This document shows positions 1 to 33,613 of a stretch of 33,613 bases of DNA, one piece after another (positions within the stretch are counted from its first letter, which is position 1; every line of letters starts with the position of its first letter). A model generated the notes under the pieces. That model was not told the origin of the DNA. It saw only the letters and a list, made by a program, of their open reading frames with translations, and ran no database searches. The stretch spans positions 1-33,613 of IMG/VR virus record IMGVR_UViG_3300017917_003528; one strand, written 5' to 3'. Both the position numbers and the translations under genes were made by a program. This stretch comes from a virus.

Positions 1-184
1 CATAAGAAGAACTTACACTAGGTCCACCCCCACCATTAATAGTTACTTTTACATTATTAAAAGAATCTACAGAAGCTGAAACTCCTGAACCTGAAAAATT
101 TAATATATTGACCTGAGTAGTAATTAAACCACCTTGACTTTGTATTTTAACAGGTATTAATCCAGGTTGACTTAAAAAAGGCAT
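1..184 (-). CDS. Virion/fibre-like protein, N-terminal fragment (runs off window)
   Basis: An open frame starts with ATG at 184 and continues to the window edge without a stop (about 61 codons). Its ATG overlaps the stop of the gp15-like gene as TAATG, so the two are translationally coupled. The N-terminus begins MPFLSQPGLIPVKIQSQ and goes on with a Gly/Ser/Val/Asn-rich stretch ending in GGGG, the look of beta-rich fibre or adhesin proteins of tailed phages. No catalytic motif is visible in the fragment. Its place after gp13-gp14-gp15 suggests a virion component. The specific function is not recognised because most of the gene is missing. Confidence 0.6.
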   Translation of the reverse strand, partial: MPFLSQPGLIPVKIQSQGGLITTQVNILNFSGSGVSASVDSFNNVKVTINGGGGPSVSSSY

Positions 185-1035
185 TAATCTATATTATCAG
201 TAGTTTCTAAGAAAATAGTAGTTTTAGTTTTGTTATTAAATTTATTAATAGCATTACTATCTTTTTGTATATTATCAGGAATAATATATCCATTTAAAGT
301 AACATCAAATGTACTTCTAACAGCTCTTTCAGCATTTTCATTTAATTCTGTTTGGAAACCAAATGAATTAATTCTAGCTTGAAATTTATAACGTTCTGGA
401 TTACCCCAATAAGCATCAGAGGCATAATTCATAGCCTCCACTATTTTATTTAATTGTTCTACATAATAAGTAAACACAACAAAGGAATAAGTTACAGTGA
501 CATAATCCGGAGCAACAACAGCATAGTATTGTTTTTCTGGTTTTCTATTATTTAAAACATTAAAAGCATCATACGCATTTCTTGGATCATATGATTTTTG
601 AAAAATACCATAATTATTAGGATTATTAGCATCCATTTTGTTTGCTAATGTTCTATTTTTTTCAATATTGTTTCTTTTAAATATAATTAAAGGAGCCATT
701 AAACTACCTTTTAAATCTCTTAAATATCCATCTTTTTGATATGATTTCCATTTTTCAGGAGAACCATATAATACAGGAACAGGAATTGATTCACCATTTT
801 GATATACAGTAGGTTTAATAACATTTTCTAAATAATAGAAAACAGCCTCATCTATGTCTTGAATACCAACAGTATAAGGTTTAACTGTATCTCCTCTCCA
901 AGACTGTTGTAAAGCTCTACCTTTAGGATTCTGTTGAGAATAATTAGGATTACCTTGTTCCTTATCGGAAGGAGTTACTAGAGAGTTTGCTATCTCTTTT
1001 TGGTTTTTTGGAATTGGTTTTCTTTCTCTAGCCAT
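184..1035 (-). CDS. 15: Tail sheath stabilizer / tail completion protein, gp15-like
   Basis: A 283-residue soluble protein with no membrane segment. In T4, gp15 caps the tail tube and sheath and connects the tail to the neck. Visible here are an N-terminal Lys/Gln/Asn-rich arm, then TVGIQDIDEAVFYYLENVIKP and VPVLYGSPEKW, followed by a segment on insertion into a beta-rich fold (LKGSLMAPLIIFKRN). This pattern resembles gp15 of T4-like cyanophages and uncultured marine phages. The start overlaps the stop of the gp14-like gene (TAATG). The order gp13-gp14-gp15 is the T4 order, which supports the call. The assignment rests on remembered family features and synteny, not on a search. Confidence 0.6.
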   Translation of the reverse strand: MARERKPIPKNQKEIANSLVTPSDKEQGNPNYSQQNPKGRALQQSWRGDTVKPYTVGIQDIDEAVFYYLENVIKPTVYQNGESIPVPVLYGSPEKWKSYQKDGYLRDLKGSLMAPLIIFKRNNIEKNRTLANKMDANNPNNYGIFQKSYDPRNAYDAFNVLNNRKPEKQYYAVVAPDYVTVTYSFVVFTYYVEQLNKIVEAMNYASDAYWGNPERYKFQARINSFGFQTELNENAERAVRSTFDVTLNGYIIPDNIQKDSNAINKFNNKTKTTIFLETTDNID

Positions 1036-1556
1036 TATAATCTTTGTTTAATAATGTTTAATCTATCAGCAGGAACATAATGAGCAGTACAAATAACAGA
1101 TAAATTGTAACCAAAATCTTCTAATCCTGGATTTAATGGGTTGTTGTTATTATCATCATAATAAGGATAATCAGGATCTTTACCTGTAAAGAATTGAACA
1201 ACATTCTCATTATCGATTTCCCAGTAAGCATCTTGCCACATTATAATATCTCCAATTTCCGGTACTACATTAGCATCTACTAAATCATCACGTAAAAATT
1301 TAACTGTAATAGGCCAATTAAAACCTACTAAGTCATCTTGTATAGGTGCTGTTTGATCACCAACTTCCACTAAAGCACTAAATAAAATAGGATTTAAATA
1401 TACTCTACCTCCTGTTGTTTCACCATACATGTTTGTTTTAGTTTCCGTTAAATTACTTTTATAAAACACTACTTCTTGAGATATAATGTTTCCCATTAAC
1501 TCACGGTTAATTAATCTAAATAAACTTATATCGCGACTACCACCAAATAAAGCCAT
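1035..1556 (-). CDS. 14: Neck / head-closure protein, gp14-like
   Basis: A 173-residue protein. In T4, gp14 joins gp13 in the neck that closes the filled head and receives the tail. Typical features are the N-terminal FGGSRDISLFRLINRELM, an early EVVFYK segment followed by MYGE, and FLRDDL near residue 110, a recurring motif in gp14 of T4-like phages. It then has an aromatic, acidic stretch (QFFTGKDPDYPYYDDNNN). It starts one base after the upstream gene stop and its own stop overlaps the gp15-like ATG, so the three neck genes form one coupled unit. T4 gp14 is longer (256 residues), so this is a compact version. A gp6/stopper-type head-closure protein is the alternative name. Confidence 0.6.
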   Translation of the reverse strand: MALFGGSRDISLFRLINRELMGNIISQEVVFYKSNLTETKTNMYGETTGGRVYLNPILFSALVEVGDQTAPIQDDLVGFNWPITVKFLRDDLVDANVVPEIGDIIMWQDAYWEIDNENVVQFFTGKDPDYPYYDDNNNNPLNPGLEDFGYNLSVICTAHYVPADRLNIIKQRL

Positions 1557-1557
1557 A

Positions 1558-2709
1558 TTATCCTATATAAATTGTCATTGGAACTTGATTTAATTCTGTT
1601 TGTCGAGCTGTTGTTTCAGCTGCTCTTCTTTCAAGTAAAGATTGTTTTGATGTTTGGTCAAAATATTCTCTTAATCTTGTTATTAAAGCTTCTTTATCAG
1701 TAGTTGCAGAGGCTAATAAATCACTTTGATTTAAAGTAACTTCTGCTCCTGGAATTGGGATTGTTGTGTATTTACCTCTAATATAACCTAACATTTCTTT
1801 ACATAATGCTAGAGTATATTCAAAGATCCAACTTCTACCAACAGCATTTATTTGAGAATATGTTGGATTATTATAAGGAGTATTACTAATATTTGTAATT
1901 TTAGAAGGGGCATTAGTTATAGCAGAATTATATCTATCATCTACTTTAATATAATTAAACCATAATTGAACTCCTTGATCACCATCACCTGGAACAGGGA
2001 ATATTCTTAATCTATTATTAATTAATTGGAAAGTATAGTTAGAATATCTAACTTGGTTACTCATTTCAATAGCTTGTATATTTGCCATATCATAACTTAA
2101 AGGCATTAATACAAAGTTAGTTGAAGGACCGTAACCTGCTAAACCCATTAAACCAACGGCAGCTGTAGTACCAGGACCTAAACCAGCCCAAGGACTATAT
2201 AGTTGATTAATTGCAGGAGTACCTTCATAGAATATTTTTTTAATTTCTATACCGCCAGTAATATTATTTTGAGTGGCCCATGTGTTTAAATCATAGTCTT
2301 GTATACTAGACGTTAATACTACGGAACCACTAAACCAAGTTACATTTCCACCAGTACCTGCTTCTTCAGCATATTGTTGAGATAATCTAACTATAGGACC
2401 TAAACTAGGAGTAATTAAAGCATTATTTAAAGCTGAACCTGTGGTTACACCTTCTAAAGATAAATAATTATCTCTTGCTTGAAACGCATATACTTCATTA
2501 CCATACACTGTAGTTGCTTCTTCAAAAGCGGCATAAAAGTTTAAATCTTGTAATTCTACATTTTCAATAGGATAACCTAAACGTAAAGCACAAAATCTAG
2601 TTACTTTATCAGCGTCTGTTTGGAATTGATAGTCATTATCATAAAATCCAAAAGGTGTATTTCCAGGAAAGAATGATGATGAACCAGGGTATATTGGGAT
2701 GTTAGCCAT
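1558..2709 (-). CDS. 13: Neck protein / head-tail adaptor, gp13-like
   Basis: A 383-residue protein with no membrane segment. The diagnostic region is near residues 38-70: RLGYPIENVELQDLNFYAAFEEA, the pattern (LG.P..NVEL.D......EEA) seen at the start of gp13-type neck proteins and head-tail adaptors, where two helices contact the portal. The middle is Gly/Ser/Asn-rich and the C-terminal third (about 290-370) is helical and charged. T4 gp13 is 309 residues, so this one is somewhat longer. It is the first gene after a terminator at 2746-2769 and carries the TATTTAT element 17 bases before the ATG, so it probably opens the neck transcript gp13-gp14-gp15. Confidence 0.6.
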   Translation of the reverse strand: MANIPIYPGSSSFFPGNTPFGFYDNDYQFQTDADKVTRFCALRLGYPIENVELQDLNFYAAFEEATTVYGNEVYAFQARDNYLSLEGVTTGSALNNALITPSLGPIVRLSQQYAEEAGTGGNVTWFSGSVVLTSSIQDYDLNTWATQNNITGGIEIKKIFYEGTPAINQLYSPWAGLGPGTTAAVGLMGLAGYGPSTNFVLMPLSYDMANIQAIEMSNQVRYSNYTFQLINNRLRIFPVPGDGDQGVQLWFNYIKVDDRYNSAITNAPSKITNISNTPYNNPTYSQINAVGRSWIFEYTLALCKEMLGYIRGKYTTIPIPGAEVTLNQSDLLASATTDKEALITRLREYFDQTSKQSLLERRAAETTARQTELNQVPMTIYIG

Positions 2710-2726
2710 AAATGCAGTATTTGATT

Positions 2727-2733
2727 ATAAATA
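2727..2733 (-). promoter_or_regulatory. TATTTAT element before gp13-like gene
   Basis: Minus-strand AATATTTATAATC; the TATTTAT core ends 17 bases before the ATG at 2709. It lies just downstream of a terminator, the position expected of a promoter. One of eleven copies. Confidence 0.5.
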
Positions 2734-2745
2734 TTTAAAATAAGG

Positions 2746-2769
2746 AAAGGACCCACATTGGAGTCCTTT
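2746..2769 (-). terminator. Rho-independent terminator before neck genes
   Basis: Perfect 7-bp stem AAAGGAC (2746-2752) with GTCCTTT (2763-2769); the loop can extend the stem by CC/GG with one bulged A. In minus-strand sense it is followed by CCTTATTTTAAATA. It separates the small gene ending at 2792 from the gp13-like gene. Confidence 0.65.
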
Positions 2770-2791
2770 AATTTCTTAAGTTAAGATTTAA

Positions 2792-3049
2792 TTAAGCTTG
2801 TGTAGAAGGAATAAATTCACCTTTTTCAAGATCAATTGTACCATTACCATACTTATCAGATAATACTTTTCCTAATTCTTGTTCTTTAGCTTTAAATTCA
2901 TTCAAAAAAGTAATAACTTCTTCTTTTCTTTTTTCAAGTTGAATTTTAGTAATTTCTAAATTACCTAATTCTAAAGCAATTTGTTGAGCTTGAGTTTGAA
3001 TCTCAGTTAATTGTTGGATTTCTTCTGCTGTTAGAGTTGTATTTGACAT
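2792..3049 (-). CDS. Small coiled-coil protein, probably virion-associated
   Basis: 85 residues from ATG at 3049 (MSNTTLTAEEIQQL). A longer reading would begin at TTG 3091 inside the preceding gene; the ATG is preferred because translation then begins after that gene's stop at 3063. Residues 7-65 form an almost unbroken Gln/Glu/Leu/Lys-rich helix with a heptad pattern (coiled coil), followed by LSDKYGNGTIDLEKGEF, a short beta-hairpin-like tail. No catalytic residues or membrane segment are present. Similar small helical proteins occur in structural regions of marine and freshwater T4-like phages, generally without known function. It is the last gene of the fibre cluster, followed by a terminator. 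Confidence 0.7.
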   Translation of the reverse strand: MSNTTLTAEEIQQLTEIQTQAQQIALELGNLEITKIQLEKRKEEVITFLNEFKAKEQELGKVLSDKYGNGTIDLEKGEFIPSTQA

Positions 3050-3062
3050 AACGTTATATTTT

Positions 3063-3389
3063 TTATTCTGTTGGGATTCCTGTAATTTCAAAAGTAGTTG
3101 TTGGATATGAAGTTTGTAATTGAGATACTACTTGTGTAGTAACATAATAAAGATACTTATCAACTACTGTACTTCCAACCTCAGATGCAGGAGCATCAGC
3201 TGTTTCAATATAAAAAGGCCAACATGAAAGTGATGCTGAACCTGATATATAAGCATCTTTTGAAGGATACATAAAACAATCTACTGGTACTTGAGTTCCT
3301 GCTACAGGATAATGTAATGTTAAACGGAAATATGGTTGATTGTATGTTCCGTAATTGTATTCTAATGTGTTTGTAACTTGTATTGCCAT
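3063..3389 (-). CDS. Unknown small protein of the fibre cluster
   Basis: 108 residues, not recognised. It begins MAIQVTNTLEYNYGTY, followed by alternating polar and hydrophobic residues typical of beta strands (PYFRLTLHYP), a CFMYPSKDAYISGSAS stretch and a Trp/Pro turn (CWPFYIE). The end is TTFEITGIPTE. It has no signal peptide, membrane helix or enzymatic motif. Its location between a decoration-like beta protein and a coiled-coil protein, all on the same strand with short gaps, suggests a virion or fibre-assembly role. A TATTTAT element ends 6 bases before the ATG. Confidence 0.65.
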   Translation of the reverse strand: MAIQVTNTLEYNYGTYNQPYFRLTLHYPVAGTQVPVDCFMYPSKDAYISGSASLSCWPFYIETADAPASEVGSTVVDKYLYYVTTQVVSQLQTSYPTTTFEITGIPTE

Positions 3390-3395
3390 ATGTTA

Positions 3396-3402
3396 ATAAA
3401 TA
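3396..3402 (-). promoter_or_regulatory. TATTTAT element before gene 3063-3389
   Basis: Minus-strand ACATATTTATTAACAT directly before ATG at 3389; the core ends 6 bases before the start. Confidence 0.4.
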
Positions 3403-3420
3403 TGTGAGAAATGAGCTAAA

Positions 3421-3819
3421 TTATTGGATTAGCATATAACTTGCTACTGCTGATATTGAACCTGTGAATGCTCCTGATAATGGGTTTGATCCTGTTAAGA
3501 ATATTTGTATACTATCTCCGGCTTCAAGTACCATATTATCCGCTAAAATATTTAAAGAAGCATAAGCAGGAATTATACCAAATGTAATTAAGTTGTAGGT
3601 TGCTGTTGAACCAGATTTAATTAAATTAGCAGTTGTACTTATTGTATATCCTGAACCTGATGTAAAGGTTGAATTTGCAATTTGACAGCTTTTAATAATA
3701 ATAGTTGAAGATGTTGGACAGATTAATAATGAACCTGAAGAAGAATATGAGCCTGTATAAATTGAGGATGATACAGATGCTGATAGATTTAATCCTATGT
3801 TTTTATAGATATTTGCCAT
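3421..3819 (-). CDS. Beta-sandwich virion / decoration-like protein
   Basis: 132 residues, Ser/Thr/Ile-rich and almost free of charge. The order of features is IYTGSYSSSGSLLICP, then TIIIKSCQIANST, then IIPAYASLNILADNMVLEAGDSI, then a terminal ISAVASYMLIQ. This matches a small beta-sandwich family common among structural genes of marine T4-like phages and podophages (pattern L..CP..T...I..CQIAN ... IPA..SL.IL....VLEAGD ... ISA). It probably binds the outside of the virion. No enzymatic residues are seen. Its ATG immediately follows the stop of the 80-residue gene without a gap, so the genes are coupled. The fold call is from pattern memory only. Confidence 0.55.
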   Translation of the reverse strand: MANIYKNIGLNLSASVSSSIYTGSYSSSGSLLICPTSSTIIIKSCQIANSTFTSGSGYTISTTANLIKSGSTATYNLITFGIIPAYASLNILADNMVLEAGDSIQIFLTGSNPLSGAFTGSISAVASYMLIQ

Positions 3820-4062
3820 TTATATGAGTGGTGATGATTGTATTATTTCAAATTGTTGCGGTTGTCCTAAAATTGTTTCTAGACTTTGATCATAACTAAT
3901 ATACCAAAATTGGGGTTCGTTTAATTCTGCAAAATTATAATCTACCCAATGTTGTGTTATATCTGTAGGGGTTTTTGGAATATCATAATAGTTGTCGCAT
4001 TGCTTCTGTGCAACAATTGCTTCTTGTTCTGTAATATATTTATATCCGTTAATAAATGCCAT
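3820..4062 (-). CDS. Small conserved phage protein, unknown
   Basis: 80 residues beginning MAFINGYKYITEQEAIVAQ, with a single Cys and an aromatic-rich middle (HWVDYNFAELNEPQFWYISYD). I recall similar short proteins beside fibre genes of freshwater phages, but no function is known to me. It overlaps the end of the upstream LamG-like gene by 14 bases and abuts the next gene, so all three are probably translated from one message. It could be a fibre-assembly factor or a small baseplate component; the sequence does not decide. Confidence 0.65.
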   Translation of the reverse strand: MAFINGYKYITEQEAIVAQKQCDNYYDIPKTPTDITQHWVDYNFAELNEPQFWYISYDQSLETILGQPQQFEIIQSSPLI

Positions 4063-4948
4063 AGTATATGTTTATATTAGTATTTATTCCTGAATTATTG
4101 GAAAATTGATTAGATTGATATAATATAACTTCTGAAATACTTGAATCATCAATATTAGATCCATATTGTCCTATATAAAAGAAATTTTGAGCTGGGGAGT
4201 TTGATGTAAACGTTGTAGTTAATAAAATATTATTTCGATAAATACTACTTGGAGTTCCCCCCAAAACAAATCCAGAATTAACTCTAAAATCAGTTGTAAC
4301 GCTATCTGATGTACTTATATATCCTGAGGTGCCTAGTATGTATATGTTATTATCTGTAAAACTAACTAAACTACTATTCAATCCTGTTGTACCTCCTAAA
4401 TAAGTTAAAGTTCTACCAGCCGTATTTTTTTTACCTACTCCAAATATTGACCAACTAGAGGCGGGGGTTATTGTTGAACTTAATTGGAGAAATTGACTAT
4501 TATATCGTAATATGGGTTTGGAATTTTGTGTTATTATATTTCCACTAATTACTATTTGTGGTTGAGTCAATGCATTTGCTTGACTAGCATTTATACCATT
4601 ACCACTTTGATCATACCATATAGTTATAAATCCATTATTACTACCACAAAAAGATAGTAATTGTGATGTATTTAAATTACCTGATGAATCAAAACCAATA
4701 TCTTGTTCAGTATTATCACTTGATCTTCTTACTCTAATAGCATTTCCTGTATATGTTGTTAATAATTTTCTTAATGAAAACGCAACTGCTGCTCCTGGGT
4801 ATAGATCTAATAAGTATGTATTACTTAAAATAGGATTAAGTCTCCCATTTGCTCTTTCTAAAAAATACTTATCATAACCAATAGAACCAGATGGTGTTAC
4901 TCTTTGATCAGATCCTATATAACCACTGTTTAAACCAAGTTTTCCCAT
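4049..4948 (-). CDS. LamG/concanavalin-like adhesin with GH54-type N-terminal motif
   Basis: 299 residues. After a short N-terminal arm, residues about 48-140 follow the pattern seen at the start of alpha-L-arabinofuranosidase B (GH54) catalytic domains and in phage proteins annotated that way: a SLRKL segment, GNAIRVRRSSDN, then ITIWYDQSGNGINA. The rest is Ser/Thr/Asn-rich with regular beta strands, consistent with a concanavalin-like jelly roll. It may bind or cleave host surface glycans, which would make it receptor-binding or a depolymerase. Catalytic residues of GH54 cannot be confirmed by eye, so carbohydrate binding is the safer reading. It follows the large fibre gene after the TATTTAT element. 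Confidence 0.6.
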   Translation of the reverse strand: MGKLGLNSGYIGSDQRVTPSGSIGYDKYFLERANGRLNPILSNTYLLDLYPGAAVAFSLRKLLTTYTGNAIRVRRSSDNTEQDIGFDSSGNLNTSQLLSFCGSNNGFITIWYDQSGNGINASQANALTQPQIVISGNIITQNSKPILRYNSQFLQLSSTITPASSWSIFGVGKKNTAGRTLTYLGGTTGLNSSLVSFTDNNIYILGTSGYISTSDSVTTDFRVNSGFVLGGTPSSIYRNNILLTTTFTSNSPAQNFFYIGQYGSNIDDSSISEVILYQSNQFSNNSGINTNINIYYGIY

Positions 4949-4953
4949 TTCGT

Positions 4954-4960
4954 ATAAATA
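4954..4960 (-). promoter_or_regulatory. TATTTAT element fused to upstream stop codon
   Basis: Minus-strand TAA-TATTTAT-ACGAA-ATG. The TAA is the stop of the fibre gene (4961-4963) and the ATG is that of the LamG-like gene at 4948. Confidence 0.5.
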
Positions 4961-7900
4961 TTAAGACATAAACCAAATAAACGCAGGATCTATCACTTGT
5001 CCTTCTGTAATAAGAGAACCGGTAACTGCTAATGAACCTGTAATTTGTGCTGAACCTGTGTATGGGAAAGTTGAGCCACCACCTCCGTTCATAGCATAAG
5101 ATGCTGTTAAAGCATAAGATGCAGTACCTAATAATGAACTAGTGATTGATGTTGCTGTTAATGAACCTGTAATTGTAACATCACTTGTAAATCTACCTGA
5201 ACCTGAAACATCTAATTTAAATGATGAGTTTGTAGTTGTACCTATTAAAAAATTATTATTTACAATAGAAGTATAACTTTGATGAATACGTAATATTTCT
5301 CCTGTATTCATTGAAAAAGATACTGGGCGACTTGCTGCTGCGCTATTTGAAAAAGAAACTCCTGTATCTGTTACTGCTAATGTAAATTGATAACCACCAA
5401 CTCCACTATAACTTGCTACAAATCCTTTATTTGTACCATCGGATACTGTTAATTTTTCAAGTACAGTTAATCCATCTCCTCTAACTCTTAATGAGTCTAA
5501 TCCTGATTTATTTTGTACAACAAGATTATATCCAGTATTAATAGAAAAATTTCCTTTAAAATATGCTTGTCCTCCATAAGCATATAAAGAATACGCTGTT
5601 GAAGTAGCAACATCATCACCTTTAACTCTTAACCCATAATTTGTTACACCAGTAAAAGAAGAAGCTGTAAACGTTGGAGTTATATCTAGTCCTATTAATG
5701 TATCATTATTTGCTGATGCTGTTAAAATATTATTAAAATATACTCCTTGAGCTAAAGCAGATGAAGCTGTGACTGAACCTGTGATTATTAAATTACCTAC
5801 AAATCTACCTGAACCTGAAACATCTAGTTTAAAACTAGGTGTTAAATTACCTATACCTACATTCATTGTAGATCCATTTAGGACTAATCCTTGGTTAAAT
5901 GTAGCGGTACCATTAACTGCTAAAATTACACTACCTGTTCTGGCTGAAACTAAATAAGCTCCTTCATCTCCTCCAAATCTAGAACTTAATCTTAATAAAG
6001 CTCCATTACCTATGTTAGCATTATTAGCATAAATATCAAAATTAGCTACGTTATTTGTACTATAAGAACCATAGGTTACTGTGCCAGCACCAACTAAAGT
6101 ATCACTAAAAAAACGTCCTCCAATAACACTACCTATAGCGCTATTTAATTGATTAGATTGAAGTGTAGATGTGAAACGACCTGAACCAGAAACATCTAAT
6201 GTATAAGCAGCAGATCCTGTTCCAATACTTACAAACCCATTATCTTGTACTACTAATGAGGCTGAAGCATTAGCATTTTGTACTAATAAAGAAGTTGTAG
6301 CTGAAGTTGTTCCTGATCCTTTTATTCCTAATCTTGCTGATAAATCAGATATGGTTCCTATACTAAAATTACCTCCATTAAATTGGGCTACATCTCCACC
6401 AAAAGATCTAAATCTTAAATAATCAGCACTACTAATTATCATAGATTTACCAGCTCCTTGAGTAGCTATACCAACAGGAGCACCAATTTCATTAAAAACT
6501 AAACCTGAAGCATAACCTGCTAGGTTAGCATCTTTAAATAAAGCAGCATAAGAACCAGCTCCAGAACCAATATAAAGAGAATTATTTACTTCCATTTGTC
6601 CTCTAGGTGTAGCTGTATTTACACCTACTGGAGAACCATTTATTAATAAAGAACCAGTTACTACTAAGTTATTTGTAAATCTACCTGAACCTGAAACATC
6701 TAAAGTAGATAAAGGGATTGAAGTTCCTATACCAACTGAACCTGTTCTAAATAAAGCCGCATAGTTAGGACCTGTTATACCTGAAAAAGTAGGGTTATAA
6801 TCAATACCTACTACAGAACCTGTGCTTGTACCAGTTTGATTAATAGTTGGCGCTAATTCTAAATGAGCATAATTTGTAGGAGCATTAGCTACAGCCCATG
6901 TTTCTGTAGTTCTAATAAATTTTGAAGTTCCAGCTCCAACCACATTTGCTCCAGCTGTTTTTTCAAACTGAAATCGAGCTCTAGGAGTTGTATTTCCACT
7001 CCAAGTTTCTCCCATATTATTTACAATAGGAAATTCCCATCGGTTTGCAAAAGAAAAATCATAATTGATAATTCCAGTATAAATTCTACGTGATTGAAGC
7101 CCTGGTGATTGACCTCCTATTATTAAATATCCTCCTACATCACTTGGACTTTGGTATAATTGTACAGGATTAGTACCATCAGATTTATATAAATACAAAA
7201 CATTATTTAAAAAATCCGCAGCTTTAAGACCAGATGAATTATATACAGTAACAGTACCATTATCCCAAACTTGAAAAGAAGCTGATGTATTTGAATTTTG
7301 AATTAATAAAGATGAAGATAATGAAGAAGTTGTTGCTCCTATTATATGTAAAGAAGCAGATGGTGATACTGTTCCTATTCCTACATTTCTATTTTCTAAT
7401 ATAGCTAAAGAAGATGATAATGAAGTATTTTGTACTAATAATGAAGCAGATAATGGATTTGATATTGTTCCTTTAATATGTAAAGAAGCTGATGGATTAT
7501 TAGTTCCTATTCCTACATAACCAGGAGTAGGTTGTATTCTCATTCTTTCAACATTATTAGTTGAAAAAGTTATAGTGTTTCCATTACCAAAATTAGCATC
7601 AACACCACCAGCACTAAAACCAGGTGCTCCCCAAAAATTAACATTAAATTTTAATCTTGGGTTTGCTTGTACATCAATTAAAGATGTTGTTTTATCATAA
7701 GGACTTACTAAACTAAAAAAACTAACACTTCCTGAAAGGTTTGTTGAACCTGAAACTTCTACAGATCCTGATATTTGTAAAGATGCTGTTGTTAACCACG
7801 TATTAGAACTACCACTTCTAAAAAATGGTTGACTTTCACCAACTTGACCTTGTGGACCTAAAGCTGTTAATTGAATAACTTTTACACTTTGATCTGTTAT

Positions 7901-8092
7901 ATTAACTTGTTTTAATGAAGGATCATTAATAACAGTAATATTAGGTTGTTGAGTTATGTTATTAGCATTTTGAGGTACAGAAACTTGTATAACATTAGTG
8001 TTAGACTGGTTAATTATAACCTGGTTTTGTTCGCTATCTGTTATAACTAAATAATTAGTTGCATTACTAGGTGTTACCTCATTTGTTGCCAT
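4961..8092 (-). CDS. Large tail fibre protein with GSGRF/GIGT repeats
   Basis: 1043 residues and the longest gene in the window. The N-terminal 70 residues are Asn/Gln/Val-rich and probably dock to the baseplate. A short collagen-like GPQGQVG follows at about 79-85. The shaft is built of repeated units: LDVSGSGRF occurs four times, each followed by a strand such as NLVVTGSL, and VGIGT..PSASLHI occurs twice near residues 190-250. Such repeats are common in fibres of Bacteroidota and freshwater phages. The C-terminus ends EGQVIDPAFIWFMS with no recognisable S74 peptidase chaperone, so trimerisation or folding may depend on separate proteins. No membrane segment is present. Probably the main host-recognition fibre. 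Confidence 0.8.
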   Translation of the reverse strand: MATNEVTPSNATNYLVITDSEQNQVIINQSNTNVIQVSVPQNANNITQQPNITVINDPSLKQVNITDQSVKVIQLTALGPQGQVGESQPFFRSGSSNTWLTTASLQISGSVEVSGSTNLSGSVSFFSLVSPYDKTTSLIDVQANPRLKFNVNFWGAPGFSAGGVDANFGNGNTITFSTNNVERMRIQPTPGYVGIGTNNPSASLHIKGTISNPLSASLLVQNTSLSSSLAILENRNVGIGTVSPSASLHIIGATTSSLSSSLLIQNSNTSASFQVWDNGTVTVYNSSGLKAADFLNNVLYLYKSDGTNPVQLYQSPSDVGGYLIIGGQSPGLQSRRIYTGIINYDFSFANRWEFPIVNNMGETWSGNTTPRARFQFEKTAGANVVGAGTSKFIRTTETWAVANAPTNYAHLELAPTINQTGTSTGSVVGIDYNPTFSGITGPNYAALFRTGSVGIGTSIPLSTLDVSGSGRFTNNLVVTGSLLINGSPVGVNTATPRGQMEVNNSLYIGSGAGSYAALFKDANLAGYASGLVFNEIGAPVGIATQGAGKSMIISSADYLRFRSFGGDVAQFNGGNFSIGTISDLSARLGIKGSGTTSATTSLLVQNANASASLVVQDNGFVSIGTGSAAYTLDVSGSGRFTSTLQSNQLNSAIGSVIGGRFFSDTLVGAGTVTYGSYSTNNVANFDIYANNANIGNGALLRLSSRFGGDEGAYLVSARTGSVILAVNGTATFNQGLVLNGSTMNVGIGNLTPSFKLDVSGSGRFVGNLIITGSVTASSALAQGVYFNNILTASANNDTLIGLDITPTFTASSFTGVTNYGLRVKGDDVATSTAYSLYAYGGQAYFKGNFSINTGYNLVVQNKSGLDSLRVRGDGLTVLEKLTVSDGTNKGFVASYSGVGGYQFTLAVTDTGVSFSNSAAASRPVSFSMNTGEILRIHQSYTSIVNNNFLIGTTTNSSFKLDVSGSGRFTSDVTITGSLTATSITSSLLGTASYALTASYAMNGGGGSTFPYTGSAQITGSLAVTGSLITEGQVIDPAFIWFMS

Positions 8093-8097
8093 TAATA

Positions 8098-8104
8098 ATA
8101 AATA
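8098..8104 (-). promoter_or_regulatory. TATTTAT element fused to upstream stop codon
   Basis: Minus-strand TAA-TATTTAT-TATTA-ATG. The TAA ends the beta-rich protein gene (8105-8107) and the ATG opens the large fibre at 8092. Confidence 0.5.
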
Positions 8105-9316
8105 TTAAAAAGCAGCAATCTGTGCTGCTGTAGTTTGTACGGTTGCTACGTTCTTTAATCTTTCACCTATACTACCGGAAACTGTTAATGTTGAGGTTAA
8201 AGTATTCCATACATCAGATGGTGATAATAAAGCCGATCCTGTTGTATTATCTACAGCTACTCCATAAGCTACAGATGCTGTATTTGGGATTATACAAGAT
8301 CCTGTTTGAGAACCATTCGCATAAGTTACTCCAAATCTAACATTTGATGCCGCTGGTGCATCTGCTACAGCAGAAGGTGATATCATTCTTGTTGGCGGTG
8401 CTATTGCACCAGGTGGTAAAGCTCCATTTGTTGTTTCGTCTCTAAATTCAATATAATTTGAAACAGAAGGAATAAGATTCATTCTTACACAAGCATAAGG
8501 AAATGTTCCATAAGAAGAACAAATAAACGGTCCTGAAAATATATTTATTGCACTGCTATTAGAAGAAATAATTGCTATATTACTTCCATTTGTTATTGTA
8601 TTACGAGAACTTTGTATTGTACCAATAATATTCATATAAGAAGAACCTAAAGAATTTATACATGTACTTATAGAAGATAAGACATTTCCTGTAATATACA
8701 TAATAAAATTTGCGGAACTATTTATTAAAACATTATTAATAGTAGTACCACCTGCTCCTGTATTATTCACTATATTTCCTGTTATATTTAAAGTACATGT
8801 TGAATTAATTTGTATAATAACTCTTAAAACTGGTGAATTGTTATCATCAATATTACCTGTTATATTTATAGTTCCATTATTATTTATTTTTAAAGCTTCA
8901 CAGCTTACTTGACCTCCAGAATATAAATTTCCTATAATATTTAAAGTACCACTACCATTAAAAGCAATAACACCACCTACTGTAGCACTAGTTCCTCCAA
9001 CAAGTCCACCATATAAATTTCCAATTATTGATGATGATTGGCTTGAACTTAAAGAAAAAGTTATTAATTGAACATTAGATCCATTATAAAAACCATTTGT
9101 TGCGGTTGTAGTAGTTCCATTATTAAGAGTAAATCCTCCCCCAACAACCGCAGGAGATTGAGCACTGTTTCTAAGACTAGTAACAGTAACATTTTGATCT
9201 ATAGCAACTGTGAATCCATTTGCATAAACATCATCAGATGATGTAGGTAAAGTCCCTCCATTCCATATTGAAGAACTTGACCAACTTCCACTATTAATTG
9301 CATATCTTACCGCCAT
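8105..9316 (-). CDS. Beta-rich adhesin, short paralogue
   Basis: 403 residues. The N-terminus (GSWSSSSIWNGGTLPTSSDD, then FTVAIDQNVTVTSL) has the W....W..G..P...D pattern that opens G8-like or right-handed beta-helix proteins of Bacteroidota. The middle consists of repeated strands of the type LNIIGN / INITGN, suggesting a solenoid. The C-terminal 80 residues (from SNVRFGVTYANGS to the end) align closely with the C-terminus of the adjacent upstream gene, so the two are tandem paralogues. Its start overlaps the stop of that gene (TAATG). Probable accessory receptor-binding protein or part of the adhesion apparatus. No hydrolase residues were identified. Confidence 0.7.
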   Translation of the reverse strand: MAVRYAINSGSWSSSSIWNGGTLPTSSDDVYANGFTVAIDQNVTVTSLRNSAQSPAVVGGGFTLNNGTTTTATNGFYNGSNVQLITFSLSSSQSSSIIGNLYGGLVGGTSATVGGVIAFNGSGTLNIIGNLYSGGQVSCEALKINNNGTINITGNIDDNNSPVLRVIIQINSTCTLNITGNIVNNTGAGGTTINNVLINSSANFIMYITGNVLSSISTCINSLGSSYMNIIGTIQSSRNTITNGSNIAIISSNSSAINIFSGPFICSSYGTFPYACVRMNLIPSVSNYIEFRDETTNGALPPGAIAPPTRMISPSAVADAPAASNVRFGVTYANGSQTGSCIIPNTASVAYGVAVDNTTGSALLSPSDVWNTLTSTLTVSGSIGERLKNVATVQTTAAQIAAF

Positions 9317-11088
9317 TATACTGATTTAAAGCTTGTTAATTGGGCTCCTGTGCTATCCACAGTAGATACATTTTTAAGTCTCGCTCCTATAGTATTAGAA
9401 CCTGTTAAATTTGGGAGTAAAACACCCCATATATCACTTACTGATAATGCTGCTGTTCCAATAGTATTATCTACTCCAATACCTAATCTAACATTTGATG
9501 CTGAAGGTACTCTCATAGTTCCTGTAAGAGAACCTGATGCATAAACTATACCATATCTTACATTACTTGGGGAAGGAGCATCTACTACTGTACTTGGTGC
9601 TACTAAGCTAGTTGCTGGAGCAGGGGCTGCTGGAGGTAAAGCTCCATTAGTTGAATTATCTCTAAACTCATAATATGAACCTGATGTTCTTCTATAATTC
9701 ATTCTTGTTATATAAAGAGGTAGAATTCCTGTGTTATACGAAATAAAAGGACCTGTTAAAATATTAATTGCTGTAGATGGTGATGAAATATAACTTGGAT
9801 ATAATCTCCCTGCAGAAATAAAACCAATATGATTTATATATCCATTATTTGTAACACAAAAAGATTGTCTTGTAGAAGAAACATTTATATCTCCTATAAT
9901 ATTACCTGTTATAGTTGCTGTACATGAGGAACCATTACTTAAACAATAAGATACTAAATCAGCCCCACCTTGTATATTACTCATACTTAAGGTTCCTGTA
10001 ATATTTAAAGTTCCTGCTGATGTATTTATAGCGTTAATACTATTTGCTATTGTATTATATACAAATATATTACCGGTGATGTTTAAAGTTCCTGTAGTTA
10101 AAGTAATTACTTGTTTTTGAGTACCAGATCCACTAACATCACCTACAATATTTACAATAGCATTTGGGTTATTAATACTTAAAGCATTTACGTTTGTAGG
10201 ATTTCCTGATAAACTAATAATATTTCCATTTATATTTAAAACTCCATTTGTTGATATACTAACAGTAGTATTAGCAGTTGCTGAGGCTCCGTTAATATTA
10301 CCATTAATAGTTAATACTCCTGTTCCTGAATGGATTAAGGTAGTGACATTTGTTGTTGTTGCTCCTATAATATTAGCATTAATTGTTGAGACACCTTGTC
10401 CTGAATAAGTCATACATGTAACATTACCTGCTGATATTCCACTTGCTCCAGTACAAGTAACAGTTACTCCTGAGTTAAGGTTAAATGTTCCTCCCGCTAC
10501 TGCTGCTAAATCACTACCTTTTTCAAATAAATTTATATCATACCATAATGTTTGTCCTGTATTTGTTTGGGTAACATTTATTCTATATTTAATATATGCT
10601 GTATTATTACCAATTAAAGGACTTGTATATGAATTTGCGGGTCCTCCTGTTACTGTATGTAAAACAATCCAACTAGCACCATCCCAACCTTCAAACGTCC
10701 AGTTTTGAGGATTTTCAGATGCTCCTGTAACCCAAGAATAGGCATTAATTATTTTAAGTCCTGTAAATTGATAAGAAATCCAACCATTAAGAGAAGTTAA
10801 TTGTCCGATAGTACCATTATTACCATCAAAAGCTTGCCATGCTGGTCTTCCTGAGTTATAACTGCTTGCTTCAACAATACCACTTGGTGTAGTATACCCT
10901 GTCATATTAGGGGTTATTTTTACTGGAGAGGCAGCAGTGTTAGTAATAGAGTCTACATTAATATTAACATCAATAGTTACAGTATAACCATTAGAAGCTG
11001 CAATATCCCCTGCTGTAGGAATAAGTCCTGCATTCCAAGTAGATGGATTACTCCAGTTACCATTAGATACTGCAACTCTTAAAGCCAT
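9316..11088 (-). CDS. Beta-rich adhesin with inserted discoidin (F5/8C-like) domain, long paralogue
   Basis: 590 residues. The N-terminus (GNWSNPSTWNAGLIPTAGD) and C-terminus (SNVRYGIVYASGSLTG to the end) match the 403-residue neighbour; the middle has the same LNITGN-type solenoid repeats. Residues about 58-192 have no counterpart there. They read as a discoidin/CBM32-like sandwich: ASSYNSGRPAWQAFDGN, GWISYQF, QNWTFEGWDGASW, YIKYRINV, ending in INLFEKG. Such domains bind sugars, so the insertion may widen the range of surface glycans bound. The start overlaps the upstream stop (TAATG). Role in host attachment is inferred from domain type and locus. Confidence 0.7.
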   Translation of the reverse strand: MALRVAVSNGNWSNPSTWNAGLIPTAGDIAASNGYTVTIDVNINVDSITNTAASPVKITPNMTGYTTPSGIVEASSYNSGRPAWQAFDGNNGTIGQLTSLNGWISYQFTGLKIINAYSWVTGASENPQNWTFEGWDGASWIVLHTVTGGPANSYTSPLIGNNTAYIKYRINVTQTNTGQTLWYDINLFEKGSDLAAVAGGTFNLNSGVTVTCTGASGISAGNVTCMTYSGQGVSTINANIIGATTTNVTTLIHSGTGVLTINGNINGASATANTTVSISTNGVLNINGNIISLSGNPTNVNALSINNPNAIVNIVGDVSGSGTQKQVITLTTGTLNITGNIFVYNTIANSINAINTSAGTLNITGTLSMSNIQGGADLVSYCLSNGSSCTATITGNIIGDINVSSTRQSFCVTNNGYINHIGFISAGRLYPSYISSPSTAINILTGPFISYNTGILPLYITRMNYRRTSGSYYEFRDNSTNGALPPAAPAPATSLVAPSTVVDAPSPSNVRYGIVYASGSLTGTMRVPSASNVRLGIGVDNTIGTAALSVSDIWGVLLPNLTGSNTIGARLKNVSTVDSTGAQLTSFKSV

Positions 11089-11378
11089 TACAATCCTTTA
11101 TCGTTAACTAATGTTTGTAAAGCAACAATTAGATTTTGAATCATGGTTTCAAAAGCAGGATCTCCTTGAGCTGTCTCAAAAATATCTAATAATGAAACTG
11201 CTTTAGCATAATCAGGTTGTTGTTCTATTTCTCCATTTTCTAAATTTCTATAAGGTGTTAATCTTAAAGCAACAGAAGCACCTTTTGGAGCTTCATAAGG
11301 AGACATAGCTAAATTAACTAAAAAATACGGGTATTCTATTCCGTCTATTACTGTTGGGTTAGTTGATGTTAGTGTCAT
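11088..11378 (-). CDS. Small conserved protein of the fibre cluster, unknown
   Basis: 96 residues from ATG at 11378 (MTLTSTNPTVIDGIEYPYF), which sits one base after the stop of the upstream gene. An alternative ATG at 11408 would add ten residues and overlap that gene by 29 bases; I prefer the shorter form. The protein has a strand-rich first half (FLVNLAMSP, VALRLTPYRNL) and a helical second half (LLDIFETAQ to LQTLVNDKGL). No catalytic motif, Cys pair or membrane segment is present. The position between fibre components, with coupling on both sides, suggests a fibre connector or assembly factor, but nothing in the sequence proves it. Confidence 0.6.
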   Translation of the reverse strand: MTLTSTNPTVIDGIEYPYFLVNLAMSPYEAPKGASVALRLTPYRNLENGEIEQQPDYAKAVSLLDIFETAQGDPAFETMIQNLIVALQTLVNDKGL

Positions 11379-11379
11379 T

Positions 11380-11628
11380 TTATATGTAATTATTTGTATA
11401 CCTGTCATTCCAACTAGATGAATTTGCTACACCTGTTGTTACTGATCCATCATTATAAACTGTTATTCTAGTTATAGTCCATACATTAGATGTTGTTAAT
11501 GAGCCTGTTAAAGCATACCCACAGTAAGAATAACTACCTGAATAATCACTAAGTTTAGTGTATATAGGTAATTGTGGTCCTACTTGACCTTGTGGTCCAG
11601 GGGTATTTACAACTATAACATTAGGCAT
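11380..11628 (-). CDS. Short fibre-related protein with collagen-like GPQGQVG
   Basis: 82 residues. Residues 10-17 read PGPQGQVG, the same short collagen-like unit found near the N-terminus of the 1043-residue fibre, after a similarly hydrophobic opening strand. The remainder is Ser/Tyr/Thr-rich (YSGSYSYCGYALTGS, WTITRITVYNDGS) and looks beta-structured. It may be a small fibre or fibre adaptor using the same triple-helix junction. It begins one base after the BppU-like gene and overlaps or abuts the next gene. The function is inferred from the shared motif and locus. Confidence 0.6.
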   Translation of the reverse strand: MPNVIVVNTPGPQGQVGPQLPIYTKLSDYSGSYSYCGYALTGSLTTSNVWTITRITVYNDGSVTTGVANSSSWNDRYTNNYI

Positions 11629-11629
11629 A

Positions 11630-12016
11630 TTAAGGAGTTGTAGTTACTTCTTTAGATAATTGTACATTACCTTGTAATAATCTTGTCACTACAGAACCTG
11701 ATTGGATCTCTAAATCATAAACACCATTTGCAAATGTTAGCAAAGATGAAGTAGCAGCTGAAATATAAATTCCAATTGATCCTGATTTAGGAGGAGTAAT
11801 TCCATTTGATCCTGAAAAATTTAAACCTGTTCCATCTGGTTGTAATGAAGAAGATAAATACAAGTATGAGGTTGTTGAACCAATAGAAGGTCTAATTTGC
11901 ATTCTTCCATTATATCCTGAAAGATCAATTGGTAGATTGTTTGAGTCCTTGTATTGAATTTCTACTTGATAAGTAGCACCTTGTTCGATTACTATATTGT
12001 ATTTTCCTGCAGCCAT
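11630..12016 (-). CDS. BppU-like baseplate/fibre adaptor
   Basis: 128 residues. The opening YNIVIEQGATYQVEIQYKDSN, followed by PIDLSGYNGRMQIR and later YDLEIQSGSVVTRLLQGNVQLSKEV, is the pattern of the N-terminal domain of BppU-type baseplate upper proteins and related fibre adaptors, a small beta sandwich that attaches receptor-binding proteins to the baseplate. Here it stands alone, so it may link the following fibre proteins to the tail. It is the first gene of the fibre cluster and has a TATTTAT element ending 11 bases before its ATG. No other function is evident. Confidence 0.6.
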   Translation of the reverse strand: MAAGKYNIVIEQGATYQVEIQYKDSNNLPIDLSGYNGRMQIRPSIGSTTSYLYLSSSLQPDGTGLNFSGSNGITPPKSGSIGIYISAATSSLLTFANGVYDLEIQSGSVVTRLLQGNVQLSKEVTTTP

Positions 12017-12027
12017 AAAATTTTATT

Positions 12028-12034
12028 ATAAATA
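12028..12034 (-). promoter_or_regulatory. TATTTAT element before the fibre cluster
   Basis: Minus-strand TAATATTTATAATAAAATTTT-ATG; the core ends 11 bases before the ATG at 12016. Here the leading TAA is not the upstream stop, which lies at 12054. Confidence 0.5.
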
Positions 12035-12053
12035 TTAAAGTTGCTAAAAAATG

Positions 12054-12743
12054 TTAATCTCTATACGCAGCAAATACTTTTAATACAGGTTCTACTATTT
12101 CATGTCTATGGTTTTTCTCTAAAGCAATTACTTTAACTCTTGGTACTTCAATTTCTAATTTTAAAAAGAAATCAAAACCCGAGTCTTTTTTATTTTTTAA
12201 ATCACATTGAGACATATCACCACAAAATATCATTTTAGAATTTCTACCTAAACGACCAATCATCAATTCTGTTTGTTTCATTGATGCGTTTTGTGCCTCA
12301 TCAATCAAAACATAACAATTTGAGAATGTATTACCACGTAAAAAACCGAATGGTGCTACTAAAACTTGACCCTCATTAACTAATTTTTCTGATTTTTCCT
12401 TACCTACTAATTCATGCATTATATTATAGATAGGAGCAGTTAAATAAGCTAATTTATCATCTACTCCTCCAGGTAAATGTCCGATGTCTTCACCGGCAGT
12501 TACATATGGACGAGCAATTATAATTTTTTCAATTTCTCTTTTAAATAATTGATCTAAAGCCACTTGTAGAGCTGTTGCTGTTTTACCAGATCCTGCTTTG
12601 CCTTTTAGCGCTACGATGTCATTATTTAAAATGTCTTCTTTAGCTCTTTTTTGTTCTTCATTCAGAGTAATTCCGAATTTGATTGGGTTTTTTGGTATTC
12701 TTTTATTTTTAAATACCTCATCCTCGAAATGGTTTGATGCCAT
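12054..12743 (-). CDS. phoH: PhoH-like P-loop ATPase
   Basis: 229 residues, the usual length of a phage PhoH. Walker A is GKAGSGKT at 48-55, Walker B is VLIDEAQ at 145-151, and a sensor-type FCGDMSQCDL lies at 173-182, with NHRH near 211-214. The family is a cytosolic ATPase related to the helicase-like RNA-binding PhoH proteins. In phages its role is unsettled (phosphate response and RNA metabolism have both been proposed). It follows the PS decarboxylase gene by six bases, so it belongs to the auxiliary block 14383-12054. The start codon has an A-rich leader (AAATAAAAAAAC) and no Shine-Dalgarno. Confidence 0.92.
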   Translation of the reverse strand: MASNHFEDEVFKNKRIPKNPIKFGITLNEEQKRAKEDILNNDIVALKGKAGSGKTATALQVALDQLFKREIEKIIIARPYVTAGEDIGHLPGGVDDKLAYLTAPIYNIMHELVGKEKSEKLVNEGQVLVAPFGFLRGNTFSNCYVLIDEAQNASMKQTELMIGRLGRNSKMIFCGDMSQCDLKNKKDSGFDFFLKLEIEVPRVKVIALEKNHRHEIVEPVLKVFAAYRD

Positions 12744-12749
12744 GTTTTT

Positions 12750-13469
12750 TTATTTAAAGTTGATTTTTACTAGTTTGTCTAAGCCAGCATTGATATGCAT
12801 AGCATCGTCAAGGCAAAGTTCAAAATCGAATCTATCATCCAAAGGAAGTACTAGATCGACTTGACTTCCCCAACGTATTAAAGAAAATCTCTCATTTTGA
12901 GCGAAAATATCATTTTGGTGGTTTGTAAAAGGAGCAATTACATTTACGTCCTCATCAGCAATCTGAATTAGATAATATTTGTAATCTAATGAAGGAACGT
13001 AAACTTGATTCCACATACGCTCATTATATTTAAGATACTCCATATTATTAGGATTAATAACTTTATTTAGGATATCTTTTTCTACAGCCAACATTGGTTT
13101 ATTAGTTGACTGTATCGCGTCTAGTGGTTTATATTTAAGTATACCTCCATAAGGTATGCGATTTATATGAACATCGTAGAACGACATGAATATACCAATG
13201 ACTAATGAAGGGGTATTGTATTCATCATCGCCTACGACATCTTGTAATGTATAGTTTATCCCTTTGATTTCAACTACTGGTTCAGTAGGATCTTTGATAA
13301 ACTTTTGATATAAAATAGTACCATCAGCAGGTGAATAAAAATGCTCATGGTCTATAAAATTAGGTCTAATTGGGTCTCTAAAGAAAAAAGTATTAGATAA
13401 CTCGCCTACAGGCATTTTTTGAAGTTGTTTAACTTCAGTACTTAACCATTCTTTTAATGTTTGTGCCAT
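12750..13469 (-). CDS. psd: Phosphatidylserine decarboxylase proenzyme
   Basis: 239 residues, about the length of the short (PSD-A/archaetidylserine-type) family. Phosphatidylserine decarboxylase converts phosphatidylserine to phosphatidylethanolamine using a pyruvoyl group formed by self-cleavage at a Gly-Ser bond. The expected residues are present: FYSPADGTI with D49, MSFYDVHINRIPYGG with H101, and IRWGSQVDLVLP with G201-S202, where the short family usually has FGSRVD. The D-H-S set and the cleavage site are therefore intact. There is no N-terminal membrane anchor. Its ATG overlaps the stop of the guanidino-enzyme gene (TAATG) and PhoH follows six bases later. In a phage it probably alters the lipid composition of the infected cell; this role is inferred. 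Confidence 0.88.
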   Translation of the reverse strand: MAQTLKEWLSTEVKQLQKMPVGELSNTFFFRDPIRPNFIDHEHFYSPADGTILYQKFIKDPTEPVVEIKGINYTLQDVVGDDEYNTPSLVIGIFMSFYDVHINRIPYGGILKYKPLDAIQSTNKPMLAVEKDILNKVINPNNMEYLKYNERMWNQVYVPSLDYKYYLIQIADEDVNVIAPFTNHQNDIFAQNERFSLIRWGSQVDLVLPLDDRFDFELCLDDAMHINAGLDKLVKINFK

Positions 13470-14383
13470 TATAGTAATGTTTTACTGTGATCAACTCTAT
13501 TTAAATGCATTACCATACAAGACAACATAGCACCTGATTTCATGTATTCTGATAGATTAAAAATAACAGGTTCCATACCTGCATCAGAACAAATTCTTTC
13601 TAATGTTTCTAGTTTATGTTTTTCACCCTCATAATATTCGTGTGATTTTTTCAATTCAGAAATATTAGAGGCACATAAAACCATGTTACCATATCTAACA
13701 GAATTAGTTAATCCACCTAAAGCATCTTCAACATCAATATCAATAATTTCAGTTTCTTTTTCTATTAACTTAAGTTCTTCAGGGTCAAATAACTCTGTGC
13801 AAACCAATGTTTGTTCTGTGTTTAAAGCGAATATAGAGCAATCTAAATGGTAAAGATACTCATCAACCATAGCAACTTTAATAATATCCATGTTATATTG
13901 TTCTTCCATCCACTCATAAGTTTTGATATTAGAACGAATACCGTAACCACCAATATATTTGTTACCGTAAAGATATTTCAAATCAGCCTCTCCTTCCCAT
14001 TTGTATGGAGAAATAGCTGTTTTATAACCCATTTGTTGAAAGAATTTTTCACCAACCAATTCCTCACCTTTTCTAGGATCAGAACTAAAATTAGATAAAA
14101 TAATATGATTTTCGTTTTTAATATGAGGTAATTGAATACCTAAATTAGCTACATAAACCTGGTCTTGAAAATTACCTTCAGCAGGTAATAAATAAACTAA
14201 AGATCCACCAGCCATAAACTGATATAAATCCATAAATTGTTTATAGGCTTTAGGTTTGTTAACCATTAATTCCTCATCAGTTAACTCTTGCATCCAAATA
14301 TTATTTGGGTCAGAAGTTGATAAGGTAAAGGGAAAATTCATTACATAACTTTGAATTGGTAACTGACTTGGTGTTTCTTTCAT
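13469..14383 (-). CDS. Guanidino-group modifying enzyme (DDAH/amidinotransferase/arginine deiminase superfamily)
   Basis: 304 residues. The superfamily acts on guanidino groups of arginine and its derivatives through a catalytic cysteine that forms an amidino adduct. Matching features are VMNFPFTLST at the N-terminus, QVYVANLGIQLP near 75-86, SNFSSDPRKGEE near 97-108, the acidic segment WEGEADLKYLYG at 129-140, GYGIRSN at 146-152, the His motif YLYHLDCSI with H179, and the C-terminal cysteine motif GAMLSCMVMHLNR with C289. The substrate cannot be chosen from the sequence: dimethylarginine, arginine, agmatine or a transferase reaction are all possible. It is the first gene after the capsid-gene terminator and is coupled to the PS decarboxylase gene. 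Confidence 0.8.
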   Translation of the reverse strand: MKETPSQLPIQSYVMNFPFTLSTSDPNNIWMQELTDEELMVNKPKAYKQFMDLYQFMAGGSLVYLLPAEGNFQDQVYVANLGIQLPHIKNENHIILSNFSSDPRKGEELVGEKFFQQMGYKTAISPYKWEGEADLKYLYGNKYIGGYGIRSNIKTYEWMEEQYNMDIIKVAMVDEYLYHLDCSIFALNTEQTLVCTELFDPEELKLIEKETEIIDIDVEDALGGLTNSVRYGNMVLCASNISELKKSHEYYEGEKHKLETLERICSDAGMEPVIFNLSEYMKSGAMLSCMVMHLNRVDHSKTLL

Positions 14384-14412
14384 AAAATTGTTTTTATATA
14401 ACTGTATTTACT

Positions 14413-14419
14413 ATAAATA
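14413..14419 (-). promoter_or_regulatory. TATTTAT element before the GME-PSD-PhoH block
   Basis: Minus-strand ATATATTTATAGT; the core ends 29 bases before the ATG at 14383. It sits directly after the capsid-gene terminator, as a promoter would. Confidence 0.5.
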
Positions 14420-14443
14420 TATAGTAAGTACCTAGAAATAAAG

Positions 14444-14467
14444 AGAGCCTAGAAATCTCTAGGCTCT
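14444..14467 (-). terminator. Rho-independent terminator after the major capsid gene
   Basis: Perfect 10-bp stem AGAGCCTAGA (14444-14453) with TCTAGGCTCT (14458-14467) and a 4-base loop. In minus-strand sense it is followed by CTTTATTT. This is the strongest hairpin in the window. A T-containing tract on the other side (TCTTTACTT) is weaker. Confidence 0.85.
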
Positions 14468-14499
14468 TCTTTACTTAATTATATCCTTTCTAGACTATA

Positions 14500-16215
14500 T
14501 TATAGGGTAGTTAAACCGTTAACATAGATCTTAGCGTAGAATTCAGGACGTAACATCTTCTTAGCGTAACGAGTTAATAAACCTTTACGTGGAGTGAAGG
14601 TATCAGGATCGTACACCAATGGAGTCATAATCATTGGGATATAAGGAGCAAATACAGCACCAGTCTCAAGGAATTGAGAACCTTTGTATCCTAATAAGAT
14701 TAAGTTTTCAGTCATGTATGGGTTTTTGTAAACCTTGTAACGACCGTTTACGCTACCAACTTTTTGTACACCGAAAGCGTACTCTTCTTGATGAGCATCA
14801 CCGTTGTTAGTTGAAGCAAATCCAGGGATTGACTCAAGGATAGTTGCAACTGTAGGAGAAGTTACTAAGAAGTTAGCACCACCTCTTAAAGTTAATTGGT
14901 GAATTCTGTTACTTAACTTTTGGATTTTAGTTCCTAAAGTTTGGAACCATTGTCCTTGAGTATTGTAGTAACCAGAAGATAAAGTTGAAGGAGTTGTAGA
15001 ACCAGCTGTAATTACAGTGTTGTTAATAGCTGACCAATATTCAGTACCAGCAGCAGCATCTTCAATTAACATATCTAAGATTTCAAGATCAATTTCCATT
15101 GAAATATACTCACTCATAATGTTAGTTAATTCAGCTTCAGCATCGATGTTTTGGTAAGCAGCTAAATCTTGAGCGAACTCAGGAGTCCATACAGCTTTTA
15201 ACTTTTTAGTTTTAGCAGTGATGGCTTGAGATTGCATTCTAACGTTGATTTCAGGAATTACGATAGTTGAGCTACCACCTAATGAGTTAGGAATAGAGTA
15301 AGAACCTGAATCTTCGAAATCACCTCTGTATTGGTCAGTAGTTAATTTGTTGTAGAAAGTAGTTACAACAGTGTTAGCACCGATACCTACGAAGTTAGCA
15401 GCACCTGTGAAGAAGAAGCTAATTGAGTTACCAGTGTAGTTGTAAGTAGTGAATTGAGGTAATAAACTTGCACTAGTAAAGATAGTACCAGATACAGGGA
15501 TGAAACCTCTTACAGCATCAGCATCAAAGTTAGCTAAAGCAGTAGATGCAGTTGGGATAGTTAATTTGTAGATCTGACCAGCAGCAAATGAAGCTGAGAA
15601 AGCAGAATCAAAGTTAACTTCAGCCCAAGAAGCAGAAACTAAAGAACCAGTACCAGAAGCGTAAGCAGAAGGACCAGCTTGAGTAGCTGAAGATGATAAC
15701 GCGGTTGAAGCTGAGAATTGGTTAGTTGAGTAAGTGTATTTGTTAGCTGGGTTGTATAAACCACCGTTAGTACCAGTTGTAGAGAATGGGAACTGACCAG
15801 AAGCGTTTCTATCACCATATAAAGATTGACCAGTAGTGAATGGGTTCTTTGTGCTACCATATTGGAAGTCTAAGAAGAACACTAGACCTGAAGGCATGTT
15901 CATTGGTTGAACTGAAACGAATTCTTTAGCTACGATAGTTCCGAATACTTTACGAACTAATGGTAAAGCGATACCAGCCCAGTTTTCACCTTGGGTACCG
16001 TTAGTGAAGTAAGAGTTAGTTGAAATTTGGTTAACCTCTGTTACTAACTGTTTTGCTTGGTTTTCTAACAAGATTGACATGTTGTTTTTATCAATCTCGC
16101 CTAAACCTTCTAATAAGCCAGTTTTAGCCCATTTTCCGGCTAATCTAGCTGCGTCGCTTTGTAGGCTCTTCCAAGATCCTGCAGCGCTTTCTAAAAGTTG
16201 TTGTACTTGTGACAT
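14500..16215 (-). CDS. 23: Major capsid protein, gp23-like
   Basis: 571 residues; T4 gp23 has 521. The N-terminal 70 residues are helical and charged as in the gp23 propeptide (SLQSDAARLAGKWAKTGLLEG). The mature part contains FVSVQPMNMPSGLVFFLDFQYG near 120-140 and the family-typical end DPDTFTPRKGLLTRYAKKMLRPEFYAKIYV. In T4, gp21 removes the first 65 residues after a Glu; here LLE9|S, LLE35|G and LLE51|N are possible cut sites and the real one cannot be chosen. A Ser/Gly/Ala-rich insertion at about 170-290 probably forms a surface domain. The gene has an A-rich leader, a terminator behind it, and visibly higher G+C than its neighbours, fitting strong expression. Confidence 0.93.
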   Translation of the reverse strand: MSQVQQLLESAAGSWKSLQSDAARLAGKWAKTGLLEGLGEIDKNNMSILLENQAKQLVTEVNQISTNSYFTNGTQGENWAGIALPLVRKVFGTIVAKEFVSVQPMNMPSGLVFFLDFQYGSTKNPFTTGQSLYGDRNASGQFPFSTTGTNGGLYNPANKYTYSTNQFSASTALSSSATQAGPSAYASGTGSLVSASWAEVNFDSAFSASFAAGQIYKLTIPTASTALANFDADAVRGFIPVSGTIFTSASLLPQFTTYNYTGNSISFFFTGAANFVGIGANTVVTTFYNKLTTDQYRGDFEDSGSYSIPNSLGGSSTIVIPEINVRMQSQAITAKTKKLKAVWTPEFAQDLAAYQNIDAEAELTNIMSEYISMEIDLEILDMLIEDAAAGTEYWSAINNTVITAGSTTPSTLSSGYYNTQGQWFQTLGTKIQKLSNRIHQLTLRGGANFLVTSPTVATILESIPGFASTNNGDAHQEEYAFGVQKVGSVNGRYKVYKNPYMTENLILLGYKGSQFLETGAVFAPYIPMIMTPLVYDPDTFTPRKGLLTRYAKKMLRPEFYAKIYVNGLTTL

Positions 16216-16240
16216 TGTTTTGTTTTTGTTTTTGTTTATT
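16216..16240 (-). promoter_or_regulatory. A-rich leader with ACAAAA repeats before capsid gene
   Basis: Minus-strand AATAAACAAAAACAAAAAC, then AAAACA before the ATG at 16215. There is no Shine-Dalgarno. A-rich leaders are a known translation-initiation feature of Bacteroidota genes. The scaffold gene has a similar but shorter leader. Confidence 0.5.
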
Positions 16241-16242
16241 TT

Positions 16243-17322
16243 TTATTTAATAATTCCTGCAAGTTTTTGCATTCTTAAAACCTGTGCATCAGCTTCCATA
16301 ATTGGTTTCTTTTCAGCTACACCAGCAGGTTTAGAAGCACCACCTTTAATTAATGATTCATTCATAGGTTTTTTAGCAGTTGCTGCAAAATTACCATTTA
16401 ATGTTTCATAAACTAATTTAGCTTCTTTAACGCTAGCTGCTTTATCGAAAGCTTCTAACACTTTTACTTTTTGACTTTCAGTCAAGTTTTTAGCTTTGAA
16501 GATTTTGTTAGTGTAAAGTAATTTAGCATTTAAAAGATTAACTTCGTTTAATTCAGATTTAACTATTTCTAAAGCAGCATAAGCTTCTTCAAGTTCTTTC
16601 TTCATAGCTTCCATTTCCATTTCTTTAGATTCGTCCATGTTGTCTTCTTCTTCAGAAAGTTCCATTTCTACTTCTTCACCTTCTTCACCTTCTTCGCCTT
16701 CTTCACCTTCCATGCCTTCGTGGCCAGCTTCTAGTTCACCAGAAGTAACCATATCAGCAATTACACTTTCAATGAATGATTTAAGATCTTCTTCAGACAT
16801 ATTTTCGATGTCAATTTCTTCTTCTTCACCTTCTTCTTCAGCACCTTCTTCACCTTCTTCTTCACCTTCAGCTTCATCTAAAGCTTTCATTGGTGTTTCA
16901 CCTTCTTTTTCAGCGCTAAATCCTTCGGTTCCGTCAGAAGAGAATTTACCGAATCCGTCTTCTTCTAATCCTTCTAATTCTTTTAGAAGTTCATCTAAAT
17001 CTACCTCGTCGATTTCTTTTTCTCCACCATCATCTGTTCCTTTTTTAGCAATTTTAGAATGATCATCAGTATAATCATCTACATTTTTAATTGGTCCAAA
17101 ATCTTGTGGTGCTTTTTCATCGGCTGTAAATTCAGATCCTTCTTCAACTGATTCAGTTTCAGCTTCATCCATATCATCCATTTCAGAAAGCTTTGCAGCT
17201 AACTTTTCTTTTAGGAATGGAGTGAAAGCTTCTTCTAAAGCAGCCTTTGCATTGGCGATGGCTGTTTCCTTAACAGCTTTAGCATCGGCAATGGCTTCTT
17301 TTAATAAGTCTCTGTTTGCCAT
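16243..17322 (-). CDS. 22: Prohead core scaffolding protein, gp22-like
   Basis: 359 residues from ATG at 17322 (MANRDLLKEAIADAK); the upstream TTG at 17343 is rejected because the ATG has an A-rich leader (ACAAAAAACAAACAA). T4 gp22 has 269 residues; the excess here is two extremely acidic Glu/Gly tracts at about 152-170 and 200-240. The C-terminal region at 240-310 (ELNEVNLLNAKLLYTNKIF, then VKVLEAFDKA) is a long helix conserved in gp22 of marine T4-like phages. Possible gp21 cut sites include LKE9|A, LTE282|S and IME343|A. It stands between protease and capsid genes, the T4 position. It forms the core on which the head assembles and is then degraded. Confidence 0.85.
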   Translation of the reverse strand: MANRDLLKEAIADAKAVKETAIANAKAALEEAFTPFLKEKLAAKLSEMDDMDEAETESVEEGSEFTADEKAPQDFGPIKNVDDYTDDHSKIAKKGTDDGGEKEIDEVDLDELLKELEGLEEDGFGKFSSDGTEGFSAEKEGETPMKALDEAEGEEEGEEGAEEEGEEEEIDIENMSEEDLKSFIESVIADMVTSGELEAGHEGMEGEEGEEGEEGEEVEMELSEEEDNMDESKEMEMEAMKKELEEAYAALEIVKSELNEVNLLNAKLLYTNKIFKAKNLTESQKVKVLEAFDKAASVKEAKLVYETLNGNFAATAKKPMNESLIKGGASKPAGVAEKKPIMEADAQVLRMQKLAGIIK

Positions 17323-17343
17323 TTGTTTGTTTTTTGTCCTCAA

Positions 17344-17477
17344 ATAATTTTTTGTTGGAAGTACGCTTATTATAGATTGCTCGAAGCGTAATAGATATTT
17401 AAAATCTTAATGCGATATAGAGATCGCATATTCGAATATACATATATGGGGATTCTTCAAAATCACGAAAATAAGAA
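17344..17477 (-). promoter_or_regulatory. Structured leader upstream of scaffold-capsid genes
   Basis: The gap contains two perfect inverted repeats: TACGCTT (17362-17368) with AAGCGTA (17384-17390), and ATGCGAT (17410-17416) with ATCGCAT (17423-17429). A minus-strand TATAAT (17374-17369) lies in the loop of the first. It follows a terminator and precedes the most highly expressed genes, so a promoter and a folded 5' leader are plausible. The TATTTAT element found elsewhere is absent here. Confidence 0.4.
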
Positions 17478-17498
17478 ACCCTCCTTTTTGGGGAGGGT
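17478..17498 (-). terminator. Rho-independent terminator after prohead protease gene
   Basis: Stem ACCCTCC (17478-17484) with GGAGGGT (17492-17498), loop of 7. In minus-strand sense it is followed by TTCTTATTTTCGTG. It separates the protease gene from the scaffold and capsid genes. Confidence 0.75.
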
Positions 17499-17526
17499 CG
17501 GTCCAAGGAGACTATCCAAGGAGTGG

Positions 17527-18129
17527 TTAAAATATTGGGCAAGAACCTTGCGCGCAAAGTATCTCTGTAATAATAGAGTTTACTTTGGAATAGTCTATTG
17601 TTGACTTTTCTAAACCTTCTCTAACTAAATTCATATATGAACCTGGATTAGATGGAGTAGAAACAAAGTCCCAGCATAATAATTCGAAATCGTCTTGTAC
17701 TTCTAGTGTTTCGCCTATTTGTTTAAGCGAACCCATACCACGAGATGATACACCTACTTTAACATTATTGTCAATAAGTGCTTTTAAGATGTTACCAGAT
17801 ACAGTAGGTAAAACTTCAATTTTACCCATTACTTTATCTCCATCCCACCAAATTTCTCTAATAATGTGAGATACATTTTTTAGAGAAATAATAGAAGATT
17901 CAGGATGATCTAGTTCACCTGTTGCTCTATTTTCATTTACAATTTGTTGGTATTTGTCAATTTCTCTTTCCCATAACTCTTTTGGATAATAACGACCATT
18001 ACCATTTTTTACTTCAGCAGTAGCTAAAATACCTTCAACCAGAGGATTACCAGAAGGTGCTTTTAAACCTTCAGATAATTGTATCGGAGATACTTGAAAT
18101 GGAATAGTTTCAATTAATACTTGTTTCAT
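17527..18129 (-). CDS. 21: Prohead core protease, gp21-like
   Basis: 200 residues; T4 gp21 has 212. The serine protease cleaves scaffold, capsid and internal proteins during head maturation. The catalytic His is H75 in GELDHPES and the nucleophile region is VGVSSRGMGS (S128/S129) at 125-134, with WDFVSTPSNPGS at 153-164 as in the herpesvirus-protease-like fold of this family. NGNGRYYPKELWE at 42-54 is the usual substrate-groove segment. It lies between conserved unknown core genes and scaffold, the T4 position, and is followed by a terminator. Its start overlaps the upstream stop (TAATG). Confidence 0.92.
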   Translation of the reverse strand: MKQVLIETIPFQVSPIQLSEGLKAPSGNPLVEGILATAEVKNGNGRYYPKELWEREIDKYQQIVNENRATGELDHPESSIISLKNVSHIIREIWWDGDKVMGKIEVLPTVSGNILKALIDNNVKVGVSSRGMGSLKQIGETLEVQDDFELLCWDFVSTPSNPGSYMNLVREGLEKSTIDYSKVNSIITEILCAQGSCPIF

Positions 18130-18677
18130 TATTTTTTCTTATCTAAATCACCGTAGCCACTTGATTTGTATTTACCTTTAGGATCTTTAGGTTGATCTTG
18201 TTGAGTATAGCCAATTCCTTTAACTCCAAAAGTAGCATTTTTAGTATAGTAGTTAACATCTTTAGCCATATTTTTTAGTACTATCTGTTTTAATTCATCA
18301 ACAGATTTATCTTTATTTTTAGGATCACCTAATTCAGCTTCATATCCTACTAAAAATGATTGACCATAAAAAGTATCAATATTCTTTTTATCTTTATAAT
18401 TAAAATCTTTAGTTTCAAGATCAACTAATTCTTTTTCCATTTCTTTATTATCAGCTTTTACATTAGCTTCAAATATTTTAAACCAGTTTTTCTTTTCTGT
18501 AGGTAATGTCTCTTCTGATAGAATACTTTTGTTTTTTAAAATAGTAACAGCTGTATTATAATCAGTTAAAGGGGATATGAATTCAGGAAATACACGACGA
18601 GCGCTTTTTAAAAAGTCATCTTTATTTCCTTTTCCTTCTTTAATAAGGATGTATTGTTGTTGTAATGTTTTTTCCAT
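18129..18677 (-). CDS. Conserved T4-like head-region protein, unknown
   Basis: 182 residues, Lys/Asp/Glu-rich and predicted mostly helical. The opening QQYILIKEGKGNKDDFLKSARRVFPEF and TDYNTAVTILKNKSILSEE recur, as I recall, in uncultured marine T4-like phages at the same position. ILSE|E could be a gp21 site. The C-terminal part has NATFGVKGIGYTQQ and a Lys-rich tail (GDLDKKK). T4 has the core proteins gp67 and gp68 here, so a prohead-core role is possible, but the sequence is not recognisably either. It is tightly packed between its neighbours and coupled to the protease gene. Confidence 0.7.
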   Translation of the reverse strand: MEKTLQQQYILIKEGKGNKDDFLKSARRVFPEFISPLTDYNTAVTILKNKSILSEETLPTEKKNWFKIFEANVKADNKEMEKELVDLETKDFNYKDKKNIDTFYGQSFLVGYEAELGDPKNKDKSVDELKQIVLKNMAKDVNYYTKNATFGVKGIGYTQQDQPKDPKGKYKSSGYGDLDKKK

Positions 18678-18678
18678 T

Positions 18679-19524
18679 TTATTCTGGTTGTTTAAATAAG
18701 TCTATAATGTCTTGTAAATATTCTTGTGCTAAATCTGTACCATAAATAACTCCAAAACTAGGTTTTTGACTATATTGTTTGATAGTGTCTTTTTTAGCTT
18801 GTTGAAGTAAAGGAACTATTAAATTTAATTGTCTTTCTAATGTATCAAAAGCTTCAATTCTTTTTCTAACCCAATCTAATAATGAAGGATTAGTTATGTT
18901 TAAATCTTTTAAATATTGATCAACATTAAAATCAGCTTCCCATAATTGTTTTACTTCAATTCCTTTAGCCGCTTTATTTAATGCTTTTCTGTCAACTAAT
19001 TTGTATTTGTAATCAGTAACATATTTGTTTTTAGTTACTCCTTCAGGACCTGCTTTAGGACCTGGACCTGGAGTAATGCCTTTGTCTTCTTTTACTTTTT
19101 TTCTGAAGGCATATTTGGTAGCATAGTTTTCACCTTCAGTACCTGAAGTAAATCCTGCTTGACCTGCGCCACCACCTACTGTACTTTCTTCTGATACTCT
19201 TTTAACAGTAGCAAAAGCATCTGGATAGTTTTTTCTTAGATTGGTACGGTATTCATTAAAAGCTTTGGTTACTAAAGCAGCTATTTCTTTAATTTTAGTA
19301 TCACTTTTAACTTGATCCATTACCTTTAAAGCATCTAAATCTTCTTTAGCACTTTCTAAATCCTTATAGATTTTAGTAAAATCAGCAACTTTTTCAATAG
19401 TCCATTCAATGGCTCCAGTTTCAGGATCTATAGATTTAACAGTATATTTAGTCCCATTAGAAATTTCTACATCTCCAACTTTTGGTTTATCTGCTTCTTT
19501 TAATCTATATTTGAAATTACCCAT
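18679..19524 (-). CDS. Putative internal head/prohead core protein with capsid-targeting-like N-terminus
   Basis: 281 residues, unknown family. The first ten residues, MGNFKYRLKE followed by A, have the length and ending of T4 capsid-targeting sequences cut by gp21 after Glu. A helical charged region follows at about 50-110, then a Gly-rich linker with FTSGTEGENYATKYAFRKK, a phrase (GT.GE.YAT..AF) I recall from several internal or structural proteins of marine T4-like phages. The C-terminal third (from ADFNVDQYLKDL) is helical. It overlaps the upstream gene by eight bases. A core or internal protein role is inferred from this N-terminus and from the position between portal and protease. Confidence 0.65.
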   Translation of the reverse strand: MGNFKYRLKEADKPKVGDVEISNGTKYTVKSIDPETGAIEWTIEKVADFTKIYKDLESAKEDLDALKVMDQVKSDTKIKEIAALVTKAFNEYRTNLRKNYPDAFATVKRVSEESTVGGGAGQAGFTSGTEGENYATKYAFRKKVKEDKGITPGPGPKAGPEGVTKNKYVTDYKYKLVDRKALNKAAKGIEVKQLWEADFNVDQYLKDLNITNPSLLDWVRKRIEAFDTLERQLNLIVPLLQQAKKDTIKQYSQKPSFGVIYGTDLAQEYLQDIIDLFKQPE

Positions 19525-20374
19525 GTATTTTAGTTAATTCGTCTAATAATTCGTAATATTGTAATAAATTAACCAAATCATCATTCCCAATTCTAGATGT
19601 TTTATCTAATGGATTAATGATATTTTTTATTTCTTGTAACTTAATTTTTGTTGCTTTATTTGTAACTTTAGAAGTTAATTCTGTTAAACTTACTTTAATT
19701 TCTTCTACTTTAGTATTATAAAATTCTCTTAATTTAGGAGTTGAATCAACTGAATTAATGAATTCTTTTAGAACTAATTTTTGATTATTATTTAAATCAG
19801 CATATTTACCATTAAATTTTTCTAACATAACTTTATATGTTAAAATTCTAAGGTCTTTATCGTACGATTTAAATTCTTCCATTATACTATCTTCAACTTT
19901 TTGTTTTTCAACGGGTTTTGAAGATAAATGTTCTAACAAAGTCATCTTGTTAGATATAATTTGGTCGGGGTTAGATAAAACTTCGCTGTTATATACTTCT
20001 AATAACGTGTATAATGAAGCATAAGCTTTATAGTTAGGTAATTTTGTTTTAAAAAACTCATCTAAATTATAATACTTCTGAATTTCGTTAATTAGATTAT
20101 ATTTTTGTCTTTTTAAAGCTCCTCTATTTAAATCTTTAGAGGATTCAATTAAAGTATTGATTACGGTTTCAGCTTTACCTTCAGTAATATGTTTGTATTT
20201 GGATAAGGCCTCATACAATTTATATTCACGACCTAATTCAGTTTTAACAAAATATTTTTTTAATATACCTGTTGCTTTAGAATCCTTACCAGATAAAGTA
20301 TCAGCGGTAATTTGTCTTACTAAAAGTTCAAATAAAAGTCCCGTATTCTTGTATTTAGAATGTTTAATATTCAT
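19517..20374 (-). CDS. Conserved T4-like head-region protein next to portal, unknown
   Basis: 285 residues, Lys-rich, predicted nearly all helical. The N-terminus MNIKHSKYKNTGLLFELLVRQITADTL matches a protein I recall beside the portal gene in many uncultured marine T4-like phages (KHSK.KNTG.LFELLVRQ). Family function is unknown to me. There is no membrane segment or catalytic motif. The basic, helical character would suit binding to scaffold, DNA or the portal vertex during head assembly, but this is only inference. The TATTTAT element ends 15 bases before its start. Confidence 0.7.
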   Translation of the reverse strand: MNIKHSKYKNTGLLFELLVRQITADTLSGKDSKATGILKKYFVKTELGREYKLYEALSKYKHITEGKAETVINTLIESSKDLNRGALKRQKYNLINEIQKYYNLDEFFKTKLPNYKAYASLYTLLEVYNSEVLSNPDQIISNKMTLLEHLSSKPVEKQKVEDSIMEEFKSYDKDLRILTYKVMLEKFNGKYADLNNNQKLVLKEFINSVDSTPKLREFYNTKVEEIKVSLTELTSKVTNKATKIKLQEIKNIINPLDKTSRIGNDDLVNLLQYYELLDELTKIHG

Positions 20375-20389
20375 TCTTATAGTTTTGTT

Positions 20390-20396
20390 ATAAATA
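20390..20396 (-). promoter_or_regulatory. TATTTAT element between portal and next gene
   Basis: Minus-strand TATATATTTATAACAAAAC; the core ends 15 bases before the ATG at 20374. Confidence 0.45.
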
Positions 20397-20407
20397 TATA
20401 AAGATTC

Positions 20408-22285
20408 TTACTCTTTAAGGTTAGACTCATCTAATAATGAACTTTCACTATTAGTTTTATTGAACACTATTTGTTTATCTAAAGATTCTAATAATGTTTT
20501 ATTTCTAGCTTTAAGTTCCATAGCTAATGGTGAAACATCTTTTTTAGGTCTACCATATCCTTCTTGATCATCATTTTTCATAGCATCTCTACCTAATCTA
20601 TCTTTACCAAAAGCATTATTTTGAGTATTAATATTAGATACTTTTTCTTCTGGACGACCTAAAGGTACTTTTTCATCATATCCATCAGGTACTGAATTGT
20701 TTTGGTATCTGCCTCTACCATATAATGAAGCTAAATCATGAGGTGTACCGTAAGATTTACCTGTTTCTAATGGGTCATTACCTTCTTCTTCAATTTGTTT
20801 AAATCTAAAAGTACGTTTTTGGTCTTGAGCAATTAAATCTCTATATTCTTCATATTGATCTTGACTGAAGTGGAATATATTTTCATAAATCCAATCAGAA
20901 GGAATTAATTTAGTTTCCATCATTTGGGCTGCTAAATCCATTTTTTCCTTCATTAAGGCAATACGTTCCTGATCATAGATAATAGAAGGAGTAGTTAATG
21001 ATAATTCAAAGTTAGCTAAATTATCTGCTGTATAACCTTGAGTATATAAATGTACTAAAGCAATTTTATATAATTCAGATAAAATAATACGTTGAATACG
21101 ATCAATTGTACGAGCAAATCTAATATCTTCTGCTGCTAATGTAGCTTTACCTTGTAAGTTTTCATCATAACCCATGAATGCTTTAGGTACTTTTAAAGCA
21201 GCAAATAATTTATCTCTTAAATAAGTAACATCATCAATACCAGTATAATTTAAACCTGGTGCTGTTTCTATTTTAGTTGTTTGGTCATTACCTCTAATTG
21301 GAATGTAAAAGTCTTCCAATAGGTTTTGCATATTATATTTTAAATTATATTCACCTGTTTGTTTATCCTGTAATGGAGTACGTTTCATGGTTGTAATAGT
21401 TTTTTGCATGAAATTTTCTACTTCATTTGGAGGAATAGAACCAACATTAATATAAAAAATACGTCTATCAGGTGAGCGAGATATTCTATGAATTAACATA
21501 GCATCTTCCATCAATGCATATTGTTTATAAATTCTACGAGCAGGTTCAATATAACTTCTACCATAAGGTAAATAGTTAACATCCGTCATTAATCGGAAGT
21601 GAGCCATTTCGTAATTATCAAAATAAACAAAATTTGAATCTTTTTGAGTATTTACATTTGGTGTTGGATAATATCCTGAGCTACCACCATATATACCTTC
21701 TGGAGAATATTTAAATCTTACAGCATTTGGGTGTTCTTTATCATAATTTTCTTGTCTTTCAATATGATAAGCGGTAAATGGGATTACATTATAAACACCA
21801 TATTTTTCAGCAATTTCTAATTTAAGGAAAAAGTCACCATATTTACACATTTGGCGAATCCAAGACCATAAATTAAATTCAATATTTAATACGTCATAAA
21901 ATAAGTTATAAAGTACTTGTTGAATATCCTCGTCATTAGATCTAATTTGAAGTACCTCACCCATTTCATTTCTTAAGGTAGCTTCTTCTGATATAATATC
22001 AAGAGCAGATGCAACTATAGCATCATTGTCCATAATATCATAATCCGAGTATATAAACGTTCTTAAATATTGATAGTTAATATTAACTTGAGAACCATAT
22101 AATGATGAAGCCGCTGGTGAATAGATTCTATTATATCTATCCATTAATGAGTTTGTAGCTATATCACCTGATCGTTGTATGCTATCTACGTCTAAAACCT
22201 TTAATTCTCCTCCACCTTGATTTCTGATAATTACATCAGTGGAGAATAATCGTTGTAAACGTGTAAATAAACTAGTATCTGCCAT
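20408..22285 (-). CDS. 20: Portal vertex protein, gp20-like
   Basis: 625 residues; T4 gp20 has 524. The portal forms the dodecameric ring through which DNA enters and leaves the head. The family-typical region runs from about 228 to 375: AHFRLMTDVNYLPYGRSYIE, then KQYALMEDAMLIHRISRSPD, RRIFYINVG, and after the channel loop GIDDVTYLRDKLFAALKVPK. The extra length is mostly a polar, Asp/Asn/Lys-rich C-terminal tail from about 520. The gene directly follows terminase; T4 has sheath and tube genes (18, 19) between them, missing here. Confidence 0.93.
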   Translation of the reverse strand: MADTSLFTRLQRLFSTDVIIRNQGGGELKVLDVDSIQRSGDIATNSLMDRYNRIYSPAASSLYGSQVNINYQYLRTFIYSDYDIMDNDAIVASALDIISEEATLRNEMGEVLQIRSNDEDIQQVLYNLFYDVLNIEFNLWSWIRQMCKYGDFFLKLEIAEKYGVYNVIPFTAYHIERQENYDKEHPNAVRFKYSPEGIYGGSSGYYPTPNVNTQKDSNFVYFDNYEMAHFRLMTDVNYLPYGRSYIEPARRIYKQYALMEDAMLIHRISRSPDRRIFYINVGSIPPNEVENFMQKTITTMKRTPLQDKQTGEYNLKYNMQNLLEDFYIPIRGNDQTTKIETAPGLNYTGIDDVTYLRDKLFAALKVPKAFMGYDENLQGKATLAAEDIRFARTIDRIQRIILSELYKIALVHLYTQGYTADNLANFELSLTTPSIIYDQERIALMKEKMDLAAQMMETKLIPSDWIYENIFHFSQDQYEEYRDLIAQDQKRTFRFKQIEEEGNDPLETGKSYGTPHDLASLYGRGRYQNNSVPDGYDEKVPLGRPEEKVSNINTQNNAFGKDRLGRDAMKNDDQEGYGRPKKDVSPLAMELKARNKTLLESLDKQIVFNKTNSESSLLDESNLKE

Positions 22286-22296
22286 AAGAATATATT

Positions 22297-22303
22297 ATAA
22301 ATA
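22297..22303 (-). promoter_or_regulatory. TATTTAT element fused to terminase stop codon
   Basis: Minus-strand TAA-TATTTAT-AATATATTCTT-ATG. The TAA is the terminase stop (22304-22306) and the ATG opens the portal gene at 22285. Confidence 0.5.
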
Positions 22304-23881
22304 TTATAAAAGCCACTTAATGTCCTCCATCCCATTGTTTGTTTCAATAGAATAAGGATTAGGAACATTATTAGCATTGTACGCACCTGTAAAACCTGAT
22401 GTACCTTTAGAAAAATGATTTAAAGTTGCTCGGGTTAAATCATGTGCTTGTTGTTGAAATTTTAATGATGTATCTCTTAAGTACATAGCAACACCAAAAG
22501 GCATAACTAAGTCGTCATTATAACCAACTTGTGCTTCTGGTCTACCATTTTTCCAAACAAATACTTTCATTTCTTCTAACAATCTTTTTGAGCGAATTGT
22601 TACTGATTTATCTCCAACATATTCTCTAAATTTATTTACCACTAAAGGTCTTGTTTTTAAAGACATTGTAAATCCAGGAGTAACATTATCACTATTTTCG
22701 TACTTATTAAAATACGAATCAACTGTTAAATTATCACTCTTAGGTGAATAATAGAGGTTTCTATATCCTCTTTCCATTACAGAATCAATAGCAGCCCAAC
22801 CAATAGAAGCATTTTCTATTACTAAAAGTGCTTGATTATATTCAGTAGCAATTGCAACTAAAAAGTATCCAAACTCTTTAGGTGACATTTGCCCTTTGTA
22901 CTCGGCAACCTGTGTGTTGGTTGCGATATCCATTACGTGAAAAGTTGAGAAATCTTTACCATCACCTCTAGCTACGTCTGCTACTACCATATAATCTCTT
23001 GTATAGTCTGCAGGTTCCCATATCCATAAATTATGGTCAGCTCCTCTTCTTTCTACTGGTTCCTGGATTGTTGTTTCTTTAATAAAATCAGTCCATTCAT
23101 TATAAAAAACTACATCACCAGAAGTATTAAAATCGCAATCACATTCTTGTGCTGCTAATCTTGGGTCACCTAATAATTCATCTTGACGTTTTCTCCAGTT
23201 TTCATCACGTTCAGGATGTACATACCAAGGTAATTTAATAGGTAAAAAGTCGTTTTCAGCATTTTCTGCTGATACCCATGTTTTATGAAACCAGTTTCCA
23301 GTTCCATAAGGTGTTGAAAGTACTATCGCACCACCACCCGTTGCTAATGTTTGTTGAGCTGAAGCCCAAATCTCACCTATTTGCTCAATAAAAGCGGCCT
23401 CATCGACTAACAATAGAGATACTGCTTCTGATCGACCAGCATCACTACTTGCTGAAGTGGCTTTAATTTGTGAACCATTACTTAATCGTAATGATAATTT
23501 ATTATTTTCCTCAGCATGTATTTTTAACCATGAAGGTAAATTATCGAACATAAACTTAACCTTAGTAACCATGTTACGAGCGGTTTCTTGTTTGGTTGCA
23601 ATACAAAGTACATTCTTATCTTTATGAAATAACATTAACCATAAAGAATAACCTGCGGCTAATGTTGATATACCTAACTGTCTGGATTTTAATACAATAG
23701 AATAAGGATGATCCTTCCAAAGATTTAATACTTTATCTTGGAAAGGATACAAATTAAATATTACTCTACCACGTTGCGGATGCTGAATGTGGCAGTATTT
23801 TTTCATAAAATGGGCAGGATCTTGAAGACACTTCAAGTATTCCTGCCTAATTACTTCTTTTAGATTTACGTTTTCACTCAT
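22304..23881 (-). CDS. 17: Terminase large subunit, gp17-like
   Basis: 525 residues, slightly shorter than T4 gp17 (610). It packages DNA into the prohead by ATP hydrolysis and cuts concatemers. The Walker A region reads VLKSRQLGIST (63-73): the usual Lys before the last Ser/Thr is Ile, and K65 at the start of the loop may replace it, as in lambda-type terminases. Walker B is LLLVDEAAF (156-164) and the coupling motif is LSTPYGTGN (188-196). The RNase H-like nuclease has VADVARGDGKDFST with D302, VIENAS with E356, and GYNDDLVMP with D456/D457. No gp16 gene was recognised nearby with confidence. Confidence 0.95.
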   Translation of the reverse strand: MSENVNLKEVIRQEYLKCLQDPAHFMKKYCHIQHPQRGRVIFNLYPFQDKVLNLWKDHPYSIVLKSRQLGISTLAAGYSLWLMLFHKDKNVLCIATKQETARNMVTKVKFMFDNLPSWLKIHAEENNKLSLRLSNGSQIKATSASSDAGRSEAVSLLLVDEAAFIEQIGEIWASAQQTLATGGGAIVLSTPYGTGNWFHKTWVSAENAENDFLPIKLPWYVHPERDENWRKRQDELLGDPRLAAQECDCDFNTSGDVVFYNEWTDFIKETTIQEPVERRGADHNLWIWEPADYTRDYMVVADVARGDGKDFSTFHVMDIATNTQVAEYKGQMSPKEFGYFLVAIATEYNQALLVIENASIGWAAIDSVMERGYRNLYYSPKSDNLTVDSYFNKYENSDNVTPGFTMSLKTRPLVVNKFREYVGDKSVTIRSKRLLEEMKVFVWKNGRPEAQVGYNDDLVMPFGVAMYLRDTSLKFQQQAHDLTRATLNHFSKGTSGFTGAYNANNVPNPYSIETNNGMEDIKWLL

Positions 23882-23882
23882 A

Positions 23883-24458
23883 TTATTTGGAGATCTGCCA
23901 ATACACTCCTGCCTTAATCATAGGTTCAAGTTTAGTATTGATGCCAACTCCTAATTTATAGATGGTTTTTCCATTTCTTTCATATAAACCATCTAAAGAA
24001 AGATAACTTGTTTTTCCTATACCTACAGAAGGACCAGCAAAGAAAGCATTCTTTCTAACAACTTCTTTAGTTATAGTTGTTTCTATGATTTTATGTCTTA
24101 CAGTTGCTAATAAATCACTTTTAATAGAATCTAAAGGACATTCAGAGTATATTTTTGTATAAAAAACTGCTGTAAAAGAGTCAGTTTTATATTCAAATGT
24201 ATCGTTTGTTAAATATTTTTTACGATTTACAACAGTTATTTTTCCTGTTGAATCAATTAAGGTATCATGTACATAAAAAGGAACAGGAACAGGTTTAATT
24301 TTAGTTTTACCTTTTATTTTGATAGTATCATGAACATAAGAAGTATCAGAAACTGTGTCTATATGTGATACAATAGTACCAGTATTATTACATCTGGACA
24401 TCCAGATGATTATAGTTAATAAAACTACAATAACTGCCCAAAGACTTGACTTGTTCAT
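23883..24458 (-). CDS. Membrane-anchored protein, unknown (possible spanin-like or DUF6808-like)
   Basis: 191 residues. Residues 6-20 (LWAVIVVLLTIIIWM) form one N-terminal transmembrane helix or uncleaved signal, followed by SRCNN, where C23 is not in a good lipobox. The rest looks extracytoplasmic: repeats of DT.Y.HDTI and PVPVPFYVHDTL, charged helical regions, and a C-terminal beta-rich part (AFFAGPSVGIGKTSYLSL, GVGINTKLEP, AGVYWQISK). The HDTI/PVPVP pattern is reminiscent of Rz-like proteins of Bacteroides phages, so a lysis (spanin-like) role is possible. It abuts the terminase gene. Confidence 0.65.
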   Translation of the reverse strand: MNKSSLWAVIVVLLTIIIWMSRCNNTGTIVSHIDTVSDTSYVHDTIKIKGKTKIKPVPVPFYVHDTLIDSTGKITVVNRKKYLTNDTFEYKTDSFTAVFYTKIYSECPLDSIKSDLLATVRHKIIETTITKEVVRKNAFFAGPSVGIGKTSYLSLDGLYERNGKTIYKLGVGINTKLEPMIKAGVYWQISK

Positions 24459-24460
24459 AA

Positions 24461-24919
24461 TTATCCTACTAATCCACCAGTATCAATTTTAACGTCTCTT
24501 TCTTTAAACGCTTTAACTAATTCAGGTTTCTTGATAAATTGTTTTAAAGCAGCCATTTTTTTATCACGTTCTGCTCCTTTTTCCATATCTTTAATTTTCT
24601 TAACTAAAGTTTTTAGTCTATCTTTAAAATCATTAAATTGATCGTTTGATACTTTAAATTTAGAAGGTGCACCTTTTACTTTTTCTTTTTCAAGTTCAGC
24701 TTTAGTAGGTTCTTTATCTTCATCTTCTTCTAAAGTAACACTACCACCAGCTTTTAAAGTATTGATAGCAGCAGCTTTATCTTTAGCAGCCGCAAATTTA
24801 GGGTCTTTTTGTAAAGCACCAGCTGCACCAGCACCTACATAAGTTCCTTCTTCCATCTCTCCAGATAAAAGTTCATATATTTGATCTTTGATTTCTTTAG
24901 TTAAATCAGATTTTTTCAT
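24461..24919 (-). CDS. Lys/Glu-rich small protein upstream of terminase, unknown
   Basis: 152 residues. The N-terminus MKKSDLTKEIKDQIYELLSGEMEEGTYVGAGAAGAL starts as a charged helix and then a Gly/Ala-rich turn; EGTYVGAGAA is a phrase I recall in head-associated proteins of marine T4-like phages. Central acidic region (LEEDEDKEPTKAELEKE) and C-terminal Lys-rich helices (FKDRLKTLVKKIKDMEKG). Highly charged with no membrane segment. Its place two genes before large terminase raises the possibility of a small terminase (gp16) analogue, but nothing specific supports it; an internal head protein is equally likely. Confidence 0.6.
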   Translation of the reverse strand: MKKSDLTKEIKDQIYELLSGEMEEGTYVGAGAAGALQKDPKFAAAKDKAAAINTLKAGGSVTLEEDEDKEPTKAELEKEKVKGAPSKFKVSNDQFNDFKDRLKTLVKKIKDMEKGAERDKKMAALKQFIKKPELVKAFKERDVKIDTGGLVG

Positions 24920-24923
24920 GATT

Positions 24924-24930
24924 ATAAATA
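24924..24930 (-). promoter_or_regulatory. TATTTAT element fused to kinase-gene stop codon
   Basis: Minus-strand TAA-TATTTAT-AATC-ATG. The TAA is the stop of the P-loop kinase gene (24931-24933) and the ATG is at 24919. Confidence 0.5.
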
Positions 24931-25461
24931 TTATCCAAAAATTATTTCACGCATTTTTTCAATACGTTCTTCAGTTGTACCTGATAATGTTGTTAATGAT
25001 TTAATTTTGTGGCTACTTCTATATAACAATATTTGAATTACATTATCAATAGTTTCTCTATATTTTAAATCAGTTTCACGAACACCATTATCTTCCATTT
25101 CAACACCTTCAGGTGATACATAAAATATGTAATCGTATTCAGGTAATAATTTATATGCAGCATCACAAAATGCTTCAGCATCATAATAATCAATTGATTT
25201 AGCTGCTTTAGTAAATGCCATAACATCAATTACAGTTCTATCTGTAATAATATTTTCATTCATTAATTCAGCACAACGTTCAGCTAAAAATACAAATTGA
25301 CCTTTTAATGTTGAATCAGTATTTAATGGAATACCTAAATCACGTAGATATTTTGAACGTTCAGTAGCAAAATTATAATCTTTAAATTCAGGTAATGCTC
25401 TCAATGCATTTACCAATGTAGTTTTACCTACACTCATTGTTCCACATAAACCTATCTTCAT
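24931..25461 (-). CDS. NadR/AAA_28-like P-loop nucleoside kinase
   Basis: 176 residues. A P-loop is at the N-terminus, GTMSVGKTT (7-15), preceded by MKIGLC as beta1. After the helix come FATERSKYLRDLGIP (32-46), like the substrate region of NadR-type ribosylnicotinamide kinases and AAA_28 proteins, then TDRTVIDVMAFT (73-84), and DYIFYVSPEGVEMEDNGVRE near 115-134 with the usual lid Arg residues. The family phosphorylates nucleosides or related small molecules; the true substrate (nicotinamide riboside, deoxynucleoside or another) cannot be set by eye. The gene follows the small WEGPA protein by one base and may share its promoter. Confidence 0.75.
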   Translation of the reverse strand: MKIGLCGTMSVGKTTLVNALRALPEFKDYNFATERSKYLRDLGIPLNTDSTLKGQFVFLAERCAELMNENIITDRTVIDVMAFTKAAKSIDYYDAEAFCDAAYKLLPEYDYIFYVSPEGVEMEDNGVRETDLKYRETIDNVIQILLYRSSHKIKSLTTLSGTTEERIEKMREIIFG

Positions 25462-25462
25462 A

Positions 25463-25705
25463 TTAACCTGCTGATCTTGTATTAGTCATTGATGGATTTT
25501 TAAACCATGGTAATCCTTCACGATTACGTCTTGCTTCTTTCCAACCATCATGTGTATATTTGATACCATGAATATGATATTCTTTTTTACCATCTGCAGT
25601 AATCAATGCTGGACCTTCCCAATTATGTAATTTGTTTTCCCAAACATAAGCTACTGTACCATCTGCTTTAGTTAGTTTTTTACTTGGTTCATATTTTGTA
25701 CTCAT
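25463..25705 (-). CDS. Small MORN-like WEGPA-motif protein, unknown
   Basis: 80 residues. The central segment KADGTVAYVWENKLHNWEGPALITADGKKEYHIHGIKY shows the W/H..GPA...DG..EY...G unit, a MORN-like beta-hairpin repeat frequent in small phage proteins. The C-terminus is Arg/Asn-rich (KEARRNREGLPWFKNPS). No catalytic residues or membrane segment. It has its own Bacteroidota-type promoter, whose -7 element ends four bases before the ATG, so a nearly leaderless message is possible. It lies between the FAD oxidoreductase and kinase genes. Confidence 0.65.
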   Translation of the reverse strand: MSTKYEPSKKLTKADGTVAYVWENKLHNWEGPALITADGKKEYHIHGIKYTHDGWKEARRNREGLPWFKNPSMTNTRSAG

Positions 25706-25709
25706 ACTC

Positions 25710-25741
25710 GAAATATAATAAATTTTATTTAAATTTCCAAA
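25710..25741 (-). promoter_or_regulatory. Bacteroidota-type promoter before gene 25463-25705
   Basis: Minus-strand TTTG (25741-25738), 20-base spacer, TATATTTC (25717-25710), matching the Bacteroidota consensus TTTG / TAnnTTTG except for the last base. It matches the promoter at 27110-27141 at 27 of 30 positions compared. The -33 TTTG overlaps the end of the oxidoreductase stop region. Confidence 0.6.
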
Positions 25742-27097
25742 TTATTTAAAATGAGTCATATCACCATGAACATTATCCCATTCATCTTCTTTGTATTTAA
25801 TTAAATTTTCTACAGATAAAATACCTTGAGCTCCTGAAACTGTAATACCACGAGCAGATAAAGCATCACCTACAAAATGGACCTTAGGATATTCAATTAA
25901 AGCTAAATCATTATAATAAACTAATGGTTCAGGTGACAAATATTTTACCTCAGGAATATAAATACCCCAATCATCTTGTAATGTTGGGAATACTTTTTTC
26001 ATATCCTCAATAAAATCTTCAATATATTGAAAATATTCTCCCATAATATTTTTTACTATTTGTAAATCAAATATTTGAGATGTTACTACTCTTTCACCTT
26101 CAGACGTTCTAGATGGATTACGTGTCGGTGAATAATACAAACCAGTACCTCCAATTTGTAATTTAGAAACAACTTCTCTTGACCATTCAAATGGTTTTTC
26201 AATACCATTGATTTCCATCAAGATACCAAAGTTAGTCATATCATTTCTATAACGCTCATCTTTTTTAGCATGACCATTGTAACTGTGATCTCCATATGTT
26301 TCTTCTACAGCAACATAAGCTGCATTATTGTTTGTACAAAATGAACGTAATGAAACACCTTTATCTTCAAATTTACGATATAATTTAAAATCGTAACTAA
26401 TATCAATTAAATCCTGGAAGTGTTTTTGTGGTGCTTCAAATCTAACTCCAATTTGAACTGATTTTGGTTCTGTTTCTAATTGATATTCATCTTGAATTTC
26501 TTGTACAAAGTCAATACCTGATTTACCTACTGCGAAAATCAATTGGTCATAATCAATAGTATATTGACCTTCTTTACCCCTAACAGTTACATAAACTGAG
26601 TGCATTTCAAAATCAACTTTAAATACTCGTTCATTCCAAATAAAATTAACACCTTTAGATACTAAATAATCGTACCAATTTTTTCCAATTTCATGAAGAT
26701 AATCTGTACCAACATGCCACACCGGAAATAATCGTAACCCAAAATATGGTTTAATAAAATCAGGCTCTTCAACTGGATTGGAACATTGTACTTCCTCTGG
26801 TTTAGGGTGAAAACGTTTAAAATTATTAATTACTTCATCCATTAAATTCATTGCTTTCTTTTCACCAACATATTTTGAAAGTTGACCTCCAATAGCAGTA
26901 TGATAAGTTAATTTACCATCAGACCATCCACCAGCACCTAAAAATCCAGTCATTACTTCACTTGGTTTTCTTCTATATGGGTCATTCCCCATATCAATAA
27001 TGGTAATGTTTTCACCAGGAAAACCATTGTCAACTAATTTAGTTGCAGCATTGACACCTGCTACACCTGCTCCTACAATTACAATTTTTTTACTCAT
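25742..27097 (-). CDS. FAD-dependent oxidoreductase (COG2509-like NAD(FAD)-utilizing dehydrogenase)
   Basis: 451 residues, full length for the family. The N-terminus carries a Rossmann dinucleotide motif, IVIVGAGVAGVNAA, with GAGVAG at 9-14 and an acidic D35 at the end of the second strand (TIIDMGN). GAGGWSDGKLTYHTAIGG at 54-71 matches the GA.SDGKL signature of COG2509-type flavoproteins. A second sheet contains YDQLIFAVGKSG near 190-200, and the C-terminal FAD segment VHFVGDALSARGITVSGAQGI at about 408-428 closes the site. The substrate is unknown. The protein has no membrane segment. It stands behind a terminator and its own host-type promoter, unlike the structural genes around it, and has the look of cargo. 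Confidence 0.85.
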   Translation of the reverse strand: MSKKIVIVGAGVAGVNAATKLVDNGFPGENITIIDMGNDPYRRKPSEVMTGFLGAGGWSDGKLTYHTAIGGQLSKYVGEKKAMNLMDEVINNFKRFHPKPEEVQCSNPVEEPDFIKPYFGLRLFPVWHVGTDYLHEIGKNWYDYLVSKGVNFIWNERVFKVDFEMHSVYVTVRGKEGQYTIDYDQLIFAVGKSGIDFVQEIQDEYQLETEPKSVQIGVRFEAPQKHFQDLIDISYDFKLYRKFEDKGVSLRSFCTNNNAAYVAVEETYGDHSYNGHAKKDERYRNDMTNFGILMEINGIEKPFEWSREVVSKLQIGGTGLYYSPTRNPSRTSEGERVVTSQIFDLQIVKNIMGEYFQYIEDFIEDMKKVFPTLQDDWGIYIPEVKYLSPEPLVYYNDLALIEYPKVHFVGDALSARGITVSGAQGILSVENLIKYKEDEWDNVHGDMTHFK

Positions 27098-27109
27098 ATG
27101 CTTAACACG

Positions 27110-27141
27110 TTAATATAATATATTTTATTTTAAATTCCAAA
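27110..27141 (-). promoter_or_regulatory. Bacteroidota-type promoter before the FAD oxidoreductase gene
   Basis: Minus-strand TTTG (27141-27138), 20-base spacer, TATATTAA (27117-27110). The ATG follows 12 bases later at 27097. The sequence is a near copy of the promoter at 25710-25741 and sits immediately downstream of a terminator. Confidence 0.55.
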
Positions 27142-27147
27142 TTAAAG

Positions 27148-27171
27148 GTGGCACCTTTTTAGGGGTGCCAC
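27148..27171 (-). terminator. Rho-independent terminator before the oxidoreductase block
   Basis: Perfect 8-bp stem GTGGCACC (27148-27155) with GGTGCCAC (27164-27171), loop TTTTTAGG. In minus-strand sense it is followed by CTTTAATTT. It ends transcription from the upstream internal-protein genes. The bases from 27172 to 27223 hold only weak hairpins. Confidence 0.8.
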
Positions 27172-27223
27172 AGCTACCATATTTTTATCTCTTTCGAGCG
27201 ACTGGCTATGAATCAGTCTATAA

Positions 27224-27865
27224 TTAGATTTTAGAAGTTAAAGCTTTAACTCCTTGTATAATTTCTGTTCCTTTTAATCCTGCTAAACTTCCTTTAGCAA
27301 CACCATACACTGCTGCTCCTACTCCTTTTCCTGCTAAAGCACCCCCAATTGCTTCTGCTGAAGCTAAACCTGCGGATACAGCAGCGGCACCTAAAATACT
27401 ATAAAGTAATACTTTAGCGGCTGTTTCTAATTCTTGTTCTGTTTTAATATTAGCTTTTTTAGCTATGCCTGTTACTTTGATAATTTTTTTCAAAATACCT
27501 AAGTATTTTTCTTCTAAATGATGACCAGCATGTACTAAAGCATCTCCAGCTGTTACATTACCTTTTTCTTTAGCAAATTTTGTAGCTACTTTTTTAACAA
27601 TCCCACCAATAATTTCTAATAATTTAGGAGCTGATAGTAAAATGGAAATTATAAGAGAAGCAACAGCCTCATTTAATTCCATATCAGCTTCAGAAACTTG
27701 TTCTTTAATTTCTGCTGTTTGTCCTTGTAAAGAGGCTAAACCACTTGAAAAAGCAGCAGCTACTTCATTATCTAATTGGTCTAATTCTGCTTCATCAGAA
27801 GTTGGTTCTTCTGCTTCAAATAGTTTTTGGGAAGCTAAATATGCTTTTAAGTCAAAATTACTCAT
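27224..27865 (-). CDS. Acidic-leader, hydrophobic-core protein; putative ejected or membrane-active virion protein
   Basis: 213 residues. Residues 1-66 are acidic and polar (EAEEPTSDEAELDQLDNE) and hold possible gp21 sites at LFE17|A and LNE66|A. Directly after the second site comes a hydrophobic segment (VASLIISILLSAPKLLEIIGGIV, 68-90), then Lys-rich helices, and a second hydrophobic Gly/Ala-rich region at about 150-200 (VLLYSILGAAAVSAGLASAEA). The pattern suggests a precursor whose acidic part is removed in the prohead, leaving a membrane-active domain, for example a protein ejected with DNA. A holin or a plain membrane protein is the alternative. It overlaps the cupin-like gene by eight bases. 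Confidence 0.6.
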   Translation of the reverse strand: MSNFDLKAYLASQKLFEAEEPTSDEAELDQLDNEVAAAFSSGLASLQGQTAEIKEQVSEADMELNEAVASLIISILLSAPKLLEIIGGIVKKVATKFAKEKGNVTAGDALVHAGHHLEEKYLGILKKIIKVTGIAKKANIKTEQELETAAKVLLYSILGAAAVSAGLASAEAIGGALAGKGVGAAVYGVAKGSLAGLKGTEIIQGVKALTSKI

Positions 27866-28133
27866 TATCTCTATATATTTTTAATTTTAATTTTCCAGTT
27901 CCTTTTATAACACGATGCCATTCATGTCTTAATATACATATTAACATGTTTGGTTCAAACTCCCAAGGTAATTCATTATCAAATTGAAATTTCCAACCAC
28001 TACCTGATTCTAATACTTCTACAGATCTATCTTCATCGTCACGATGCCACATAAGTTCAATAGGATCTATATTTTCGTCAAATTCACGAATAATATATTC
28101 ATCAGTAACTTCTATGTCTGTATAAGGTCTCAT
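27858..28133 (-). CDS. Small cupin-like protein
   Basis: 91 residues. WHRDDEDRSVEVLESGSGWKFQFDNELPWEF followed later by RHEWHRVIKG resembles small cupins of marine phages: a first motif with His and acidic residues, a turn with GW.FQ.D, and a second motif ending in WHR.IKG. A single jelly-roll barrel binding a metal or a small ligand is likely, but the reaction, if any, is unknown. Two His-rich elements (H30 and H70/H73) could be the ligands. It overlaps the four-cysteine gene by ATGA and the next gene by eight bases, so these are co-translated. Confidence 0.6.
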   Translation of the reverse strand: MRPYTDIEVTDEYIIREFDENIDPIELMWHRDDEDRSVEVLESGSGWKFQFDNELPWEFEPNMLICILRHEWHRVIKGTGKLKLKIYRDNE

Positions 28134-28375
28134 TTACCTTTAGGCATAAACCAGTTTGAACACCATTTTGTAGGATCTTTAATAGGATTACCTTCATTAT
28201 CTACTAACTCATCTGTACCCATATATTCTTTATAATTTGAATTTGAGCACATATGTTTTCCATCTTCAATATAATGATACTTACATACAGCACAACTAAA
28301 TCCTACAGGAGAGTACATGTATGGAGGATATTCACCTTGAGGTGATTCGTTTAATAATTCAGCTAATTTTATCAT
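28130..28375 (-). CDS. Four-cysteine (HiPIP-like?) protein with capsid-targeting-like N-terminus
   Basis: 81 residues from ATG at 28375 (MIKLAELLNESPQGEYPP); an upstream TTG at 28384 is rejected as start. Four cysteines, C-x2-C then C and C (FSCAVCKYHYIEDGKHMC, later KWCSNWFMP), suggest a bound metal or iron-sulfur cluster; the spacing recalls, but does not equal, high-potential iron-sulfur proteins. Small proteins of this pattern occur in marine T4-like phages. The first ten residues end in LLNE followed by S, as expected for a T4-type capsid-targeting sequence cut by gp21. It may therefore be packed in the head. It lies between the homing endonuclease and cupin-like genes. Confidence 0.6.
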   Translation of the reverse strand: MIKLAELLNESPQGEYPPYMYSPVGFSCAVCKYHYIEDGKHMCSNSNYKEYMGTDELVDNEGNPIKDPTKWCSNWFMPKGK

Positions 28376-28384
28376 TATTGACAA

Positions 28385-29035
28385 TTATACATATTGTGCT
28401 TTATATTGTTTATTACATATAGTATTAGCCTTTCCAACTAATTGGCATCTTACCGTTTCTGGGTTAATATTAAGATCTAAGGCTAATTGGGTATAATTAG
28501 AATATGTTTTTACATATTCACCTGATGTTTTATATAAAGCAACTTGTTTACTTTTTCCTTTATTAGGACTTACTCTGCCTTTATGAGCTTCAGATACTTT
28601 AGGTTTTGGACCATCCGGTTTACCTTTTTTGGAGTTAGGTTTTCCTAATTTTGCCTGTCTTATTTTTTCAACTTGTTCAGAAGGAAGTTTTCTACCTTTT
28701 AATTTTTTACTAGTAGATAATCTACCTTCTATTGGATGAATTGTTCCTTTATTTGCTTGACTAATTTTTTGTTTAGTAGATTCTTTAACAATTTCAGGTC
28801 CACCACCACCTGAATTTTGATTGGTTAGTTTGTATCCTAAGGTTTTAAATAAAGTAATGTAGTGTTTTTCCCAATATCTCCAATCATCTACAGAATCTAT
28901 TATTTCTAAAATAATAGAAGAATCACATAATTTTGTTTGGTGATCCTTTTCTCTTTTTTTAGGATTATTTTTTGTTTTACCTACATAAAAAGGAACTTTA
29001 TCACCTTTATGTAAATAATAAATTGTTGTTTTCAT
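28385..29035 (-). CDS. GIY-YIG homing endonuclease with NUMOD motifs
   Basis: 216 residues. The N-terminal nuclease has a degenerate GIY...YIG pair, IYYLHK (5-10) and FYVGKT (16-21), the catalytic-type Arg R28 and H32, and Glu E56 in RYWEKHYI. The middle has repeated NUMOD3-type elements (KQKISQANKGT, KIRQAKLGKP, SEAHKGRVSPNKGKS), which lie along the DNA, and the C-terminus (VALYKTSGEYVKTYSNYTQLA) looks like a NUMOD1/helix-turn-helix domain. It is freestanding, not in an intron, and spreads by cutting DNA lacking it. It sits among virion genes with its own TATTTAT element 6 bases before the ATG. Confidence 0.88.
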   Translation of the reverse strand: MKTTIYYLHKGDKVPFYVGKTKNNPKKREKDHQTKLCDSSIILEIIDSVDDWRYWEKHYITLFKTLGYKLTNQNSGGGGPEIVKESTKQKISQANKGTIHPIEGRLSTSKKLKGRKLPSEQVEKIRQAKLGKPNSKKGKPDGPKPKVSEAHKGRVSPNKGKSKQVALYKTSGEYVKTYSNYTQLALDLNINPETVRCQLVGKANTICNKQYKAQYV

Positions 29036-29041
29036 ACGATA

Positions 29042-29048
29042 ATAAATA
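29042..29048 (-). promoter_or_regulatory. TATTTAT element before homing endonuclease gene
   Basis: Minus-strand GATATTTATTATCGT directly before the ATG at 29035; the core ends 6 bases before the start. Confidence 0.4.
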
Positions 29049-29065
29049 TCGCAAAAATATTGGAT

Positions 29066-29716
29066 TTACCAAAAACCGCTAAAAGAACTTTTTAGTCCTA
29101 AGAGACGCGCATATCTTGGAAGCCTACAAGACCAATATGATGGTTTTGTTTTATCTTTTTTATTAGGGCAATCATGTCTTTTAGAGAATGCTTGACGTGC
29201 CTTAGGATTATTAATTTTAGCAGACATACCTGCTTGACCAAATGATACTTTTTTAATACCACCACCTGGTTTTCTTACGTAAACGTAGAATTTTTTAGAA
29301 CCACCACGATGAGGTTTATTTAATGGAGGATTTTTCTTTTTAGCTTTAGCAGCTTCATCTAATTCTTCTTCCATTTCTTCCATTATAAAATCTAATGGAA
29401 CTTTTTGACCTTCATAGATACCAAAATGACCTAAATCGGTTTCAGTTATAATATCTAAATCATCACCTGAAAAATCTAATATTTCACGTAAATATAAGTC
29501 TCTTGCTTCGGCCCACAAATTAAAATATTTAGTAGAACCAGCACGATATACATGCTCAGTAAGTGGTTTATTATTGTCTATATGATATTTAAGACCTTCA
29601 GACAATATATTACGCGGAGCTAAACTTTCGTTTAATATAGGCGCTTTAGTTGGTTTTGTTGCTGTGCAACATTCTCTGTTTGCTAAGGCCTCTTTAACTA
29701 ATTGTTTTAAATTCAT
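29066..29716 (-). CDS. Conserved T4-like phage protein, probably head-internal
   Basis: 216 residues. The N-terminus (MNLKQLVKE then A) resembles a capsid-targeting leader, and PILNE30|S and ILSE40|G are further possible gp21 sites. The C-terminal domain from about residue 140 is the distinctive part: KKFYVYVRKPGGGIKKVSFG, then INNPKARQAFSKRHDC, then SYWSCRLPRYAR. I recall this KVSFG...NP.AR..F..RH.C...YWSCR pattern as a widespread domain of T4-like phages and some larger viruses, function unknown. Two cysteines with His could bind a metal. Basic character would suit DNA binding in the head. It is preceded by a TATTTAT element fused to the upstream stop. Confidence 0.7.
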   Translation of the reverse strand: MNLKQLVKEALANRECCTATKPTKAPILNESLAPRNILSEGLKYHIDNNKPLTEHVYRAGSTKYFNLWAEARDLYLREILDFSGDDLDIITETDLGHFGIYEGQKVPLDFIMEEMEEELDEAAKAKKKNPPLNKPHRGGSKKFYVYVRKPGGGIKKVSFGQAGMSAKINNPKARQAFSKRHDCPNKKDKTKPSYWSCRLPRYARLLGLKSSFSGFW

Positions 29717-29720
29717 AATT

Positions 29721-29727
29721 ATAAATA
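29721..29727 (-). promoter_or_regulatory. TATTTAT element fused to upstream stop codon
   Basis: Minus-strand TAA-TATTTAT-AATT-ATG. The TAA is the stop of the gene 29728-30936 and the ATG is at 29716. Confidence 0.5.
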
Positions 29728-30936
29728 TTAAAATACAGTCATTTTAATTACTGGTCTGTCTTCACCTCCAGAAGCATTTCTGATTTGGATTTCAATTCTG
29801 TTTAAACCTAAAGCTGAATCTTTTAATTGGACTTTTACAGTTGTTGATTTTGTATTAACTCCAGGATATTTTATTTCTATAGATGTTGGTTCTCCTATTA
29901 ATTTATAGGTATCTTCTGCTGATGTTATGTTATATATTTTAACATCATCTTTTCCTAATTGTCTAATATAATAATAACCATAATCTAAACCTGATCCTAT
30001 TAATTTTTTAATATCATTTAAATCACCTTTTGCTGGTTCATATGATGTAGGTTCTCCAGTTTGATTTAAATAATTATTTATTCCATCAACTATTTTTTTA
30101 GGATCAACTCCAAATGATTTTAAAAAGTTACTTTTAAATTCATCAGACTCAAAAGCTGATTGATTAAATTCTATTGCTGTTTTATCTTTATTATAAACAA
30201 TACCAGGTATTACTCCACCATTATATATTCCACTACCTGCTACATTTTTAATAGATAAATAATAAGGTTTATTTTGATAAACTACAGTAATATCGGAAAT
30301 TGTTTTTCCTCTATCTTTTGGACCTTCAAAACTAACTGGACGTTTAGTATCTTCACCCCCTGTTAAAGTAACGTTATTTGGTTCTAAATTTTTAGGATCT
30401 ATATTTAACGTTTTTAAAATTTTAACAATAATAGGATCTTCAACTTCACTTATATCGTCACCAGAAGAATCTTTTAATCCATTGTATATTCTATCCTCAA
30501 ATTCTAATCCTAAATTAGAACCTCTACCACCAGATAATAATATTCTAACTAAACCATCTTCAGTATCAAATTCATATAATGTAAATTTTTTACTTCCAAA
30601 AGGTTTAACATTTGGAGGGGTACCTGGAGGGGATACTTTAACCTCAGCATTGTTGAATTCTTTTTTAATAATATTAACAAACTCTTCAGGTGATATTTTA
30701 GCTTTATTAGCTATACGATATATATTTGATTGTTTTTCAAATTTATCTGGGTATTTTTGAACTAATAAATCAATTGCTTTTTTAGTATTAGATGAAGGAT
30801 TTCCCTCATTTAAATTGATACCTAATTCTTTTAATATAGATTCCAATAATAAAACATCCTGTTTATCATTCATATCAGGATATCCTTTTGGAAATTTATA
30901 ACTGTATTTTTTAAAAAATAAATCTAGTGCGTCCAT
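29728..30936 (-). CDS. Unknown protein with possible PD-(D/E)XK nuclease-like core
   Basis: 402 residues. The N-terminal 100 residues are helical and basic. The region 140-231 has the order of a restriction-like nuclease fold: GLEFEDRIYNGL (143-154) as the first helix, GKTISDITVVYQ (210-221) with D215 on a strand, and PYYLSIKN (224-231) giving S-x-K in place of the usual (D/E)-x-K. The replaced acid means activity is doubtful. The C-terminal part is strand-rich (TSIEIKYPGVNTK, NRIEIQIRNASGG). It stands among head-internal-type genes, so a packaged nuclease-like protein is one reading; a structural protein is another. Confidence 0.6.
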   Translation of the reverse strand: MDALDLFFKKYSYKFPKGYPDMNDKQDVLLLESILKELGINLNEGNPSSNTKKAIDLLVQKYPDKFEKQSNIYRIANKAKISPEEFVNIIKKEFNNAEVKVSPPGTPPNVKPFGSKKFTLYEFDTEDGLVRILLSGGRGSNLGLEFEDRIYNGLKDSSGDDISEVEDPIIVKILKTLNIDPKNLEPNNVTLTGGEDTKRPVSFEGPKDRGKTISDITVVYQNKPYYLSIKNVAGSGIYNGGVIPGIVYNKDKTAIEFNQSAFESDEFKSNFLKSFGVDPKKIVDGINNYLNQTGEPTSYEPAKGDLNDIKKLIGSGLDYGYYYIRQLGKDDVKIYNITSAEDTYKLIGEPTSIEIKYPGVNTKSTTVKVQLKDSALGLNRIEIQIRNASGGEDRPVIKMTVF

Positions 30937-30943
30937 AATAATG

Positions 30944-31441
30944 TTATGCTGCTGGTTCTTCAGCTGCTGGTTCTTCAGGTGCTACTTCTTCTTGCCCTGC
31001 TTCTTCGGTGCCGGTTTCTGCTCCTGCTTCTTCGGTGCCGCTGGTTTCTGTTTTTTGGCCATAGGATAAAATTCTTGCTAATGTTTGAACTGCTTGCTCT
31101 TCTTCACCTAAAGAGGCAAGATAATATTTTTTACCTTCAATTGTAGCAACCCAACTTCTTGGTGTATAATGTAAGAAAAATGTTTCCCCATTAGCCAATA
31201 CTATTCTAAATGTCGTAGGTCTAGGTGCAACCCACTGTATATCTTCAATAAATAATTCGTACTGTTCAGTAAATAAATCAACGATAATTTTTTTCAAATC
31301 AGGAAACTTTCCTAAAACAGGAAATGTTTCTGCTATATCTAAATCAACTTCAGATGGAGCATCTAAATTAACAGGCGTATCTTTTGAATACACCTGTTTA
31401 ACTAGAGCTTTAATTTTATCTTTGAATTCGTTTTTGGTCAT
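30944..31441 (-). CDS. Small protein with acidic repetitive C-terminal tail, unknown
   Basis: 165 residues. Residues 1-125 form a helical start (NEFKDKIKALVKQVYSKD) and a small mixed domain with a beta hairpin (TFRIVLANGETFFLHYTPRSW, then ATIEGKKYYLASL). From about 130 onwards it is a low-complexity Glu/Ala/Pro/Gly tail (TEEAG, EEPAAEEPAA). The DNA of this tail (30947-31040) is an imperfect direct repeat, and so prone to slippage. Acidic tails are common in prohead core proteins that are later digested. It overlaps the upstream gene as TAATG. Function not recognised. Confidence 0.65.
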   Translation of the reverse strand: MTKNEFKDKIKALVKQVYSKDTPVNLDAPSEVDLDIAETFPVLGKFPDLKKIIVDLFTEQYELFIEDIQWVAPRPTTFRIVLANGETFFLHYTPRSWVATIEGKKYYLASLGEEEQAVQTLARILSYGQKTETSGTEEAGAETGTEEAGQEEVAPEEPAAEEPAA

Positions 31442-32760
31442 TATTTTTTCTGTTTAGCAGTTGGACCTTTTCCACCACCTTTTGCTTTATAAGCCGCTAC
31501 TGCTCCAGCAATAGCACCTGCTGCTTTAGCTGATTTACCTTGGCCTTGGATTTTTTTCTTTAAAGTTTCGTATGATTCGTTAGTTTCATCTTTGGCTTTC
31601 ATTTTTTTATCCCAAAATCCTTTTGGTAAACCTTCTTTTAATTTTTTAGCTATTTTATCTTTAACTTCTTCAGCAAAAATATTAGCCATTTGTCTTTCTT
31701 TTTTACGTTGAGCAGACACAGCATCCATATCTTCTAAATCACCTTTCATTTTAGCCATTTCTAAATCATTTTTAGCGGCTGCTGGTTCCATTCTATTAAT
31801 GAAGAATTCAGCTGTTTCTAAATCGCCTGAATTAATTAGGCTTCTAACTTTTTGGTAAAATGCAGGCTGTACAAAGTTTTTAATTTTATATAATCTAGCA
31901 GCTAACATTTCATCTTGACCAATTTCATCTTCATTCATCATTGGAGGCATAGGCTCACCTTCATGAGGTTCTTCACCTGTTAATGCATCTACCATAGCAT
32001 CAATTTTAGGTTCGTTCATTTCAAACTCTAAATAATGCTTAGCACCATCTAAATTTTCTTTAGCTGTAGTGATTTTAGCTTGCCACCAAGCAGGAAAATC
32101 ATATTCACCACCTGTTTCTTCTAATTCTTCTAGAATAGCATATAATTCCATAGCGTATTTACCAATATGGTATAGTTCGGCTTTAATCATATGTGGCTCG
32201 TTATCTTCATGACCTAAATCAATATCTTCATCTAAATCAACACCTCTACCTTTTAAAATATCAGCTTTAGTTACTTTACCATCACCAGTTAAATCAGGGA
32301 ATTCTTTTTTAGTTTCTTTAATTTTTAAAGTACTATTGTCAGGACCATTAGGAGCATATTGGTTATATAAAGCTTTAGCTTCATCTCCTTGTCCTGCTGC
32401 TTCAAGGTCTTTCATAATTTTTCTAATTTGACTTTGTTGTGCTGAACCATTGCTGTATGCTCTATTGTCATCTGACATCATATACCACCAATCATGGGTT
32501 TTTAGTAATGATTCTAAAGTATCAAGTAAATTAGATGAATCTTCTTCTTTCATTAATGAAGATTTAACGAGTTCTTTTAGTTTTTCTTTGTTCATTGTTT
32601 CGGCTTGTTTTTTAGCTATGTTGGTAGCCCTTCCATACATAACTGCTTCCGCGTCCTTACCATAGCGTTTTACTAGGGCATTTTTTTGTTTTTTAAGGTT
32701 TTTTAAAACCTCTTCACGTTTTTCTAATTCAGCTTTGGTAAGTTCGCGTTCGTTAAGCAT
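31441..32760 (-). CDS. Putative head-core protein with EF-hand/dockerin-like calcium loop
   Basis: 439 residues, highly charged, mostly helical. The N-terminal part (TKAELEKREEVLKNLKKQKN, KRYGKDAEAVMYGRATNIAKK) recurs in head regions of many T4-like phages. Residues 156-167 read DLTGDGKVTKAD, a 12-residue calcium-binding loop with D156, T158, D160, K162, T164 and D167, typical of dockerin/EF-hand loops. HMIKAELYHIGKYAMELYAI and FPAWWQAKITTAKENL near 200-240 form a conserved helical domain. The C-terminus is Lys/Gly/Ala-rich and basic. A prohead-core or internal role is inferred from composition and neighbours. Its stop overlaps the next ATG (TAATG). Confidence 0.65.
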   Translation of the reverse strand: MLNERELTKAELEKREEVLKNLKKQKNALVKRYGKDAEAVMYGRATNIAKKQAETMNKEKLKELVKSSLMKEEDSSNLLDTLESLLKTHDWWYMMSDDNRAYSNGSAQQSQIRKIMKDLEAAGQGDEAKALYNQYAPNGPDNSTLKIKETKKEFPDLTGDGKVTKADILKGRGVDLDEDIDLGHEDNEPHMIKAELYHIGKYAMELYAILEELEETGGEYDFPAWWQAKITTAKENLDGAKHYLEFEMNEPKIDAMVDALTGEEPHEGEPMPPMMNEDEIGQDEMLAARLYKIKNFVQPAFYQKVRSLINSGDLETAEFFINRMEPAAAKNDLEMAKMKGDLEDMDAVSAQRKKERQMANIFAEEVKDKIAKKLKEGLPKGFWDKKMKAKDETNESYETLKKKIQGQGKSAKAAGAIAGAVAAYKAKGGGKGPTAKQKK

Positions 32761-32765
32761 AATTA

Positions 32766-32936
32766 TTATTTTTTATCTTCGTCGATAGAGGCTTTGCGAT
32801 ATTCAGAAACTAATTTCTTAATTTCACCTAACGCTTTTCTAGCACGACCGTGAGCAGCTTTAGTAGTTTTAGCATGTTCAGCTTTAAACTCTTCAAATAA
32901 TAACTCCATTTTTTCAAATAATTCTTGTGTGTTCAT
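32766..32936 (-). CDS. Hc1/histone-H1-like DNA-binding protein
   Basis: 56 residues from ATG at 32936 to TAA at 32766-32768, filling the gap between its neighbours. The protein begins MNTQELFEKMELLFEEF, a helix, followed by KTTKAAHGRARKALGEIKK and LVSEYRKASIDEDKK. This matches the short Hc1-type histone-H1-like proteins of Bacteroidota, which share an acidic first helix, a NKAAGTRARK-like core and a basic second helix. In the host family it is thought to bind and compact DNA. In the phage it could act in the head or on the host nucleoid. The upstream sequence is A-rich with no Shine-Dalgarno. Confidence 0.75.
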   Translation of the reverse strand: MNTQELFEKMELLFEEFKAEHAKTTKAAHGRARKALGEIKKLVSEYRKASIDEDKK

Positions 32937-32942
32937 ATACTT

Positions 32943-33613
32943 TTATTTTAAAATTTTCTTTAACATTGGGAACATAGATTCATTTAAATTCTCAGATTGA
33001 GTAGATAAATTATCTATTTTTTTCAAAAGTTCAGGAGAACCTTGTTTATATAAATAATAAGCTAATCCTTCTAATCCTCCTCTACCATCATTATATTTTT
33101 CTGCAAAAGTGTTTAATGCATCTAAAGTAACTACTTTATTTTTAATTAAATCTTTTAAGAATTTCATAAATATTTTTGGGTTATTAGAACCAAAAACTGG
33201 TTTTGAATTAGCACGAAGAAATAACCAATATTTATCATAGCTTTTTGGGTATGTATCTCTAAAGTCAGGTCTAATATAAGATAAAATTACTTGATGCATT
33301 CCATCAGAAGGTGTTCCTTCTTCTTCATTTAAATTCTCAGCTACAGCACCTTTAGGTTTTTCAACAACATGAGAACGTGTAAAGAAAGTAATTGTATTAC
33401 CAATTTGATCTGTTAATTTAGGATCTCCTAATTGTTGAGCAGCTGCTTGAGCTTGAGTTAAAGCATCTTGTACTGCTTTTACATTAGGATCAACTTCGTC
33501 TGTAGTAACATCTACTGTAGTATCTACTTCCTCATCACCTGTTGGTTCTTCAGCTGGTGCTTCTTCAGCGTCTGCTTCTTCATCAGCTTCTAACATGTTT
33601 TCCATTTCTTTTA
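32943..33613 (-). CDS. Acidic internal-type protein, probably truncated at window edge
   Basis: Ends at TAA 32943-32945. A Met codon lies at 33605 (MENMLEADEEADAEE), but the frame stays open upstream to the window edge, so the true start may lie outside. At least 220 residues. The first 60 are extremely Glu/Asp/Ala-rich, then a helical stretch (ALTQAQAAAQQLGD), a folded domain (MHQVILSYIRPDFRDTYPK, FMKFLKDLIKNKVVTLDALN), and a C-terminus ENLNESMFPMLKKILK. LNE|S and an earlier ENLNE|E are possible gp21 sites. No family is recognised. The composition matches the neighbouring core-type proteins. Confidence 0.65.
   Translation of the reverse strand, partial: KEMENMLEADEEADAEEAPAEEPTGDEEVDTTVDVTTDEVDPNVKAVQDALTQAQAAAQQLGDPKLTDQIGNTITFFTRSHVVEKPKGAVAENLNEEEGTPSDGMHQVILSYIRPDFRDTYPKSYDKYWLFLRANSKPVFGSNNPKIFMKFLKDLIKNKVVTLDALNTFAEKYNDGRGGLEGLAYYLYKQGSPELLKKIDNLSTQSENLNESMFPMLKKILK

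Follow-up and report, generated by a model that had tools for sequence, protein, structure and literature searches.

Promoters of a rigidly spaced non-late class and a conserved two-hairpin RNA at an oxidoreductase gene in a T4-like phage of Bacteroidota

The locus studied here raises the question of how a small gene block embedded in a late region of a phage genome is transcribed. The window, a stretch of 33,613 nucleotides (IMG/VR virus record IMGVR_UViG_3300017917_003528), covers the head and packaging part of the late region of a T4-like phage, with genes for terminase, a T4-type portal and thymidylate kinase. Two minus-strand sites consisting of TTTG, 20 nt and a second box had been predicted ahead of an oxidoreductase gene and of the 80-aa gene that lies behind it, and both were read directly in the sequence (Table 1). 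P1 comprises TTTG at 27141-27138, 20 nt and TATATTAA at 27117-27110, with the oxidoreductase ATG at 27097; P2 comprises TTTG at 25741-25738, 20 nt and TATATTTC at 25717-25710, with the ATG of the 80-aa gene at 25705. The transcription start of P1 is predicted about 4-5 nt downstream of the box, with a leader of about 8 nt. At P2 the box ends exactly 4 nt before the ATG, so that a leaderless mRNA is predicted. Taken alone, the window is weak evidence for promoters, since the looser pattern TTTG-N18..22-TATATTWM matched seven times (control, two) and a spacer of exactly 20 nt was found at P1 and P2 only.

Table 1. Positions of the features at the oxidoreductase locus, numbered along the window
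Feature	Position	Strand	Support or remark
P1, oxidoreductase gene promoter	27110..27141	-	sequence; conservation; phage-wide class
P2, promoter of the 80-aa gene	25710..25741	-	sequence; match in 44/148 loci
451-aa FAD/NAD(P)-binding oxidoreductase	25742..27097	-	Pfam Pyr_redox_2 4.8e-9; PHROG dehydrogenase 8.8e-24
80-aa conserved protein, gene behind P2	25463..25705	-	homologs in 154 loci
Upstream gene, 213 aa, in hypervariable slot	27224..27865	-	stop codon ends 5-6 nt before SL1
RNA hairpin SL1, GACUG-AUUCAUAGC-CAGUC	27200..27218	-	covariation
RNA hairpin SL2, GGU-AGCUGUGGC-ACC, loop complementary to SL1 loop	27164..27178	-	covarying pairs
Terminator-like hairpin GUGGCACC-CCUAAAAA-GGUGCCAC, then CCUUUAAUUU	27148..27171	-	fold -14.9 kcal/mol

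Four long IMG/VR contigs carrying the same oxidoreductase (128-166 kb, genes almost all on one strand) were surveyed for further sites. In their noncoding DNA the pattern TTTG-N19..21-TATATT occurred 24, 19, 12 and 15 times, compared with 1.7, 1.6, 0.6 and 0.6 expected. In total there were 70 sites, where the noncoding share of the contigs predicts about 4.5, and every one of the 70 had a spacer of 20 nt. Forward and reverse strand counts were, for example, 23/1 and 25/4, and the reversed pattern gave 0-2 matches. Sites fixed solely at TTTG-20-TA..T yielded the logo TTTGG-N19-TATATTWA, in which CTT often follows TTTGG. An AT-rich genome and the seven looser matches in the window would be in keeping with P1 and P2 being chance sequence, or a Bacteroidota translation-initiation signature, and no promoters. 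This reading is very improbable in view of the excess of sites, their exact spacing, the low counts of control patterns and the conservation of P1 even where a terminator replaces the whole spacer; spacing and controls ruled out base composition or chance as their origin. Sequence comparison confirms P1 and P2 as real promoters of a virus-wide non-late class that is common to relatives. The original prediction had confined such promoters to the oxidoreductase block, which holds within the window but not in relatives, where sites also occur elsewhere, mostly in non-structural regions.

P1 was kept in 111 of 126 distinct loci, with a spacer of 20 nt in 97 and of 19 nt in 14, while shifted-spacer controls gave 0, 2, 2 and 12. 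The 15 loci outside this count retain a -7 box similar to TATATTTA, and their -33 position mostly reads ATTG or CTTG. The promoter persists despite complete spacer replacement: in 55 loci the spacer is the 3' half of the terminator, placing TTTG in the terminator loop, and TTTG lies inside the terminator in about half of the loci. A terminator-promoter fusion was also considered as a rule of the whole class and was rejected at about twice the expectation overall (15 vs 8.6, four genomes); it is retained for the P1 locus alone. P2 matches came nearly all from the closer clade (controls, 2-3), and in these relatives the distance from box to ATG is nearly always exactly 4 nt. The match of the P1 and P2 spacers at 17 of 20 positions, to which attention had been drawn initially, turned out to be an outlier that is neither conserved nor general. 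Spacers in other genomes agreed at 2-15 of 20 positions, with means over 34 pairs of 10.6/20 within and 9.4/20 between genomes, and the match was ruled out as a functional feature.

The sites had further been assigned to the Bacteroidota type and taken to indicate a Bacteroidota host. The host claim is supported by the closest annotated relative of the window phage, Flavobacterium phage immuto (68% at the nucleotide level over the terminase). Its promoters keep the same -33/-7 register as G/TTTG-20-TATMTTTA, mostly with GTTG at -33 and again with A at the end. The promoters of F. johnsoniae have the box TAnnTTTG with a near-invariant G and a weak -33 box (PMC6847099). The host-type TTTG was present and correctly spaced from the -7 box at P1, P2 and the 70 genome-wide sites, but the near-invariant host G at -5 is absent from the class. 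Of 76 class sites, 69 have A as the final base of the -7 box and one has G, and the two boxes of the window end in C and A at this position. Canonical TAHHTTTG in phage noncoding DNA was not enriched (16 on the plus vs 17 on the minus strand) and never occurred with a correctly placed TTTG; for lack of enrichment, the idea that these phages use canonical host TAnnTTTG promoters was rejected. The assignment therefore stands for the type and the -33/-7 register but not for identity with the host consensus. Judged by its boxes, the P1/P2 pair is similar in its working to a Bacteroidota primary-sigma promoter, minus one defining canonical feature.

Because the host G is missing from the -7 box and the canonical box is not enriched, a phage-modified or activator-assisted (middle) class is possible. 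In a middle-type class the host polymerase would keep its -7 contact, a MotA-like phage activator would sit on the TTTGGCTT box near -30, and the block would be middle, not early. The very strict TTTGG, the rigid 20-nt spacing, the CTT that often comes next, the -7 box without G and the lack of a separate canonical TAnnTTTG class all speak in favour of this alternative. The T4 MotA box, (a/t)(a/t)(a/t)TGCTTtA, is likewise centred at -30 and lies 12 +/- 1 bp from the -10 element (PMC2988021). That distance differs, however, from the phage arrangement of TTTGG(CTT) with 24 nt between the starts of TTTG and TATATT. Moreover, immuto carries GTTG at this position, which fits a -33 contact, and some members of the class, if it is the sole non-late one, must act before any phage protein exists. 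We consider a middle-type class unlikely.

The gene content of the promoter classes bears on the timing of the block. The non-late class precedes DNA polymerase, ssb, recA/exo, dpdA, folE, groEL and small-gene clusters, and the late box ATATTTAT(A) precedes terminase, portal, sheath, tape measure and baseplate genes. The two classes were clustered along the genome with p 0.001-0.02 in three of five genomes, and with p 0.06 and 0.23 in the other two. In the window the late box occurs on the sense strand, for instance at 24920-24931, 22286-22303 and 29717-29727. Its distance to the ATG peaks at 4-5 nt, suggesting that late messages are leaderless. Gene content and clustering bear out the prediction of a small non-late block inside a late region; the oxidoreductase block is, by these sequence features, a non-late island, and its "early" timing would follow from gene content only. 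At 17344-17526 and 32761-32942 the window has two long stretches between genes, each of about 180 nt. The contigs of loci L014, L046 and L083 carry an ORF of 237-243 aa with a weak match to sigma70 region 2, a candidate late sigma factor. Homologs of dpdA, queC, queD, queE and folE on the contigs of L012 and L014 suggest 7-deazaguanine DNA modification.

The AlphaFold model of the oxidoreductase had a pLDDT of 87.5, and its closest fold in Foldseek was VP0956 (3nlc), an FAD-dependent dehydrogenase-like protein that shares the fold over the whole length (E 1.1e-20, TM 0.70) at only 19% identity. The 80-aa protein matched no Pfam, NCBIfam or PHROG family at E<=0.001. The slot upstream of the oxidoreductase is filled by 45 gene clusters among 139, and in 51 loci a conserved RNA begins 6 nt past the upstream stop codon, whatever the upstream gene. 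Since the upstream gene is hypervariable, the downstream gene is the conserved partner of this RNA. In four loci (L035, L052, L063 and L064) the oxidoreductase is immediately preceded by a gene whose C terminus is endonuclease-like (GRQKTAFGYKWKYK); L035 and L063 have this gene between the RNA and the oxidoreductase. About twenty more loci are longer at this place by several hundred bases. Gene insertions upstream of the oxidoreductase in L155 and L187 have an SL1-only copy of the RNA on one side and a full copy on the other, which suggests cassette exchange at the RNA element.

After the upstream gene the module consists of SL1, an A-rich linker, SL2, an intrinsic terminator and P1. The RNA and terminator adjoining P1 had not been part of the original prediction. 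In relatives SL1 follows the consensus GACNG-AUUCAUAGC-CNGUC, and in SL2 three pairs enclose the loop A[GU]CUGUGGC. Of 152 sequences, 147, 150 and 133 have complementary bases at these three pairs, and the next two positions are not complementary; the stem is exactly 3 bp long and shows 11 fully complementary combinations. In a 30-sequence alignment, 99.5% of cells were paired (86.3% when shuffled, 28-47% when slid), and covariation was 0.360 vs 0.106. The two 9-nt loops offer six potential loop-loop pairs, UCAUAG with CUGUGG, all of them standard in 152 of 152 sequences. The few changes in loop 2 either fall at an unpaired position or keep the pairing. As the kissing pairs barely vary, and four of the six never do, covariation at them is almost silent. 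In a single locus (L025:1-1140) SL1 is lost beside the module, and the SL2 loop is changed too (UGCUAUAGC), in agreement with the kissing model.

In 146 of 152 relatives the terminator-like hairpin takes its 5' arm from the 3' side of SL2, and because of this overlap SL2 and the terminator are mutually exclusive. The relatives have the stable hairpin (mean -17.4 kcal/mol) and T-rich tract of an intrinsic terminator, with at least 4 T in the 8 nt past the hairpin in 121 of 152, and the window's own U-tract (CCUUUAAUUU) is weak. The standard terminator is absent from one small clade (L097, L118, L149, L181 and L183). The RNA is single-copy, with one strong CM match per genome in long contigs. 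SL1 was found upstream in 73 of 77 loci located via the oxidoreductase protein alone, and a search with the RNA pattern only reached the oxidoreductase in nearly all loci. No family of Rfam 15 matched the RNA above the gathering threshold, and a search of 84,980 species genomes for cellular copies gave three matches, all without the stem or the oxidoreductase, so that none of these genomes was found to carry it. The RNA was not found near the distant oxidoreductase homologs of Campylobacter and gut phages, and phage immuto has neither the oxidoreductase nor the SL1/SL2 RNA. A literature search on this RNA and on Flavobacterium phage promoters found nothing. A dedicated late promoter for the RNA was rejected, as the ATTTATA-like stretch before SL1 would, if the usual 4-5 nt offset applies, start the RNA inside SL1.

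One explanation of the RNA is that it acts in trans as a small RNA, or stabilises the 3' end of the upstream late transcript, and that the overlap of SL2 with the terminator is a by-product of compactness. The start of the RNA right past the stop codon of any upstream gene, its end in a terminator, an invariant 9-nt loop that could serve as seed, and the small clade that keeps SL1 and SL2 without a standard terminator are consistent with this. On the other hand, the RNA is tightly linked to the oxidoreductase and not to the upstream gene, SL2 shares its strand with the terminator in nearly all relatives, and the loops are complementary to each other. A small RNA or 3'-end element, the principal alternative for the RNA, is somewhat doubtful.

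We consider it likely that P1 and P2 are non-late promoters read by a host-type RNA polymerase and that a kissing-loop attenuator precedes P1. A conserved structured RNA that excludes the terminator, as an attenuator has, was found in the covarying hairpins and their overlap with the terminator arm. Through the two promoters the oxidoreductase, the 80-aa gene and the genes that follow would be expressed without depending on the late transcription around them, which is driven from the ATATTTAT box, with P2 adding the leaderless message. Late transcripts from the upstream gene would meet the RNA, and its two loops could kiss. The kissing form should allow read-through because it occupies the strand that otherwise builds the terminator; if the loops did not kiss, the terminator would end late transcription immediately ahead of the point where P1 initiates anew. 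We more tentatively propose a new phage RNA family, in which two near-invariant 9-nt-loop hairpins would kiss as an antiterminator and, on sensing a metabolite or protein, switch late read-through into the oxidoreductase gene. This RNA would be fused, in many relatives, to a promoter with its -33 box in the terminator loop. Against the switch model stands P1 itself, which would bypass any switch and so make the value of such control questionable.

These results yield a testable genome-wide promoter code for T4-like phages of Bacteroidota, which are abundant but little studied. The code consists of a rigid non-late class plus a late class, and both have leaderless members. The results also reveal a very widespread single-copy phage RNA that is not in Rfam and accompanies a single, highly conserved enzyme. 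Should the RNA prove to be a switch, its ligand would give a clue to the role of the oxidoreductase during infection.

The non-late promoters share with the sigma-ABfr promoters, those of the Bacteroidota primary sigma factor, the TTTG at -33, the distance to -7, the TAnnTT core and a transcription start 4-5 nt past the box, as implied by the leaderless phage genes. They differ from them in the -7 box, which almost never ends in G, in a much stronger -33 box (TTTGG) and in the rigid spacing. The immuto promoters agree in register, in the -7 box and in the late box, and mostly differ in the base at the start of the -33 box. As in T4, non-late and late classes are separate, whereas spacing and boxes are different. 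The T4 late promoter consensus is TATAAATA, and the late box described here is its reverse complement on the sense strand. The resemblance to T4 MotA middle promoters is partial and concerns the box centred near -30. Transcription-terminating riboswitches and kissing-hairpin RNAs such as guanidine-II and fluoride likewise place a small two-hairpin or pseudoknot fold before a terminator with which it shares a strand; unlike these, the RNA described here is without an Rfam match, is found in phages only and has its own promoter past the terminator.
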